From: Chitinophagaceae bacterium
GTDB taxonomy: Bacteria; Bacteroidota; Bacteroidia; Chitinophagales; Chitinophagaceae
Length of the DNA: 64,000 bases
NCBI GenBank assembly: GCA_019638595.1
Contig: JAHBTJ010000008.1
Location: forward strand, 124,001 to 188,000
Direction of reading: 5' to 3'
In this document: in pieces, positions 1-64,000 of the stretch
How the letters are laid out: the number at the start of each line of letters is the position of its first letter
Position numbering within the stretch: position 1 is the first letter of the stretch
Position numbers and translations under genes: made by a program
Notes under the pieces: generated by a model
Seen by the model: only the letters and a program-made list of their open reading frames with translations
Database searches by the model: none
What the model was told of the DNA's origin: nothing

Positions 1-432
1 AAACTTAGTGCTGAGCGGCAGGCGAACAAAATCTTTGTCGATATAATAGCTTTTGCCACCCTGAGTAAATATTCTGGCCAGCGGTTCTCTTTCCCACACC
101 CTTACGCGTAATATCTCGTTATTGTCAAAAAACAGCTCTGCGTCTTTCACCCAAATATTACCCTCCAGTGTTTTTTCCATTTGCCGGAGGTCGAATGCAG
201 CCAGGGCTGTGCCTTTTATTTCAGGCATCATATGCGTAAGCATACCACGTATGTCATTTTTATCGGCAAAAAGGTTGTTTTTAACATCCATTATTTCAAT
301 ATCCAAACCTTTGCAGGTTTTATCATCACGCTTACGCATAGCCGCAATCAGGAAAATAATCAAGGCAATAGCAGCCCCTATCCACAAAGTGGCGGCGATA
401 AACCCTGTTATTTTTTTCCTGCTTACTCGCAT
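1..432 (-). CDS. ftsQ: Cell division protein FtsQ (partial, C-terminus beyond window)
   Basis: The first 144 codons are visible, from ATG at 432-430; the stop lies beyond position 1. The protein begins with a short basic stretch and one hydrophobic segment (about residues 9-28), followed by a POTRA-like extracytoplasmic region (LDIEIMDVKNNLFADKNDIR and WVKDAELFFDNNEILRVRV). This is the topology of FtsQ/DivIB, a bitopic divisome protein that links FtsL/FtsB to early division proteins. It directly follows murC, the usual dcw position. Similarity to FtsQ is weak at residue level in Bacteroidota, so the call rests on topology, the POTRA-like pattern and gene order. Confidence 0.85.
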   Translation of the reverse strand, partial: MRVSRKKITGFIAATLWIGAAIALIIFLIAAMRKRDDKTCKGLDIEIMDVKNNLFADKNDIRGMLTHMMPEIKGTALAAFDLRQMEKTLEGNIWVKDAELFFDNNEILRVRVWEREPLARIFTQGGKSYYIDKDFVRLPLSTKF

Positions 433-442
433 GAGCTATTTA

Positions 443-515
443 ATATTTGAGATTTGAGATTCGAGATTTGAGATTTAATTCCCCTGCTTCCACATTCTAC
501 ATTCTCCACATTTTC
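443..515. repeat. Degenerate short-word repeats between murC and ftsQ
   Basis: The spacer is built of near-copies of gagatttgagatt (443-480), followed by cacattctacattctccaca (490-510). No gene or terminator is visible. The same kind of low-complexity wording fills several other same-strand spacers in the window. Confidence 0.6.
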
Positions 516-1902
516 AAATTTTCGAATTAACAATCATTTTCCTCACCGGTTCTACCAGTTTATCTATATCGCCGGCGCCGGCTGTTATCAATAAACCATT
601 CTCCTCCTGCAGAAAAACGCTCCCGATCCAGCCCAGCATATCTTCCCTGCTTACTACTTTCTTCTGCGCTTTTTTCATTTTGGATGATATGCTTTCGCTT
701 GTTACACCGGGTATCGGTAATTCCCTTGCCGGGTAAATGGGCAACAAAAACACTTCATCCGCCAGGTCCAGGCTTTCCGCAAACTCCCGGGCGAAATCAT
801 TGGTCCGGCTGAACAAATGCGGCTGGAATATCACCGTACATTTCCTGCCCGGGAACAAATCCCTGGCCCCCGTTATCAAAGCCTCCAGCTCGGCAGGATG
901 GTGCGCATAATCATCTATGTATACCACCCTTTTCCTTTCAGTTACAGGAACAATGTATTCAAACCTCCGTTTCACTCCTTTAAAGTCAGCCACGGCCGCT
1001 TTTATCTTTTCATCTTCTATCTGCAGGTAACGGGCAACCGCAATGGCCGCTACCGAGTTTTCAACATTGTGTAAACCACCCATATTCAATACCACATCAT
1101 CCAGCTTCCAGCTACCCCAGCTTACATTGTACACATAGCCTCCTTCCCTGTTGCGGATATTATCTGCATATACATCCGCATCCTTACCGGTACGGCTATA
1201 CGTAAAATGTTTTCCTGTTTTTAATTCCTTTGTTTTTTCCAATCCCCGCTTGCTGAACAATGCGCCGCCGTTTTTTACATTTCCCGAAAACTCAATAAAA
1301 GCTTCCTCCATCGCTTCGGCTGTTCCGTATATATCCAAATGGTCGGCATCCATAGCGCTGATCACCGCTATATCGGGGCTCAGCTTCAAAAAGCTCCTGT
1401 CATATTCATCAGCCTCCACCACGCAAACATTTCTTTCATTACTCCAGAAATTACTGTTATAGTTAGCTGCTATTCCCCCCAAAAAAGCGTTGCAGCCATA
1501 GCCGGTATGCCTCAGTATATGCGCCACCATGGTGGTGATAGTGGTTTTTCCATGTGTTCCCGCCACGCATATATTAAAAGAACTTCGTGTAATCGCGCCC
1601 AGCACATCACTCCGTTTCAAAATTTCAAAACCATTCTCCCTGTAATATGCCAGCTCTGTATGCTCTTTTGGTACCGCGGGCGTATATACCACTATATCCG
1701 GGTGTTTGGGCGCCAGCGCTATATTGTCTTCATAGTGTATAGCTATCCCTTCCGCTGCCAATTGCTGTGTGAGCCCGGTTTCCGTTTTATCGTAGCCGCT
1801 TACTTTTTTCCCCAGCGAATTAAAATACCTGGCCAACGCGCTCATACCTATTCCGCCAATGCCTATAAAATATACTTCCTGTATGTCGTTCAGTTCCTTC
1901 AT
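514..1902 (-). CDS. murC: UDP-N-acetylmuramate--L-alanine ligase MurC
   Basis: MurC adds L-alanine to UDP-MurNAc with ATP, the first amino-acid step of the cytoplasmic peptidoglycan precursor pathway. The 462-residue length is normal for the family. The N-terminal nucleotide-binding motif FIGIGGIGMSA is at about residues 12-22. The Mur-ligase P-loop AGTHGKTT is at 114-121, followed by the central-domain motif VVEADEYDRSF and a C-terminal domain containing IDDYAHHPAE. It starts 8 bases after the murG stop, inside the minus-strand dcw operon. The call is secure. Confidence 0.97.
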   Translation of the reverse strand: MKELNDIQEVYFIGIGGIGMSALARYFNSLGKKVSGYDKTETGLTQQLAAEGIAIHYEDNIALAPKHPDIVVYTPAVPKEHTELAYYRENGFEILKRSDVLGAITRSSFNICVAGTHGKTTITTMVAHILRHTGYGCNAFLGGIAANYNSNFWSNERNVCVVEADEYDRSFLKLSPDIAVISAMDADHLDIYGTAEAMEEAFIEFSGNVKNGGALFSKRGLEKTKELKTGKHFTYSRTGKDADVYADNIRNREGGYVYNVSWGSWKLDDVVLNMGGLHNVENSVAAIAVARYLQIEDEKIKAAVADFKGVKRRFEYIVPVTERKRVVYIDDYAHHPAELEALITGARDLFPGRKCTVIFQPHLFSRTNDFAREFAESLDLADEVFLLPIYPARELPIPGVTSESISSKMKKAQKKVVSREDMLGWIGSVFLQEENGLLITAGAGDIDKLVEPVRKMIVNSKI

Positions 1903-1909
1903 TGTGCTA

Positions 1910-3016
1910 TTACCTGCTTTCTACAACTTTTAATACTTCACGCGCCACTACTTCATCAGCATCTGTTACGGCCAGCTTACTGATATTATTTTTCAACCAC
2001 TCTCTTTCGTTTTCATTCAATGCCAGCCCAATGGCTGCTTTTACCAGCTCATTTTTTGCTTCACTATCCGTGATCATCAGCGCCGCGTTTTTTTCTGTCA
2101 GCTTTTTGGCATTTACGGTTTGATGATCTTCTGCCGCAAAAGGATAAGGCACAAAAACCACCGCTTGCTTCACTACGCATAATTCAGCTACAGACATAGC
2201 CCCCGCCCTTGAAATAACCACATCAGCCGCGGCAAAAGCATATTCCATTTTCGTGATAAAATCATTTGTCCATATTCCCTGTTTCCCTTCCGCAATTTTT
2301 TTTGCCTGTGCTGCAAATGGCTTGCCTGTTTGCCAGATCAGTTGCACATTATTTTTTTCAAAAGCATCTATTCCTGCAGCTATCGCTTCATTGATTGATT
2401 TAGCGCCAAGACTTCCACCTGTAACCAGTATTGTTTTCTTATCTGCGCTTAATCCAAAAAAACTTAACCCTTCTGCTTTGCTTACTTTATTTTCAATAAT
2501 GGTTTTGCGAACAGGATTACCGGTAACTACAATTTTTTCTGCAGGAAAAAACTGCTCCATACCATCACCGCCTGTAAACACCCGGATCGCTCTTTTACTC
2601 AACTGAATATTGGCCTTACCGCCAAAAGAATTCGCTTCGTGAATAAATGTTGGTATGCCCTTTTGCTGCGCATACCGCAAAGCAGGAAAGCTGGAATAGC
2701 CTCCCACACCTATTACCGCGTCTGGTTTAAAATCATTAATAATCCGTCGCACCTGCAAAAAGCTTTTAATGATCTTAAATGGCAAACTGATATTTTTTAT
2801 CAAAGAGCTCCTGTTAAACCCCGCAATATCCAATCCCACAATTTTATAACCGGCCTGCGGTACTTTTTCCATTTCCATTTTCCCCTTAGCTCCCACAAAC
2901 AGAATTTCAATCCCCGCGTCCAGCCTTTTTAAAGCATTGGCGATCGCGATAGCCGGGAAGATATGCCCGCCGGTTCCACCACCTGCTATTATGATCTTTT
3001 TTGCCATTTTATCCAT
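1910..3016 (-). CDS. murG: UDP-GlcNAc:undecaprenyl-PP-MurNAc-pentapeptide GlcNAc transferase MurG
   Basis: MurG is the peripheral inner-membrane GT28 enzyme that converts lipid I to lipid II. The N-terminal glycine-rich loop IIIAGGGTGGHIFPA is clear. The C-terminal UDP-GlcNAc-binding part includes VTGGSLGAKSINE and ISRAGAMSVAELC. The frame extends upstream to 3073, but that extension lies within ftsW. The Met at 3016 (MDKMAKK) or at 3007 (MAKK) puts the family glycine loop near the N-terminus. The 3016 start overlaps the ftsW stop by 8 bases, and the 3007 start leaves a one-base gap. I use 3016; the choice is uncertain by three codons. Confidence 0.96.
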   Translation of the reverse strand: MDKMAKKIIIAGGGTGGHIFPAIAIANALKRLDAGIEILFVGAKGKMEMEKVPQAGYKIVGLDIAGFNRSSLIKNISLPFKIIKSFLQVRRIINDFKPDAVIGVGGYSSFPALRYAQQKGIPTFIHEANSFGGKANIQLSKRAIRVFTGGDGMEQFFPAEKIVVTGNPVRKTIIENKVSKAEGLSFFGLSADKKTILVTGGSLGAKSINEAIAAGIDAFEKNNVQLIWQTGKPFAAQAKKIAEGKQGIWTNDFITKMEYAFAAADVVISRAGAMSVAELCVVKQAVVFVPYPFAAEDHQTVNAKKLTEKNAALMITDSEAKNELVKAAIGLALNENEREWLKNNISKLAVTDADEVVAREVLKVVESR

Positions 3017-4211
3017 TGGTTCTAACCGGTTCCGCAACTTTTCCTTCCATCTTTTCCGCGTTTCTTGCCACACTTAATAAAATACCTATTGCCAGGCAGG
3101 TAAATAAAAAGCTGCTTCCCCCCATACTTACCAATGGCAGCGGCACACCGGTAACAGGAAACAGGTTTACATTTACTGCCATATTCACCAGTGCCTGTAT
3201 CACCAGTGTAAAGCTCAACGCCAGTGCCAGGAATGCTCCAAATGCAAAGGGACATTTTTTGAATATCCTTATGCTCCGGAAAAGAAAAAGCAGGTATATA
3301 AATACAATTACAATTCCTCCAATCAACCCGTATTCTTCAATAATGATAGAATAAATGGAATCGCTGTAAGGATGCGGCACAAAATTGCGTTGCTCGCTGT
3401 TGCCCGGTCCCAGTCCGAACCATCCGCCTTTGGCAATCGCTATTTTCATTTGCTGAACCTGGTATGCAGATTCGAGCTTATCGGCATAGGCAAAATCCTG
3501 GATGCGTTTAATCCAGGTAGGTATACGTCCTATCTGCAAAACAGCAGGCAGCTCTTTGCTTTGACTTTCTTCCTTATTATAATAACTTGTTGCAATGGTT
3601 ATCAACATGAACAGCGGGATTAACGCTATGCCGATAACCAGCGCGATATGCTTAACGCTCACCCTGCCAATAAACATCAGCATTAAGCTTGTTGCCCCAA
3701 TCAGTAACGCGGTAGAAAGATTTGCCGGCGCAATAAGGGCGCAGGTAATACCCACCGGGATGATCAACGGTAAAAATCCTTTTTTAAAATCTTTGATGTC
3801 GTTTTGTGAGCGGCTCAACTGCCTCGACAAATACATGAACAAGGCCAGCTTCGCAAGGTCGGACGTTTGAAAAGTAAGATTAATGATCGGCAGCTTGATC
3901 CACCTTGTACCTTCATTGATCTCCGCTCCAAAAAAAAATGTATATATTAATAAGGGTATAGAAATCAAAAAAAGGATCAATGCCACACGCGAATACAATG
4001 AGTAATTGATCCGGTGCGCAAAATAAATGATGATAAGCCCTACTGCTGTAAACGTGAACTGCTTGAACAGGTACGATTCCGCTGTTTTCGACAACCTGTA
4101 CGCAAGCGTACCCGTGCTGCTGTATACCACCAGCATGCTCACCAGCGTAAGCAGTACCACTGCCGCCCATATTACTTTGTCGCCCCGCGTTTTATTTAAT
4201 AATGTTTGCAT
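3009..4211 (-). CDS. ftsW: SEDS-family peptidoglycan polymerase FtsW
   Basis: This is a 400-residue polytopic membrane protein with about ten hydrophobic segments. SEDS signatures are GTRWIKLPIINLTFQTSDLAK, whose tail is the conserved polar region after the fourth helix, and GLGPGNSEQRNFVPHPYSDS, followed by IIIEEYGLIGG. FtsW polymerises lipid II at the septum together with the class B PBP, encoded here by ftsI in the same operon. The gene lies between murD and murG as in most dcw clusters. RodA is the alternative SEDS paralog, but the context favours FtsW. Confidence 0.95.
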   Translation of the reverse strand: MQTLLNKTRGDKVIWAAVVLLTLVSMLVVYSSTGTLAYRLSKTAESYLFKQFTFTAVGLIIIYFAHRINYSLYSRVALILFLISIPLLIYTFFFGAEINEGTRWIKLPIINLTFQTSDLAKLALFMYLSRQLSRSQNDIKDFKKGFLPLIIPVGITCALIAPANLSTALLIGATSLMLMFIGRVSVKHIALVIGIALIPLFMLITIATSYYNKEESQSKELPAVLQIGRIPTWIKRIQDFAYADKLESAYQVQQMKIAIAKGGWFGLGPGNSEQRNFVPHPYSDSIYSIIIEEYGLIGGIVIVFIYLLFLFRSIRIFKKCPFAFGAFLALALSFTLVIQALVNMAVNVNLFPVTGVPLPLVSMGGSSFLFTCLAIGILLSVARNAEKMEGKVAEPVRTNG

Positions 4212-4216
4212 TTTTT

Positions 4217-4363
4217 TGCTTTGAGCTGTGAGCTGTCGGCTATGAGCTTTGAGCTATCAGTGTACCTTATATTCTTACAATCTTACCACTATACCTTATC
4301 CCTTCCATCCCCCACACCTCCTCTTACAACTTGTAACCTGAAACTTGTAACCTGCAACCTACA
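4217..4363. repeat. Short-word repeats between murD and ftsW
   Basis: There are two repeat families. Degenerate copies of gagctgtgagctgtcggcta fill 4222-4260, and near-copies of acttgtaacctgaa fill about 4325-4360. The second block runs up to the murD stop codon at 4359-4361. No promoter or hairpin terminator stands out, which suits an operon-internal spacer. Confidence 0.6.
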
Positions 4364-5699
4364 GTTCCCTCACCGCCTCTTTGAACTGTCTTCCCCTGTC
4401 TTCATAATTTTTAAAAAGATCGAAGCTTGAACAGGCAGGGCTTAATAACACTACATCTCCTTTATTTGCCAGGTGAAAAGCCGCCTGCACAGCTTCTTTC
4501 GCGCTGCCGGTATTCACCATTACTTCTACATGTTTGCCAAATGCTTCATGAATTTTACGGTTATCCACTCCCATACAAACAATTGCTTTTACTTTTTCTT
4601 TTACAAGGTCCAGCATGGTAGAATAATCGTTGCCTTTATCAACACCTCCCAAAATGAGGATTGTGGGCTTTGTCATGCTTTCCAGCGCATACCAGGTGCT
4701 GTTTACATTGGTGGCTTTACTGTCGTTAATAAAATCAACTCCTTTTACGGTAAGTACTTTTTCCATCCTGTGCTCCAGGCTTTCAAAATTTTCAACCGCC
4801 TCCCTGATCTTTTCCTTACGTATTCCTACCGAGGTGCCCGCCAATCCTGCTGCCATGGTATTATACTGGTTGTGCCTGCCCTTTATGGCAAAGTCAAATA
4901 CGCTCATAGACGTTTTTTCTGAATCAATTTCTATTGTCATCATATTATCTCTTATATAAGCTCCTTTTGGTAGTTCGTACTGCATAGTAAAAGGCAATGA
5001 GTTAGGAAGTAATGTTATTTTTTCCAGGTACTGCTTTATTACGGGATCGTCTTCACAATAAATGAATACGTCATCCCGAGTTTGGTTTTTAATGATATTG
5101 AATTTGGATTGGATATAATTTTCAAACCTGTAATCGTACCTGTCCAGGTGATCTTCCGTAATGTTCAGCAGTATTGCTATATCCGGCCTGAATGTTTCTA
5201 TATCATCCAACTGGAAGCTGCTGATCTCCGCCACATACAATGGCTTAGGTTCCAACGCTACCTGCCGGGCAAACGAAAAACCGATATTACCTACCATCAC
5301 GCAATCCACTCCTCCTGTTTTACAAATAAACCATGTAAGAGAAGTAGTGGTGCTTTTTCCATTGCTTCCTGTTATCGCTATTACTTTACTATTACCTTTA
5401 TGCCTGTATGCCAGCTCTATTTCACTGATCACCTTTATTCCTTTAGCCCTTATCTTTTTAATGAGCTCATTTTTTTCAGGAATACCGGGGCTTTTTACTA
5501 CTTCATCCGCATCCAGTATTTTTTCTTCCGAATGTTTTCCTTCTTCAAACGCAATATCAAACCGCAGCAAATCGTTTTTATAGCGATCCGCTATATTACC
5601 GGCATCAGACACGAACACATCATACCCCTCCTTACGGGCAAGGATAGCCGCTCCAACGCCGCTTTCGGCCGCACCCAATATCACCAGTCTTTTTGCCAT
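4359..5699 (-). CDS. murD: UDP-N-acetylmuramoylalanine--D-glutamate ligase MurD
   Basis: MurD adds D-glutamate to UDP-MurNAc-L-Ala. The N-terminal dinucleotide-like motif is RLVILGAAESGVGAA. The P-loop ITGSNGKSTTTSL is near residue 110, and LNITEDHLDRY and DFINDSKATNVNST are conserved substrate and ATP regions. The reading frame extends to 5810, but those 37 codons overlap mraY and have no family similarity. The ATG at 5699-5697 (MAKRLVILG) places the first beta strand at the N-terminus and gives 446 residues, the normal length. Confidence 0.96.
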   Translation of the reverse strand: MAKRLVILGAAESGVGAAILARKEGYDVFVSDAGNIADRYKNDLLRFDIAFEEGKHSEEKILDADEVVKSPGIPEKNELIKKIRAKGIKVISEIELAYRHKGNSKVIAITGSNGKSTTTSLTWFICKTGGVDCVMVGNIGFSFARQVALEPKPLYVAEISSFQLDDIETFRPDIAILLNITEDHLDRYDYRFENYIQSKFNIIKNQTRDDVFIYCEDDPVIKQYLEKITLLPNSLPFTMQYELPKGAYIRDNMMTIEIDSEKTSMSVFDFAIKGRHNQYNTMAAGLAGTSVGIRKEKIREAVENFESLEHRMEKVLTVKGVDFINDSKATNVNSTWYALESMTKPTILILGGVDKGNDYSTMLDLVKEKVKAIVCMGVDNRKIHEAFGKHVEVMVNTGSAKEAVQAAFHLANKGDVVLLSPACSSFDLFKNYEDRGRQFKEAVREL

Positions 5700-5752
5700 G
5701 CTCCTTTTTATTAAAAAAGGTTTTTCAACCAACATTTTATCAATCACATGCC

Positions 5753-7069
5753 TTATCTCATTTTCAGGGTTGCAATAGCAAACAGCACGCACAAAATCGT
5801 CACTATCCAAAACCGTACTGCTATTTTGCTTTCGTGATACCCCAGCTTCTGGTAATGGTGATGGAGCGGACTCATCAAGAAGATCCTTCGTCCCTCACCA
5901 TACTTTCGTTTGGTATATTTAAAGTAGCTTACCTGCAGTATCACGCTGAGGTTCTCTATCAAAAACACACCACAGAATATGGGGATCAATAATTCTTTTC
6001 TTACAATGATCGCCAGCGAGGCTATGATACCACCCAATGCAAGGCTCCCGGTATCGCCCATAAAAACCTGGGCCGGGTAGGCATTGTACCATAAGAACCC
6101 AATACAGCCTCCTACAAACGCCCCTACAAAAACCGATAGCTCTCCCAGGTTAGGTATATACATTATATTAAGATACTCGGCAAAGCGCGTACTCCCGCTT
6201 ACATACACAAATACACCCAGGCACGCGCCTATTAACGCGCTTACTCCCGCCGCAAGCCCGTCTAACCCGTCGGTAAGGTTTGCACCGTTAGAAACGGCTG
6301 TGATGATCAGCGTTACCGCAATGATATAGATCACCCAACTGAACTTTTCCGCGCCTTCCCCTATCCAGCTAACCAGCCGGGTGTAATTGAACTCGTGGCT
6401 TTTTACAAACGGAATGGTAGTAATAGGCGTTTTTACAATGGCATAACGGTGCTCCTTACCCTCCATCGTAACAATGGTATCGCCAATTTTCTTTTCGCCA
6501 CGCTTTAAAAAGCTATCCGCCTGCGCAGCCTGGGGCTCATAATATTCACGCCATACCACTACTTTATCATTAAAATACAAGGTGGCGCCTATTATAATAC
6601 CCAGCCCAACCTGTCCAACTATCTTTGATATGCCTGCCAAACCATCACTGTCTTTCTTCTTGTATTTTTCACCTTTGGCCTGCGCGGCTTTCCTTGCCTT
6701 TAGCTTCAGGTAATCATCCATAAACCCAATAAAGCCCAGCCACACCGTACACAGCAGCATCAGGCGGATATACACTTTGTCGAGGTCGGCAAAAAGTAAA
6801 GTGGGAATTAAAATAGCCAACAGTATAATAATGCCTCCCATTGTAGGCGTACCCTTTTTTTGTTGCTCGCCGGCAAGCCCCAGATCGCGTACGCTTTCGC
6901 CGATCTGCTTTTTCTTCAGCAGGTTGATCAGCCTTTTTCCATACACGGTTGAAATAATCAGCGAAAGCAATACGGCCAATAGCACCCTGAAGGTGATGAA
7001 CTGGAATAACCCGCTGCCGGGAAATTTTATTCCTTCAGATTTTAGCCACTCAAAAAAATAGTACAGCAT
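5753..7069 (-). CDS. mraY: Phospho-N-acetylmuramoyl-pentapeptide transferase MraY
   Basis: MraY transfers phospho-MurNAc-pentapeptide to undecaprenyl phosphate, making lipid I at the inner membrane. Motifs are [12 protein letters not shown] near residues 72-83, [46 protein letters not shown] and [14 protein letters not shown]. The protein has 438 residues against about 360 in E. coli. The extra length is a hydrophilic insertion between the DDYLK region and the NLTDGLDG helix (roughly residues 165-235), a form I associate with Bacteroidota MraY. All catalytic aspartates and the HHH motif are present. Confidence 0.97.
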
Positions 7070-7097
7070 CCGCTTTTTTATTTATAATCAAAAACAA

Positions 7098-8564
7098 TTA
7101 TTTGCCCAGTAATTCGAACATATCCTTCAATACCTGCTTATCATCAAAAGGATATTTTACTCCTTTGATCTCCTGGTATTTTTCATGCCCTTTACCCGCT
7201 ATCAACAGGATGTCTTCTTTATTCGCAAGGCTCACCGCTGTTTTTATCGCTTCTTTACGATCTGTGATCAATATGTATTTCCGGCGCATAGAAGGCTGTA
7301 ATCCTGCTTCCATATCGCTCAAAATAGCTTCCGGCGATTCGCTGCGTGGATTATCGGATGTAAAAACAACCTTATCGCTGTGCTCACACGCAACTTCCGC
7401 CATTATGGGCCGCTTGGTTTTATCGCGGTCGCCGCCACAGCCCACTACCGTTATGATCCGCTCATTACCCTGCCTCAGCTTTTTTACCGTGGACAATACA
7501 TTCAGCAACGCGTCCGGCGTATGCGCGTAATCTACAATCCCGATTATCTTTTCATGCAGCGAAACCGTGTAATCAAACCTGCCTTCCGCACCGGTAAGAT
7601 CACTCAATACCTGCAACACTTTCTGCTTATCTTCTCCCAGGCACACAGCCGCGCCATACACCGCCAGTAAATTGTAGGCGTTAAACTCACCGATCAGCCT
7701 GAAATGTACTTCCAGGTCGTTGATGTTCATCTGCAAACCGGTAAGGCCGTTCTCCAGAATTTTCCCTTTGAACTCAGCCAACGTTTTTAAGCTATATAAA
7801 TGCCTGGACGCGTTTGTATTTTGCAGCATCACAATCCCTCTTTTATCATCCGCATTGCTAATAGCAAAAGCTTCGGAAGGAAGAGCATCAAAAAATGATT
7901 TTTTAACCCGTATATATTCGTCGAAGGTTTTGTGATAGTCAAGATGATCGTGTGTAATGTTACTGAATACCGCTCCCGTAAAATATAAACCGGTGATCCT
8001 GTACTGGTGAATGGCATGACTGCTGCATTCCATGAACACATGACTGCATCCCCTGTCCAGCATATCCTTCATCAACGCATTGATGCTGATAGCATCAGGT
8101 GTTGTATGGGTAGCAGGTAAAATTTCATCTCCCACCTGGTTTTGTACGGTGGAGAATAAGCCGCATTTGTAACCCAGCCCGGAAAACAAACGGAACAACA
8201 ATGTGGCGATCGTTGTTTTGCCATTGGTGCCGGTTACTCCTACCACTTTCATTTTACGCGAAGGGGAGCCGTAAAAATTATCGGCCATAAATCCCGCCGC
8301 CGCCGCACTGTTCTCTACCTGCACATAGGTTATGTTGATATTTTTTATTCCAGGCAACACTTCCGCTATAATGCAAACAGCACCTTTTTCAATGGCAGAC
8401 TGTATGTACCCGTGCCCATCCTGGCTATTTCCCTTTACGGCAATAAAGCAGGTTCCCGCAGATACCTTTCGTGAGTCGGTCTGCAGGTCCTTAATATCAA
8501 GCCCGAGGTTTCCAACCACCGACCTGATATTCACCCTGTACAATATGTCCTGTAATATTGCCAT
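7098..8564 (-). CDS. murE: UDP-MurNAc-tripeptide synthetase MurE (meso-DAP type)
   Basis: MurE adds the third stem-peptide residue. The Mur-ligase P-loop VTGTNGKTTI is at residues 110-119, and NITHDHLDYH and VDYAHTPDAL follow. The motif DNPRSE near residue 400 is the DNPR signature of enzymes that add meso-diaminopimelate rather than lysine, so the peptidoglycan is predicted to be of A1-gamma type. The length of 488 residues is usual. In many bacteria murF follows murE; here mraY does, so MurF must be encoded elsewhere. Confidence 0.96.
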   Translation of the reverse strand: MAILQDILYRVNIRSVVGNLGLDIKDLQTDSRKVSAGTCFIAVKGNSQDGHGYIQSAIEKGAVCIIAEVLPGIKNINITYVQVENSAAAAGFMADNFYGSPSRKMKVVGVTGTNGKTTIATLLFRLFSGLGYKCGLFSTVQNQVGDEILPATHTTPDAISINALMKDMLDRGCSHVFMECSSHAIHQYRITGLYFTGAVFSNITHDHLDYHKTFDEYIRVKKSFFDALPSEAFAISNADDKRGIVMLQNTNASRHLYSLKTLAEFKGKILENGLTGLQMNINDLEVHFRLIGEFNAYNLLAVYGAAVCLGEDKQKVLQVLSDLTGAEGRFDYTVSLHEKIIGIVDYAHTPDALLNVLSTVKKLRQGNERIITVVGCGGDRDKTKRPIMAEVACEHSDKVVFTSDNPRSESPEAILSDMEAGLQPSMRRKYILITDRKEAIKTAVSLANKEDILLIAGKGHEKYQEIKGVKYPFDDKQVLKDMFELLGK

Positions 8565-8571
8565 TTGTTTC

Positions 8572-8637
8572 TTAGCTATCGGCTGTCAGCCAGGAGCTAT
8601 CAGCCTTTTGTAACTTGTAACCTGTAATCCTAATTCA
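8572..8637. repeat. Short-word repeats between ftsI and murE
   Basis: The 65-base spacer consists of degenerate copies of gctatcggctgtcagccagg and acttgtaacctgtaa. These are the same two word families seen between murD and ftsW. No other signal is visible. Confidence 0.55.
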
Positions 8638-10759
8638 ATTCCAGTAACATCGTTTGTCCTTTACCGATAGCCGAGCCAGCCGCTATTGATTGCCCGGTTA
8701 CTTTTCCTTTACCCTTTATTTCTACTTTCACATTCATGTTTTCCAGCAGGTACAAGGCATCTTTCAACCCCATTCCCCGTACATCAGGTACTGTCTGCTT
8801 TGCCACGGTCACCGCTTTTATTACCGGCCGGGCGTTATTGCCGGCTACATATCCCCATTTTTCGGTAAACAGCGAATCGGCATATTTCAGGTCAAGCTTA
8901 TCCAACACTTTTTTTACATCGCTACCGTAACCGCTCCACCTGTAATGGGCGCTATCGGCCATTGATGGTGCGATGTACAGCTTTTGTTCTTCAACGCTCA
9001 GCGCATACAGCTTATCCGCAATTTCCCTGAACACCGGCGCCGCTACAGCTCCTCCAAAATATTTTGCGGCATGCTGCTTGTTTTTAATTACCACTATACA
9101 GGAATATTTCGGTTTATCTGCGGGAAAGTATCCCGCAAACGACGACTGGTATACCCCATCGTTGTATTTAAACTTACCGTCATTTACTTTAGCCGTACCC
9201 GTTTTTCCTGCTGCCCGGTATACCGCGTCTTTAAAAATATTCTTCGCGGTTCCTTCGGTGCAAACCGCGGCCAAACAATCCTGCAACTGCCGCAGGGTTT
9301 TATCGGAGCATATCCTGTCGCCCAGGATATGCGGCTCAAACTCATGCAGCGTTACTCCGTCCTTTTCAATTTTGTTCACCAGGTAAGGTTTCATTAACCG
9401 CCCGTTGTTTGCCACGGCATTATATACCATTAACAATTGCAAAGGGCTCAACATTACTTCATACCCAAACCCCATAGAAGGCAACGTTTGCATATGCCAA
9501 TCTTTTCTTTTGGGATTTTTTACCATTGGCCGGAACTCTTCCTTCAGGTCAACTCCTGTACGATCTGTAAGATGAAGCGTTTCGTAATGCTTTATAAACG
9601 AAGCAGGATTTTTGGAATAATTGAAATATGCCAGCTTCGCCATTGCCACATTACTGCTATGCTCAAATGATTCTTTGATCGTCATTAAGCTTTTGGGCGA
9701 TTTTTCAGCATCCCGTATATGTCTTCCGTTCAGCATCCACGAGCCCTGGTTGATCTCTATCATATCAGACGTGGTAACATAGTTGTCTTCCAAAGCAGCC
9801 ATCAACGTGATCAGCTTGATAGTGGAACCCGGCTCAGACGTTCTGAGAGCGTAATTATCCTGCTCAAAATAGGAGCCATCGGGCATACGACCCAGGTTTG
9901 CCATTGCCTTGATTTTACCGGTAGCTGCTTCCATTACGATCGCACAACCTTCCAACGCCTCGTTTGATATCATCATTCGCATTAAAGCCGTTTGGGTGAT
10001 ATCCTGTATGTTCACATCCAGCGTGGTAACAATATCTTTCCCGTTCTCGGGTTCAATTTCAGAACCTTCAACCGGCACAAAAGCTCCACCCGAAATGCGC
10101 CGTACCAACCGCTTCCCGGAAACTCCTTTTAATAAGCTGTCGTATGTTTTTTCAAGCCCCACGTTTTGCGTAATTATATTGCGGTTACCATCGGTATACG
10201 ACCGTGACAAACCAATGGTTCTGTTTGCCAGCAACCCAAAAGGCGTCAATCTTTTTTCCGTATCCTCCATTATAAAGCCGCTTTTGTTCCTGCCCAGCTT
10301 TATTAACGGGAACCGGCGTAAAGCCTGGTATTGCTGAAAGTTTACTTTCTTTTTCAGCAGGTAATAACGGTCCTTCCTGTTATACCCTGCCTGCAATTGC
10401 TTTTTGTAAGCGGCGGCATTCTGATCTTTAAATAACCCGGCCAATTCAATTGACAGCGAGTCCAGGTTTTCTTTAAACCGCCTGCCATCTTTTTCACGCA
10501 GTCCGTCTGCTAAAAAATCAATATGAATGTCAAAGAACGGAATAGAGGTACTGAGCATGCTCCCGTCTTCACTATAAATAGTACCCCTGTCGGCATCAAG
10601 CGTCCTGTATTCAAGGTGCAGGCTGTCGCTTAACCCTTTCCAGTAATCACCCTGCACCTGTTGTATATAAAAAGCCTTACCAATTATAAACACACTTAAT
10701 AATACTATACCCAGGAAACTCAGGTACACCCGCCACAATATGTCTTTTTTTACTTCCAA
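8630..10759 (-). CDS. ftsI: Septal class B penicillin-binding protein FtsI (PBP3), PASTA type
   Basis: This is a transpeptidase that cross-links septal peptidoglycan with FtsW. One N-terminal transmembrane helix (about residues 11-30) precedes a PBP dimer domain and the penicillin-binding domain. The catalytic triad motifs are SxxK (STIK, 312-315), SxN (SSN, 368-370) and KTG (KTGTAK, 519-524). The last 60 residues form one PASTA domain (TVPDVRGMGLKDALYLLENM). PASTA-tailed FtsI proteins are common in Bacteroidota and Gram-positive bacteria. The length of 709 residues fits a PBP with this tail. Confidence 0.96.
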   Translation of the reverse strand: MEVKKDILWRVYLSFLGIVLLSVFIIGKAFYIQQVQGDYWKGLSDSLHLEYRTLDADRGTIYSEDGSMLSTSIPFFDIHIDFLADGLREKDGRRFKENLDSLSIELAGLFKDQNAAAYKKQLQAGYNRKDRYYLLKKKVNFQQYQALRRFPLIKLGRNKSGFIMEDTEKRLTPFGLLANRTIGLSRSYTDGNRNIITQNVGLEKTYDSLLKGVSGKRLVRRISGGAFVPVEGSEIEPENGKDIVTTLDVNIQDITQTALMRMMISNEALEGCAIVMEAATGKIKAMANLGRMPDGSYFEQDNYALRTSEPGSTIKLITLMAALEDNYVTTSDMIEINQGSWMLNGRHIRDAEKSPKSLMTIKESFEHSSNVAMAKLAYFNYSKNPASFIKHYETLHLTDRTGVDLKEEFRPMVKNPKRKDWHMQTLPSMGFGYEVMLSPLQLLMVYNAVANNGRLMKPYLVNKIEKDGVTLHEFEPHILGDRICSDKTLRQLQDCLAAVCTEGTAKNIFKDAVYRAAGKTGTAKVNDGKFKYNDGVYQSSFAGYFPADKPKYSCIVVIKNKQHAAKYFGGAVAAPVFREIADKLYALSVEEQKLYIAPSMADSAHYRWSGYGSDVKKVLDKLDLKYADSLFTEKWGYVAGNNARPVIKAVTVAKQTVPDVRGMGLKDALYLLENMNVKVEIKGKGKVTGQSIAAGSAIGKGQTMLLELN

Positions 10760-10800
10760 GGTTATTATTGTATTATAACAACAGAGACATTATGTGAAAA

Positions 10801-10837
10801 GTGAAAGGATAAAAATGACTGAATTTTATCCTTTCAC
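10801..10837 (-). repeat. Perfect 14-bp inverted repeat between ftsL and ftsI
   Basis: The arms gtgaaaggataaaa (10801-10814) and ttttatcctttcac (10824-10837) are exact complements around a 9-base loop. The hairpin sits in the 105-base spacer of an otherwise tight operon. On the minus strand it is followed by a weak T-rich stretch, so a leaky terminator or an mRNA-processing or stability element is possible. It does not lie next to an obvious start signal. Confidence 0.6.
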
Positions 10838-10864
10838 TATTTCTGTATTTACCGTCTCATAATC

Positions 10865-11212
10865 TTATTTTTTTGCCTCAATCTTCAGGGGAGGCTCTTT
10901 CAATTCTTTTAACCCCAGCCCTTCCACCGCCTTGGCCAGCTCACTTTGTTTGCTCCGCATCATTAGCTCTCCTTTCACCGTTTTGTATTCGTATTGCAAT
11001 TCCTTTAACTCCCTGGCGCCGCGGTTTATATCCTTTATAGTGTTTTCAGCATAATGTCCATTATATATATATATCACAGCCAACGCTGCCAGGAACAGGA
11101 AGTAGTAAATATTCTTTGTAACCCATCCGTAGCTCAGCAAGCGCTTTAGCCCTGCTATTTTCGTGATGTCCTCTTTTTTTATTTCGTCTTTTATATTTTG
11201 CTGATCTTCCAT
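10865..11212 (-). CDS. ftsL: FtsL-like cell division protein
   Basis: This is a 115-residue bitopic protein: a charged cytoplasmic N-terminus of about 35 residues, one transmembrane segment (about 36-52, containing FLFLAALAVIYIY), then a charged heptad-like region likely to form a coiled coil (EYKTVKGELMMRSKQSELAK). Size, topology and position between rsmH and ftsI match FtsL, which recruits FtsW-FtsI. Sequence conservation in this family is very low, and in Bacteroidota it is usually annotated as an FtsL-like hypothetical protein, so the name rests mainly on context. Confidence 0.85.
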   Translation of the reverse strand: MEDQQNIKDEIKKEDITKIAGLKRLLSYGWVTKNIYYFLFLAALAVIYIYNGHYAENTIKDINRGARELKELQYEYKTVKGELMMRSKQSELAKAVEGLGLKELKEPPLKIEAKK

Positions 11213-11224
11213 GTTCGGGAAATG

Positions 11225-12136
11225 TTATTTTTTTTCCGCCACACGAAGCTTGGCGCTCCTGCTGCGCGGGTTATCCAGTATTTCTTTCTCCGAAGGCGTT
11301 ACCGGTTTTTTAGTAAGGATATTGAATGGACTTCCGGGTTTTGTGCCGTACAACGAATCGGCTTCCACCTCTTCAAAACTGCCGTTGCGGAAAAAATTCT
11401 TTACCAGCCTGTCTTCAATGCTATGAAAAGTAATAATGGCGGCACGACCACCTTTCTTCAAAAGAGCGGGAAGTTGTTGCAACATTTCCTGCAGAGCCCC
11501 CATTTCATCATTTACTTCAATGCGCAACGCCTGGAATACCTGGGCAAAGTATTTATTGGGATTACCTTTTACCACCGAAGCTACAGCATGCTTAAAGCTG
11601 CTGATTGTATTGAACGCAACCGTTTGCCGTTGCTGCACTATTATTTTGGCAAGCGTGCGTGCGTTGGTTACTTCGCCATACTTTTCAAACAAGCTGTGCA
11701 GTTGCTGCTCCGTATAATGCCGGAGGATGTTTGCCGCTGTAAGCTCCTGGCGCTGGTCCATACGCATATCCAGGGGGGCGTCTTCAAACCGGGTGGAAAA
11801 TCCACGTTCCGCCTCATCGAACTGGTGACTGGAAACGCCAAGATCCGCCAAAATGCCGTCTGCTTCGCCTGATTTGTGCAAACGTAAAAACTTGCCCAGG
11901 TAACGGAAATTATGGGGAATGAACAACACGCGGGCATCATCGGGCAGGTTACGCCTGGCATCCTCGTCCTGGTCAAACACATATAGCTTGCCTGCAGGGC
12001 CTAATTGCGCAAGCATAGCCCTGCTGTGCCCGCCCCCTCCAAAGGTGCAGTCTACATACACCCCCTCCTTTTGTATATTCAGCGCAGCGATGGCTTCATG
12101 AAGCAAAACCGGTATATGATAAGCCTGTTGTTCCAT
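11225..12136 (-). CDS. rsmH: 16S rRNA (cytosine-1402-N4)-methyltransferase RsmH
   Basis: RsmH (MraW) methylates N4 of C1402 in the 16S rRNA P-site. The SAM-binding loop YVDCTFGGGGHSRAML starts near residue 27. ADLGVSSHQFDEAERGFS and APLDMRMD are family signatures, and the C-terminal ITFHSIEDRLVKNFFR is also conserved. The 303 residues are the normal length. It is the second gene of the dcw operon and starts 79 bases after the mraZ stop. Confidence 0.97.
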   Translation of the reverse strand: MEQQAYHIPVLLHEAIAALNIQKEGVYVDCTFGGGGHSRAMLAQLGPAGKLYVFDQDEDARRNLPDDARVLFIPHNFRYLGKFLRLHKSGEADGILADLGVSSHQFDEAERGFSTRFEDAPLDMRMDQRQELTAANILRHYTEQQLHSLFEKYGEVTNARTLAKIIVQQRQTVAFNTISSFKHAVASVVKGNPNKYFAQVFQALRIEVNDEMGALQEMLQQLPALLKKGGRAAIITFHSIEDRLVKNFFRNGSFEEVEADSLYGTKPGSPFNILTKKPVTPSEKEILDNPRSRSAKLRVAEKK

Positions 12137-12215
12137 AATTCTTTACAGCAAAAAAACCGGCATCAATAAATCCCGCAGCGCCATTGACCTCTCTCTGCCA
12201 TAAAGCCATTCCGCT

Positions 12216-12671
12216 TTATACGTTGTTTTCTTTTGCCATAACCTCCTGAGCCAGTTTGCTGAATGCTTCGGGTGAAAAAGTGTCAAAGAACTGATGGTAC
12301 TTACTTTTATCCCAGATTTCAATTTTATCGTATGCCGAAACCAGCAGGATATCCTTTTCCAGCCCGGCATAATCCATTAAATTTTTGGGGAGCAACAATC
12401 TTCCCGCACTGTCCAGCTCCAGGGTAGCTCCGTTCAGGTAGTAGCGGCGGAATTCTCTTACCTTCGGGTCAAAATCACTTTTTCTGCCAATCTCTTCAAA
12501 AATGGGTTCCCAATTTTTCATCGGGTACAGGGTAAGACAACTCTCGAATCCCCTGTTAATAAAGAAGCTACCGGTTTCTCCTTCCGGGATTTGCCTTTTA
12601 ATCCCTGTTGGAAGGAGAAACCGACCTTTTGCGTCCAGAGTAGCTTCATATTCCCCTAAAAACCGTATCAT
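12216..12671 (-). CDS. mraZ: Transcriptional regulator MraZ
   Basis: MraZ is a ring-forming DNA-binding protein that represses its own dcw operon in E. coli and acts as an activator in Mycoplasma. The two SpoVT/AbrB-like halves each carry the DxxxR signature: DAKGR at residues 14-18 and DSAGR at 87-91. The length of 151 residues is typical. It is the first gene of the minus-strand operon. A 10-bp-phased box array lies 13-57 bases upstream of its ATG, consistent with autoregulation. Confidence 0.96.
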   Translation of the reverse strand: MIRFLGEYEATLDAKGRFLLPTGIKRQIPEGETGSFFINRGFESCLTLYPMKNWEPIFEEIGRKSDFDPKVREFRRYYLNGATLELDSAGRLLLPKNLMDYAGLEKDILLVSAYDKIEIWDKSKYHQFFDTFSPEAFSKLAQEVMAKENNV

Positions 12672-12683
12672 TTATAAAGAGTT

Positions 12684-12728
12684 ACACTATTTTCCCATTA
12701 ATTCACACAAAATAACACATTTTCCCAC
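12684..12728 (-). promoter_or_regulatory. Putative MraZ operator: five boxes at exact 10-bp period
   Basis: Read on the minus strand, the boxes are GTGGG (12728-12724), GTGTT (12718-12714), GTGTG (12708-12704), ATGGG (12698-12694) and AGTGT (12688-12684). Each begins exactly 10 bases after the previous one. E. coli MraZ is known to bind TGGGN direct repeats separated by 5 bases, the same 10-bp period, and Mycoplasma MraZ binds GTG-containing repeats. The strongest boxes are the two with TGGGA. The operator role is inferred. Confidence 0.7.
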
Positions 12729-13068
12729 CTTTAACGAGTCTTTTGAAGCAAATATTTTATCCACAGCAAAAAAAATTTTGAAACCCTTACTGACAAAGGA
12801 TCATAAAGGATTTTGATATGTATTTTGGGGAAAGGAACTGTACAGAATGTGGATATGTGTGAATATCCTGTGAATATGTAAAAAAAGGCTCCAATGCTTT
12901 AAAAACAACTGCAGGAATTGTGTCTGCAATGGCAGCCATGGGGAACAGTTTGCTTTTTGTTTACTGCCTGCTGGGTTATAGATGCAGCCTCTGTCAGGAT
13001 GATACCTTATTTATTAATCCATTTTCATAATATCTTGCAAACCGGAACAGCAGTTAGCTGTAACAACT
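12729..13068. other. Intergenic region between divergent mraZ and queA
   Basis: This 340-base stretch carries the divergent promoters of mraZ (minus) and queA (plus). It is AT-rich. I found no exact TAnnTTTG box on either strand. A near-match, tatcttgc at about 13033-13040, sits about 30 bases before queA. No RNA gene or repeat is apparent. Confidence 0.4.
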
Positions 13069-14292
13069 ATGCACCCAAAGGATATTTCAATACAAGACTT
13101 CACTTACGCACTCCCCGGCAACCGTATTGCCTGGCATCCGCTGGAAAAAAGAGACGAATCAAAGCTGCTGATATACCGCAAAGGACATATCACCGAAGAC
13201 AAATACGCGCGTATCAGCGACTACCTGTCCGAAAACTCGTTGCTGGTGTTCAATAATACCCGGGTGGTGGAAGCCCGTATTATTTTCCGGAAGCCAACCG
13301 GCGGATTGATAGAAGTATTTTGCCTGGAGCCGCATTCGCAGTATAATGATATTACGTCTGCCATGCTGCAAAAAGGAAAGGTTTGGTGGAATTGCCTGGT
13401 AGGAGGCGCAGGCAAATGGAAGCATGGCAATATTCTTGAAAAGAATATCAGCACACCGGCCGGCGACCTGGCGCTGAAGGCAACTATCGTGGAACGGCAG
13501 GCCGACTCCTTTGCCATCGAATTTAACTGGCAGCCGGGATCGCTCAGCTTTGCAGAAGTATTACACCATGCCGGTTTGATCCCGTTACCGCCCTATATAA
13601 AAAGAAAAGCGGAAGAAGCAGATAAGGAAAGATATCAAACGATCTATGCGCAAAATGAAGGCTCGGTAGCCGCCCCTACCGCCGGGCTGCATTTCACGGA
13701 AAATGTATTTCAGTCGCTGCAGGATAAACACATCGCAACAGGTTTTGTAACCCTGCATGTGGGCGCAGGTACTTTTAAGCCGGTAAAGGCGGAGCGGATG
13801 GAAGACCACCTGATGCATACAGAGTTCATAGATGTATCGCAGGCATTGATGGAGCAATTGCTTGAACATACCGGCAATATTTTTTGCGTAGGTACTACCT
13901 CCATGCGCACCCTGGAAAGCGTATACTGGATGGGGGTTAAAATACTACAGGATCCCCAACTGGAAGCAGATCAATTATCCATCGCGCAATGGGAAGCATA
14001 CGATAGCCTTCCGCAGGATATAAGCGTTACTACCGCGCTGAAAGCCTTATTACAATGGATGAAAACAAAACAACTGCAAAGACTGGTTTCCCAAACACAG
14101 ATATTGATCGCTCCGGGTTACCGTACCAGGGTGATATCAGGACTGATCACCAACTTTCACCAGCCGCAGTCAACCTTACTACTGCTGGTAGCTGCACTCA
14201 TTGGCAACGACTGGAAAAAAGTGTATACGTACGCGTTAGAAAATGATTTCAGGTTTTTAAGCTATGGAGATGGGTGTTTGTTGTTTAAATAG
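13069..14292 (+). CDS. queA: S-adenosylmethionine:tRNA ribosyltransferase-isomerase QueA
   Basis: QueA transfers the ribosyl part of SAM to 7-aminomethyl-deazaguanine in tRNA, giving epoxyqueuosine. Signatures are the N-terminal FTYALPGNRIAWHPLEKRDE, then LLVFNNTRVVEARI, LIPLPPYIKRKAEEADKERY and NEGSVAAPTAGLHFT. GFVTLHVGAGTFKPVKAE and the C-terminal TNFHQPQSTLLLLVAA are also conserved. The protein is 407 residues, longer than the 356 of E. coli, with extra sequence around residues 270-330. It is transcribed away from the dcw operon and appears monocistronic. Confidence 0.96.
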   Translation: MHPKDISIQDFTYALPGNRIAWHPLEKRDESKLLIYRKGHITEDKYARISDYLSENSLLVFNNTRVVEARIIFRKPTGGLIEVFCLEPHSQYNDITSAMLQKGKVWWNCLVGGAGKWKHGNILEKNISTPAGDLALKATIVERQADSFAIEFNWQPGSLSFAEVLHHAGLIPLPPYIKRKAEEADKERYQTIYAQNEGSVAAPTAGLHFTENVFQSLQDKHIATGFVTLHVGAGTFKPVKAERMEDHLMHTEFIDVSQALMEQLLEHTGNIFCVGTTSMRTLESVYWMGVKILQDPQLEADQLSIAQWEAYDSLPQDISVTTALKALLQWMKTKQLQRLVSQTQILIAPGYRTRVISGLITNFHQPQSTLLLLVAALIGNDWKKVYTYALENDFRFLSYGDGCLLFK

Positions 14293-14340
14293 CGATCGGC
14301 TATGGGCGGTGAGCAATGGGCTATGGGTGCTCAGCGTACA
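14293..14340. repeat. Short-word repeats downstream of queA
   Basis: Degenerate copies of gcggtgagcaatgggctatg follow the queA stop. The same word family occurs at 35075-35118 and 50488-50545. The accessory island begins just after it. Confidence 0.5.
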
Positions 14341-14417
14341 TCTTTAAAGTTGTTAGCGGCAATGGCAGGGCGACCTCACAAACCTAACTGACCGAGAACG
14401 GGACTGTTTTCATTTAC

Positions 14418-14705
14418 CTATTTTCCAGCAATTTCATTTCTAAAATGAATGCCCCATTTCAGAAACTTATTTAAAAGTTTATCCGTTGACTTGCCAAGTG
14501 GAGTTAAAGAATATTCAACCGTTACAGGCATACTATCATCATTGAAAGTGCGACTGATGATTTTATTTTCCTCTAACGCCTTTAGTTCCTGTGACAACAT
14601 TTTAGGAGAAATGCCAATTTCTCTTTGCATTGCCCCAAAACGCTTATCCCCATCAGTAAGAGAAATAATAGTTGGAATCCACCATTTGCCTTGAAGCACT
14701 TCCAC
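14418..14705 (-). CDS. HxlR-type winged-helix regulator, short at the N-terminus
   Basis: The 95 residues match the HxlR fold: LQGKWWIPTIISL, RFGAMQREIGISPKMLSQEL (recognition helix region), LKALEENKIISR and EYSLTPLGKS. Family members usually start 12-20 residues earlier with a region containing a conserved Cys-Pro. Here the only in-frame start is GTG at 14705-14703, and a TGA stop lies immediately upstream (the frame reads Met-Ser-Met-Val-stop before it). The gene may use GTG and be naturally short, or may have lost its N-terminus. Its target is unknown. It is AT-rich and lies next to a MITE-like element. Confidence 0.65.
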   Translation of the reverse strand: MEVLQGKWWIPTIISLTDGDKRFGAMQREIGISPKMLSQELKALEENKIISRTFNDDSMPVTVEYSLTPLGKSTDKLLNKFLKWGIHFRNEIAGK

Positions 14706-14771
14706 TCATACCATTGACATTTTTGGTAGTTTCTTACATTTATTTTTATGCCAAAATAATAAGTACAACCA

Positions 14772-15230
14772 ACTAATCATCCAGGGATTTCGCTTTTAAA
14801 ATATTGTATGCTCAAAAGACAATATCATTTGGTTACGCAATAAAAGAAGGTTTCATAATAAAAGGCATCCGCTACTTTTTTAGCACTGGTTGTAAAACAC
14901 AAACACTCCCGAACTGCGAACCCGCCCGCAGGTTGCATGGAATTAAAGGTATATTGCGGCGGGTGAAGCAGTTTGAAAGATGCATACACACGAGGATTGC
15001 TTCCCGCCCCGGCGGACAAGCTCCCGCCGTAACATTGCTCCAACGTAGGTTTTGATGCTGGCGGGATGCCAATGACGGCGGGTGGTTGAGTGAATGTATG
15101 CCTTACTTTAATGCTGATAGCAAAAACAATAAGCCCTCTTTGTGGATCCTGTATATACGGGGTATACCCGAAAGTTGAGATAGCTTCTTCCATTATTTTT
15201 TTCTAAAAGCGAAATCCCCGACTAATCATC
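14772..15230. mobile_element. MITE-like element with 20-bp terminal inverted repeats and 10-bp target duplication
   Basis: The element spans 14782-15220 (439 bp). The left end is CAGGGATTTCGCTTTTAAAA and the right end, read inward, is CGGGGATTTCGCTTTTAGAA, a match at 18 of 20 positions. Both sides are flanked by the identical direct repeat actaatcatc (14772-14781 and 15221-15230), as expected for a target-site duplication. No transposase is encoded. The GC-rich interior has several cccgcc/ggcggg inverted motifs and one long minus-strand open frame (15193-14825) with no recognisable domain. A non-autonomous transposon moved in trans is the best reading. Confidence 0.8.
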
Positions 15231-15252
15231 TCTTATTTATAGCCGCTTTTTG

Positions 15253-15260
15253 TATCTTTG
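15253..15260 (+). promoter_or_regulatory. TAnnTTTG -7 box directly upstream of the GNAT-like gene
   Basis: TATCTTTG matches the Bacteroidota -7 consensus TAnnTTTG exactly. It ends 4 bases before the GTG start at 15265, so transcription would begin at or next to the start codon and give a leaderless or nearly leaderless mRNA. No good -33 box is seen at the usual distance. Confidence 0.5.
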
Positions 15261-15264
15261 AAAG

Positions 15265-15792
15265 GTGGCAAAACAGACCAAATATCATTTAGGAATTGAG
15301 ATTGACAAGCTAACAAACAGCATAGTCAATACCATTTCAGGCGACAGTTTCCCGACTGATGTTCATCCCATAGCCAAGACAGACTTAAAAAATGCTATTA
15401 AGAAAAATGGCTGGCTTTTCAATTGGGCAAGTGAGTTCAAGCTAACAGACAGACAAATTTTCAAACTGACAATTAGAAACAATCCTGATATTGTTCAAGG
15501 GCTTTTAAGCATCAGCGATTACAACGACCATTATTATTTACATCTTATTGAAAGTGCACCATTCAATTTAGGGAAGAATAAACTTTATGAAGGCGTTCCT
15601 GGTAACCTATTTGCTTTCACTTGCAAATCTTCGTGGGACAAAGGGTATCAAGGGTTCGTTTCTTTTACTTCTAAGACAAGACTAATTGAACATTATGAAA
15701 AAACTTTAGGAGCAACACATATTGGTGAACATAAAATGATAATATTCCCACAAGAAGCGCTTAAACTAATTAAAAAATATTTTCTAACTTAA
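15265..15792 (+). CDS. GNAT-like hypothetical protein
   Basis: This 175-residue protein starts with GTG. It resembles a family of Bacteroidota proteins with a GNAT-like layout: HLIESAPFNLGKNKLYEGVP, then GNLFAFTCKSSWDKGYQGFV and FTSKTRLIEHYEKTLGATHI. The last two resemble the acetyl-CoA-binding and alpha4/beta6-7 regions of acetyltransferases, but I see no clear Q/RxxGxG/A loop. Activity is therefore unproven. A 62-residue gene follows 11 bases downstream, and the pair looks co-transcribed. A toxin-like or peptide-modifying role is only a hypothesis. Confidence 0.6.
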   Translation: MAKQTKYHLGIEIDKLTNSIVNTISGDSFPTDVHPIAKTDLKNAIKKNGWLFNWASEFKLTDRQIFKLTIRNNPDIVQGLLSISDYNDHYYLHLIESAPFNLGKNKLYEGVPGNLFAFTCKSSWDKGYQGFVSFTSKTRLIEHYEKTLGATHIGEHKMIIFPQEALKLIKKYFLT

Positions 15793-15803
15793 ATTATAAG
15801 ACA

Positions 15804-15992
15804 ATGGGATATATAAAAGAACCAGCAGGTATTGATTTTGTAGTTGACCCAACACCGTTGACAGCAGCAGATAGAAAAAAAATAAGCGAGATAATTGCTT
15901 ATTACAAATCAACAGGTAAAAAAATACCGTTGCAAAAACCAGCGACAAAAACCCGTTTGACAAATACAAAGAGGAAAAAGGCATTGGCGTAA
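15804..15992 (+). CDS. Small conserved-looking protein paired with the GNAT-like gene
   Basis: This 62-residue basic protein has a defined N-terminal part (IKEPAGIDFVVDPTPLTAAD), a predicted helix (RKKISEIIAYYKST) and a Lys/Arg-rich tail. It begins 11 bases after the upstream gene, on the same strand. I do not recognise a named domain. The size, basic tail and tight pairing resemble an antitoxin or small partner protein, but this is inference from arrangement only. Confidence 0.5.
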   Translation: MGYIKEPAGIDFVVDPTPLTAADRKKISEIIAYYKSTGKKIPLQKPATKTRLTNTKRKKALA

Positions 15993-16240
15993 TCTGACTT
16001 GCAAATACTCTGACAACAAACCACATACTGCTAACAAAAGTATTGCCAAAATGAAGGCTGCCGGAAGTTGTATTTCAACTGTTGTAATTCTATTGGTTTG
16101 TATACTCAGCTCGACCTTACTTATTTAGCTATGTGAAAATCATCATCTTTTATATATTTACTCAGCATCAATTATCCGGACGGACGGAATACTATTCCCT
16201 GCACTTCGTCAATACCTGTTCGTATTAACGCTACTACAAT
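15993..16240. other. Non-coding spacer in the accessory island
   Basis: This 248-base AT-rich spacer has no supported gene. It contains a short inverted motif, ccggacggacgg, near 16175-16187. It resembles the spacers at 16496-16752 and 17893-18267 in length and base composition, which gives the island a cassette-like look. Confidence 0.4.
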
Positions 16241-16495
16241 ATGAAATATATAACACTAAATACATGGTTTTCAACACGGGGAAAAGAAAATTTAATCGAA
16301 CCATTGCACGCATTAAATAAAAAGTCAATTAGCAGGATATTACGGCAGACAGGAAACGAAACGATAGAAACACATGAGACATGGTCGCAGAAGACGATTG
16401 TTTGGCAACTCGACTCTGTCCATATCAAACAATTTATGCTGATTCAAGGGAAACCATCAAGAACCATGGTTTTGATAAGTTGGGAGACTATCTAA
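16241..16495 (+). CDS. Small hypothetical protein
   Basis: This 84-residue frame starts at ATG (MKYITLNTWFSTRGKENLIE) and has a balanced amino-acid composition. No domain, signal peptide or membrane segment is recognised. It lies on the same strand as the other island genes and is flanked by long non-coding spacers. Composition and orientation support a real gene, but it may be a remnant. Confidence 0.35.
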   Translation: MKYITLNTWFSTRGKENLIEPLHALNKKSISRILRQTGNETIETHETWSQKTIVWQLDSVHIKQFMLIQGKPSRTMVLISWETI

Positions 16496-16752
16496 CCAAC
16501 AAAGGGTGCTGTGACGAAAAGCGACAGCTAACCTGTGTTTTCTGCTATGCTGGCTGAAGAATAAAACATCAATAGAAAGTCGCTAATCAGCTTTTGTTCC
16601 GGACCAACGTTCAATTTTCAGCTTTAGTACATATCTTCATCATCAGTAATTCTATTCGGCTTCAGTTGTCGGCCGAACATTTTTCAAATGCCCGACCGAC
16701 CGCCAAGCTGTACCATCATGTGCCATTTTATTAGACCGCTTCTGTTTGGACA

Positions 16753-17298
16753 ATGAAAATTATTAAATCGACACTTCCTGACAAATCGTTACTTAACCAG
16801 ACCTATAAAAAATATGATTATGTTGACAGCTTTCAAGGTTTGATTATTGACAAAGAAAACAAACTAAGGTCAACAGACATCGGAAAAGCATTTTTTTCAT
16901 CAGCACCAAAGTGGATTGACACATTGATGAATTTAAGGAATAAAACAGTTTCTGTTTTTGGACTGAAAACACCGGGAAACATAGTTGACAGACAAATGAT
17001 TTTGAAGAATTTTAGGTGTGAAAAAGGAGAGCAAGTTGGACTATTCAGAATTTTCGACAAGACAGAAAATGAAATTATTTTAGGCGAGGACGATAAACAT
17101 TTGGATTTTAGAGTTTCACTATACTTAGACAAACCAAACATTGAACAAGTGGAAAAGAGACTGACAATCTCAACATCGGTAAATTTCAATAATTGGTTTG
17201 GCAGACTTTACTTTTTGCCTATCCGACCTTTTCACAGTTTGATTGTTCCGACAATGTTGAAAACAATAATCAAACAATTGAAAAAACAGAGCTTGTAA
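16753..17298 (+). CDS. DUF2867 domain protein
   Basis: The 181 residues follow the DUF2867 pattern: an N-terminal DYVDSFQGL-like region, then IGKAFFSSAPKWIDTLMNLR, LDFRVSLYL and the C-terminal FGRLYFLPIRPFHSLIVPTM. This last motif precedes a short amphipathic helix. The domain has no established biochemical role. It is cytosolic by sequence, with no signal peptide. The gene is AT-rich and stands alone, with 42 bases to the Sel1-repeat gene that follows on the same strand. Confidence 0.75.
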   Translation: MKIIKSTLPDKSLLNQTYKKYDYVDSFQGLIIDKENKLRSTDIGKAFFSSAPKWIDTLMNLRNKTVSVFGLKTPGNIVDRQMILKNFRCEKGEQVGLFRIFDKTENEIILGEDDKHLDFRVSLYLDKPNIEQVEKRLTISTSVNFNNWFGRLYFLPIRPFHSLIVPTMLKTIIKQLKKQSL

Positions 17299-17340
17299 TT
17301 TAAAGAGTGCTCTTGACAAAAACGGCAGGCAACAAACGGT

Positions 17341-17892
17341 TTGGCTATAATATCGACAGGACACAATCATTATAATAATTTCAAAGAATTTGAAGTGACA
17401 GAGCGCATTAGTAAAGCCGAACAGGAAAGACAATTCGCTTATGCTTACAATCTTGCTTTTAAAACAAAAGGAAAAAAGAAAAATTGGAATAACATATTTG
17501 CATCTTGGCACTTTGCAGCATTAAATGGACATACCCGTTCACAGTTTTATGTTGGAGTATGTTTTGACAATAGTTATGGCGTTAATAAAGATATAAAGAA
17601 AGCTTACGCATGGTATTTAAAAGCTGCCAAAAGTGGACATATGGAAAGTCAGTATAACATTGGCTTTTTTTATAAAGAGGGTGAAGTTGTAAAAAAGGAT
17701 TATAAAAAAGCAGTGTATTGGTACAAAAAAGCTGCACTCAAAAATGATGACAAAGCGTTATACAATCTCGGACTTTGTTACAAACATGGTGACGGAGTAA
17801 AACAATCTAATCGCTGGGCAAAATATTATTTTACAAAAGCAGCAGCGTTAGGACATAAATCAGCAAAAAAGGAATTGAAAGCCTTTAGATGA
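17341..17892 (+). CDS. Sel1-like repeat (TPR-related) protein
   Basis: This 183-residue protein has at least three Sel1-like repeats: GVNKDIKKAYAWYLKAAKSG, VVKKDYKKAVYWYKKAALKN and GVKQSNRWAKYYFTKAAALG. These form helical hairpins that usually mediate protein-protein contacts. There is no signal peptide. The frame opens with TTG at 17341, and no in-frame ATG occurs before the first repeats. The N-terminal IISTGHNHYNNFKEFEV region looks family-like, so a TTG start is plausible, though a decayed ATG is possible. The partner is unknown. Confidence 0.7.
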   Translation: MAIISTGHNHYNNFKEFEVTERISKAEQERQFAYAYNLAFKTKGKKKNWNNIFASWHFAALNGHTRSQFYVGVCFDNSYGVNKDIKKAYAWYLKAAKSGHMESQYNIGFFYKEGEVVKKDYKKAVYWYKKAALKNDDKALYNLGLCYKHGDGVKQSNRWAKYYFTKAAALGHKSAKKELKAFR

Positions 17893-18198
17893 CAAATCCA
17901 CAGTAGCGCGAGGCGGGCGGAACACAGAATACCGGCACATCGCCGCGATGATTCAACATTGCCTGTAATTGTATTTCAAAGCTTTCAGCACTTCTAACAA
18001 ATAAAATGCAACGTTGGAGTGTTTTCTACTGCCATCGTTTTATGAGCCACACTTTGGCTATCATTTTGCTGCTTTTTTCAGAAGAATGTCTTTGTAATAC
18101 AACCGCTACAGGCAATAAACTTTTGGCAGCAGGCGGAGCTATCAGCAATCAGCGAAGGTTGTCCGTTACACCTCATATCTTACGCCTTTAAAGGAAAT
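17893..18198. other. Non-coding stretch at the right end of the island
   Basis: About 300 bases contain no supported gene. A 61-codon frame at 18006-18191 has no recognisable domain and overlaps mixed-composition sequence. The GC-rich segment near 17905-17955 may be a remnant of a mobile or repeated element. Confidence 0.4.
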
Positions 18199-18232
18199 AG
18201 GGTTCCGAACCTTTTAAAAGGTTCGGAACCCT
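18199..18232. repeat. Perfect 34-bp palindrome
   Basis: The sequence from 18199 to 18232 is its own exact reverse complement (each arm reads AGGGTTCCGAACCTTTT). It lies 35 bases before the beta-helix gene. It has no U-tract, so it is not a canonical terminator. A cruciform, a binding site for a dimeric protein, or a dispersed genome repeat are the alternatives. Confidence 0.8.
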
Positions 18233-18267
18233 GAATAACAAACAAAATATTTCAGGTAACTTTAAGG

Positions 18268-19917
18268 ATGATCAAACATTTTCTCCTGTTATCGCTCTTT
18301 CTCACATGCCTGGCAGCAGGAGTATATGCTCAAACCGGAACTGAGCATCAAAACATAGTGATAACATCTCTAAAGAAAAAAAACGGGATACGCATAAATA
18401 AAACGGGGCAGCTACAGGTAAATGTATCACCCAAAGATGCTCAAAAATTCAACACCAGGGGATGGGTGCGCTATAGTGATTTCGGTGCGCGGGGCAACGG
18501 CAAAACCGACGATATCAATGCCATCGCCGCAACACATGCATTTGCCAATCTGCATAGCCTTTTAGTGAACGCAGATGAAGGAGCTACTTATTATATTGGA
18601 GGCAAAGAGCGCACGGCAGTAATACAGACCAACACCGATTTCGGCACCGCAAATTTTATTATTGATGATACGGAAGTGCAAAACCGGAATACGCCTGTTT
18701 TTGAAGTGAGTTCCGGGCTGGCGCCGTTTACACCGGAGGGAATAACATCGCTGCAGCGCAGCCAGGCAAAGCTTAATATCTCCCTGCCCGCAACCAGCCT
18801 GATCACCGTAACCAATACCGGGGTAAAACACTATATCCGGTTTGGTCCGAACCAGGATAACGGATCTGCTCAGACAGATATTTTTATTGCTGATAAAAAC
18901 GGCAATGTGGATATGAATGCTCCCATCATCTGGGATTTTAGCAATATTACGAATGTCACCGCTCTTCCCATTGACAAGGATACGCTGAGCATTACCGGCG
19001 GACGCTTCACCAGCATTGCCAATAAAGCGGAATCAAAGTACACCTATTACGCCCGCAATATTGTCATCCGGCGTTCAAATGTAGTAGTAGATGGGCTTGA
19101 ACACCGCATTACCGGCGAAGGAGATCATGGCGCTCCCTATGGCGGCTTCATCAATATCAGCAACTGCGCTTATGTAACGGTTAAGAACAGCATCCTCACC
19201 GGGCACAAAACATACCGCACCATTGGTTCGGCCGGCGAGCCTGTCTCTATGGGCACTTACGATATTTCTGTTAACCGTGCGCTTAATATATCGTTCGTGA
19301 ACTGCCGCCAAACGAACAGCATTAACGACAGCAGGTATTGGGGCATCATGGGCTCCAACTACTGTAAGAACCTCTTATACGACGCCTGTACCTTTTCCCG
19401 CTTTGATGCTCATAAGGGCGTTGCCAATGCTACCATCCGCAACTCCGTGTTGGGGCACATGGGCATCAATGCCATTGGCAGCGGCACGTTAACCGTTGAA
19501 AACACTACCATCCATGGAAGAAGCATCGTTAACCTGCGCTCCGATTACGGCAGCACCTGGCAGGGAACTTTCATTATACGCAACTGCATTTTAATACCGC
19601 CGGCAGTTCAGCCAACCGTCGCCCTCATCAACGGAGCGTATTCCGGCCTCCATGATTTTGGATACACCTGTTATATGCCCGAACGCATCACTATTGAAAA
19701 CCTTACCATTGACGATTCCGCCCATCCGGCAGGTTATGAAGGTCCGGTTATTTTCGCCAACTTCAATCCCCAAAATACAGATAGCTCTTACCAGGAAAAA
19801 TTTCCTTATGTAATAACCAGGGAAGTTATCATCAGGAATGTTACCACATCCGGCAGTAAGGCGCTAAGGCTCAGCAGTAACCCTTTTATGTTCAGGAATG
19901 TAAAAGTAAGCAGGTGA
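18268..19917 (+). CDS. Secreted right-handed beta-helix (pectate-lyase-like) protein
   Basis: The 549-residue protein has a signal peptide (MIKHFLLLSLFLTCLAAGVY, cleavage near AQT). After about 50 residues comes VRYSDFGARGNGKTDDINAI, the hallmark entry motif of GH28 and pectate-lyase-3 superfamily beta-helices. The rest is a ladder of short repeats such as VIRRSNVVVDGLEHRI, INISNCAYVTVKNSIL and TIRNSVLGHMGI. No confident catalytic triad can be assigned, so it may be a polysaccharide lyase, a hydrolase or a non-catalytic glycan-binding protein. It is probably exported to the periplasm or cell surface. It appears monocistronic. Confidence 0.8.
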   Translation: MIKHFLLLSLFLTCLAAGVYAQTGTEHQNIVITSLKKKNGIRINKTGQLQVNVSPKDAQKFNTRGWVRYSDFGARGNGKTDDINAIAATHAFANLHSLLVNADEGATYYIGGKERTAVIQTNTDFGTANFIIDDTEVQNRNTPVFEVSSGLAPFTPEGITSLQRSQAKLNISLPATSLITVTNTGVKHYIRFGPNQDNGSAQTDIFIADKNGNVDMNAPIIWDFSNITNVTALPIDKDTLSITGGRFTSIANKAESKYTYYARNIVIRRSNVVVDGLEHRITGEGDHGAPYGGFINISNCAYVTVKNSILTGHKTYRTIGSAGEPVSMGTYDISVNRALNISFVNCRQTNSINDSRYWGIMGSNYCKNLLYDACTFSRFDAHKGVANATIRNSVLGHMGINAIGSGTLTVENTTIHGRSIVNLRSDYGSTWQGTFIIRNCILIPPAVQPTVALINGAYSGLHDFGYTCYMPERITIENLTIDDSAHPAGYEGPVIFANFNPQNTDSSYQEKFPYVITREVIIRNVTTSGSKALRLSSNPFMFRNVKVSR

Positions 19918-19957
19918 AAAGGACGCGTTTACTTTCGGTGAGAGGAGCAGTTCTATA

Positions 19958-19990
19958 ACAATATGGGAATATAATATTGTGGATTTTTTA
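19958..19990 (+). terminator. Weak hairpin terminator after the beta-helix gene
   Basis: The arms acaatat (19958-19964) and atattgt (19974-19980) form a 7-bp stem, followed by ggatttttt. The stem is AT-rich, so the terminator is weak. It lies between two convergent genes. Confidence 0.4.
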
Positions 19991-20043
19991 GCCACAGGCA
20001 GGCATAAAGCATATACCGTTATATCAAAGCAACAAGATACCGC

Positions 20044-21378
20044 TTACCGCAACAAAGGGAAATCGAGTGTAAAAACAGACCCACGCCCAACGGCGCTTTC
20101 TGCTTTTATTTTTCCCTTATGTGCATCTACCATCGCTTTTACATAGCTCAATCCAAGGCCAAAGCCTTTAACATTGTGTATATTGCCCGTATGGGCGCGG
20201 TAAAATTTTTCAAATATACGGTTCACCGTTTCCCGGTTCATGCCTATGCCATTATCTTCAATGCGTATTCTTATATGATTGCCTACGTTCACGGTAGAAA
20301 TATGTATCTGGAGCCCGCTGTCTTTCGAATATTTGATAGCGTTATCAACCAGGTTACTCAGCAAATTAGTAAAATGAACTTCATCGGCTTCTATTACATC
20401 GTTCTGCGCGTTCAGCAACACAGTAGCTTTTCCCTGCTTATCTTCCAGTTGCAATTGAAAGTTGTCCATAACGCCGTTTATTACGTCATGCACATGGTGC
20501 GCCTTAAAATTCAGCTGCACATCCTGTTTATCAAGCAAAGCGGCCTGTAAAATGGTTTCTACCTGCTTATTCATCCGCTTGTTCTCATCCTTTATAATGC
20601 CGCTGAAGTATGCCATCTTTTCTTTATTCTGCAATACCTTTTCATTTTTCAGCGCGTCTACCGCCAGTGAAATAGTAGCTAACGGGGTTTTGAACTCATG
20701 CGTCATGTTATTGATAAAATCACTCTTTATCTCACTTAATTTTTTCTGCCGCAGCATCGTGCTCACCGTTACAAAAAATGCGGTAGAGATGATCAATGTA
20801 AACAAAACAGATCCCGCGATCATCCAGCTTAAAGAAGGAAGCAGGATGGTTTTAACATTTGGTACCAGCACCCACAATTCTTCATCGGCAACCAACCCTT
20901 CCGCAAAGCTGCCGCCCGGCGCTGACAGCGGGAACCAGAAAGCGCGGTTACGCACGGTATCGGCCAACAACCTGGTAAAGTTAACCGTTTGCATTTCGTA
21001 ATTGTTGCCAACATTACGGCGATTGAGTATGGCAAATTCAAACTGGGTATTTTTAAGCCCGTATTTCTGGAACGATTTTTTAAGCTTTTCGTAGATCTGG
21101 GTGGGATTATACCGTTGCGCAACGGTTGGTGGCTTCAATAGCTGGAGCAACTGATCGGAAGGCCATTCAGGATATAATTTAGGAGAGCCCATAGCGGGAA
21201 ACTTGCCCTTTTGTTCCGCTATTTCTCCTCCTACTTCCACAATAGCGAACTGGATGTTTTGCTCAATATCTTCCGTTTTCAGCTTAATAGCATTCTTGAT
21301 CAGCATCACCTGTACGATGACAATGCCGATAAGCGAAAGAGAAATAAGAATAATGATCAGTACGTAGATTTTCTTCAT
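20044..21378 (-). CDS. Sensor histidine kinase (orphan)
   Basis: This is a 444-residue membrane kinase. It has an N-terminal transmembrane helix (about residues 4-27), a periplasmic sensor region of about 140 residues, and a second helix (LSWMIAGSVLFTLIISTAFF). The HisKA H-box MTHEFKTPLATISLAVDALK follows, then a HATPase domain with an N-box (LLSNLVDNAIKYS), G1 (IRIEDNGIGMN) and G2 (HNVKGFGLGLSYVKAMVDAH). No response regulator is adjacent, unlike the pair at 53958-56102, so its partner must be encoded elsewhere. It converges on the beta-helix gene. The signal it senses is unknown. Confidence 0.92.
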   Translation of the reverse strand: MKKIYVLIIILISLSLIGIVIVQVMLIKNAIKLKTEDIEQNIQFAIVEVGGEIAEQKGKFPAMGSPKLYPEWPSDQLLQLLKPPTVAQRYNPTQIYEKLKKSFQKYGLKNTQFEFAILNRRNVGNNYEMQTVNFTRLLADTVRNRAFWFPLSAPGGSFAEGLVADEELWVLVPNVKTILLPSLSWMIAGSVLFTLIISTAFFVTVSTMLRQKKLSEIKSDFINNMTHEFKTPLATISLAVDALKNEKVLQNKEKMAYFSGIIKDENKRMNKQVETILQAALLDKQDVQLNFKAHHVHDVINGVMDNFQLQLEDKQGKATVLLNAQNDVIEADEVHFTNLLSNLVDNAIKYSKDSGLQIHISTVNVGNHIRIRIEDNGIGMNRETVNRIFEKFYRAHTGNIHNVKGFGLGLSYVKAMVDAHKGKIKAESAVGRGSVFTLDFPLLR

Positions 21379-21547
21379 CCGTAATCAAAATTACTTTTAT
21401 ATAACCGCTGATGCCCCGGGCACAGGGTATTTAACGAAGTTTTATACATAGGAAGATATACATAAGGAGAAGGTTTAGCGTAGGCAATTATACAAAAAAC
21501 CGCAGATATTAATTGCCGTTCAGGATTTTCTATATTAACTTAGGATC

Positions 21548-22099
21548 ATGCATAAGCTGTCAGCCGGAACATTATTAATTGCAGAACCGTTCCTGAAAGA
21601 TCCTCATTTTATGAGAACCGTGGTATTGTTGTGCGAGCACCAGGACGAAGGCAGCCTGGGCTTTGTGCTGAACAAAGGCTTAAAACACACGGTAGATGAG
21701 CTGCTTCCTGAATTAGAAGGCATTAAAATTCCTGTGTTTGTGGGCGGGCCTGTTCAGGCAGATACCCTGCATTTCCTGCATACCTGCCCGGAACAGATAC
21801 CGGGCGGAGTGGAGGTAATTGACGGTATTTACTGGGGTGGAGATTTTGAACTGGCAAAATCATTGCTGCAAAAGAACCTGCTTGATCACAAAAAGATCAG
21901 GTTTTATATCGGCTATTCGGGCTGGGGAAGCCGGCAACTGGATGATGAAATGAAAGGAAAAAGCTGGATAACCGCGCAGGCTAAAAAAAGCATTGTTTTT
22001 CATCGCAGTCCCAACGATATATGGAAAGACTCGCTGAAGCTATTGGGAGACGACTATGCTATGATGAGCAACTTCCCTACCGATCCGCAGTTGAACTAA
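21548..22099 (+). CDS. YqgE/AlgH family protein (UPF0301)
   Basis: This 183-residue protein has the UPF0301 signatures: LSAGTLLIAEPFLKDPHFMR at the N-terminus, then VVLLCEHQDEGSLGFVLNK, VFVGGPVQADTLHFLHT and FYIGYSGWGSRQLDDEMKGK. Homologues are widespread. AlgH has been linked to alginate regulation in Pseudomonas, but the molecular function is unresolved. The gene is monocistronic here, divergent from the histidine kinase upstream. Confidence 0.93.
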   Translation: MHKLSAGTLLIAEPFLKDPHFMRTVVLLCEHQDEGSLGFVLNKGLKHTVDELLPELEGIKIPVFVGGPVQADTLHFLHTCPEQIPGGVEVIDGIYWGGDFELAKSLLQKNLLDHKKIRFYIGYSGWGSRQLDDEMKGKSWITAQAKKSIVFHRSPNDIWKDSLKLLGDDYAMMSNFPTDPQLN

Positions 22100-22407
22100 C
22101 GCCCAAACTACTTGTAACAAAGCACAGGCAGGCAGCCCGCCTTAGGTCATATTGAATCAAATGCATGTTGCATTAAACTATACCCGAAATGACGGAATCC
22201 GCAACCGTTATTTCGAACCTTCCCACAGGTTGTATTGGATTAAAAGCATGTCGCGACCAGTGAGAAATCTGTTGGGCAGAGCTAAGAAAACCGATAAGGT
22301 TTGCCGGGGTAGCATTGCAGCGCTGCAAGCCTTATCGGTTTATCCGCCACAGATGCCAAACAGATTTACCTTCGGTGAGAATAGTTCTCCCTCGCAAAAG
22401 TTGCATA
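22100..22407. other. Intergenic stretch with a long stem-loop
   Basis: This 308-base spacer separates the convergent yqgE and hom genes. It contains gaccagtgagaaatctgttg, reminiscent of dispersed Bacteroidota intergenic repeats. It also has an inverted repeat, with arms aaaccgataaggtttgc (22288-22304) and gcaagccttatcggttt (22325-22341) mismatched at one position. The loop contains the small palindrome gcagcgctgc (22317-22326). No gene is supported. Confidence 0.5.
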
Positions 22408-23664
22408 TTAATCCAGTATTCCCGCCAGTTCCAGGCTCTTCTTTTTCAATTTCCTGATCTCAATATCTTCAATAATAGCATCGGGAGAAAGGATCAGCGA
22501 AACATTGTTTTCCTTCCACCAGGCGCTGTTTTTCAATTGCTCAAAATGCAAAACCCCCACAAGGTATTTACGTTCGCCGGCGTGCCACTCCTCTATCCAT
22601 TCAAATTTATCGCGGGGCACATGTTTCCAATCGTCGAAGCTAACATAGGTACGAACGTAAAAGTCGTTGGTAAGCTCCTGTGGTTTATGATAATACAGCT
22701 TTTTATACTCGTAACGATATTGATATCGCAGTGCCGAAATATCGCTCAATACTGCGGAAGCGGTAGGAAAGCTTCCGGCCCCTTTTCCATAAAAGAATTG
22801 TTTATCGGCAAAGCTGCTTTCAATGACTACTCCGTTGAACTCGTTTTTCACAAAAGCCAGCGGATCTTCGTGCGGCACAAACTGCGGCAATACGAACGCG
22901 GCAACTTTACCGTTATGCAGCTTTTTAGCCTGCGCTACCAGCTTTATCTCATGATTTTTCTCTTTCGCTACCGAGGCATCGCTGAGCTTAATGTTCTGAA
23001 TACCGTTAAATACAATATTTTCCGGCTTTTCAACAATGCCATATGCGTGAGTCAATAAAAACGTCCATTTGTTCAAAGCATCCCAGCCATCCACATCCAG
23101 GGAAGGATCGGCCTCCGCAAAGCCCAGTTGCTGGGCCAGGATCAATGCCTGTTTAAAGTCGAGCTTGTCTTCAAACATTTTGGTAAGGATGAAATTGGTA
23201 GAGCCGTTTACAATGGCCCTGATGGAATGCAACAGGTCATTGTCGTAATATTCCTCCAGGTTGCGTATTACCGGGATAGAAGCGCATGCGGCTGATTCGC
23301 ACAAAAAAGGCTGGCCATACTTTTTTTGCAGCTCCAGTATTTCGGTTAAATGTTCGGCGATCATTTTTTTACTGGCGCTTACTACCGCTTTTCCATTTTT
23401 TAGAGCGGTAGAGGCTATTTCAAAAGCCGCTTCCGATTCATTGATCACTTCTACAATTACATTGATATCCGGATCATTGAGCAAAGTATAGCGGTCGGTT
23501 GTGAATAACGATGCCGGCGCATTCCTTTTTTTGGTAGGGTCTTTTATACAAACCTTTACAATATTTGCCTGTAGCGAAGGGGTTTGTTCCAATACCTTGT
23601 ATAAACCTTCTCCTACTACTCCAAACCCAAATAAGCCTATATTCAACTGCTTGTGTGCATCCAT
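22408..23664 (-). CDS. hom: Homoserine dehydrogenase
   Basis: This enzyme reduces aspartate semialdehyde to homoserine, the branch point to methionine and threonine. The Rossmann motif GLFGFGVVGEGLYKVLE is at about residues 10-26. The catalytic region contains VNGSTNFILTKMFE, FAEADPSLDVDGWDALNKW and FYGKGAGSFPTASAVLSDI, all conserved in the family. The length of 418 residues without a C-terminal ACT domain indicates a short form that may lack threonine feedback. It begins 5 bases after the metX stop, so the two are co-transcribed and homoserine is fed directly to MetX. Confidence 0.95.
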   Translation of the reverse strand: MDAHKQLNIGLFGFGVVGEGLYKVLEQTPSLQANIVKVCIKDPTKKRNAPASLFTTDRYTLLNDPDINVIVEVINESEAAFEIASTALKNGKAVVSASKKMIAEHLTEILELQKKYGQPFLCESAACASIPVIRNLEEYYDNDLLHSIRAIVNGSTNFILTKMFEDKLDFKQALILAQQLGFAEADPSLDVDGWDALNKWTFLLTHAYGIVEKPENIVFNGIQNIKLSDASVAKEKNHEIKLVAQAKKLHNGKVAAFVLPQFVPHEDPLAFVKNEFNGVVIESSFADKQFFYGKGAGSFPTASAVLSDISALRYQYRYEYKKLYYHKPQELTNDFYVRTYVSFDDWKHVPRDKFEWIEEWHAGERKYLVGVLHFEQLKNSAWWKENNVSLILSPDAIIEDIEIRKLKKKSLELAGILD

Positions 23665-23669
23665 ATTAT

Positions 23670-24737
23670 TTACTGGTTTACTAATTTTAAATAACTGATA
23701 TTATCTGCTTTCACAAAATCCTTAAGCAGGCGCTCTATCTTTTCATATTCCAGCAAAAAGCCATCGTGCCCGTAAAGCGAGTCTATCAAATGATATTCCG
23801 CGCCATTGATATGAGCGGCTATTTTTTCCTGCTCCACGGGTGGAAAAAGCAGGTCGTTGGTAATACCAACGATCAGTGCTTTTGAACGGATGCGCCCCAG
23901 GGCATGTTCAATGGAATGCCGGTCGCGTCCCACATCGTGCGCGTCCATAGCCTGGCTTAGCCTGAAGTAGCTAAAAGCATTAAACCGCTTGGCAAGCTTT
24001 TCGCCCTGGTAACGCTGGTAACTTTCCGCTGCCTCTCCTCCAAAAGGGTGCAGCACCGGCCAGGCAGTTTTTTTATCACGCGGCTGCGTAATATTATATG
24101 TATGGTAGTTACGGTAGCTAAGCAAAGCTATGCTTCTCGCAGCCATCAACCCTTTAAGGCCGGCCTCAGGCATCCGTTTATTCCAGGTACTGTCTGTTTC
24201 AATACACATGCGCTGAGAAGCGTTAAAGGCAACTCCCCAGGGCGAATGCTGCGCATTGGTAGCCAGTGCTATAATATGATCGAACAAGCCGGGTTCTTCA
24301 ATAGCCCATTCAAGCAACTGCTGGCCTCCCATAGATCCGCCAATACCAACATGGATTTTTTCGATCCCCAAATGTTCTTTCAGCGGTATATAGGCACGTA
24401 TCATATCGCGGGTAGTAAACAAGGGAAAATCGTGATACCACCTTTCTTTGGTTTCAGGATTTACTTCCAGCGGCCCAATGCTGCCGTAACAACTGCCAGG
24501 TATGTTTACACATATAATAAAATGCTTTGCGGGGTCAAAGAACTTCCCTTCGCCCACCAAACCCGGCCACCAGTCTGCCGGGTTACTATTGGCAGTAAGC
24601 GCGTGAAAAACCCACACCACGTTGTCCTTACGGGTATTCAGCTTTCCTAAGGTTGTATAGGCAAGATGGTAAGCGGGAACAGTGGCGCCACTTTCCAGTG
24701 TAAATGTCTTATTATGTGTATAAACCTGGGTGGACAT
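23670..24737 (-). CDS. metX: Homoserine O-acetyltransferase MetX
   Basis: MetX acetylates homoserine with acetyl-CoA; MetY upstream then uses the product with sulfide. It is an alpha/beta-hydrolase fold enzyme. The nucleophile elbow is GIGGSMGGQQLLEW, the Asp region is VGITNDLLFPPVEQ and the His is in LYGHDGFLLEY. The frame extends to 24785, but those codons run into a strong minus-strand terminator hairpin (24771-24807). The ATG at 24737 (MSTQVYTHNKTF) lies downstream of it and fits the family N-terminus, giving 355 residues. Confidence 0.94.
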   Translation of the reverse strand: MSTQVYTHNKTFTLESGATVPAYHLAYTTLGKLNTRKDNVVWVFHALTANSNPADWWPGLVGEGKFFDPAKHFIICVNIPGSCYGSIGPLEVNPETKERWYHDFPLFTTRDMIRAYIPLKEHLGIEKIHVGIGGSMGGQQLLEWAIEEPGLFDHIIALATNAQHSPWGVAFNASQRMCIETDSTWNKRMPEAGLKGLMAARSIALLSYRNYHTYNITQPRDKKTAWPVLHPFGGEAAESYQRYQGEKLAKRFNAFSYFRLSQAMDAHDVGRDRHSIEHALGRIRSKALIVGITNDLLFPPVEQEKIAAHINGAEYHLIDSLYGHDGFLLEYEKIERLLKDFVKADNISYLKLVNQ

Positions 24738-24770
24738 TGATAACAACATTTCCGGTGAAATACAGGCATC

Positions 24771-24807
24771 AAAAAAGAGACGCAAAATTAAGCTTTCGCG
24801 TCTCTTT
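24771..24807 (-). terminator. Intrinsic terminator between metY and metX
   Basis: On the minus strand a 10-bp perfect stem (aaagagacgc at 24774-24783 pairs with gcgtctcttt at 24798-24807) is followed by a T-run covering 24776-24771. It sits directly after the metY stop. It should reduce or uncouple transcription of metX-hom from metY. Confidence 0.8.
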
Positions 24808-24813
24808 CAGTTG

Positions 24814-26444
<1,631 letters not shown>

Positions 26445-26478
26445 TAAAAAAACTCTTCCGACAGGTCATCGGAAGAGC
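26445..26478 (-). terminator. Intrinsic terminator downstream of the SAM riboswitch
   Basis: On the minus strand CTCTTCCGA and TCGGAAGAG form a 9-bp stem with a short loop, followed by seven T residues (26452-26446). It lies 46 bases after the riboswitch P1 stem. It is the probable expression platform: with SAM bound, transcription should stop here. Confidence 0.8.
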
Positions 26479-26523
26479 TTAGTACTTTATTTTATTTTTT
26501 ACTTATTCCAGCTTTTCTTCTGA

Positions 26524-26638
26524 CTTATCTGTCACGCTTGCTGCGTGATGGAATTGGCACCTTGCTTTACAATGCAAACGTTTGTAAAACAGGTTGCCAA
26601 GGCTTCATCGGGCCATTCCCTCTGCCTTTCTTGATAAG
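26524..26638 (-). ncRNA. SAM-I riboswitch (S-box) of metY
   Basis: The minus strand matches the SAM-I consensus throughout. P1 is formed by CTTATCAAGA (26638-26629) with AGATAAG (26530-26524). The core reads AGGCAGAGGGAATGGCCCGA, then TGAAGCCTTGGCAACC. AAGGTGCCAATTCCA follows, and P4 is CACGC..GCGTG. The kink-turn, pseudoknot and ligand-binding segments are all recognisable. It is a transcription-attenuating sensor of S-adenosylmethionine in other bacteria, and a terminator lies downstream here. It should turn off metY, and perhaps metX-hom by read-through, when SAM is plentiful. Confidence 0.97.
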
Positions 26639-26658
26639 TATGTATTAAAGAACTGGCG

Positions 26659-26691
26659 CAAAGGTAATAGTAAAATCTGTTAATAATCAAA
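26659..26691 (-). promoter_or_regulatory. Promoter of the metY riboswitch transcript
   Basis: On the minus strand TTTG (26691-26688) and TACCTTTG (26666-26659) are 21 bases apart, close to the Bacteroidota pattern TTTG-N19-21-TAnnTTTG. Transcription would start near 26653, about 15 bases before the riboswitch P1 stem. This fits a transcript starting with the riboswitch. Confidence 0.7.
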
Positions 26692-26716
26692 AAAAATCAA
26701 AATTGTTCAGGCAAAC

Positions 26717-26749
26717 TTTCGGAAGATTGAAAATTAGATACTATCTTTG
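26717..26749 (+). promoter_or_regulatory. Promoter of the cys operon
   Basis: TTTC (26717-26720) and TATCTTTG (26742-26749) are 21 bases apart. The -7 box matches TAnnTTTG exactly and the -33 box is off by one base. The start would be near 26755, about 30 bases before the cysteine-rich leader frame. Confidence 0.65.
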
Positions 26750-26783
26750 TCCACCATTTTAATAGAGTAATAAAATTGCTTTG

Positions 26784-26825
26784 ATGGTGAAAATAGATAT
26801 ATACCGCCGCTGTTGTTGTTGTTGA
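26784..26825 (+). CDS. Cysteine-rich leader peptide (putative attenuator uORF)
   Basis: ATG at 26784 opens a 13-codon frame reading MVKIDIYRRCCCC and then TGA (26823-26825). Four consecutive TGT codons sit directly before the stop. The frame is about 30 bases after the predicted cys promoter and 65 bases before cysH, the first gene of the sulfate-assimilation operon. A perfect 16-bp palindrome follows 5 bases after its stop. This is the arrangement of amino-acid leader peptides, in which ribosomes stall at the rare amino acid's codons. Cysteine-rich upstream frames are known before cysteine genes in mycobacteria. The regulatory role here is inferred, but chance is unlikely. Confidence 0.8.
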   Translation: MVKIDIYRRCCCC

Positions 26826-26830
26826 TACAC

Positions 26831-26846
26831 CCTGCTTTAAAGCAGG
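26831..26846 (+). promoter_or_regulatory. Hairpin after the cysteine leader peptide
   Basis: CCTGCTTTAAAGCAGG is a perfect 16-bp palindrome starting 5 bases after the leader stop codon and ending 44 bases before the cysH ATG. It has no T-tract, so it is not a plain terminator. A ribosome on the leader's Cys codons or stop codon would cover or abut its 5' arm. It may be the switching element of a translational or Rho-linked attenuator. Confidence 0.6.
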
Positions 26847-26890
26847 ATGCCTGACAAGAAACTCAAACTTCCCATCAATTTCAACGGATT

Positions 26891-27622
26891 ATGACTCAAA
26901 CAACTCTCACCGGAGATATTCAGGAAATTTCCCGGCTCATCAGCGAAGCCGGTATCGCTCAAAGTTTACAAAACATTGCCGGCACCTACCCGGGGCAGGT
27001 GGTTTTTTCTACCAGCTTCAGTTGGGAAGACCAGGCGATCTCTCATATCATATTCAGTGAAAACCTGGACATACAGGTTTTTACCCTGGATACCGGGCGC
27101 ATGTTCCCGGAAACCTATTCTACCTGGAGCCGGACACTGGAGAAATACAATTATCCCATTACTGCGTTTTATCCCGATAGCCTTAGTCTCCAGCAATTTA
27201 TTGAACAAAAAGGTCCCAACAGTTTTTATGAATCGGTTGAAAACCGTAAACAGTGCTGCCATATACGCAAGGTGGAACCCCTGCAGCGTGCATTGAAAGG
27301 AAAGAAAGTATGGATCACCGGCATACGCTCCGAACATTCACCCAACAGGCAGGATATGCAACAACTGGAATGGGACGGATCGAACAATATAGTAAAATAC
27401 CATCCAATACTGCATTGGACTACCGATGAAACGATCGCTTTCATTAATAAAAACGAAATACCTTATAATCCTTTACACGATAAAGGTTTTGTAAGTATTG
27501 GATGCGCCCCCTGCACAAGAGCCATCCGCCCGGGAGAAGATTTCCGCGCCGGGCGCTGGTGGTGGGAAGACGCATCGAAGAAAGAATGCGGATTGCATGT
27601 ACATGAAGAAGTGAAGAATTAA
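26891..27622 (+). CDS. cysH: Adenylyl-sulfate (APS/PAPS) reductase CysH, Fe-S type
   Basis: This enzyme reduces activated sulfate to sulfite with thioredoxin. The 243-residue protein has the PAPS-reductase P-loop-like region VVFSTSFSWEDQAISHI (about 37-53) and FTLDTGRMFPETY. The cysteine pairs are Cys122-Cys123 (KQCCHIRKVEPL) and Cys205/Cys208 (GCAPCTRAI). These bind a [4Fe-4S] cluster in reductases that use APS directly. The C-terminal ECGLH carries the catalytic cysteine. The operon has no APS kinase (cysC), and CysN here lacks a fused kinase, so direct APS reduction is predicted. It is the first structural gene after the leader peptide. Confidence 0.95.
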   Translation: MTQTTLTGDIQEISRLISEAGIAQSLQNIAGTYPGQVVFSTSFSWEDQAISHIIFSENLDIQVFTLDTGRMFPETYSTWSRTLEKYNYPITAFYPDSLSLQQFIEQKGPNSFYESVENRKQCCHIRKVEPLQRALKGKKVWITGIRSEHSPNRQDMQQLEWDGSNNIVKYHPILHWTTDETIAFINKNEIPYNPLHDKGFVSIGCAPCTRAIRPGEDFRAGRWWWEDASKKECGLHVHEEVKN

Positions 27623-27658
27623 AAATTTCAAATTTGAAATTTCAAATCAAAAAAATAA
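27616..27658. repeat. Short palindromic words between cysH and cysD
   Basis: The 36-base spacer is almost wholly atttcaaatttgaaatttca, an AT-rich self-complementary word string. It belongs to the same class of degenerate spacer fillers seen elsewhere in the window. Confidence 0.5.
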
Positions 27659-28567
27659 ATGAGCGCACATCACCTTGATTATTTAGACGAGTTGGAATCG
27701 GAGTCCATTCACATTTTTCGTGAGGTGGCAGGACAATTCGAAAAGCCTGCATTGCTGTTCAGCGGAGGTAAGGATTCTATTGTATTGGTTCACCTGGCAT
27801 TAAAGGCGTTCCGCCCGGGGAAATTTCCTTTTCCCCTGGTACATATTGATACCGGGCACAACTTCCCGGAAGCGTTACACTTTCGCGATCAACTGGCAGA
27901 CAAAATAGAAGAAAAGCTGGTGGTAAGACTGGTGGAGGATACAATAAAAGCAAAAAAGCTGACCGAGCAAAAGGGAAAATTTGCCAGCCGTAACCAATTG
28001 CAAACCTATACCCTGCTCGACACTATAGAAGAGTTTGGCTTTGATGCCTGCATTGGCGGGGCAAGAAGGGATGAAGAAAAAGCAAGAGCCAAAGAACGTA
28101 TTTTTTCCGTTAGGGATGAATTCGGGCAATGGGATCCTAAAAGGCAACGCCCTGAATTGTGGAATACTTATAATGGCAAGATCAACAAAGGGGAGAATGT
28201 AAGAGTATTTCCCATCAGTAACTGGACAGAGCTGGATGTATGGAATTACATACGCCGCGAAAATATCACTTTACCTTCTATCTATTTTGCACACGAAAGA
28301 GAAGTGCTGGAATATGAAGGACAGTATGTAGCCGTGTCTGAACATATACGTATAGACGAAACAGATGTAATTGTGCATAAAAGGGTACGTTACCGCACCG
28401 TAGGCGATATGACCTGTACCGCGGCGGTAGCTTCCAATGCTAACACGCTTGATGACATCATCAACGAGATCATAGCTACTAAAACAAGCGAAAGAGGCGA
28501 AACAAGAATTGATGATAAAGTATCGGAAGCAGCCATGGAAGACAGGAAGAAGAACGGATATTTCTGA
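27659..28567 (+). CDS. cysD: Sulfate adenylyltransferase subunit 2 CysD
   Basis: CysD is the catalytic PP-loop subunit of ATP sulfurylase, making APS from sulfate and ATP. The PP-loop LLFSGGKDSIVLVHLALKAF is at about residues 33-52. Family motifs are HIDTGHNFPEALHFRD, CIGGARRDEEKARAKERIFS and FPISNWTELDVWNYI. The C-terminal RYRTVGDMTCTAAVAS is also conserved. The 302 residues are the standard length. It works as a heterodimer with CysN, encoded 72 bases downstream. Confidence 0.97.
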   Translation: MSAHHLDYLDELESESIHIFREVAGQFEKPALLFSGGKDSIVLVHLALKAFRPGKFPFPLVHIDTGHNFPEALHFRDQLADKIEEKLVVRLVEDTIKAKKLTEQKGKFASRNQLQTYTLLDTIEEFGFDACIGGARRDEEKARAKERIFSVRDEFGQWDPKRQRPELWNTYNGKINKGENVRVFPISNWTELDVWNYIRRENITLPSIYFAHEREVLEYEGQYVAVSEHIRIDETDVIVHKRVRYRTVGDMTCTAAVASNANTLDDIINEIIATKTSERGETRIDDKVSEAAMEDRKKNGYF

Positions 28568-28632
28568 TTTATGATTTATGATTTGAGATTTTATTGCTGA
28601 TAGCTGAATGCTGACAGCCGATAGTTAAAAAA
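28566..28632. repeat. Short-word repeats between cysD and cysN
   Basis: The spacer consists of tgatttatgatttatgattt followed by gctgatagctgaatgctgac-type words. It resembles the spacers at 8572-8637 and 35075-35118. No other signal is seen. Confidence 0.55.
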
Positions 28633-28639
28633 ATATTTA

Positions 28640-29884
28640 ATGGACATTTTAAGATTTATTACCGCCGGAAGTGTTGATGATGGGAAAAGTACGCTCATTG
28701 GTCGTTTGCTGTACGACAGCAAAAGCATTATGATAGACCAGTTGGAAGCGATTGAAAAACAAACTAAAAATCGTGAAGAAGGTGAGATTGATCTTGCACT
28801 TTTAACCGATGGTTTAAGAGCAGAACGCGAGCAGGGCATTACCATTGATGTGGCATACAAATATTTCGCCACTCCCAAACGAAAATTTATTATAGCCGAC
28901 GCACCTGGGCATATTCAGTATACCCGCAACATGGTTACCGGCGCTTCTAACTCCGATCTTATTATTATACTGATAGATGCCCGCAATGGCGTTGCCGAAC
29001 AAACCCGCCGGCATTCTATCATCGCGTCATTGCTCAATATGCCTAAGGTAATTGTTGCGATCAATAAAATGGACCTGGTAGATTTTTCGCAGGATGTATA
29101 CAATAACATTGTAATTGAATATGCCAACCTGGCAAAAGCATTGGGGCTGGAAGATGTAACCTATATTCCTATAAGCGCGCTGAACGGCGATAACATAGTA
29201 GAAAAATCAGCGACGCTTTCGTGGTACGAAGGCGAATCGCTGCTGCATTTGCTGGAAACGGTAGAGCTGGAAAAAGCGATCAACCTCAACAAAGCCCGTT
29301 TCCCCGTTCAGTATGTCATTCGTCCTCAAACGGAAGAGTTGCATGATTACAGGGGATACGCCGGTAAGGTGATCAGCGGCATCTACAAAAAAGGCGATGC
29401 TGTTACCGTATTGCCTTCGGGCGCTACCAGCACCATTTCGGCAATAGAAACAGATGGCGGTAAGCTGGCGGATGAAATATTCGCGCCGCAGGCGGCCGTA
29501 CTACACCTGCAGGATGATATTGACATCAGTCGCGGAGATGTGATCGTATTGAACAACGATCTTCCAAAAACAGAAAAAGAAATAGAAGTACTGTTGTGCT
29601 GGATGGATAGTAAACCGCTGATCCCCGGCAATAAATATTTGCTGCAGATCAACAGCACCCGTGTAAGAAGCATTGTGAAAGATATTGAATACAGGCTGGA
29701 CGTAAACTCGCTGGAAAAAAAATACGGACCTGAGCAGGCAGGGTTGAATGATATTGTAAAAGCCGTTATTAAAACAGCCCAGCCGATAGTATACGACAGT
29801 TATAAGAATTTAAGAGCCAATGGCGGCGCCATATTAATTGACGAAACCAGTAATGTAACAGTGGGGGCGTGTATGATACAGTAG
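28640..29884 (+). CDS. cysN: Sulfate adenylyltransferase subunit 1 CysN
   Basis: CysN is the GTPase subunit that drives ATP sulfurylase. The G1 loop GSVDDGKSTLIGRLLYDSKS is at residues 10-29. The switch II region is ADAPGHIQYTRNMVTGAS, and G4 is INKMDLVDF. Domains 2 and 3 have an EF-Tu-like beta-barrel pattern (VIRPQTEELHDYRGYAGKV). At 414 residues it lacks the C-terminal CysC APS-kinase domain found in some CysNC fusions. This supports a route through APS rather than PAPS. Confidence 0.97.
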   Translation: MDILRFITAGSVDDGKSTLIGRLLYDSKSIMIDQLEAIEKQTKNREEGEIDLALLTDGLRAEREQGITIDVAYKYFATPKRKFIIADAPGHIQYTRNMVTGASNSDLIIILIDARNGVAEQTRRHSIIASLLNMPKVIVAINKMDLVDFSQDVYNNIVIEYANLAKALGLEDVTYIPISALNGDNIVEKSATLSWYEGESLLHLLETVELEKAINLNKARFPVQYVIRPQTEELHDYRGYAGKVISGIYKKGDAVTVLPSGATSTISAIETDGGKLADEIFAPQAAVLHLQDDIDISRGDVIVLNNDLPKTEKEIEVLLCWMDSKPLIPGNKYLLQINSTRVRSIVKDIEYRLDVNSLEKKYGPEQAGLNDIVKAVIKTAQPIVYDSYKNLRANGGAILIDETSNVTVGACMIQ

Positions 29885-29973
29885 AAGGGATAAGGGATAG
29901 GATATAGGAAAGTTTCCCTACATCTTACACCCCACACCTCATACCTTACACCTCACACCATATACCATAACTA
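29884..29973. repeat. Short-word repeats between cysN and cysE
   Basis: Near-copies of cataccttacacctcacacc fill about 29915-29968, preceded by gggataagggataggatata. No hairpin or promoter box stands out. The operon probably continues through it. Confidence 0.55.
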
Positions 29974-30762
29974 GTGTCGCAAAAAAAATTCATACAGCAA
30001 CTGGCGGAAAGAAAAAGTAAAACTTTCCTGGCTTTCCCCGACAGGGAGTTGGCCAGGTTATTTATTGAAGAGCTGTTCAACCTGTTGTTTCTTCCGGCTA
30101 CCCTGCGACAGCAAAACCAGTACGAGTTGGAGAAAGCCTTTGAGTCTTTAAAAAGTCATCTTTCCACACTGGTATACGAGGTAGTGCGCGATGGAAAGAA
30201 AGCGCAATCTGCAGCGGATGAATTTTTCGCCGCAATACCCGGTATCTACAACGCTTTGCTGAAGGATGCAGAAGCTATTCTTCAATACGATCCCGCGGCG
30301 GAGTCGGTAGAAGAAGTGATCGTTGCCTACCCCGGCTTTTACGCGATTGCGGTATACCGCCTGTCGAACCAGTTGTGGAAACAGCAGGTAAAGATCCTGC
30401 CCCGCCTGCTTACAGAATTCGCCCATAGCAAAACGGGCATAGACATTCATCCCGGCGCTACCATTGGCGAATCATTTTTTATTGATCATGGTACGGGCAT
30501 CGTAATTGGAGAAACTACCGTTATTGGCAACAACGTAAAAATATACCAGGGAGTAACCATTGGCGCATTAAGCGTGTCGAGAGAAAAAGCAGTTGGCAAG
30601 CGTCATCCCAGCATTGAAGACAATGTGATCATTTATTCGGGCGCCACTATTTTGGGAGGTGAAACGGTAATAGGTGAAGGCACCACTATAGGCGGGAACG
30701 TGTGGCTGACCAAAAGCGTTCCAAAGCATACTCTTATTGAACAAAACAGCACTATAAAATAA
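29974..30762 (+). CDS. cysE: Serine O-acetyltransferase CysE
   Basis: CysE acetylates serine to O-acetylserine, the carbon acceptor for sulfide in cysteine synthesis. The start is GTG at 29974. The protein has an N-terminal helical domain and a C-terminal left-handed beta-helix. Hexapeptide repeats start near residue 155: IDIHPGATIGESFFIDHGTG, VVIGNNVKIYQGVTIGA, KRHPSIEDNVIIYSGATIL and GEGTTIGGNVWLTKSVP. The His-Pro-Gly-Ala region and DHGTG are the conserved serine and acetyl-CoA site. The 262-residue form with a long N-terminus resembles EpsC-type SATs. It links the sulfide-producing genes to cysteine formation. Confidence 0.93.
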   Translation: MSQKKFIQQLAERKSKTFLAFPDRELARLFIEELFNLLFLPATLRQQNQYELEKAFESLKSHLSTLVYEVVRDGKKAQSAADEFFAAIPGIYNALLKDAEAILQYDPAAESVEEVIVAYPGFYAIAVYRLSNQLWKQQVKILPRLLTEFAHSKTGIDIHPGATIGESFFIDHGTGIVIGETTVIGNNVKIYQGVTIGALSVSREKAVGKRHPSIEDNVIIYSGATILGGETVIGEGTTIGGNVWLTKSVPKHTLIEQNSTIK

Positions 30763-30786
30763 CAATGATATTGTTTTGATACATAC

Positions 30787-31638
30787 ATGAGCAACACGAA
30801 CAATATACAGGGCAAAGTAATACTGGCGGCAGCAGGTCCGGGAGATCCTGAATTAATAACCATGAAAGCCGCGCGCTACCTGCAGAGCGCCGACGTTGTA
30901 TTAACGGATCGCCTGGTAAGTCATGAAATTTTAACGCAGTATGTTAACCCGGCCGCCGAAGTGATATATGTGGGCAAGCAGTGCCGCCGCGGTAACTCTA
31001 CTCCCCAGGAAACGATCAATGAGCTGATGCGGCAGTTCGCGCAACAGGGAAAGCTGGTAGTACGGTTAAAAGGCGGCGATGTTTCTATCTTCTCCAATAT
31101 ACTCGACGAGCTGCAGGTGCTGGTTCAGCATACTATACCCTACGAAATTGTTCCGGGAGTAACCGCCGCGCTTGGCGCTGCCGCGTATGCCGGCATACCG
31201 CTTACGGCAAGAGGTTATTCTACGGCAGTACGCCTGCTTACCTACTATAAATCTGATATAGTACCCGATCAATATTGGGAAGAGTTGGCCAAAACCAGCG
31301 ATACCCTTGTGTTTTATATGTCTGCAGAAACGGTAGACGGCATTGTATCGAAACTGATCCGTTACGGTATTGGAAAAGACAGGCATATAGCCGTAATAGA
31401 ACAGGGTACTACCACAGCACAGCAGGTGTACAGCTCCGGTATATATGATTTTACCGGCAGGTTTGAAGGATACAGCTTTATTTCTCCATCGCTGGTAATT
31501 GTAGGTAGGGTGGTAACGCTGCATGAACAATTCGCATGGCTCGCTAATGCGTCAGTACGCGAGCAGTATTTCAAACCTATGGCATTATTACAAAACAATA
31601 TCAATCATAATAAGAAAGCACATGTTAGCAGAGCATAG
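30787..31638 (+). CDS. cobA: Uroporphyrinogen-III C-methyltransferase (SUMT)
   Basis: SUMT makes precorrin-2 from uroporphyrinogen III with SAM, the first step to siroheme, which CysI needs. Signatures are AAAGPGDPELITMKAARYLQ near residues 14-33, VIYVGKQCRRGNSTPQE and VVRLKGGDVSIFS. EIVPGVTAALGAAAYAGIPL follows. The 283 residues include a short C-terminal extension. The next gene, cysJ, starts inside the last codons of this one. The siroheme dehydrogenase/chelatase partner is the N-terminal domain of the fusion protein at 35122. Confidence 0.95.
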   Translation: MSNTNNIQGKVILAAAGPGDPELITMKAARYLQSADVVLTDRLVSHEILTQYVNPAAEVIYVGKQCRRGNSTPQETINELMRQFAQQGKLVVRLKGGDVSIFSNILDELQVLVQHTIPYEIVPGVTAALGAAAYAGIPLTARGYSTAVRLLTYYKSDIVPDQYWEELAKTSDTLVFYMSAETVDGIVSKLIRYGIGKDRHIAVIEQGTTTAQQVYSSGIYDFTGRFEGYSFISPSLVIVGRVVTLHEQFAWLANASVREQYFKPMALLQNNINHNKKAHVSRA

Positions 31639-33319
31639 ATTGAAAGCATTCCAGGATCTTGTTACCCAATCCTCACACGAGGAGTTGATATGGATGAACG
31701 GGTTTCTTGCCGGGCTTGTTTCGGCATCAAAAAATACCCCGCCGGTTAGCGCCGTTGCCCCGGCCGCTCCTAAAGTGAACAAGATCTCCATATTGTTTGG
31801 TACGGAAACAGGCAATTCAAAAAAAGTAGCTACCGAGTTTGCCGGCCAGGCAAAAAAGAACGGGGTGAACGTAAAGCTGGTCTCGCTCGATCAGTATCGC
31901 GTCAACGATCTTCCGAAAGAAGAATATCTCTTCCTGGTAATAAGCACACAGGGCGATGGCGAACCTCCTGCTACCGCTAAAAAATTCTATGATCACATTC
32001 ACCAGCAGCAGGTCAATCTTGATAAAGTAAAATTCAGCGTGCTGGCCTTAGGCGATACTTCTTATCCCCTGTTTTGTAAAGCGGGAGAAGATGTGGATAC
32101 ACAGCTTGTAAAACTGGGCGCTAAACGCATTGTGCCTTTGCAGAAATGCGATACGGACTACGCGGAAGATGCGGCCGCATGGTTCGCCCAGGTAATGAAA
32201 TCGTTGAGCGACGGGGGCAGTGGAAGCGCTTTGCCTGCTCCTGCTAAAAAAGCCAAAGGCAAAAAAAATTATACAGGTACAATTCTTACCAATATCAATC
32301 TTAACGACAGGGATTCCAACAAGCAAACCTATCACCTGGAGATCGCGTCGGAAGAAGAAGTGGCATATGAGCCCGGCGACTCTCTTGGCATCATTCCCCA
32401 TAACAAAAAGGAAACGGTTGAAAACATTATAGCGCTTACCGGCGCCGATAGCGAAACCGCCATTGAGTTCAGGAGCGAACGGTATACGATAGCCGAAGCG
32501 CTTACAAAAAAGCTGAACATTGTTCACCTGCCTGAAAGGGTAGTAAAGCAATATGCTTCCATCGTTCAGCAGGAGATACCCGACACCCGCATTGACCTGC
32601 TGGATCTTTTACGGATCTATCCTGTAAAAGATGCCGCCCAGTTTGAGCAGGTGATCAACATACTGGAGCCTGTAGCTCCAAGATTGTATTCTATTTCTTC
32701 ATCACCCGAAGCGCATAGCGGGGAAGTGCATATAACGGTTGCGCTCGATAGGTTTTGCATCAATAACGAAACCAAATTCGGCTTGTGCTCCGATTACCTT
32801 TCGCAATTAAAAATAGATTCAACCATCGACTTTTATATACACAAAAATTCGCAGTTCAAATTACCGGCTGCCGATAAAGATGTGATAATGATCGGCCCCG
32901 GAACGGGGATAGCGCCTTTCCGTTCTTTTATAGCGGAAAGAGATGCCACCGGCGCTACCGGGCGCAACTGGCTGTTTTTTGGCGATCAGAAGTTTACTTC
33001 CGACTTCCTTTATCAAACAGAAATCCAGAACTGGGCCGATACAGGTGTGTTAAGCAAAGTAAACCTTGCTTTTTCCAGGGATCAGAAATCAAAAATATAC
33101 GTGCAGCACCGTATGCTGGAACATTCGGAAGAGTTGTGGCAATGGATAGAGAACGGGGCATATATTTATGTATGCGGCGCTAAATACCCTATGAGCAACG
33201 ATGTTGAAAATACCTTATTGCAGATCATAGAACGCCAGGGTGGCAGATCCATCAGCGATGCAATAGCATTTATTGAAAAAATGAAAGAAGAAGGAAAGTA
33301 TTTGCTGGATGTATATTAG
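31622..33319 (+). CDS. cysJ: Sulfite reductase flavoprotein subunit CysJ
   Basis: CysJ passes NADPH electrons through FAD and FMN to CysI for sulfite reduction. Domain order is a short helical region, flavodoxin (ILFGTETGNSKKVATEFAGQ), an FAD-binding barrel (LYSISSSPEAHSGEVHITVA) and an NADPH-binding domain (VIMIGPGTGIAPFRSFIAER). The C-terminus is EEGKYLLDVY. An in-frame extension to 31523 overlaps cobA in another frame and shows no family sequence. ATG at 31622 (MLAEHRLKAF) gives 565 residues and a 17-base overlap with cobA, which suggests translational coupling. Confidence 0.95.
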   Translation: MLAEHRLKAFQDLVTQSSHEELIWMNGFLAGLVSASKNTPPVSAVAPAAPKVNKISILFGTETGNSKKVATEFAGQAKKNGVNVKLVSLDQYRVNDLPKEEYLFLVISTQGDGEPPATAKKFYDHIHQQQVNLDKVKFSVLALGDTSYPLFCKAGEDVDTQLVKLGAKRIVPLQKCDTDYAEDAAAWFAQVMKSLSDGGSGSALPAPAKKAKGKKNYTGTILTNINLNDRDSNKQTYHLEIASEEEVAYEPGDSLGIIPHNKKETVENIIALTGADSETAIEFRSERYTIAEALTKKLNIVHLPERVVKQYASIVQQEIPDTRIDLLDLLRIYPVKDAAQFEQVINILEPVAPRLYSISSSPEAHSGEVHITVALDRFCINNETKFGLCSDYLSQLKIDSTIDFYIHKNSQFKLPAADKDVIMIGPGTGIAPFRSFIAERDATGATGRNWLFFGDQKFTSDFLYQTEIQNWADTGVLSKVNLAFSRDQKSKIYVQHRMLEHSEELWQWIENGAYIYVCGAKYPMSNDVENTLLQIIERQGGRSISDAIAFIEKMKEEGKYLLDVY

Positions 33320-33321
33320 GT

Positions 33322-33400
33322 TTCGGGTTTGTGGTTTATGGTTTATGGTCAACTATAAACGACAAACTAATCTCAAATTTCAAATGTCAAATTTTTAATA
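33322..33400. repeat. Short-word repeats between cysJ and cysI
   Basis: The spacer reads as variants of gtttatggtttatggtc and aatctcaaatttcaaatgtc. The frame of cysI runs open through it, but this sequence does not look coding. It is the reason for preferring the 33406 start. Confidence 0.5.
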
Positions 33401-33405
33401 TTGTT

Positions 33406-35073
33406 ATGTCTGAAAAAAATAACCTGTCGTCTACGGAGCATATTAAAATGAAGAGCGACGGATTGAGGGGTACCTTAAAAGAAAGCTTAAAAGATGAAAT
33501 TACCGGGGCGATACGCGAAGATGACCGTGCCCTGGTGAAATTTCATGGTATGTACCAGCAGGATGACCGCGACAGAAGGGAAGAGAGAAGCGCCAAAAAG
33601 CTGGAATGGTTATATTCATTCATGATCCGCCTGCGCATACCGGGTGGTTTCATCACCGCTGAACAATGGGAAGCGCTGCACCATATAGCCGGCGCGCACA
33701 CTACCGGCGTAATTAAAATTACCACACGCCAAACCGTGCAGTTGCATGGCATCTTAAAATCGCATGTAAAACCCACCATCCAGGCATTTAATACGGCCGG
33801 GCTGGATTCTATTTCCGCGTGCGGAGATGTGAACAGGAATGTAATATGCGCGGCACATCCCAAATTTTCTCTGCTACACGAAGAAATATTTGCATACTCT
33901 CATAAGCTAAGTCAGTTGGCAAAGCCTAAAACAAAAGCTTATTACGAAGTATGGTTAGATGAAAAACCGCTTACAGATAAACAGGAGGAGGAAGATCCCT
34001 TATACCAGAACAGGTACCTGCCCCGTAAATTCAAAATAGGCATCGCTATTCCTCCAACGAACGATGTGGATGTTTTTGCCAATGATTGCGGGCTGATAGC
34101 GATCGAAGAAAAGGGCAAGCTGGCCGGCTTTAACATTCTTGCAGGCGGTGGTATGGGCGCCACACATGGCAACGCTGCTACCTACCCGCGCCTGGGAACA
34201 GTATTGGGCTTTGTACCTGCGGGCGAAAAAGTGTACAAGGCTGTTTATGAAATGATCACTGTACAGCGCGATTTTGGTAATCGCAGCGACAGAAAATTAT
34301 CGAGGCTGAAGTATACGCTTGATAATATGGGGGTAGAAGCTTTTAAAGCAGAGCTGGAAAAACGTTGCGGATTTAAACTGGAGCCTGAACGTCCTTACAA
34401 ATTTACCGGCAGAACTGATTTTTACGGGTGGCATAAAAATCATGAAGGGAAATGGTACTATACCGCGTTTATTGAAAATGGGCGCGTGCATGATAATGAA
34501 GAGTTGCCGTTAAAAACCGCTTTTCTTGAAATAGCGCTATTGCGGAAATGTAATTTCAGGTTTACCTGCAACCAGAACCTCATTGTTGCAGACGTAAGCG
34601 AAAAAGACAAGGCGGAGATACATGCCCTGCTGGATAAGTACGGCATTATTAAAGAAACGGAACAGGCTACCCCGCTGCGTAAGGAGGCTATCTCCTGCGT
34701 GGCATTCAATACCTGCCCGCTGGCCCTGGCAGAAGCACAACGCTACCTGCCGGAATTGCTCAGTAAGATGGAACCCATCATGCATAAATACGGGCTCGAC
34801 GATGATAACATCAGCGTGCGGATGACAGGATGCCCGAACGGTTGTGCAAGACCTTATGCGGCTGAAATCGCTTTTATAGGTACTTCTTACGGACATTATA
34901 ACCTGCAAATAGGTGGCGACAGGGAAGGCATGCGGCTAAACAAGCTGTATAAGGAAAGCCTGGGCGAAGAAGCGATTCTTAAAGAGCTTGACGAACTGCT
35001 GAAAACATATAGCGATAACCGCAACCCTGAAGAAACATTTGGTGATTTTGCAATGAGAGCAGGGCTGGTATAA
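33406..35073 (+). CDS. cysI: Sulfite reductase hemoprotein subunit CysI
   Basis: CysI reduces sulfite to sulfide at a coupled siroheme/[4Fe-4S] centre. The cluster cysteines are in SCVAFNTCPLALAEAQRYLP and RMTGCPNGCARPYAAEIAFI, the hallmark CX5C and CX3C pair. Substrate-binding basic residues occur in TTRQTVQLHGIL and GDVNRNVICAA. ATG at 33406 (MSEKNNLSSTEHIK) gives 555 residues; the upstream in-frame extension is repeat sequence. Siroheme would be supplied by cobA and by the fusion gene downstream. Confidence 0.96.
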   Translation: MSEKNNLSSTEHIKMKSDGLRGTLKESLKDEITGAIREDDRALVKFHGMYQQDDRDRREERSAKKLEWLYSFMIRLRIPGGFITAEQWEALHHIAGAHTTGVIKITTRQTVQLHGILKSHVKPTIQAFNTAGLDSISACGDVNRNVICAAHPKFSLLHEEIFAYSHKLSQLAKPKTKAYYEVWLDEKPLTDKQEEEDPLYQNRYLPRKFKIGIAIPPTNDVDVFANDCGLIAIEEKGKLAGFNILAGGGMGATHGNAATYPRLGTVLGFVPAGEKVYKAVYEMITVQRDFGNRSDRKLSRLKYTLDNMGVEAFKAELEKRCGFKLEPERPYKFTGRTDFYGWHKNHEGKWYYTAFIENGRVHDNEELPLKTAFLEIALLRKCNFRFTCNQNLIVADVSEKDKAEIHALLDKYGIIKETEQATPLRKEAISCVAFNTCPLALAEAQRYLPELLSKMEPIMHKYGLDDDNISVRMTGCPNGCARPYAAEIAFIGTSYGHYNLQIGGDREGMRLNKLYKESLGEEAILKELDELLKTYSDNRNPEETFGDFAMRAGLV

Positions 35074-35074
35074 T

Positions 35075-35118
35075 TTCTGATAGCTGGCGGCTCATTGCTG
35101 ATGGCTCAATGCTGAAAA
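35075..35118. repeat. Short-word repeats between cysI and the fusion gene
   Basis: Degenerate copies of tgatagctggcggctcattg and tgatggctcaatgctg fill the 48-base spacer. The pattern matches other intra-operon spacers. Confidence 0.5.
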
Positions 35119-35121
35119 TTC

Positions 35122-36633
35122 ATGAATGATACAACAACCATAAAAGAAACAAATTCCCTCTTCCCGGTTTTTTTAAAACTGGAGCAATTGCAACTGCTGA
35201 TTGTTGGAGCAGGAAACGTAGGCCTTGAAAAGCTGAACGCGGTGTTGTTAAATTCTCCCGCAACAAGCATAACCATTGTTGCCGCCAGCGTGCACGAAAC
35301 CATACGCGCTATTGCCGGGCGTCATGAAAATATTATTATTAAGGAAGAAGCCTATTCAGAAGATCATTTAACCGGCATAGACATTATTATTGTTGCGGTA
35401 AACGATAAATTACTCGGGCGACAGATCAAAATAGACGCCCGGAAACGCGGTTTGCTGGTAAACGTGGCCGATACACCCGAGCTCTGTGATTTTTACCTGG
35501 GCTCGATCGTAAAAAAGGGGAATTTAAAAGTAGCGGTTTCTACCAACGGTAAATCTCCTACCATTGCCAAACGAATTAAAGAAACACTGAACGAAGTATT
35601 GCCGGATGAGTTGGATGACGTATTGCTGAATATGGAAAAGATCCGCGGCAAAATGAATGGCAGCTTTGCCAGCAAGGTGCACGAGCTCAACCATATCACC
35701 AAAGCACTTTCCCTCAAGGAAACACCCGGTACCAAAAATGCCGGCGAAAGAAAATGGAAACGCATCGCCACCTGGTCTTTATTCGCGTTCTTTTTTATGT
35801 TTACCGGCCATTTACTATTACTGTATGCGCCTTTCGGCGATTTACTCGCCTCCATAGGTGAGGGCATTAAAAATTTAGACAGCAGGTTTTACTGGATGAT
35901 AGCCGCCGGCTTTTTAGCCCAATTGGTAGACGGAGCATTGGGTATGGGATATGGAGTGGTATCCACTACCGTATTAATGTCATTAGGTGTTAACCTATCC
36001 GCTATCAGCGGCAGCATCCATACCGCCGAAATGTTTTCCAGCGGGGTTTCAGGCTATAGCCACTACAAATTCGGCAACGTAAATAAAAAGCTTTTTAAAG
36101 CTTTACTGATACCTGGTATTGTAGGCGCCATACTGGGAGCCTACCTGTTATCCAGCTTCGGTGAACAATATGCAGAATATGTACGTCCTTTGATCGCCAC
36201 CTATACCATGCTGCTCGGTATCCGCATCCTGATCATCGCTTTACGTAAAGTACAGCGCAAGCCTCAAAAGGTAAAGCGGGTTGGCTGGCTGGCCGGCGCG
36301 GGTGGCTTTCTCGATTCATTTGGCGGAGGCGGATGGGGTCCACTGGTTACCAGTACCCTTATTTCCAAAGGCCGCAGCCCAAGATTTGTAATTGGTTCGG
36401 TAAGCATTACCGAATTTTTTGTTACCCTGGCAAGCGCGCTCACCTTTTTCGCCATGATAGGTGTAAGTCACTGGCAGGTAATACTGGGGCTGATCGTTGG
36501 CGGGCTGATCGCGGCGCCTATCGCGGCACGCCTGGTAGGCAAGCTGCCTATGAAAACCATGTTCATAGCAGTAGGGGTAATGGTGGTGATATGGAGCCTG
36601 CGCATCTTGTTAAAAGCAGCCGGATTATTTTAA
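35122..36633 (+). CDS. Siroheme synthase N-domain fused to a TSUP (TauE/SafE) transporter
   Basis: Residues 1 to about 205 are a precorrin-2 dehydrogenase/sirohydrochlorin ferrochelatase domain (Met8/CysG N-terminal type). It has a Rossmann loop LLIVGAGNVGLEKLNAV, then VNDKLLGRQIKIDARKRGLL, NVADTPELCDFYLGSIVKKG and VAVSTNGKSPTIAKRIKE. Residues from about 215 to 503 form a polytopic TSUP-family permease with about eight helices (LAQLVDGALGMGYGVVSTT and GFLDSFGGGGWGPLVTSTLI). This family exports sulfite and other organosulfonates. The first half would complete siroheme synthesis for CysI. The second half may move sulfur anions across the membrane. There is no frameshift at the junction. It ends the sulfur operon. 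Confidence 0.93.
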   Translation: MNDTTTIKETNSLFPVFLKLEQLQLLIVGAGNVGLEKLNAVLLNSPATSITIVAASVHETIRAIAGRHENIIIKEEAYSEDHLTGIDIIIVAVNDKLLGRQIKIDARKRGLLVNVADTPELCDFYLGSIVKKGNLKVAVSTNGKSPTIAKRIKETLNEVLPDELDDVLLNMEKIRGKMNGSFASKVHELNHITKALSLKETPGTKNAGERKWKRIATWSLFAFFFMFTGHLLLLYAPFGDLLASIGEGIKNLDSRFYWMIAAGFLAQLVDGALGMGYGVVSTTVLMSLGVNLSAISGSIHTAEMFSSGVSGYSHYKFGNVNKKLFKALLIPGIVGAILGAYLLSSFGEQYAEYVRPLIATYTMLLGIRILIIALRKVQRKPQKVKRVGWLAGAGGFLDSFGGGGWGPLVTSTLISKGRSPRFVIGSVSITEFFVTLASALTFFAMIGVSHWQVILGLIVGGLIAAPIAARLVGKLPMKTMFIAVGVMVVIWSLRILLKAAGLF

Positions 36634-36688
36634 CACATCCCTGAGCGCTCTCTATCCATTACTTCCCCAATTTTTCTTCCCAACGTCC

Positions 36689-36722
36689 TACATTTGTAAT
36701 GTGTGGTAAAAGCTTAGCTTTG
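36689..36722 (+). promoter_or_regulatory. Two TAnnTTTG boxes before the 36774 gene
   Basis: TACATTTG (36689-36696) and TAGCTTTG (36715-36722) both match the Bacteroidota -7 consensus. They lie 77 and 51 bases before the start codon at 36774. Either could start the glycosyltransferase-region transcript. Confidence 0.45.
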
Positions 36723-36773
36723 CCGCTGTTGATTTTACATTAACCCATACCGGTAAAATAAAATTACTAAGGA

Positions 36774-37622
36774 ATGCATCTGGAAAACAGGAATGTCGCA
36801 CTGCTGGTGCATAGTTGCGACAGATACGAATTTCTCTACAAAGGATTTGAATTTTTCTTTAATAAATACTGGAATTTTAATGCGGAATGCAATTACTATT
36901 TCGCTACCGAAATAAAACACGCCGTTGTTAATAATTTCAACAATATACAATCCGGCAAAGGCGAATGGGCCGACAGGCTCACGCTCCTTTTAAAAGAAAA
37001 GATCACCGAGAAATATGTCCTCTATTTCCAGGAAGATATGTGGATCAATAAAGCAACCAATCCCCGTTTCTTTAACCAGCTTTTTGAGCTGGCAGAAAAA
37101 AACAACTGGCAACAGGTAAAGCTACACAGCTCAGATGTATATAAAACAATCAAAACTGATCTGTTTATTGATGGCTTTAATATTGCCCTGGTTGATAACG
37201 CCCGGTCTGACTTTTTAATGTCTCACCAGGTTACATTGTGGAATAAGGAGTTCCTTTTGGAACAGCTTCATAAAAAAGAACATCCCTGGAGGAACGAAAG
37301 GCGCGGCACCAAACGGTTGAAAAAATTAAATCCGCCGATTTTTCATATAGATTATTTTTCTGAAAACGGGGCGGTTGAAAATAACGAGAATAAAAACCCG
37401 GTTTTAAGGAGTGAATATCAAACCATTTCTTTGAACGGAATTTTAAATGACAATATAACGCCTTATATAACCGGGCTAATGAACGAAGGTTCCGCTTACC
37501 GCGACTACGGGCTAAAGCTCCAATATAATTATACGCATAAATTAACGCACGACGGGCTTTCAAAACCCAGGAAGGTAGACGTATTTAAAAGAATAAAGAA
37601 CTGGGTACAGGGAAAGGAATAG
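36774..37622 (+). CDS. Glycosyltransferase-like protein of unknown specificity
   Basis: This 282-residue cytosolic protein begins ALLVHSCDRYEFLYKGFEFF, typical of a group of putative nucleotide-sugar transferases in surface-glycan clusters. YVLYFQEDMWINKATNPRFF contains an acidic ED motif similar in position to a DXD metal-binding site, and VKLHSSDVY follows. No named family was recognised with certainty. It lies at the edge of a glycosyltransferase cluster and next to, but not in, the sulfur operon. The donor and acceptor cannot be inferred. Confidence 0.6.
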   Translation: MHLENRNVALLVHSCDRYEFLYKGFEFFFNKYWNFNAECNYYFATEIKHAVVNNFNNIQSGKGEWADRLTLLLKEKITEKYVLYFQEDMWINKATNPRFFNQLFELAEKNNWQQVKLHSSDVYKTIKTDLFIDGFNIALVDNARSDFLMSHQVTLWNKEFLLEQLHKKEHPWRNERRGTKRLKKLNPPIFHIDYFSENGAVENNENKNPVLRSEYQTISLNGILNDNITPYITGLMNEGSAYRDYGLKLQYNYTHKLTHDGLSKPRKVDVFKRIKNWVQGKE

Positions 37623-37707
37623 TGGCAGCCCTCTTGTAATATACGCCCATGCGTACCCGATTTTGCAGGAGCTTTTAAAATGATCATTCAGCAAACAGGA
37701 TCTTATT

Positions 37708-38709
37708 TCAAACTACCTGCAAGCGTTGTATGATCTTATTTACCAACAGCGGAACCGGCTTCCCCAATGCTTTATATACACCTGCTTCGGTAGCAATAAA
37801 TTGTACAAGCTCGAACCAACGGTGCTTATTGTTGCGTTTTTTCGCTTTATAATATTTCTTCACTACACTTACGCTAAATTTCCAGCCTGGCATTTTCTCC
37901 TTTTTCACCTCGTTTTTCTTTTCGGGGAAGACCTGTATCAAACAGGTTTTGTAGGCAACAAATGTTCCATAAACCAACCGGAGCAAATACCTTGTGTTTG
38001 CACGTGAGCCCGGTATGATATGAATTATTTTAAGTTCCGGCGCTACTCCGGCAGCATACCCTTTTTTAATGCATAGCAACACCATCTGCGTATCTGCCCC
38101 ACTGCTCAAACGGTTGCCTTTTCGACCGGGCGGCGTAAAATCGCCCCTTTTTGCCAGCATTACATATTCTTTCAATAACACCCCCAGGGTACATAGCCCG
38201 GTACCAAACGGATAATAAGATTGCCATTCCCGCTCCTGTCCAAACCTTACCTCCTTTTCGTGCCTTTCCTGAAAAGCGCCCGGTGCATACTCTTCAATTC
38301 CGGCTTCTACCCCATCTATAAAATCAACCCAAACATTCCCCGGCCCCCATGCAGCCACTTCCGGGAATTGCGTATTCAATTTTTGTAGCTGCTGCAGGTA
38401 GTCGGGATAAGCTTCGTTGTCTGAGTCAAAATAAACAATATACCTGCCGGTGCTTTGCTCAATAGCGGCCATACGGGCAAACTTTTCACCCTGTTCTTTT
38501 TCTAATAAAATTTTTACGGCAGGAATTTTGCGAAGATATTCCTTTACATAAGGCAGCTCTGCCACAGGAAAAGAGCTGTTGTTATCCACTATTATTACTT
38601 CTGTTGAAATACCCGTAAGATCGAGCCTGTAGATGGACTCAAGACAACGTTTTAAAATTCCTTCTTCGGGATTATAGGTACACACTACTATTGAATAATC
38701 AATCGCCAT
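37708..38709 (-). CDS. Glycosyltransferase family 2 protein
   Basis: This is a GT-A fold enzyme: YSIVVCTYNPEEGILKRCLE at the N-terminus, EVIIVDNNSS, GRYIVYFDSDNEAYPDYLQQ containing the DSD metal site, and RLSSGADTQMVLLCIKKG with the ED-like acceptor region. The frame extends to 38814, but those codons overlap the upstream gene. ATG at 38709 (MAIDYSIVVC) puts the first GT2 strand at the N-terminus and gives 333 residues. It overlaps nothing and starts 17 bases beyond the end of its neighbour's coding region at 38726. Confidence 0.88.
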   Translation of the reverse strand: MAIDYSIVVCTYNPEEGILKRCLESIYRLDLTGISTEVIIVDNNSSFPVAELPYVKEYLRKIPAVKILLEKEQGEKFARMAAIEQSTGRYIVYFDSDNEAYPDYLQQLQKLNTQFPEVAAWGPGNVWVDFIDGVEAGIEEYAPGAFQERHEKEVRFGQEREWQSYYPFGTGLCTLGVLLKEYVMLAKRGDFTPPGRKGNRLSSGADTQMVLLCIKKGYAAGVAPELKIIHIIPGSRANTRYLLRLVYGTFVAYKTCLIQVFPEKKNEVKKEKMPGWKFSVSVVKKYYKAKKRNNKHRWFELVQFIATEAGVYKALGKPVPLLVNKIIQRLQVV

Positions 38710-38725
38710 TATTTTTATTTCGTTA

Positions 38726-39688
38726 CTACCGCTTTTTAAAAAAATGTTTGAGCCAGCGTTTAAACCTGCGGCGCGGCTGATTATCTTTCCGCACTTTCTC
38801 CCATCTTTGTTCAAGATGAAAATCCTTTTTCAAAAAGAAATAATCCGCCTGCTTCTCAGGAACAAAGTATACCGGATGTTGAACAGGCTTGCTTAGTGTA
38901 CCCGTTGGCAGGTTTGCATGAAAAGTATGCCCTTCAAAAGTATGCGTGGCATCTTCCCTAAATCCCAGGTTCATGATTAGATTCACATTGGGTGTAACAC
39001 ACAATCCATTTTCAAAAAAAGTCACAAAATTGAACTGATAATCCCATGAGTCAATTTTGCCAGCTTTCAACCGTTTAAAAATATCTACCCACCCTTCTAC
39101 CAGGAAGGGGTCGGAAAAGATATTGCTTAGCAATACCCCGGCATCTTCCAAGCTATATCTTTTCAACTCAACATCGTACAACTTCCATGCTCTACGCCAA
39201 CTGGCCCATCCCCAAATATGGCTGTACTGAGAAAAATAATAATCCGCGTTACCCCACCTTTTTCCCATCTGTAGGTTAGTTCCCGTAATATTCATTATGC
39301 GGGTATCATGCCGGTATCGTTCCAGCATCTCATCACAGAAATAAAAAAAATCCATACACGGCAAACAGTCATCTTCAAGAATAATGCCTTTTTCCTCGTT
39401 ATCAAAAAACCACGATACCGCATCCGCAACGGCTATTTTACAGCCTTTATTCTCATCCCGGAACAACCGGTGAACTTCACATTCCCAATCTACGTTGTCA
39501 TATATCCTACGGGTTTGCTCACATAATATTTCATCTTTTTTATTGCCATTACGTGGCCCGTCAACCGCTATATACAACCGGGAAGGTTTAACCGTTTTTA
39601 CCATAGTAAATACTCTGGAAGCTGTATCGGGCCGGTTAAATGCAAGTAGAAGAACAGGGGACTGCACAGTATAATGAATCATTTCCAC
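38726..39688 (-). CDS. Nucleotide-diphospho-sugar transferase-like glycosyltransferase
   Basis: The 320-residue protein starts VQSPVLLLAFNRPDTASRVF and has IAVDGPRNGNKKDE, NEEKGIILEDDCLPCMDFFY (EDD acidic metal-binding motif) and YSHIWGWASWRRAWKLYD. This pattern is common in Bacteroidota surface-glycan clusters and is often given only a generic transferase annotation. No signal peptide or membrane segment is present. It is followed on the same strand by a GT2 gene, so the two are probably co-transcribed. Confidence 0.8.
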   Translation of the reverse strand: MEMIHYTVQSPVLLLAFNRPDTASRVFTMVKTVKPSRLYIAVDGPRNGNKKDEILCEQTRRIYDNVDWECEVHRLFRDENKGCKIAVADAVSWFFDNEEKGIILEDDCLPCMDFFYFCDEMLERYRHDTRIMNITGTNLQMGKRWGNADYYFSQYSHIWGWASWRRAWKLYDVELKRYSLEDAGVLLSNIFSDPFLVEGWVDIFKRLKAGKIDSWDYQFNFVTFFENGLCVTPNVNLIMNLGFREDATHTFEGHTFHANLPTGTLSKPVQHPVYFVPEKQADYFFLKKDFHLEQRWEKVRKDNQPRRRFKRWLKHFFKKR

Positions 39689-39742
39689 TGTTTATTGTAA
39701 TCAATAAGTGATTAGTTTGCAACAAATTTACCATTTTGCAGC

Positions 39743-40504
39743 ATGGAAAATGAAATAAATACTCCAAGCGATCCTATTCCTGTAAGCATCATTATCGCCA
39801 CTTACAATTCGGGTAAGCACCTGGAAGGTTGCCTGCAATCAATAGCCGATCAAAAGCTTAAAAATATAGAGGTAGTAATTGTTGATGGTGGCAGCACAGA
39901 TAATACAATAGCGATAATACAATCATTCGGACAACTGAATATATCATGGAAGAGCGAATCCGACAACGGTATTTACGATGCCCTTAACAAGGGAATAAAA
40001 AGAGCGAAGGGAAAATGGCTTCATTTTCTTGGATCGGACGATCGTTTGTTACCTGGCTTCAGCGACCTGGCAGAAAAATTAACAGACGAAAAAACAATAT
40101 ACTACGGCAACAGTATTCCTCATTTTAATGAAGGTCAAAAAATATTTGAACTGCTATCGGGCGGATTCAGCAATTACCGCCTGGCTAAATATTGTATAAA
40201 TCACCAGACTATTTTCTATCCCGCAGCTGTTTTTAAGAAATACAGCTACAACCTTCGGTATAAAGTGTTTGCCGATTATGACCTGAACATCAAAGCATGG
40301 GGCGATAAGGAATTCTTGAAAAAACACTACCCGATAACGGTAACACTCTATAATATGAGTGGCTTTTCAACGGTAGCAAACGATGATTTGTTTAAAAAAG
40401 AAAAGCCCGCCCTGGTACGGAAAAGCTTTGGATGGATCATTTACCTGAAATACATGCTTAAAAAATTAAAAAAAACAATAAGAAACGAAGACAATTTTTT
40501 TTAA
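39743..40504 (+). CDS. Glycosyltransferase family 2 protein
   Basis: This 253-residue GT2 enzyme has PVSIIIATYNSGKHLEGCLQ, EVVIVDGGSTDNTIAII and GKWLHFLGSDDRLLPGFSD with the SDD metal motif. The segment SDNGIYDALNKGIKRAKG is typical of WcaA-like sugar transferases. The gene points toward the next one; its stop codon shares bases with the stop codon of the convergent gene at 40501 (the sequence ttaa at 40501-40504 serves both strands). Confidence 0.9.
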   Translation: MENEINTPSDPIPVSIIIATYNSGKHLEGCLQSIADQKLKNIEVVIVDGGSTDNTIAIIQSFGQLNISWKSESDNGIYDALNKGIKRAKGKWLHFLGSDDRLLPGFSDLAEKLTDEKTIYYGNSIPHFNEGQKIFELLSGGFSNYRLAKYCINHQTIFYPAAVFKKYSYNLRYKVFADYDLNIKAWGDKEFLKKHYPITVTLYNMSGFSTVANDDLFKKEKPALVRKSFGWIIYLKYMLKKLKKTIRNEDNFF

Positions 40505-41337
40505 TCTCTATTGGAATGCACCCTATGGATATGATCGTCCCAGAAATCCATGAATTTAGCCCACGCGTGGCAACCTAACGGTAATTGCCGGCCAGTCAAT
40601 TCGTACAAGCTGCGGGCATTTACTTCAAAGCTAAATGAGCAGGCGCTGCGAAAATCGGCTATCCTGAAAAAAGGAAATAAAACAGGTATCAGCTCCGACC
40701 AGAAAATATCTTCGTGAAAATACTGCTCCTTCATATATGCCACCCAATGATCATGTTCAAACACAGGCAGTTTTTTCCATTTCAACAACAATAATATTTT
40801 ACGCGTTACAGAAAAGTTCGACTTAAAAAACTTAAATAGCTTCCACTGCCGTTTGATGATATGAATATTATTCATTACATACATGCAGCTTTGAATATTG
40901 CGCATGGAAAAACCTGAATTCAAACAGCCCAGGAACCGGGCATCATGACCGGCGGCTATAAATCCCTCAAATATTGGCGCTCCAATAAAGTCAAATTCAA
41001 AAGCCCGGTGGTTTTCGAGATCCGGGCTGAATATATAAGCATCCAATTCGTAAGTAAGCATAAATCTATAGTTACTGAACAGGCGATAAAAATCAATACC
41101 TACTTTCATCCTGTTATAACAGTCTACAGACGATAACCAGGCAGCCGGAACAGGCTTCGCTATAACCCCCGGATGAATGCGCAGGTATTGAGCAATGTCC
41201 ATTTGCTGTGGATATACTAAAAAACAATCATGATTTTTCAAATGCCTGCAGCAGGCATTAAGAGACACTTTTTCGTAATAAGTCATTTCCGGTTTGTGAA
41301 CCGGTATTACCACACATACTTTTTTAGTAGTACCCAT
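40501..41337 (-). CDS. DUF5672 family protein (probable glycosyltransferase)
   Basis: The 278-residue protein carries the DUF5672 pattern: VCVVIPVHKPEMTYYEKVSL, RLFSNYRFMLTYELDAYIFS, FEFDFIGAPIFEG and FLGCLNSGFSMRNIQSCMYV, plus EDIFWSELIPVLFPFFRIAD. Members lie in surface-glycan gene clusters and are thought to be GT-A-like transferases. LTYELDAYIF resembles a metal-binding acidic site. It is convergent with the GT2 gene at 39743, and the two coding regions share four bases. Confidence 0.8.
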   Translation of the reverse strand: MGTTKKVCVVIPVHKPEMTYYEKVSLNACCRHLKNHDCFLVYPQQMDIAQYLRIHPGVIAKPVPAAWLSSVDCYNRMKVGIDFYRLFSNYRFMLTYELDAYIFSPDLENHRAFEFDFIGAPIFEGFIAAGHDARFLGCLNSGFSMRNIQSCMYVMNNIHIIKRQWKLFKFFKSNFSVTRKILLLLKWKKLPVFEHDHWVAYMKEQYFHEDIFWSELIPVLFPFFRIADFRSACSFSFEVNARSLYELTGRQLPLGCHAWAKFMDFWDDHIHRVHSNRD

Positions 41338-41414
41338 ACTTTTTTAACATTTCAAAACAGCGGATCCTGGTCATTATACAGTCAATCCTTCAATCTATTA
41401 ATTTTGGTAAGCGT

Positions 41415-41422
41415 TATATTTG
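41415..41422 (+). promoter_or_regulatory. TAnnTTTG box deciding the start of the 41429 gene
   Basis: TATATTTG ends at 41422, 6 bases before ATG at 41429. A TTC lies 23 bases upstream as a poor -33 element. Transcription would start at or near the ATG, so an upstream TTG start at 41420 is ruled out and the mRNA may be leaderless. Confidence 0.55.
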
Positions 41423-41428
41423 CCCTTC

Positions 41429-42535
41429 ATGCACAATCGTTCTATAGACATTGTAATTCCTACCTGCCGGCTGAATGAAAAAGCTTTGCTTGGTATCATC
41501 CATCTTCCCCCGCCTCCTGGCTTTAAAGTGAATATTTACATTATTTCCGATAACCCCGGGGCTATTGTACCCGGCAGCATCAGCCACCTGCACGATACAG
41601 GTAAGATAACATTACAGGTAAACAGTAAAAATCTTGGTGCGTCTGCTGCACGCAATGCCGGCATCCGGGCAGGTAATAGTAAATGGATATTACTTCTTGA
41701 TGATGATGTGCATCCTGAACAAAACCTGCTTTTGGTGTATGCAAAAGCAATACAACAAAATGAAAACGCTCCGGGATTTGCCGGTGTTACATTTTTTCCT
41801 GAGCCATTTAACGCAGTAACAAAAGCGCTACACATACATGGCGTCACATCCAGCTTCTTATTACCGCTCAACAATGCATCCGTTATATGGTCGCCTACTG
41901 CCAATATTATGCTGAACCGGGAAAAGATAGACAATGCCCTGTTTGATGAATCTCTCGCCACTGCTGAGGATATTGATTTTCTTGTAAGGAACAGCCTCCG
42001 CCTCAACGAGCGCTATATTTCTCTGCCGGAAGCGGTTGTTCATCACTCCTGGTGGAACAACGGCAAAATCCAAACGAAAAGAATGTTCGACTATGGAGCC
42101 GGAGCAGGCAGGCTTGCAAACAAAGAGCTTATCAGAAAGTATACTTATATTGATTTCACTAATACACCTGAAACAATATTATTGCTGTTACTGCTTTATC
42201 CCCTGGCATTGATGGCAGGCGTTGGCTATATAATAACAGGCTTACTTATAATTATTCCATTATCAGAATATATTACCAACTGGCTGCGGGCAATCATCAA
42301 AGGAAAAACCTACAGCGCCCGTATTGCTTTTCATTTATTATGGATAAAAAATTGTTATGAATCTGGCTTTCTGTATTCAACGATCAGGGATCTGTCTTTA
42401 AGAGGATTTGCCAGGAGAATTGAAATGGGTTTTAATAAGCCCCATCCCGGATCGTTCCGGCTGAACCGCTGGAAAATAATTAAGCTCGCGGTAATCAGTA
42501 TCTTAAGTTTGTTAATCCTTTGGCGCAGAACATAA
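41429..42535 (+). CDS. Membrane-associated glycosyltransferase family 2 protein
   Basis: This GT2 enzyme of 368 residues starts MHNRSIDIVIPTCRLNEKAL. NLGASAARNAGIRAGNSKWI and LLLDDDVHPEQNLLLVY give the acidic metal site. DESLATAEDIDFLVRNSLRL is the ED acceptor motif. Hydrophobic segments after about residue 250 (ETILLLLLLYPLALMAGVGY and IITGLLIIIPL) suggest membrane attachment. Its last 41 bases overlap the 3' end of the convergent gene at 42495. Its likely role is a lipid-linked or surface polysaccharide step. Confidence 0.88.
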   Translation: MHNRSIDIVIPTCRLNEKALLGIIHLPPPPGFKVNIYIISDNPGAIVPGSISHLHDTGKITLQVNSKNLGASAARNAGIRAGNSKWILLLDDDVHPEQNLLLVYAKAIQQNENAPGFAGVTFFPEPFNAVTKALHIHGVTSSFLLPLNNASVIWSPTANIMLNREKIDNALFDESLATAEDIDFLVRNSLRLNERYISLPEAVVHHSWWNNGKIQTKRMFDYGAGAGRLANKELIRKYTYIDFTNTPETILLLLLLYPLALMAGVGYIITGLLIIIPLSEYITNWLRAIIKGKTYSARIAFHLLWIKNCYESGFLYSTIRDLSLRGFARRIEMGFNKPHPGSFRLNRWKIIKLAVISILSLLILWRRT

Positions 42536-43310
42536 TGCCTTTCCTGGCTGTTTCCTGGTAGATATTATAATTAACACTTTCCCTGAAGCGGCTTTGTAGC
42601 GGGTGATGCAAATGATAGCAAACCGCCATCATCTTAACCTTTTTCTGGCTCAGTCCCGAATTGATAAACCGCGACGCAAGCTCAATATCTTCATGTCCCC
42701 AACCATTTAATTCGCAATTGTAACCATTTACTTTCACAAAATCAGCACGCCAATACGCACAATTGCACCCTATAACATTGTTGGAACGTTTGCTCTTTTT
42801 TATAAAGAACCGTGAAAGTAATAAACTGCGCAGCGCATTGATACGGTTACTGATACCCGGCATGTAAGCAGGCATATTACCGTCATACCCCCGGCGTATC
42901 AATCCCTTACTGGCAATATCGCTTACCTGCACCCTGCTGCCTCTTATGTAATGCCCTTTTTCCGCTACCCGCCTGTGATCTTCAATAAAATGTGTATTAA
43001 GTACGATATCACCGTCTACCTGCACAATATATTCACAATCTGTAGATGCAATCGCCTGGTTCATGATCAGTGTTTTCCGGAAGCCATTATCTTCCTGCCA
43101 AAAATGCCTCAGGGGAATGTTAAATTTATCGCGGTAAGCATCTATCAATAACTTCGTAGCATAGCCAGATCCATCATCTGCAATTAATATTTCATCGGGC
43201 ATAACGGTTTGTACAAGTACGCTTTCAAGAACTAATTTTAAAGCCTCGGGCCAATTATAAGTAGCTATTACCAATGCTAAAGATGACTGTTTCACGTCTG
43301 TCGTGCTCAT
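42495..43310 (-). CDS. Glycosyltransferase family 2 protein (tandem paralog A)
   Basis: This GT2 enzyme of 271 residues contains SLALVIATYNWPEALKLVLE, EILIADDGSGYATKLLID, FRKTLIMNQAIASTDCEYIV and VQVDGDIVLNTHFIEDH with the DGD metal motif. NGWGHEDIELASRFINSG supplies the acceptor-site ED. The N-terminal domain, DGSG and GWGxED motifs are those of the chondroitin-polymerase-like/GT27-type C-terminal region. It is closely related to the next gene (43307-44116), whose end overlaps this gene's start by four bases (ATGA). Its 3' end overlaps the convergent gene by 41 bases. Confidence 0.9.
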   Translation of the reverse strand: MSTTDVKQSSLALVIATYNWPEALKLVLESVLVQTVMPDEILIADDGSGYATKLLIDAYRDKFNIPLRHFWQEDNGFRKTLIMNQAIASTDCEYIVQVDGDIVLNTHFIEDHRRVAEKGHYIRGSRVQVSDIASKGLIRRGYDGNMPAYMPGISNRINALRSLLLSRFFIKKSKRSNNVIGCNCAYWRADFVKVNGYNCELNGWGHEDIELASRFINSGLSQKKVKMMAVCYHLHHPLQSRFRESVNYNIYQETARKGIMFCAKGLTNLRY

Positions 43311-44116
43311 TGTTCGATGTATTGATTAATTCCGGTTTTACAAAACTTAATGTTGGATGCAACAGATTGCCTGAGCAGTTGTTCGTTGTTATGCAGGTTC
43401 GATCTTGAATTTTCCCTGTGGTATATATGGAAAGCAATGCCTCCCAACTTCAGAAAACGCTTCTTTATTCCAGCATTCAATAATCTTGCCACAAACTCTT
43501 TGTCTTCTGGTCCCCAACCGCTGAACTCCTCATTATAACCATTTACCAACAATGCATCTTCTTTCCAAAAGGCCATATTGCATCCATGTATTTCAAATCG
43601 CTCATCGCCCTTATTCTTATAGGAAGTTTCAAATAACTTCCACAAAAACGGCATGCGCAACGCACTTGTTTTATTAATAACTCCTTTGCTCCACACATTT
43701 ACCAGCGTTTTACCTGACCTTATAAAATCAGCAGACGTTGCTTCATCTAAATAAATTCTGCTTGCTCTTACAAAAGTTTTTTTACGGGCAAAGTCGAGAT
43801 GGTCTGTTATGAAATAAGGATGCATGATTATATCTCCGTCTACCTGGATAATATAATCGCCTTTTGCTTTGGCTATTGCTTTATTCCGGATGGCCGCCAG
43901 GCGGAAGCCTCGGTCTTCGTGCCAGATATGTTGAATGGGAACAGGCGAGCGTTGCCGGAAAAAAGCTATCAGTTCCCGGGTTTCTTCGCCGGAACCATCA
44001 TCCGCAATAAGAATTTCACCGGGCAGCTTTTTTTGTGCCAGTGCGCTTTTAATGCACAGCTCTAATGCCTGATGCCAGTTATAAGTGGAAATAACCAATG
44101 ATGATGACAGATACAT
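43307..44116 (-). CDS. Glycosyltransferase family 2 protein (tandem paralog B)
   Basis: This 269-residue paralog of the following gene contains SLVISTYNWHQALELCIKSA, EILIADDGSGEETRELI, FRLAAIRNKAIAKAKGDYII, VDGDIIMHPYFITDH and FSGWGPEDKEFVARLLNAG. The shared block structure, similar length and ATGA stop/start overlap point to a tandem duplication followed by divergence. Both probably act on the same glycan, adding different residues. The gene lies 42 bases from the end of the MsbA-like exporter on the same strand, so it may be transcribed with it. Confidence 0.9.
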   Translation of the reverse strand: MYLSSSLVISTYNWHQALELCIKSALAQKKLPGEILIADDGSGEETRELIAFFRQRSPVPIQHIWHEDRGFRLAAIRNKAIAKAKGDYIIQVDGDIIMHPYFITDHLDFARKKTFVRASRIYLDEATSADFIRSGKTLVNVWSKGVINKTSALRMPFLWKLFETSYKNKGDERFEIHGCNMAFWKEDALLVNGYNEEFSGWGPEDKEFVARLLNAGIKKRFLKLGGIAFHIYHRENSRSNLHNNEQLLRQSVASNIKFCKTGINQYIEQ

Positions 44117-44157
44117 AATAAATGATTCATGGCAGCAAGCGTATCTTCATCAATTAA

Positions 44158-45978
44158 TTATGAACTGAAGGTCTGCATTTCTATCAGCCTTCTGTATAAA
44201 CCGTCTTTATTAATCAATTCCTGATGTGTCCCTTCTTCCACCACTCTTCCTGTTTCCAGCACTATTATATGATCTACGTTTTGTATAGTACTTAAACGAT
44301 GTGCTATAATCAACGACGTCCGGTTTTTCATCAATTTGTTCAACGCATCCTGCACCATTTTCTCTGACTCCGTATCAAGCGCCGACGTTGCTTCATCCAG
44401 CAACATTATCGGAGGATTTTTTAAAACAGCCCTGGCAATACATAAGCGTTGCTTCTGCCCGCCGGATAATTTAGAACCTTTGTCGCCAATATTGGTTTGG
44501 TAGCCGTGCCCGGTAGCCATAATAAATTCGTGGGCATTGGCTATTGTAGCTGCCGCTTCTACTTCCTCCTGCGTAGCGTTTGCGTTACCAAACGCTATAT
44601 TATTAAAAATAGTATCGTTAAATAAAATAGACTCCTGGTTCACAATACCCATCAGCGACCGGAGCGATTCAGTGGTTAAGGAACGGATGTCTTTTCCATC
44701 TATCGTTATAACGCCGGACTGCTGTTCAATAAATCTTGGTATAAGGTCCATCAGGGTTGATTTACCTCCCCCCGAAGGACCCACCAACGCTACGGATTTA
44801 CCCTTGGGAATAGTGATGTTAATATTCTGCAAAACCTGTTTCTCATTATAGGCAAAGCTTACATCTTCAAATTTCAACACTTCCGAAAAAGTGTTAAGCG
44901 GTTGCGCATCCGCAGCGTCAACAATAGCCGGTTTCTCATCAATCAATGCCAGCACACGTTCTCCGGCAGCTATTCCCGAATGAATATTACCAAACGAAGA
45001 CGAAATAGCCTTAGCGGGCCTGAGGATTTGCGAAAACAATGCTATATAGGCAATGAAGTTAGCCGCATTCAAATCGCTGTTTTTTGAAAGCACCAGCGAT
45101 CCGCCATACAGCACAATACCAGCTACCATTAACACACCCAACGACTCCGATACCGGCGGAGCCAATTGTTGACGTTTAGCCATTGACCGGATGATATTGG
45201 AATAACGTATATTTTCTTTTTCAAACCTGCCGGTAATAAACTTCACAGCATTAAAAGCTTTCACAATTCTCATACCATTTAACGCTTCGTCAATGTAACT
45301 GATCATCATTCCGTATGATATGTGCGATGCCGTAGCCTGTTGCTTTAATTTTTTAACAATTTTTGAAATTACAAAAGCCGAAAAAGGAATAATGAGTATG
45401 GAAACAAGCGTGAGCTTATAGGAAATAATAAACAACATTACCAGGTATGTGACCAATGTTAATGGTTCCTTAAATATAACCTGCAATGTGCCGGTTACCG
45501 AATACTGAACAACCTGAACATCTGACGCGATCTTTGAAATAATGTCTCCTTTCCTTTCATTGCTGAAATAACCGAGATGAAGGTTCATTACATTATTAAA
45601 TACGCTCCGCCGCAGGTTAAGCAAGGTATGAATACGTAAATTCTCCATGGTTCTATCGGCAAAGTACCTGAAAAGGTTGCCCATAATTACGGAAATTACT
45701 ATTACCAGGCACACAATCTGCAGCGTAGGATAGATGCCATATTTATTATTGGCAACCGCAGAATAGTAGTTAAACATTTTAAATACATCGAAAAAGCTGT
45801 CGGGCTTTACAGGTATAGGCTGATCGGCGTTTGCATTAAAGAGTGTTGTTAGTAGTGGCGCCAGCAGCGCCAGGTTCAATGTGCTGAATATGATAGACAA
45901 AACCGCGAAGGTGATATATGGCACAGCGTACTTTCCAATGGGCCTTGCAAAAGAAAGAAGCCGGAAATATGTTTTCAT
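44158..45978 (-). CDS. ABC transporter, MsbA-like permease/ATPase
   Basis: This is a half-transporter with six N-terminal transmembrane helices (residues 1 to about 330) and a C-terminal nucleotide-binding domain. Walker A is LVGPSGGGKSTLMDLIPRF, the signature is GSKLSGGQKQRLCIARAV, Walker B is PPIMLLDEATSALDTESE and the H-loop is LIIAHRLSTIQNVDHIIVLE. The pattern is that of MsbA/ABCB lipid and polysaccharide flippases. The frame opens at 45999, but a TAATTTTG promoter box (46004-45997) covers that ATG, so ATG at 45978 (MKTYFRLLSFARPIGK) is the better start. Its neighbours suggest export of a lipid-linked glycan. Confidence 0.93.
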   Translation of the reverse strand: MKTYFRLLSFARPIGKYAVPYITFAVLSIIFSTLNLALLAPLLTTLFNANADQPIPVKPDSFFDVFKMFNYYSAVANNKYGIYPTLQIVCLVIVISVIMGNLFRYFADRTMENLRIHTLLNLRRSVFNNVMNLHLGYFSNERKGDIISKIASDVQVVQYSVTGTLQVIFKEPLTLVTYLVMLFIISYKLTLVSILIIPFSAFVISKIVKKLKQQATASHISYGMMISYIDEALNGMRIVKAFNAVKFITGRFEKENIRYSNIIRSMAKRQQLAPPVSESLGVLMVAGIVLYGGSLVLSKNSDLNAANFIAYIALFSQILRPAKAISSSFGNIHSGIAAGERVLALIDEKPAIVDAADAQPLNTFSEVLKFEDVSFAYNEKQVLQNINITIPKGKSVALVGPSGGGKSTLMDLIPRFIEQQSGVITIDGKDIRSLTTESLRSLMGIVNQESILFNDTIFNNIAFGNANATQEEVEAAATIANAHEFIMATGHGYQTNIGDKGSKLSGGQKQRLCIARAVLKNPPIMLLDEATSALDTESEKMVQDALNKLMKNRTSLIIAHRLSTIQNVDHIIVLETGRVVEEGTHQELINKDGLYRRLIEMQTFSS

Positions 45979-45996
45979 GCTAATGTATAAAGCCTG

Positions 45997-46004
45997 CAAA
46001 ATTA
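45997..46004 (-). promoter_or_regulatory. TAnnTTTG box of the MsbA-like gene
   Basis: On the minus strand TAATTTTG ends at 45997, about 19 bases before the ATG at 45978. It overlaps the alternative ATG at 45999, which helps choose the later start. Confidence 0.5.
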
Positions 46005-46107
46005 ATCATTGTAAAGATTCTTTTTCGCTTAATTGCAGCAGCACCCAAAAGCAATGAACTTTTTTAACAATCTACAAACGCTCCGTATCTTGTACCCCGT
46101 TTATATT

Positions 46108-47082
46108 ATGAGCTTATTACAGGTATCCGGCATCAGCGTTAAAGACGAAAGAGATTTTGAGCTAAAGCACATTAGCTTTACCCAGCAGCGTTTACAAAAG
46201 ATAGCTGTAGCCGGCGAAACCGGGTCGGGAAAAAGCACCCTTTTAAAAATCATAGCGGGACTGGTTCAGCCCGATACAGGTGAGGTATGGTTTGAAGGCG
46301 AAAAAGTAAAAGGTCCTTATGAACAACTGATCGCAGGGCATCCCGGGATCGCCTACCTGTCGCAATACTTTGAGCTAAGGAACAACTACCGCGTAGAAGA
46401 AATACTGGAATACGCCAACAGGCTGTACGAAGCCGATGAGTTGTACACCATATGCGATATTACTCACCTGCTGAAAAGAAAAACCAATGAACTGTCGGGG
46501 GGCGAGCGGCAAAGAGTTGCGCTGGCAAGATTATTGAGCACCGCTCCTTCGCTGCTATTGCTTGATGAGCCTTTTTCCAATCTTGACCTCATCCACAAAA
46601 ACATACTCAAAAATGTGATCAATAACATTGGCGAAGCATTAAAAATCACCTGCATGCTTGTTTCTCACGATCCGCAGGATATACTGCCGTGGGCCGATGA
46701 TATCCTGGTGCTGCGCGACGGGTTGCTCATTGAAAGAGGAACACCCTCTGCCATTTACAACCAGCCTGCCTGCCTGTACACCGCGGGGCTTTTCGGGAAA
46801 TACAATGTGCTGAGCTCCGCACTGGCAAATGCATTGATCAAAACCCGTTTGCCGGAAAACGGGAAACAGGTTTTAGTGCGCCCCGAGCACCTGCTGATCT
46901 CCACAAATACCGGAACAGGGATACAGGGCATTATTGAAAACATATTATATCTCGGCAATGCAATGGAAGCGGAAATATTGATCGGCAACGAAAAGCTCTG
47001 GTGCCGCAGCGGGGTAACCCGGCTTACAAAAGGGATGCGTGTGTTTGTTTCACTGAAAGAAGACAAGTTCTGGCAGGTATGA
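46108..47082 (+). CDS. ABC transporter ATP-binding protein with TOBE-like C-terminus
   Basis: This ATPase has Walker A AGETGSGKSTLLKIIAGLV, Q-loop SQYFELRNNYRVEEIL, signature ELSGGERQRVALARLL and Walker B LLLLDEPFSNLDLIHKN. The switch region is VSHDPQDILPWADDILVLRD. The last 80 residues resemble the TOBE domain of importers for inorganic ions or sugars (VLVRPEHLLISTNTGTGIQG). No permease or binding-protein gene is adjacent, so the transport partner is encoded elsewhere. The frame is open from 46033, but the first 25 codons show no family similarity, and ATG at 46108 (MSLLQVSGISV) fits. Confidence 0.88.
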   Translation: MSLLQVSGISVKDERDFELKHISFTQQRLQKIAVAGETGSGKSTLLKIIAGLVQPDTGEVWFEGEKVKGPYEQLIAGHPGIAYLSQYFELRNNYRVEEILEYANRLYEADELYTICDITHLLKRKTNELSGGERQRVALARLLSTAPSLLLLDEPFSNLDLIHKNILKNVINNIGEALKITCMLVSHDPQDILPWADDILVLRDGLLIERGTPSAIYNQPACLYTAGLFGKYNVLSSALANALIKTRLPENGKQVLVRPEHLLISTNTGTGIQGIIENILYLGNAMEAEILIGNEKLWCRSGVTRLTKGMRVFVSLKEDKFWQV

Positions 47083-47101
47083 ATTTGGAACCATCCCCCA
47101 A

Positions 47102-47126
47102 AAACAAAAGCCACAATAATGTGGCT
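47102..47126 (-). terminator. Terminator of the small membrane protein gene
   Basis: On the minus strand AGCCACA (47126-47120) and TGTGGCT (47115-47109) form a 7-bp stem with a 4-base loop, followed by TTTGTTTTTG. It lies about 35 bases past the stop of the gene at 47160. Confidence 0.7.
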
Positions 47127-47159
47127 CTTAAATAATGTATCAGAACAGGAACCGGGAAC

Positions 47160-47372
47160 TTACAGGTGATGAGGCAGCACGGGACCATAATGCGTTTTAC
47201 CTCCTCCTATGGGATTGGAATGGGGAAAAAGTACCTCATGTGCTGTTTCATATCCTTCTGCAGCCACCTGCTTCAGCATACGGTTCGAGCGATACCTGCG
47301 ATAGGCATATACCAGCAAGCCCGCTATAGCACCGGCCGCAGCTACCATAACTATTTTATCTGTTTTACTCAT
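47160..47372 (-). CDS. Small membrane protein of unknown function
   Basis: This 70-residue protein begins MSKTDKIVMVAAAGAIAGLL, giving one N-terminal transmembrane helix of about 18 residues. A basic stretch (YAYRRYRSNRMLKQVAAEGY) and a C-terminal tail rich in Gly, Pro and His (ETAHEVLFPHSNPIGGGKTH) follow. The frame extends upstream to 47459, but ATG at 47372 places the helix at the N-terminus. Similar small proteins are common in Chitinophagaceae without a known role. A hairpin terminator follows. Confidence 0.65.
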   Translation of the reverse strand: MSKTDKIVMVAAAGAIAGLLVYAYRRYRSNRMLKQVAAEGYETAHEVLFPHSNPIGGGKTHYGPVLPHHL

Positions 47373-47523
47373 ACTATAAATTTTGCAATATAAAAAAGCA
47401 AACCATATGCCATAAACCCTATTCGTAATGCATTGCTCATTCAATGCCAGTCGTTTCACTGCCCTGCACTCCCAATATTAACAAGCTATTACAATTCTGT
47501 ATCTATGGCTTCAATTCTTATCG

Positions 47524-47531
47524 TAATTTTG
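47524..47531 (+). promoter_or_regulatory. TAnnTTTG box of the FAD/Fe-S dehydrogenase gene
   Basis: TAATTTTG matches the -7 consensus and lies 37 bases before the ATG at 47569. The -33 element is not clear. Confidence 0.45.
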
Positions 47532-47568
47532 CGCAGCCTAAATCCGGCAATACCGAACTTATAGCAGG

Positions 47569-50487
47569 ATGACAACGAAACTGGAACAACTTTCTACCCA
47601 ACTGGACGGCGAACTTTTTTTTGACACTACTACCAGAACCCTGTATGCTACCGACGCATCGGCTTACCGGGAAATACCTTCCGCGGTGGCTGTTCCCAGG
47701 TCGGTTGAAGATATTAAAAAGCTGATCGCTTTTGCCAACTCCGAAAAAACATCTCTTATTCCCAGAACTGCAGGCACTTCACTTGCAGGACAGGTAGTGG
47801 GCAACGGTATTGTGGTAGACGTTTCAAAATATTTTACAAAAATACTGGAGCTGAATAAGGAAGAGAACTGGGTTCGGGTACAGCCGGGCGTTATACGCGA
47901 TGAGCTGAACCTTTTCCTGAAACCGCATGGATTGCTGTTCGGTCCCGAAACATCTACCGCCAACCGCGCTATGATAGGCGGCATGGTTGGTAATAATTCC
48001 TGTGGGTCCAATTCCGTAGTATACCGCAGCACCCGCGAGCACCTGCTTGAAGTAAAAGCATTACTGAGCGACGGGTCGGAAGCTGTTTTTTCCGCGCTGA
48101 GTCTTGATGAGTTTCATAACAAATGCGAACAGCCTACGCTTGAGGGTGCAGTATATAAGAACATCCGCAGCATGCTGAGCCTCTACGAAAACCAGGAAGA
48201 AATACGAAAGGAATTTCCTAAAAAAACAGTAGAAAGAAGAAACACCGGTTACGCGGTTGACATGTTGCTGGACAGCGCCCCGTTTAACGCTGGCGGCGAG
48301 GATTTTAATTTTTGTAAACTGATAGCAGGCTCCGAAGGTACCCTTGCCTTTATTACAGAGATCAGGCTGAACGTAGTGCCGCTGCCGCCCAAAGAATCGG
48401 GACTGCTGTGCGTACATTTTCATTCTATTGACGAATCGCTGCAGGCAAATCTTATCGGTCTCAAATACAATGCAACAGCCAGCGAACTGATTGACCATTA
48501 TATACTGGAATGCACCAGGGATAATATTGAGCAGCGCAAAAACCGTTTTTTTGTTTCCGGCAACCCCGGCGCTATACTTGTAATAGAATACCAGGCCGAA
48601 ACACGGGAAGAAATACAGGCGAAAGCCGCGCTAGTTGAGGCTGAAATGAGGGCCGCGGGACTGGGCTATCATTTTCCGTTGCTGTTTGGCGATGATACCA
48701 AAAAAATATGGGCGTTGCGCAAGGCGGGGTTGGGATTGCTAAGCAATTTGCCCGGCGATGAAAAAGCCGTACCTGTAATTGAAGACACCGCGGTAGATGT
48801 AAACGATCTGCCCGGCTTTATCCGTGATTTCAACGACATCCTGAAAAAACATAATTTATATTCCGTACACTATGCACATGCGGGAAGCGGTGAGATACAC
48901 CTTCGTCCCATCATTAATTTAAAAACAGTAGAGGGGAATCACTTATTCAGGGTGATTGCTGAAGAAATTGCAACGCTTGTAAAAAAATATAAAGGTTCGT
49001 TAAGCGGCGAACACGGCGACGGGAGACTGAGAGGAGAATTTATACGCCAGATGGTGGGTGAAAAAAACTACCGGCTGCTGAAGGAGATAAAGAAAACATG
49101 GGATCCCAACAATATTTTCAACCCCGGGAAAATCGTGGATACTCCTTCCATGAATTCGATGCTGCGTTACGAGCCGGGGCAGCAAACCCCAACATTCAAA
49201 ACTATCTTCAGGTATCATAACCAGGATGTATTGCAACATGCGGAGCAGTGCAATGGCTCCGGCGATTGCCGCAAAACGCATTTGTCAGGCGGTACCATGT
49301 GCCCATCGTACATGGCAACCAAAAATGAAAAGGATACCACCCGTGCAAGAGCTAATATATTGCGTGAATTCCTTACGCATTCCAGTAAGATCAACCGCTT
49401 TGATCACAAGGAGATTTACGAGGTGATGGATCTGTGCCTGAGCTGCAAAGGATGCAAATCAGAATGCCCCTCCAATGTAGATGTTGCCAAGCTGAAAGCG
49501 GAATTTTTGCAGCACTACTATGATGATAACGGCGTACCCTTCCGCAGCAGGCTGATCGCGAATTTCAGCAAGCTCTCAAAGCTGGGCTCACTCGTTCCGG
49601 GCTTATACAATTTTGCCGTTACCAGTAAATTTATAGGCGGCACTATCAAAAAAATATCGGGATTCGCCGCAGACCGCTCTATGCCTACCCTGTACCGTAC
49701 CACCTTAAAAAGCTGGCATGCCAGGCACAGGCAACAATCTAACAATAAACCTGCAGGCAAAAAGATATACCTTTTCTGCGATGAATTCACCAATTATAAC
49801 GATACCGAAATCGGCATTACCGCGATACTATTACTTGAAAAGCTGGGCTACGAGGTGATCATACCACAACACATTGAAAGCGGAAGGTCGTGGCTATCCA
49901 AAGGTTTACTGCGGAAAGCAAAGGAAATTGCCAACCGGAATATCCGGCTGCTGCATGAAGTAATAACAGAAGATACCCCCATGATTGGTATTGAACCTTC
50001 CGCCATCCTTACCTTCCGCGACGAATACATTGACCTTGCTGACGATGACCTGCTGGATGCGGCGAGGCAGCTTTCGAAAAATGTATTTACAATAGAAGAA
50101 TTTTTAGCGAAAGAAACCGAAAAGGGAAATATCAGCGCCGCGATGTTTACAGGCGATAGCAAAAAAATTGTCCTGCACGGGCATTGTCAGCAGAAAGCGC
50201 TTTCATCCGTAACCCCTTCCGTAAAGATCTTATCTCTTCCTCAAAACTACTCCGTACAAATCATTCCTTCGGGCTGTTGCGGTATGGCAGGCTCGTTCGG
50301 TTATGAAAAAGAACATTATGATATCTCTATGAAAATCGGGGAACTGGTATTATTGCCAACCGTACGAAAACAGGACAATGACACACTGATCGCGGCTGCC
50401 GGCACGAGCTGCCGCCACCAGATCAAAGACGGAGCACAACGCAAAGCCCTGCACCCGGTAGAGATTTTATATAAGGCGTTGGTGTAA
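47569..50487 (+). CDS. FAD-linked oxidase/Fe-S protein (D-lactate or glycolate dehydrogenase type)
   Basis: This 972-residue protein joins the GlcD and GlcF functions. An N-terminal PCMH FAD-binding domain (IPRTAGTSLAGQVVGNGIVV and GPETSTANRAMIGGMVGNNS) precedes an FAD-oxidase C domain (VHYAHAGSGEIHLRPIINLK and KYKGSLSGEHGDGRLRGEF). Next come two Fe-S motifs (CNGSGDC near residue 560; LCLSCKGCKSECPSNVD near 621) and a C-terminal CCG domain (GCCGMAGSFGYEKEHYD near 901). The domain order is that of bacterial D-lactate or D-2-hydroxyglutarate dehydrogenases that pass electrons to quinone or cytochrome. It appears monocistronic and soluble or peripheral. The exact hydroxy acid is not determined. 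Confidence 0.93.
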   Translation: MTTKLEQLSTQLDGELFFDTTTRTLYATDASAYREIPSAVAVPRSVEDIKKLIAFANSEKTSLIPRTAGTSLAGQVVGNGIVVDVSKYFTKILELNKEENWVRVQPGVIRDELNLFLKPHGLLFGPETSTANRAMIGGMVGNNSCGSNSVVYRSTREHLLEVKALLSDGSEAVFSALSLDEFHNKCEQPTLEGAVYKNIRSMLSLYENQEEIRKEFPKKTVERRNTGYAVDMLLDSAPFNAGGEDFNFCKLIAGSEGTLAFITEIRLNVVPLPPKESGLLCVHFHSIDESLQANLIGLKYNATASELIDHYILECTRDNIEQRKNRFFVSGNPGAILVIEYQAETREEIQAKAALVEAEMRAAGLGYHFPLLFGDDTKKIWALRKAGLGLLSNLPGDEKAVPVIEDTAVDVNDLPGFIRDFNDILKKHNLYSVHYAHAGSGEIHLRPIINLKTVEGNHLFRVIAEEIATLVKKYKGSLSGEHGDGRLRGEFIRQMVGEKNYRLLKEIKKTWDPNNIFNPGKIVDTPSMNSMLRYEPGQQTPTFKTIFRYHNQDVLQHAEQCNGSGDCRKTHLSGGTMCPSYMATKNEKDTTRARANILREFLTHSSKINRFDHKEIYEVMDLCLSCKGCKSECPSNVDVAKLKAEFLQHYYDDNGVPFRSRLIANFSKLSKLGSLVPGLYNFAVTSKFIGGTIKKISGFAADRSMPTLYRTTLKSWHARHRQQSNNKPAGKKIYLFCDEFTNYNDTEIGITAILLLEKLGYEVIIPQHIESGRSWLSKGLLRKAKEIANRNIRLLHEVITEDTPMIGIEPSAILTFRDEYIDLADDDLLDAARQLSKNVFTIEEFLAKETEKGNISAAMFTGDSKKIVLHGHCQQKALSSVTPSVKILSLPQNYSVQIIPSGCCGMAGSFGYEKEHYDISMKIGELVLLPTVRKQDNDTLIAAAGTSCRHQIKDGAQRKALHPVEILYKALV

Positions 50488-50545
50488 GTAGCTGATAGCG
50501 GTCAGCGATGGGCTGTGGGCGATGAGCGATGGGCGATTAAGAAAA
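50488..50545. repeat. Short-word repeats after the FAD/Fe-S gene
   Basis: Degenerate copies of gatgggctgtgggcgatgag (about 50490-50540) fill the 83-base spacer between convergent genes. No clear hairpin terminator is seen. Confidence 0.5.
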
Positions 50546-50570
50546 AGATGCAAAAGCATGTAATGACCGA

Positions 50571-51023
50571 CTAACATATCTCTTCAATATTATACAGTAT
50601 GTTATTCACTATAATACTGTCGCCTACACAAGCTCCCATTAGTTTCATACCTAATGGCGACTGAGGCGAAAGAGCTATAACAGTTTTTTCATCCACTATT
50701 GCTTTTCCTGCGGCGGTGCTCAAAAGCAGGTATCCTTTATTGGTACACACCAGGCTTCCGTTGATCACCTTTTCTGACCTCAAAGAAAAATCAATCCTGC
50801 TGAATATCGCTAACTGTTCCTGCGCAGCTTTCAACTGGTTCCGCTTGTTTTCCTGCTCAATCTGCAACATGGCAAGCGCCGTTTCATGCTTGTCGCCGGC
50901 AGTGCTTTTGGTTTCATTTTTTCCGCTCTCTCTTAAATCGTCCAGTACTTTTTGCAGCATATTTATTTTATCGTGTATGCTTTGCAAATAGCGGGCACAT
51001 ACCTTTTGTTTCAGCTCCGTCAT
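50571..51023 (-). CDS. GreA/GreB-like protein
   Basis: This 150-residue protein has an N-terminal helical region (SIHDKINMLQKVLDDLRESG and ETALAMLQIEQENKRNQLKA) that is likely a coiled coil. The C-terminal beta domain contains VIALSPQSPLGMKLMGACVG, close to the GreA C-terminal SPxxPxGxALxG pattern. Gre factors stimulate RNA cleavage by stalled RNA polymerase. This short Bacteroidota variant is often annotated as hypothetical, so function is inferred. It overlaps the upstream EamA gene by four bases and is its operon partner. Confidence 0.7.
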   Translation of the reverse strand: MTELKQKVCARYLQSIHDKINMLQKVLDDLRESGKNETKSTAGDKHETALAMLQIEQENKRNQLKAAQEQLAIFSRIDFSLRSEKVINGSLVCTNKGYLLLSTAAGKAIVDEKTVIALSPQSPLGMKLMGACVGDSIIVNNILYNIEEIC

Positions 51024-51931
51024 TGTCCAATAAATATTTTCCGGTTAGCAAGCAGTATACCTGCAAATACCAATATCATGCTTACCACGTGTATCCACGA
51101 AAATGTTTCATCCAGCAAAAAAGAAGCTTCGATACTGGCAAACACCGGTATCAGGTTACCGAACAAGGCCGTACGCCCCGCTCCTAAGCTCAGCACCGCA
51201 TTGTTCCAGCATAAATACGCTATTACCGAAGTTCCCAATCCAAGAAAAAGAATGATCAGCACCAGGTTCATATTCCATTGTACCGGCGGTTTATACAAAC
51301 ACTCCCATATATAAAAAGGCAGCAGCAGCAGCGATCCCAGCAAAAAAATAACGAACAGGAAATTAAGCGAAGAGAACCCACGAGGCTTTTTGCGCACCAG
51401 TATATTGTATACCGCAAAGCAAAAAGCGCCCAACAAAACCCATTGATCGCCTTTTGTAAAACGAAAACCCACCAGGTTATGCCAGTCTCCTTTTGCCAGC
51501 AGGAACAGCACACCGGTAATACACAGCAACACACCGGCCGATTTAAAGATATCTATTCTTTCTTTTAAGAAAATCGCAGCCATTATGATGATCATGACCG
51601 GCGAAGAAGTGGTTCCTATCAATGAAAGATTAATTGCGGTAGTATAATGACCGGCAACATATACAAATGTATTGAACAGGGCAATACCGAAGAAAGATAC
51701 CCAAAACAGGTAAGAGAAATGTTTTTTGGTTAATGGCCATTCCTGTTTGAAAGCCGGCATGGCAAAGGGAGCTATCATTACCGAAGCTGAGCCCCACCGG
51801 TAAAAAGCAAGTGTAACAGGCGACACCTGATGGATCACTCCCCGCGCTATGATAAAATTTCCCGACCATATAATTACAGCCATTATGGCCAACAAAACAC
51901 CCGAGTATTTATTGCCGGAATTTGTATGCAT
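51020..51931 (-). CDS. EamA-family (DMT) transporter
   Basis: This is a 303-residue polytopic protein with about ten helices in two EamA repeats: GVLLAIMAVIIWSGNFIIAR at the start and YNILVRKKPRGFSSLNFLFV in the middle. Conserved segments include IGTTSSPVMIIIMAAIFLKE and the second-repeat counterpart GNLIPVFASIEASFLLDETF. DMT permeases export amino acids or other metabolites, but the substrate cannot be told from sequence. It is followed by the GreA-like gene in the same direction with a 4-base overlap. Confidence 0.9.
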   Translation of the reverse strand: MHTNSGNKYSGVLLAIMAVIIWSGNFIIARGVIHQVSPVTLAFYRWGSASVMIAPFAMPAFKQEWPLTKKHFSYLFWVSFFGIALFNTFVYVAGHYTTAINLSLIGTTSSPVMIIIMAAIFLKERIDIFKSAGVLLCITGVLFLLAKGDWHNLVGFRFTKGDQWVLLGAFCFAVYNILVRKKPRGFSSLNFLFVIFLLGSLLLLPFYIWECLYKPPVQWNMNLVLIILFLGLGTSVIAYLCWNNAVLSLGAGRTALFGNLIPVFASIEASFLLDETFSWIHVVSMILVFAGILLANRKIFIGQ

Positions 51932-52037
51932 TATGATAAGTAAGCTGCAATATATAGATTGTTTGTATTTACCGGGTTAAAAAGATATACTCCATTTAGA
52001 TATGTTTATTCCGTATCCATCCCAGGCATAACATCAT

Positions 52038-52045
52038 TATATTTG
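52038..52045 (+). promoter_or_regulatory. TAnnTTTG box of the ClC gene
   Basis: TATATTTG lies 25 bases before the GTG start at 52071. The match to the -7 consensus is exact; no clear -33 element is seen. Confidence 0.45.
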
Positions 52046-52070
52046 CGCCAAATCATTCAGTCTGCCGCCA

Positions 52071-53858
52071 GTGAGTCGTTTGCTAAAAAAGGTATACCAA
52101 TATTTTTCGCACCTGTTGCGGGTAAGGCTCAGCAGGGTGCAATATATGATGGTTGTATCCGTGATAGTAGGGCTTGCGTCGGGACTGATAGCCATTGTAC
52201 TGAAGACACTGGTACATTACGTACAAAACTGGATAGAAAGCATTCCTGTTTCCAGGTTTTCTTACTTATTGTTCCCTTCCCTGGGTTTGCTGATAACCGT
52301 ACTGGTGGTTCGGTTCTTTTTTAAAGGTACGCTCGAAAGAGGTATAGCGATGGTATTGAAAGCTATTGCCAGGAAATCTTCGTTCATACCACTGCGGCAT
52401 ACATACGCGCATATAGCCACCAGTTCATTTACCGTTGGGCTAGGTGGTTCAGTGGGGCTGGAGGCGCCGATCGTTGCCACAGGATCAGCCGTTGGATCGA
52501 ACATAGCGCGCATACACGACCTGAATTATCGCGAAAGAACATTACTGATAGCCTGTGGCGCTTCGGCCGGTATTGCAGCGGTATTCAACGCCCCTATAGC
52601 AGGAGTAATTTTTGCTATTGAAGTATTATTGACCGAAACAGTGGTGGTAAGCTATTTCATTCCTTTAATGACGGCATCTGTAACAGGTGTTTTATGTTCC
52701 CGCATTATTTTGAATGATTCTATTCTTTTCAACTTTTCACTCAAACAAAGCTTTAATTATCACAATACTCCCTTTTATATTTTACTGGGTGTATTATGCG
52801 GCTTCGTTTCGTTGTACTACGCAAGAATTTATAAAAGAACAGAACATGCTATCCATCATAGAAGGATGAGCTTTTACATGAAGCCATTATACGCGGGTAT
52901 ATTACTGCTGGGACTGTACTTTTTGTTTCCGCCGTTATTTGGCGAGGGTTATGAAAGTGTAAAGCAGATCGCCAACGACAACTTTCACGAAGTAAGCGAT
53001 AACACAACCATACTTTCTTATCTGTCTGCAGAATGGTCAATGATCATTTTTACAGGACTCATCGTTTTATTAAAACCTGTTGCGGCAGGTATTACTATTG
53101 GCGGAGGTGGTAATGGCGGCAATTTTGCCCCGTCATTGTTCGCAGGCTCCTACCTGGGTTTCTTCTTTTCTAAATTGTGCAATGCCAGCGGCCTGCTCAA
53201 ACTGCCCGAAGGTAATTTTGCGCTGGTAGGTATGGCAGGGGTATTAAGCGGTGTAATGTATTGCCCGCTTACAGGTATATTCCTGATCGCTGAAATAACA
53301 AATGGTTACGAACTGTTCATCCCTTTGATGATCGTTTCCTCAATAGCCTATTTTATTGTGAAACAGTACGAGCCGTTCTCAATGGAAACAAAACAACTGG
53401 CTAAAGAAGGGCAGATTTTTACACACCAGAAAGAAAAAAACATCCTCACTTCCATGAGCCTGCAACAAATGCTGCAGGACAGTTATGATACTATTTCCAT
53501 GGATAAAACAATGACTGAGCTGGTAGAGCTCATTAAACGCAGTGAAAAAAATATTTTTGCGGTTACCGGCCCGCATCAAAAGTTTGCCGGAATAGTGGAG
53601 CTGAATGATATTAAACAAAAGCTGTTTAAGCCCGAAATTTTTGCCAGTACGTCTGTTAAATCTATCATGAAAAAGCCACCTGATGTTGTATACAAAGATG
53701 AAAACATGCTGAGTGTGATGGAAAAATTTGACATCAGTCAAAGCTGGTATTTGCCGGTGCTGGATAATGATAAGAAATTCCTCGGCTTTATTTCCAAATC
53801 AAAAATGTTCAACAAATACCGGGAAATACTATCAGGCCAGGGTGATTTGTATGAATAA
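52071..53858 (+). CDS. ClC-family chloride channel/antiporter with CBS domains
   Basis: This is a 595-residue membrane protein starting with GTG (MSRLLKKVYQYF). Ten or more helices carry the ClC selectivity elements: GLGGSVGLEAPIVATGSAVG near residues 123-142, with the gating-type glutamate in GLEAP, and GGGGNGGNFAPSLFAGSYLG, the GxFxP loop. The C-terminal 130 residues hold two CBS domains (MSLQQMLQDSYDTISMDKTM and IMKKPPDVVYKDENMLSVME), which usually bind nucleotides and modulate gating. Channel and proton-antiporter types cannot be separated by eye. It is convergent with the response-regulator gene. Confidence 0.93.
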   Translation: MSRLLKKVYQYFSHLLRVRLSRVQYMMVVSVIVGLASGLIAIVLKTLVHYVQNWIESIPVSRFSYLLFPSLGLLITVLVVRFFFKGTLERGIAMVLKAIARKSSFIPLRHTYAHIATSSFTVGLGGSVGLEAPIVATGSAVGSNIARIHDLNYRERTLLIACGASAGIAAVFNAPIAGVIFAIEVLLTETVVVSYFIPLMTASVTGVLCSRIILNDSILFNFSLKQSFNYHNTPFYILLGVLCGFVSLYYARIYKRTEHAIHHRRMSFYMKPLYAGILLLGLYFLFPPLFGEGYESVKQIANDNFHEVSDNTTILSYLSAEWSMIIFTGLIVLLKPVAAGITIGGGGNGGNFAPSLFAGSYLGFFFSKLCNASGLLKLPEGNFALVGMAGVLSGVMYCPLTGIFLIAEITNGYELFIPLMIVSSIAYFIVKQYEPFSMETKQLAKEGQIFTHQKEKNILTSMSLQQMLQDSYDTISMDKTMTELVELIKRSEKNIFAVTGPHQKFAGIVELNDIKQKLFKPEIFASTSVKSIMKKPPDVVYKDENMLSVMEKFDISQSWYLPVLDNDKKFLGFISKSKMFNKYREILSGQGDLYE

Positions 53859-53957
53859 TGGCTGATACCGGTACTCAGCATATTTTCGTTCCCCTGTATA
53901 AAAAACAGCCTGCCTCAAGCTGTGTGTGACCGGCCAGACAGGTACTAGACAGGTACT

Positions 53958-54659
53958 TTACGGCTTCCTGATATTCAGGATAAACCCAACGCCATATACA
54001 TTATTGATGCTGACCGTTTTAGAAACGGAAAGATGCTTTCGTAATCTCGAAATAAAAACATCCAGGCTTCTTCCTAAAAAATAATCGTTTTCTCCCCAAA
54101 GCTGCGTTAATATATCTTCACGTTTCAATACCTTGTTAGCTCGCGACAAAAGGTATTCAAGCAGTTCTGCTTCACGGCGTGTAAGCGAAACTGTATCCTT
54201 TCCATCAATGTGCAGTTGCAGGGCATCTTTGCTATAAGATACATCTCCGATCGTAATAGTATTGATAATACTGTGGGCGGCGCCTGTTCTCTTTCTTCTA
54301 ACAATGTTCCTTATCCGCAAAACAAGCTCATCAATATCAAAGGGCTTTGTAATATAATCATCGGCGCCTATCTTCAAACCATGTAGCCTGTCTGGCTTTT
54401 CATTTCTTGCCGTCAGGAAAAGGAATGACACTTCAGGTGAAATCTTTAAAATATTTTCTGCCAGCTCAAATCCATCCATTCCTGGCAGCCCAATATCCAA
54501 AACAACAATTTCATACAGGAAGGAATGATCTCTAAACTTTTCAAGCGCCACCCTTCCGTTTTTACACCAGTCTACTTCAAAATCCATCACTTCCAGGTAC
54601 TGTTTTACCACATTACCCAAATCGGCTTCATCTTCAACAAATAATACGCGATCTTTCAT
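53958..54659 (-). CDS. OmpR/PhoB-family response regulator
   Basis: The 233-residue protein has an N-terminal receiver with the acidic pair VLFVEDEADLGNVV, phospho-acceptor Asp55 in EIVVLDIGLPGMDGFELAE and Lys in IGADDYITKPFDIDELVLRI. A C-terminal winged helix follows (VSLTRREAELLEYLLSRANK, REDILTQLWGENDYFLGRSL and RLRKHLSVSKTVSINNVYGV). It starts 15 bases after the kinase gene upstream and must be its partner. Target promoters cannot be told; it may autoregulate. Confidence 0.95.
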   Translation of the reverse strand: MKDRVLFVEDEADLGNVVKQYLEVMDFEVDWCKNGRVALEKFRDHSFLYEIVVLDIGLPGMDGFELAENILKISPEVSFLFLTARNEKPDRLHGLKIGADDYITKPFDIDELVLRIRNIVRRKRTGAAHSIINTITIGDVSYSKDALQLHIDGKDTVSLTRREAELLEYLLSRANKVLKREDILTQLWGENDYFLGRSLDVFISRLRKHLSVSKTVSINNVYGVGFILNIRKP

Positions 54660-54674
54660 ACCAAATTTTACACT

Positions 54675-56102
54675 TTATTGCACAGGAATAGTAATGATAA
54701 ATGTGGTGCCTTCGCCCGGGGTGCTATCTACAAACAAGCTCCAGCCATGAGCATCGGCGCTTTGCTTTACATAATAAAGTCCCAGCCCCAGCCCCGTAGC
54801 CTGTTCCTGTTCATTCTCTTTATTTCTATAAAATTTTTTAAAAATGTTTTCTTTTGTTTCTTCCGTCATTCCATTTCCATTATCCTGTATGCTGATCTGT
54901 ATATTCTTTTTGTTATTGGATGTTGATACCGTAATCTCCTTTATTTTCCGGTTATTGTATTTTATGCCATTATCTATAATATTAAGCAGCATAGTGGTAA
55001 AATAAAACCGGTCCAGGAACACAGTATCATTATTTGCTTCTTTATGCAGGCTGAGCTTAACCTCTTTATCAGACAGGTTCAGGTGGTAATCGAGCAATAT
55101 TTCATCAAGCAAGCTGTTAATGGAGTATGCCTCTTTTTGCAAAGTAAGCTCATTCAGTCTTGTCAGCTCAAGCACCTGCCCAAATAATTTCTGCAATCTC
55201 GAAGTCTGTCTTTGTATTACTCCCGAAAGGGAATGAATATTTTCTTTCCTGTCAATGATCTTATCATTTTGTAAGCTCCGGTTAGCCACGGCGATGGTTG
55301 CAATAGGAGTATTAAATTCATGAGTAATACTATTGATAAAATCCGTTTTCATTTCTGAAAGCTTCTTTTGCCTGAGCCAGTTCCTGAATGTTATATAAAA
55401 CAAGCCTACATTAACAAGCAATGACATAAGGGATAACGTTAACACCGGCATCATTTTACTAATAACCTCCTGTACACGGTTATGTGTATCAACATATAAA
55501 GAGAAAACGATTTTATATGTTCCTGGTATCGGTATGCTTATGGACAAACCTGTAGTTCTGTTTTGCTTATTGGTATTTTTCAAATACCCACCTACCCGCA
55601 TACCTTCCGGCAGTTGATATTCTGCCCTGACCAAAGAATACTTTTGCTTTTTATTATACAGAGAAATATAATTATCCTCCTCCAGTAAAAGGTCTAACGA
55701 CTCTATTGCTAATGCATAGTCAAGCGAATCTTTGATATTCTTTTGTTGCTTATAATCAGAAAGTATGGTTCCTACCGTTTCATGTTTTCGGAGCTCGGTA
55801 AAAACGCTGTCACAAACTTTCTGCTTTTCAATTTCAAATGCGGGCCTGTCATTTTTATACAATTCACCGAGTCGCGGAATATTCCGGTTAAGTATAGTAT
55901 CAATTATATATTGCCCACCTGGAAATAATTTATCGTTGGTAATTATTTTAGAATAATATTCATTAAGGGATGATTTTTCAGCAAAACGATATCTTTCATT
56001 TTCCAGCTCATAGGTATTGAAAACAAGAAACACCTGTACAACGGAAAGGATGCTGAAACTTATAATGGCAATCACCTGGTACGTTAGTATGGAATACTTC
56101 AT
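54675..56102 (-). CDS. Sensor histidine kinase paired with the response regulator
   Basis: This is a 475-residue kinase with an N-terminal transmembrane helix (residues 6-28). A periplasmic region of about 190 residues follows, then a second helix (LTLSLMSLLVNVGLFYITF). The H-box is TDFINSITHEFNTPIATIAV, the N-box is LLNIIDNGIKYNN and the G boxes are ISIQDNGNGMTEETKENIFK and ATGLGLGLYYVKQSADAHG. The layout resembles the orphan kinase at 20044. It is divergent from susC across 171 bases, so a link with nutrient sensing is possible but not shown. Confidence 0.93.
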   Translation of the reverse strand: MKYSILTYQVIAIISFSILSVVQVFLVFNTYELENERYRFAEKSSLNEYYSKIITNDKLFPGGQYIIDTILNRNIPRLGELYKNDRPAFEIEKQKVCDSVFTELRKHETVGTILSDYKQQKNIKDSLDYALAIESLDLLLEEDNYISLYNKKQKYSLVRAEYQLPEGMRVGGYLKNTNKQNRTTGLSISIPIPGTYKIVFSLYVDTHNRVQEVISKMMPVLTLSLMSLLVNVGLFYITFRNWLRQKKLSEMKTDFINSITHEFNTPIATIAVANRSLQNDKIIDRKENIHSLSGVIQRQTSRLQKLFGQVLELTRLNELTLQKEAYSINSLLDEILLDYHLNLSDKEVKLSLHKEANNDTVFLDRFYFTTMLLNIIDNGIKYNNRKIKEITVSTSNNKKNIQISIQDNGNGMTEETKENIFKKFYRNKENEQEQATGLGLGLYYVKQSADAHGWSLFVDSTPGEGTTFIITIPVQ

Positions 56103-56273
56103 TTCAAGTTGGATACGACATTGAATATACGTGTATTAAGAATTAAATTTCCTGTTATTTAATTTTCGTTAACATTTAATTTGATTTTTATTGACAACTT
56201 TCGACCGTAAGCCGCCTTTAACTTTATTATAACAAATAGCCAAAACGATTTTCATTATCAAAACTAAAGCTGT

Positions 56274-59200
56274 ATGAATCAATGTTGCTATCCGCGTTTG
56301 CAGAAGCTAAACTCATGCGTTTTATCTTTCCTTTTGCACGTTTTCTCTTCTTTCCCGAACATCTGCAGGAAACTACTGCGTAACACTTTACAAGCACTAA
56401 CTTTAGTGTTATTTTTTTTATCATGCTGTTTATGCAGCTTTTCTCAAACAAAAAAAATAAGTGGTGTAGTAAAAGATGCCGCCAATGGAAGTGCTTTGTC
56501 GGGGGCAACCATTACTGTAAAGGGAAAAGAAATATCCACGCAGACAAATACCAATGGTGAATTTTCTATTGATGCAAATGTAGGAGACTCTCTTATTTTC
56601 ACTTTTGTTGGCAAACAACCGGTTGCCCAGGCAGTAACTCAAAAAAACATCCTGGAGATATCTATGTCAGACGATGACAGCCAGTTGGGAGAAGTAACTG
56701 TAGTGGCTTTTGGCAAGCAAAAAAAATCAAGCCTTGTCAGCGCTATCCAATCAGTTAAAGTTTCTGATCTAAAAACGCCTGTCACCAACCTTACCAGTTC
56801 CTTTGCAGGAAGGATTCCTGGTGTTATATCGTATACGCCTACAGGTGAGCCTGGCGCAGACAACGCATTGTTCTTCATCAGGGGAGTTACCACATTTGGA
56901 TATAAAACCTCTCCGTTAATACTTATTGACGGGTTTGAGTCAACTACCGATAACCTTGCCAGGATACACCCTAATGACATTGAAAGTTTTTCAATATTAA
57001 AAGATGCATCTGCTACGGTATTATATGGTGCCAGAGGCGCCAACGGCATCATCATGGTCAATACAAAATCGGGTAAGGAAGGCCCTGTTGGCGTTAATGC
57101 CCAGGTAGATGTGAACGTTTCAACACCCACAAGAAAAATTGAAATGTTGGACGGGGTTGACTATATGCGTTTATATAACAGCGCCCGTATTTCCCGCGAT
57201 CCTGTATTAGGGGCATATTACAGCGAACAAAAAATTCAGGCTACTGAAAAAGGGGAAAACCCGATGATATACCCAAATACCAATTGGTATAATACCCTGT
57301 TCAGAAATTCCGTAACCAATACAAAAACCAATCTGAACCTGTCCGGCGGCGGCCAGGTGGCTACTTATTATGTATCTGTTGGGTACGATAAGGAATCTGG
57401 ATTATTAAAAGTAGACAACCGCAACAATTTTAATAACAATATTGATATCAACCGTTTTTCCATACGGTCTAACGTTATTATGAAATTAACCAAAACAACA
57501 ACGCTTGATACCCGTATACAGGGGCGTTTTGAACGATATAACGGCCCTTACCGCAGCGCATCAGACATTTTTGGAATGGTGATGAACAGCAACCCTGTTG
57601 ATTTTCCCGCAGTGTATTTGCCGGATTCTGCAAACCAGTACACACAAAATATTTTATTTGGAAATACATATGTAAGTGGTGCATTAAAATACAATCCTTA
57701 TGCTGAGATGGTGAAAGGTTACGAAGACAGGAATGAAAACACCATTACTGCGCAGGCCACGCTGATGCAGGATTTGAAATTCATCACACAAGGTTTGAAA
57801 TTCCAGGGAAGAGTATCAGCTACTACATGGAGCAAATACTCCAGCAGGCGCACCTATAATCCGTTTTATTACGACCTGGAATCATATAATCAAATAACAG
57901 GAGAATACAAATTATTTCCGCTAAACCAAACTACTGCTACTGCTTACCTGGGCAATGTTGAACCTGGTCGTGATGCCAACGCAGATTTTTACACGGAAGC
58001 GAGATTAAATTGGGACAGAAGATTTGACAGGCATAATGTAGGTATTATGGCAGTGGGAATGATGCAGGAAAAGCTACTCACCGCAGGTAACAGCTTATCT
58101 ATATATGAGACACTGCCCGAAAAAAATATGGGTGTTTCCGGAAGGGTAACCTACGATTATGATAACCGCTACTTTTTTGAACATGCATTTGGCTATAATG
58201 GCTCAGAAAAATTTTCCGGCAACAGCAGGTATGGCTACTTTCCATCTCTCGGCATTGGCTGGATGATATCCAATGAACCATACTGGAAAATGTCGCCTAA
58301 TATCATAAGCTCTTTAAAATTAAGAGCTACGTGGGGGTTAGTAGGTAATGATGCCATAGCTGAGCGTAAAGACAGGTTTTTTTACCTCTCTGACATAAGC
58401 GGCGGGGGCAGGCCATACCGCTGGGGCGCCACTTTCATGAATGCTTATAGTGGTTATACCATCAACCGCTATGCAAATGAAGATATTACCTGGGAAATTT
58501 CAGAAAAATGGAACCTGGGTACCGATATAAACTTATTCAACGATGCGCTGAAACTCCAGGCAGATATTTATACTGATACCCGGTCAAACATTTATATGGT
58601 TCGCCAAAATTTTCCGGCAACTGCCGGGTTGGAAGCTGCCATTAGCGGAAATGTGGGTAAGGTTACATCTAAAGGCTTTGAAGCTTCAGCAGACTATCAG
58701 CACAGCTTCAGCAAGGATTTATGGCTCAGCGGCAGGGTAAACTTTACATACGCCACTAATAAATATGTAGAGCTGGATGAAAAAGATTATCCCGATGCTT
58801 ATTTAAAAAGGCAGGGGCATAATATCAACCAGTGGTGGGGATTGGTTGCAGAACGATTATTTGTTGATCAGAAAGAGATTGAAAACTCTCCTGCCCAGGA
58901 TTTTGGGATATATATGGCTGGAGATATTAAATATAAAGACATCAATGGAGACGGAGTTGTAAATGCCAATGATATGGTACCTATGGGTTATCCTACAGTT
59001 CCGGAAATACAGTATGGTTTTGGATTATCTGCAGGGTATAAAGATTTTGATCTTTCATTTTTCTTTCAGGGCAATGCAAGGGTATCCTTTTTCATTAACC
59101 CGGGTATCGGTGGCGGAAGTGAAAATAATGAAGGTATCGCGCCTTTTGCTTTCAGAAGAAACGCACTTGCTATAATTGCCAACGACTACTGGAGCGAAAC

Positions 59201-59501
59201 AAATCCTAATGTACATGCATTTTGGCCAAGATTGTCAACAGACCCATTGGTAAATAATACAATACAATCTTCATGGTGGTTGCGCGATGGTTCGTTTCTG
59301 AGGCTTAAAAGCCTGGAAGCAGGCTATAGCCCCAAATGGGCAAAAAATATGGGATTAAAACAAGGTACCAGAATATATGTCAGCACAATAAACCTGTTTG
59401 TACTAAGCTCATTTAAATTATGGGATCCTGAAATGGGGCGTGTAGGTTTGGGGTATCCTCCAAACAAACGATATAATATAGGTATCCAGATAGCCCTTTA
59501 A
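56274..59501 (+). CDS. SusC/RagA-type TonB-linked outer membrane protein
   Basis: The 1075-residue protein starts with a long N-terminus leading to a signal-like hydrophobic stretch (ALTLVLFFLSCCLCSFSQ, ending near residue 58). A CarboxypepD_reg-like domain follows (ISGVVKDAANGSALSGATIT), then a TonB plug. SusC signature segments are GEVTVVAFGKQKKSSLVSAI and LKDASATVLYGARGANGIIM. The remainder is a beta-barrel ending RYNIGIQIAL. It imports a glycan or peptide bound by the SusD partner, powered by TonB. It lacks an STN domain, so it does not talk to a sigma/anti-sigma pair directly. It is the first gene of a four-gene operon. Confidence 0.95.
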   Translation: MNQCCYPRLQKLNSCVLSFLLHVFSSFPNICRKLLRNTLQALTLVLFFLSCCLCSFSQTKKISGVVKDAANGSALSGATITVKGKEISTQTNTNGEFSIDANVGDSLIFTFVGKQPVAQAVTQKNILEISMSDDDSQLGEVTVVAFGKQKKSSLVSAIQSVKVSDLKTPVTNLTSSFAGRIPGVISYTPTGEPGADNALFFIRGVTTFGYKTSPLILIDGFESTTDNLARIHPNDIESFSILKDASATVLYGARGANGIIMVNTKSGKEGPVGVNAQVDVNVSTPTRKIEMLDGVDYMRLYNSARISRDPVLGAYYSEQKIQATEKGENPMIYPNTNWYNTLFRNSVTNTKTNLNLSGGGQVATYYVSVGYDKESGLLKVDNRNNFNNNIDINRFSIRSNVIMKLTKTTTLDTRIQGRFERYNGPYRSASDIFGMVMNSNPVDFPAVYLPDSANQYTQNILFGNTYVSGALKYNPYAEMVKGYEDRNENTITAQATLMQDLKFITQGLKFQGRVSATTWSKYSSRRTYNPFYYDLESYNQITGEYKLFPLNQTTATAYLGNVEPGRDANADFYTEARLNWDRRFDRHNVGIMAVGMMQEKLLTAGNSLSIYETLPEKNMGVSGRVTYDYDNRYFFEHAFGYNGSEKFSGNSRYGYFPSLGIGWMISNEPYWKMSPNIISSLKLRATWGLVGNDAIAERKDRFFYLSDISGGGRPYRWGATFMNAYSGYTINRYANEDITWEISEKWNLGTDINLFNDALKLQADIYTDTRSNIYMVRQNFPATAGLEAAISGNVGKVTSKGFEASADYQHSFSKDLWLSGRVNFTYATNKYVELDEKDYPDAYLKRQGHNINQWWGLVAERLFVDQKEIENSPAQDFGIYMAGDIKYKDINGDGVVNANDMVPMGYPTVPEIQYGFGLSAGYKDFDLSFFFQGNARVSFFINPGIGGGSENNEGIAPFAFRRNALAIIANDYWSETNPNVHAFWPRLSTDPLVNNTIQSSWWLRDGSFLRLKSLEAGYSPKWAKNMGLKQGTRIYVSTINLFVLSSFKLWDPEMGRVGLGYPPNKRYNIGIQIAL

Positions 59502-59538
59502 TTGAATATTATTAACACTAGCTATAAAGAGAACTGAA

Positions 59539-61503
59539 ATGACATACAAAAAAATATTGATCATCATTATTGGTTTTGCAGCAATATTTTCCTCCTGTAA
59601 AAAATACCTTGATGTAGTACCGGATAATACATTGAAGCTCGAAAATGTTTTTGATCTGAAAAGAGATGCATGGCAGGCATTGGCAACAGCTTACTCATAC
59701 ATTCCGCAGGATGACCAGACACATCTTACTACCTGGTCATTGGGGGATGAATGGATCGGGAGGTTGGATTTAGCTGATTATACAGACAATCTCAGAGCCA
59801 TCCGCATTATGCGCGGTCTTCAATCCGTAACATTTCCCCAGTTGGGATTGTGGTCTGGCACACAAGGAGGCAAAGCCTTATACCAGGGCATAAGGCAGAC
59901 TGATATTTTCTTAGATAATATTGATAAAGTAAGAGACATGTCTGAACAGGAAAAAACCGACTGGAAGGCCCAGGTAAAATTCCTGAAAGCGTATTATGCC
60001 TTCTTACTTATACGTCAATACGGACCAATTGTTCTTCCTACTATAGTAGCAACTCCCGAGTCAGGAAAAGATGAACTGTTTCAACCACGTTCTAAAGTAG
60101 AAGACTGCTTCAATTTTGTGATCAACCTTATGAATGAAGCCATACCGGATCTGAAAGAGCGGGCAGGTGAGAATGATTTGGGTCAGATAGATCAGATAGC
60201 AGCCAAAGCCATTAAAGCCCGTGTATTGCTTTATCGCGCCAGCCCGTTTTTTAATGGCAACCAGGAGTATTTTGGTGATTTCTACGACTCAGACGGCGAA
60301 CCATTTTTCCCCTTACAGTACAACAAAGAAAAATGGAAAGAAGCGATTGATGCCATTGATGAATCGCTTGCCCTGTGTGCGGCAAATGGTATAAAGCTGT
60401 ATAGCTTTGATAAAGAGCCATATTTATACGACAGGGCAGATTACCAGGCAAACACCGCTAATATGAAGAAATTATATGATTTACGTATGCTGATTTGTGA
60501 TCCCTGGAACTCTGAGGTAGTGTGGGGGTATTCTAACCTTAACTATTATGATCAGGGTGAATTAGCACATTCTTCCAATATCAGGCTTCCGCAGGGATAT
60601 GGCGATGGCGTTGTTAATACAGCCTCTTTTTCGTGGCAATGGATGGCAGCTACCTATGCTATGGCAGAGCGCTATTATTCCAGGAACGGGCTGCCTATTG
60701 ATGAAGATTTAACCTACAATTATGCCGGAAGATTAAACATTGTAACCACGCCTGGCGCCGCAGAACCTGCATACCAGAGCATGAGGGGGTACATGCAGCC
60801 GGGTGCTGAAACCGTAAACCTTTACCTGAACAGGGAGCCGCGCTTTTATGCCAACCTGGGTATTACAGGCGGATACTGGAGAGGGCATGCCGTTCGTATC
60901 AATACGATGATGTTTGCAGGCAAAGATGGTGGCTATAACTCTTCCCAACACTCTACCGACTTTTTATGCACGGGTATAGGTGTTCAAAAATTTGTACATC
61001 CTGAATCACAGTCAGGCGCCTGGCAAAGAACGATCAAATATCCTTATCCGCTCATTCGTATTGCCGACTTATACTTAATGAAGGCTGAGGCCCTGAATGA
61101 ATATAATGATGCACCCAATGCAGAAGTATATAATGCTATTAACATGGTTCGCCAAAGAGCAGGCATACCTAATGTAGAAAATGTATGGTCTGATGCTTCG
61201 TTAGCCAAAACCATAAACAAGCATCGCTCAAAAGAAGGCATGAGAGATATTATATTACGGGAAAGAAGCGTGGAACTGGCATTTGAGGGAAGCCATTTCT
61301 GGGATATGCTGAGATATAAAAAGGCACCATCATCATTTTCTTCACCGGTGTGGGGATGGACACATACCGGCACTACGGCACAATCCTTCTTTAACCTTGA
61401 AGTAAAACAATCGCGCAGGTTTACCATTACGGATTGTTTGTGGCCAATTGACCTGAACGAAATGAACACGAATGGTAAATTAATTCAAAATCCAGGCTGG
61501 TAA
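59539..61503 (+). CDS. SusD/RagB-family surface lipoprotein
   Basis: The 654-residue protein has a lipoprotein signal (KILIIIIGFAAIFSSCKKYL, Cys near residue 20) and the SusD architecture. AWQALATAYSYIPQ and VKFLKAYYAFLLIRQYGPIV belong to the TPR-like N-terminal half. NMVRQRAGIPNVENVW and RDIILRERSVELAFEGSHFW form the conserved C-terminal region. SusD captures the ligand at the cell surface for the SusC pore encoded 37 bases upstream. Longer than the prototype (about 550), it may carry extra ligand-contact loops. The ligand cannot be inferred. Confidence 0.95.
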   Translation: MTYKKILIIIIGFAAIFSSCKKYLDVVPDNTLKLENVFDLKRDAWQALATAYSYIPQDDQTHLTTWSLGDEWIGRLDLADYTDNLRAIRIMRGLQSVTFPQLGLWSGTQGGKALYQGIRQTDIFLDNIDKVRDMSEQEKTDWKAQVKFLKAYYAFLLIRQYGPIVLPTIVATPESGKDELFQPRSKVEDCFNFVINLMNEAIPDLKERAGENDLGQIDQIAAKAIKARVLLYRASPFFNGNQEYFGDFYDSDGEPFFPLQYNKEKWKEAIDAIDESLALCAANGIKLYSFDKEPYLYDRADYQANTANMKKLYDLRMLICDPWNSEVVWGYSNLNYYDQGELAHSSNIRLPQGYGDGVVNTASFSWQWMAATYAMAERYYSRNGLPIDEDLTYNYAGRLNIVTTPGAAEPAYQSMRGYMQPGAETVNLYLNREPRFYANLGITGGYWRGHAVRINTMMFAGKDGGYNSSQHSTDFLCTGIGVQKFVHPESQSGAWQRTIKYPYPLIRIADLYLMKAEALNEYNDAPNAEVYNAINMVRQRAGIPNVENVWSDASLAKTINKHRSKEGMRDIILRERSVELAFEGSHFWDMLRYKKAPSSFSSPVWGWTHTGTTAQSFFNLEVKQSRRFTITDCLWPIDLNEMNTNGKLIQNPGW

Positions 61504-61533
61504 TAAATTATTCATTGTAATACATCAACCAAT

Positions 61534-62808
61534 ATGAATACAAAAAAATATTTTTACTTATTAGCTGCTATAGTGCTTTTAATAGCGGCATGTAAGGAAA
61601 AAGAGAGGTTTTCGCCCAATAGTGATGACAAAACACCCCCGGGCCAGGTAACTAAAATAACGTACATGCCCCTGTATGGCGGTGCAAGATTATATTTTTC
61701 CGCACCGGGCGATGAAGACCTGCTTAGCATTGAAGCCGTATATACTAACTCCAAAGGGAAACCTTTCACGTTCGCGGTATCTTATTTTTCCGATTCGCTT
61801 GATGTGTATGGACTGGCTGATACAACAGGCGCCGCTATCCAGGTATATGCGGTTGACAGGGTGGGAAACCGCTCTGTTCCAACAGAGGTGAATGTTAAAC
61901 CGCTTCAGCCCGCATTTACACGGGTGGCAGAGTCTATTATTGTAAAGCCCGGCTTTAGTTCGTTCATTTTAGACTGGACAAATGAACTGGAACAAAACAT
62001 CAATGTATATGTTGATTTCAGCTATACTCAAAATGGCGAAGCAAAGTCCTTTAGTACAGTATTCTCCTCCAACCTTGCAACAGATCGAAGATTCATTAAC
62101 GACTTATATCTCAGTCCGAGCGAACCGGTTAGTGTGAAGGTGAGGGTTGAAGATACTTATGGTAATGTTACGCCTGATATTGATAAGGGAAAGATAAATT
62201 TATACGAGGATTCTAAAATATCTAAAGCGAACTGGATATTACCCAACCCCAATGATAGTATTGCAGGCGTACCGATGTGCTTTGGTGATGGACTGGAAGG
62301 AAGGAACAGGTATGTTATAGACGACATTATTGACAGGGGAGATAACCTGAACTTTATGCATACCAACAGCCGCGGTCGCACAGGTAAAAACGCAGATGGT
62401 AATATGCCCTGGAATTTTATAATTGACCTGGGCGATTATTACGACCTGAGCCGGATTGTAACGATTCAGCGACACTCCGGAGGCATTGCCAACATTTCAA
62501 GAGGTCAATATTACCGTTCCGAAAATGTGGGTATCTATAGAATTTATATTTTAAATGAAGCCACGAATGAATGGGAACAGATCACTGAACACAAAATTGA
62601 GGTTCCTGTTGGTTTAAGTGAACTGGAATTTGTGAAATACGGCGAAGCGGGGGATATGGCTTATATGTACCCCGATGATCCGAAGTACACCAAAAAAACC
62701 CGTTGGTTCAGGTTTGAAGCTATAAAAGGATTTTCAGGCAACTATACTCTTGATGATGCTAACTGCTTATCTGAAATCACGTTGTATGGTAAAAAAAGTA
62801 ATCCTTAA
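61534..62808 (+). CDS. DUF4959/DUF5000-type surface lipoprotein
   Basis: The 424-residue protein has a lipoprotein signal (MNTKKYFYLLAAIVLLIAAC). The N-terminal half (about residues 35-225) matches the DUF4959/DUF5126 beta-sandwich pattern: PPGQVTKITYMPLYGGARLY and VYAVDRVGNRSVPTEVNVKP. The C-terminal half is DUF5000-like and resembles a galactose-binding (discoidin) fold: NMPWNFIIDLGDYYDLSRIV and YYRSENVGIYRIYILNEATN. Such proteins follow SusC/SusD in polysaccharide utilization loci and probably bind the glycan at the surface. No catalytic motif is present. It lies 30 bases after susD. Confidence 0.85.
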   Translation: MNTKKYFYLLAAIVLLIAACKEKERFSPNSDDKTPPGQVTKITYMPLYGGARLYFSAPGDEDLLSIEAVYTNSKGKPFTFAVSYFSDSLDVYGLADTTGAAIQVYAVDRVGNRSVPTEVNVKPLQPAFTRVAESIIVKPGFSSFILDWTNELEQNINVYVDFSYTQNGEAKSFSTVFSSNLATDRRFINDLYLSPSEPVSVKVRVEDTYGNVTPDIDKGKINLYEDSKISKANWILPNPNDSIAGVPMCFGDGLEGRNRYVIDDIIDRGDNLNFMHTNSRGRTGKNADGNMPWNFIIDLGDYYDLSRIVTIQRHSGGIANISRGQYYRSENVGIYRIYILNEATNEWEQITEHKIEVPVGLSELEFVKYGEAGDMAYMYPDDPKYTKKTRWFRFEAIKGFSGNYTLDDANCLSEITLYGKKSNP

Positions 62809-62834
62809 ACAAGAATTTAAAGCGCAATTTCAAT

Positions 62835-64000
62835 ATGCAAAATAAATTAATTCCCCTCTTTGCTTTTATCGCACTTGCCATAAGCTCCTGCAGCAAAATG
62901 TACGATAATATACAGCAATATGCAGACGAGCAGGTTTACCCGGCTAAATATGATACCATTATTGGGTTTATTGGCTATGAGCGTGTAGAAATTGAACTGA
63001 TGAAAGCCGGCCGCATTTCATCTTCCCAAATAAAACTCGGTAAAGCAAAAAAAACAATTATTGAATATGATGATCAGAAGATAATCATTGACTCACTGGT
63101 ATCATGGGTAAATATTACAGGGCTTACCCAGCCAAAGTTGTACCGGATCCAGATATATACTATTGATGAGTTTGATAATAAGTCGGTGCCCCAGGAAATA
63201 GCCCTGATACCTTATACGCAAACAGATTTTCAGTCACTGGCTGTTTCTTCTCCTAAAATTATGGCATCTCCCACTGCCGCGGTTATTGAATGGCCGAACG
63301 GACTATCTTCCACATTACTTGACTATACGGGCCTTTCTTATGAGTATACTGATAAGGATAATGAAGTAAGGAAAGGAACAAGGGAGGAGAGCCCCCGGTT
63401 TGTGATCGCGAATCTTACTCCATCACAGGAAGTTACTGTAAACGTAACTTATAAAGTAATTCCCAAAATCAATAGCAGTCCTATAATTGATACGCTTGAT
63501 CTAACAGTTCCGATTACGCTTGTGATGCCTACGGAAACAACGCCCTTCTCTCCTGCAGAACGGGCAATATTAGAGGCGAATGGTGTAACCGAATTTACAT
63601 CAGCGGGCGTATCAGGTATTACAAAGCTTACATATCCCGTACATGCAAACTCACTTCAGGATATATTTTATTTTGCCAATCTTAAGGAACTTGATTTAAC
63701 CGGCGGCACACTCTTTACCTTACCCACATTAACTTACGACAGAAACGGAGCACAGAGTACTGTTGGTGGAGGCAGCTATGCTCCCTATCTGGCAAAAGTG
63801 AGTGATATAGCGTCATCCGACATGCAGGCGCTGAAAGATCTGCTTGAGCTTGGCTTATTAGATAAGGTAAAATATACACCCAACTCTATGGGATTGGATG
63901 AAATACTTGCACCTTACGTGCAGAACGGGGTGGTAGAACTGGTGGAAACACCTGATGAAGCGCTTATAGACCCGGTTAGGTTTTCGGTGAACGGGCTTGT
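62835..64000 (+). CDS. DUF4998-type surface lipoprotein (partial, cut by the window end)
   Basis: The visible 388 codons start with ATG at 62835 and a lipoprotein signal (LIPLFAFIALAISSCSKMYD). The N-terminal domain of about 200 residues fits DUF4998: YPAKYDTIIGFIGYERVEIE, LVSWVNITGLTQPKLYRIQI and IPYTQTDFQSLAV. A region with repeat-like strands follows (TSAGVSGITKLTYPVHANSL and DIFYFANLKELDLTGGTLFT), which may be LRR-like or a discoidin domain. It is the fourth gene of the SusC/SusD operon, and its role is probably glycan binding. The end lies past the window. Confidence 0.8.
   Translation, partial: MQNKLIPLFAFIALAISSCSKMYDNIQQYADEQVYPAKYDTIIGFIGYERVEIELMKAGRISSSQIKLGKAKKTIIEYDDQKIIIDSLVSWVNITGLTQPKLYRIQIYTIDEFDNKSVPQEIALIPYTQTDFQSLAVSSPKIMASPTAAVIEWPNGLSSTLLDYTGLSYEYTDKDNEVRKGTREESPRFVIANLTPSQEVTVNVTYKVIPKINSSPIIDTLDLTVPITLVMPTETTPFSPAERAILEANGVTEFTSAGVSGITKLTYPVHANSLQDIFYFANLKELDLTGGTLFTLPTLTYDRNGAQSTVGGGSYAPYLAKVSDIASSDMQALKDLLELGLLDKVKYTPNSMGLDEILAPYVQNGVVELVETPDEALIDPVRFSVNGL

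Follow-up and report, generated by a model that had tools for sequence, protein, structure and literature searches.

The sulfate-assimilation operon in the window, that is, the whole stretch of 64,000 nucleotides from a Chitinophagaceae bacterium that was analysed, is preceded by a short open reading frame whose last four codons before the stop encode cysteine, and we suggest that this frame encodes the leader peptide of a cysteine-responsive attenuator. We put the probability of this reading at about 0.7. The sensing part, a ribosome on the Cys codons, is well supported by comparison. Related sequences show the Cys run and its position at the stop, together with the pairing arms in the nearest clade and the composition of the spacer. 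We infer translation of the leader, stalling, the direction of control and the type of output, which could be translational, Rho-dependent or both. By the features that can be tested here the element would belong to the polycysteine leaders, and its mode of action would be that of a translation or Rho attenuator. The locus is organized as follows.

26784 to 26825, plus strand: leader open reading frame MVKIDIYRRCCCC and its stop (sequence, comparative counts)
26811 to 26822, plus strand: four TGT Cys codons, the proposed sensor (sequence, comparative counts)
26891 to 27622, plus strand: cysH, PAPS reductase domain (PF01507), first gene of the operon (Pfam)
27659 to 36633, plus strand: remaining operon with cysD, cysN, hexapeptide transferase, tetrapyrrole methylase, cysJ-like gene, cysI-like gene and siroheme/TauE fusion (Pfam)
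26522 to 26640, minus strand: SAM riboswitch (RF00162, 90 bits) of the divergent met17 (Rfam search)

The leader runs from an ATG at 26784 to a TGA at 26823–26825, on the strand of cysH and 65 nt upstream of its ATG (26891), and this is the 13-codon poly-Cys frame which the initial annotation had described. The annotation's view that the downstream operon makes cysteine agrees with the Pfam domains of sulfate-assimilation genes, namely two PAPS reductase domains (cysH and cysD), a GTPase (cysN), a hexapeptide transferase, a tetrapyrrole methylase, a flavodoxin-type reductase (cysJ-like), a sulfite reductase (cysI-like) and a siroheme/TauE fusion. On the divergent side we find a Cys/Met PLP enzyme, here named met17, and an abhydrolase (metX-like); the gene names at the locus were assigned by us from the domains. 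An Rfam search of the leader matched no family and returned a single hit at chance level (E 3.4).

Four TGT codons directly before a stop had been called very unlikely by chance, and the family-wide counts bear this out. We found cysH in 94 of 147 family genomes and read the best 70 of these 94 loci, the weakest 24 being left out. A leader was scored when a frame of at most 60 codons, at most 300 nt upstream, carried at least four (or at least three) Cys within a window of six codons. At least four Cys are present in 28 of the 70 loci and at least three in 37, versus 1 and 52 of 1400 dinucleotide shuffles of the upstream regions; the opposite strand of the same regions gave 0/70 and 3/70. P values in the leader statistics, here and below, ignore relatedness. 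When the run test was carried out for each amino acid, Cys was seen 28 times with 0.4 expected, Leu 27 times with 9.0 expected and Val 6 times with 0.6 expected, and the remaining 17 amino acids were seen at most once. The excess of Leu and Val is due to the other reading frames of the TGTTGT repeat.

A chance run or a TGT microsatellite could be imagined, since TGY repeats are common in these genomes and three near relatives lack the run. However, the shuffles almost never produce such a run, TGT and TGC alternate within the runs, and among the named loci only 3 of 179 control genes (met17 excluded) have at least four Cys. One of these three is a spurious frame in a cysH region and the other two precede PALP and peroxiredoxin genes; met17 itself scored in 9 of 12 cases. 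The shuffle test together with the control-gene and amino-acid counts leads us to reject this origin for the leader set and to regard it as extremely improbable. The Cys run before cysH is not a product of chance.

The genome itself contains the pattern of four Cys codons and a stop 10 times in 7.06 Mb, the occurrence in the window included. Eight of the other nine sites were read and by eye none of them is leader-like; several are Leu-rich protein starts in a shifted frame. Runs of five Cys codons, searched in 8 genomes, lie mostly inside genes among the matches listed. From these, 30 loci plus another 19 stretches were inspected, with the own-genome site C51:192912 left out; the five-Cys sites inspected gave no further leader in the own genome.

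A single tRNA-Cys is expected to read both TGT and TGC. In the 37 family leaders the Cys codons are TGT 148 times and TGC 54 times, with 209 and 156 in the cysH genes themselves, and the mixture within the runs indicates that the amino acid and not the codon is kept. The last Cys lies at most two codons from the stop in 36 of the 37 family leaders and in 28 of 34 named leaders. From the leader stop to cysH the distance is 36–80 nt in 33 of the 37, 117–134 nt in three and 228 nt in one (L056). The latter has no ATG, is probably spurious and was excluded after the codon and distance counts. The N-terminal parts of the peptides and their lengths vary while the Cys run is kept.

Leaders with at least four Cys precede 34 of 80 named cysH loci, from Chitinophagaceae, Saprospiraceae and Rufibacter, and none of the 14 named loci of Pedobacter, Epilithonimonas and Chryseobacterium; the named loci overlap with the family set, many of them being records already contained in it. 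Several Saprospiraceae-type leaders continue for 9–12 further codons after the run. A class-wide sample of 198 genomes yielded cysH in 39. Outside the family there were 36 class hits; upstream regions were fetched for 35 of them (one, L223, almost without upstream sequence), and five have at least five Cys, all of them in one further family, f5, where they make up 5/6 of the loci.

The initial annotation had named absence of the frame in close relatives with the same operon as evidence against it, and here the picture is divided. Among the seven nearest relatives by cysH identity the run is present in L079, L011, L147 and L083 and missing in L080, L081 and L082 (= L010), in which the operon is present. 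These latter three all carry a Cys leader before met17. By eye, AGCTGA-type repeat sequence occupies the middle of their cysH leaders in place of the run, and both pairing arms (see below) are retained. The alignment that the annotation had proposed likewise gives a mixed answer: the Cys run is kept while its flanks vary, but the exact frame MxxIDxYRRCCCC is not, the leader of the closest relative L079 reading MVKIDIYCCCCC, and nor is the hairpin. In the window the run is preceded by the Arg codons CGC CGC (26805–26810), each one base away from TGC, and L079 has Cys at these positions; the window may therefore have lost Cys codons.

The initial annotation missed that the leader start can pair with the region in front of cysH, as it missed the C-rich spacer and the Cys leaders on the met17 side of relatives. 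Two arms are involved.

26781 to 26787, plus strand: 5′ arm UUGAUGG covering the leader start (pairing scan, alignment, folding)
26872 to 26878, plus strand: 3′ arm CCAUCAA, 13–19 nt before the cysH ATG (pairing scan, alignment, folding)

The two arms can pair with each other in the clade of the window. An alignment of 13 near leaders shows an invariant TGATG at the leader start and, in 12 of them, RTCAA roughly 17 nt ahead of cysH; the exception, L011, has the Cys run and lacks the 3′ arm. Between the arms the sequence varies except for the Cys run. To scan for pairing, windows along the leader were compared with the region upstream of cysH, using 62 distinct leaders out of the 70. In 12 near leaders the signal peaks at the leader start (mean z −2.0 to −2.7 over three windows, −2.7 in the best one) and the mean z is about 0 elsewhere along the leader, but this near group was chosen by eye once the arms had been noticed and its z values are thus no independent test. 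In the 50 other leaders z also falls at this position, though weakly (mean z −0.61; 13 of 50 below −1.6).

When 14 sequences are aligned with the 3′ arm anchored on RTCAA and L011 left out, the six inner pairs are formed in all 14, the flanking pairs are of several pair types, and 79.8% of the cells of the helix are paired versus 20–60% when the arms are slid. Covariation is moderate, with 10, 12, 37, 164 and 257 of 500 shuffles reaching the five measures used, and four pairs never vary. The lowest-energy fold of the window leader contains the arm helix; the entire leader does not stand out from shuffles in stability (z −0.34 and −1.18). We also considered, and rejected, a helix between the Cys codons and the cysH entry region, as neither group gave a scan signal along the runs; among the folds listed, single leaders, for example L028 and L044, do fold in this way. 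No Shine-Dalgarno site is involved as far as we have seen.

In all 12 near leaders the first Cys follows 7–9 codons after the ATG. With the usual footprint of a ribosome in mind, a ribosome stalled on the Cys codons would in this clade stand close to the 5′ arm. We modelled the stall in 36 leaders by blocking the footprint and computing how much energy it takes to open the cysH entry region. The mean relief is modest, 1.6 kcal/mol vs 0.6 in shuffles (p 0.027), and p is 0.085 with a second ribosome placed at the leader start. The window leader taken alone shows no gain in this model (0.5 vs 1.5 in shuffles).

Between the leader stop and cysH lie two further features.

26831 to 26846, plus strand: stop-proximal hairpin CCTGCTTTAAAGCAGG, a 16-bp palindrome (sequence; not conserved; z −1.62)
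26826 to 26890, plus strand: C-rich, G-poor spacer, a possible Rho loading region (composition)

The palindrome begins 5 nt past the leader stop, as the initial annotation had pointed out, yet it is not conserved: of 13 aligned leaders only that of the window and, in altered form, that of L079 contain it. Folding adds a further stem in which 26819–26823, the last Cys codon and the stop, pairs with 26853–26857. We asked how general such hairpins are by folding the stretch between the last Cys codons and a point 30 nt beyond the stop, with shuffling confined to the 3′ side. The mean z is −1.87 for 22 met17 leaders, 14 of which are below −1.5 (3 in the downstream and 1 in the upstream control), and −0.77 for the 62 cysH leaders, with 17 below −1.5 (controls 13 and 5). 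The stop-proximal hairpin thus stands out clearly before met17, and its signal before cysH is no more than modest.

Classical transcription attenuation would employ such a hairpin as an intrinsic terminator, and a second terminator-like site, a 5-pair stem with T6, lies within cysH at 26986–27002. The palindrome, however, has no T-tract after it and is not conserved, so we reject it as an intrinsic terminator; neither a scan for T-tracts and terminators nor the alignment revealed one between leader and cysH, which agrees with the annotation's argument against simple intrinsic termination. The site in cysH was rejected as well: its T6 recurs in 9 of 15 near relatives but falls within a protein motif that is conserved, and inspection by eye shows that the relatives do not retain the stem of the window. 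We therefore consider control by an intrinsic terminator very improbable.

We suggest that the attenuator works in these following steps. A ribosome would start at 26784 and meet the four Cys codons immediately before the stop. With ample Cys-tRNA it would run off, the stop-proximal stem could form, and UUGAUGG would pair with CCAUCAA just before cysH so that the gene is closed to ribosomes. The naked C-rich spacer and the untranslated cysH may then draw Rho. If Cys-tRNA is scarce, the ribosome would be held on the Cys codons, where it would adjoin the 5′ arm and occupy the 5′ side of the inner stem; the leader would then be unable to close and cysH would be translated. The output which we favour is accordingly twofold, closure of the cysH entry by the leader start and action of Rho on the untranslated message.

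The main rival is control by Rho alone. In the tna operon of E. coli the ribosome is held at the end of the TnaC leader beside a Rho site and free tryptophan is sensed via the nascent peptide. Here too a ribosome held at the leader end could mask the start of a Rho site, and run-off would expose it, with Rho ending transcription before or in cysH; Cys-tRNA shortage would be the likely signal, in contrast to TnaC, and the arms would be secondary or serve control of the leader start only. The Cys run at the stop fits this, as does the fact that the arms are not general beyond the near clade. A Rho gene is encoded in the genome, and the spacer is C-rich, G-poor and YC-rich across 84 leaders: C minus G is 0.124, versus 0.042 in 213 other upstream regions and −0.008 in 38 leader-less cysH regions (kinship uncorrected). 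Passages of Seliverstov 2005 (PMC1262725) put forward the same idea for Actinobacteria. But spacer composition is no substitute for a Rho assay, and the retained 3′ arm beside cysH is left unexplained. On balance we hold Rho control alone to be unlikely, though a serious contender, and prefer the combination of closure and Rho.

Upstream of the leader we note a predicted promoter and a dyad.

26742 to 26749, plus strand: −7 promoter box TATCTTTG of the TAnnTTTG type (sequence; predicted)
26748 to 26768, no strand assigned: 21-bp dyad TGTCCACCATTTTAATAGAGT, an imperfect copy of AGTCTAC-N7-GTAGACT, operator-like (motif scoring)

The box resembles TAnnTTTG, which we take to be the −7 consensus of the Bacteroidota type and on which the call rests, and the leader ATG follows about 30 nt downstream. 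A sigma-70 scan found 2 sites with 2.0 expected and so lends the promoter no support. Of 84 leader promoters, 32 hold the dyad with a score of at least 11 of 14, versus 12 of 420 plain shuffles, and the copy of the window scores 10. It recurs near the promoters of both cysH and met17 leaders and looks like a putative operator of an unnamed regulator; directly upstream of several met17 leaders it could also be a second promoter mark. A second layer proposed by the initial annotation, in which CACCAT (26752–26757) pairs with ATGGTG over the leader start, had to be given up: aligned relatives read CACCAA, CACCAG, CACTAA and CTACTA, and the element itself is positioned at, or spans, the expected start of transcription.

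Similar leaders precede met17. Searching for met17 leaders by a strict DNA pattern gave matches in only 3 of 147 genomes, hence we turned to a protein-based search, which found met17 in 66 of the 147 at the cut-off used. Before met17 a leader with at least four Cys is present in 16 of 30 loci read. L190, found by the leader pattern, is left out of this count and included in the 22 met17 leaders of the hairpin and spacer tests. Such second poly-Cys leaders, before met17, were noted among the loci L193–L221, L080, L081, L082, L083, L084, L085, L087, L119 and L147.

These leaders often end in CCMP and a stop, which is explained by the hairpin GUAUGCC-N4-GGCAUAC spanning the stop. This bears on the idea that the peptide itself acts, as a thiol- or metal-binding small protein or as a nascent sensor of a signal other than Cys-tRNA. 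Poly-Cys could bind metal, and a recurrent Met-Pro end might hint at a function of the peptide; but the hairpin accounts for Met-Pro, N-termini and lengths vary freely, and the downstream genes belong mostly to sulfur metabolism. We judge a function of the peptide as such improbable.

The SAM riboswitch is present in 13 of 20 read met17 loci that were checked, and 8 of the 13 have the Cys leader too. On the met17 side of the window a Cys leader was looked for and is absent, so that the window, with its Cys leader on cysH, is the reverse of L080, L081 and L082. The two leaders are not mutually exclusive as both occur in L083 and L147. Past the riboswitch terminator, the long met17 leader of the window contains an inverted repeat GCCGGTTTACTCA ... 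TTGAGCGGTAACCGG on the minus strand (26284–26339); by eye it sits roughly where relatives carry the met17 Cys leader. Cys leaders also precede PALP (cysK-like) genes (L151, L179), a peroxiredoxin gene (L151), a DUF4395 gene (L141) and a gene with a CarboxypepD_reg domain (L164); the extra poly-Cys leaders are located at 259–340 and 1152–1257 in L151 and at 1381–1474 in L141.

Tentatively, we envisage that several Bacteroidia families control a cysteine regulon (cysH, met17, cysK-like genes and a few others) by poly-Cys leaders without occlusion of a Shine-Dalgarno site. In the clade of the window the leader start codon would pair with the cysH entry so that one helix shuts both leader and gene, and on met17 the SAM riboswitch and the Cys leader would act in series. 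If the latter holds, the enzyme at the branch between Cys and Met would read both end products. The riboswitch and the cysH leader share the intergenic region and would both serve control by a sulfur metabolite, the riboswitch being an aptamer for SAM.

Polycysteine leaders are known from another phylum. In mycobacteria, cysteine-responsive attenuators with polycysteine short open reading frames precede cysteine genes (Canestrari 2020, PMC8764745, as cited in PMC13236596 and PMC9094748), and the term in the citing paper is translation attenuation. In the citing passages these frames are called leaderless, whereas here the ATG lies some 30 nt past the promoter box; also unlike what is stated there, arms can pair the leader start with the gene entry and no Shine-Dalgarno site is seen to be involved. 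The portions of Seliverstov 2005 concerned with predicted cys leader peptides treat only Actinobacteria. They share with our leaders the Cys runs near the stop, the cys operon downstream, the lack of a terminator hairpin, the pyrimidine-rich spacer and the suggestion of Rho, but report no conserved pairing. For Bacteroidota, leader peptides are mentioned in general terms in excerpts of PMC9723704 and PMC7366714; among the literature matches listed none describes a cysteine attenuator from this phylum, and a comparative study of 2010 by Lopatovskaya (cited in PMC4833913) could hold one.

In summary, the features of the cysH leader point to a relative in kind of the mycobacterial ribosome-based cysteine sensors, now in another phylum. 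Bacteroidota are believed to initiate translation largely without a Shine-Dalgarno interaction, and dozens of leaders that can be compared, with a predicted signal that is clear, are now at hand in such bacteria. These leaders make it testable how a stalled ribosome may control a downstream start and how a SAM riboswitch and a cysteine leader may cooperate on met17.
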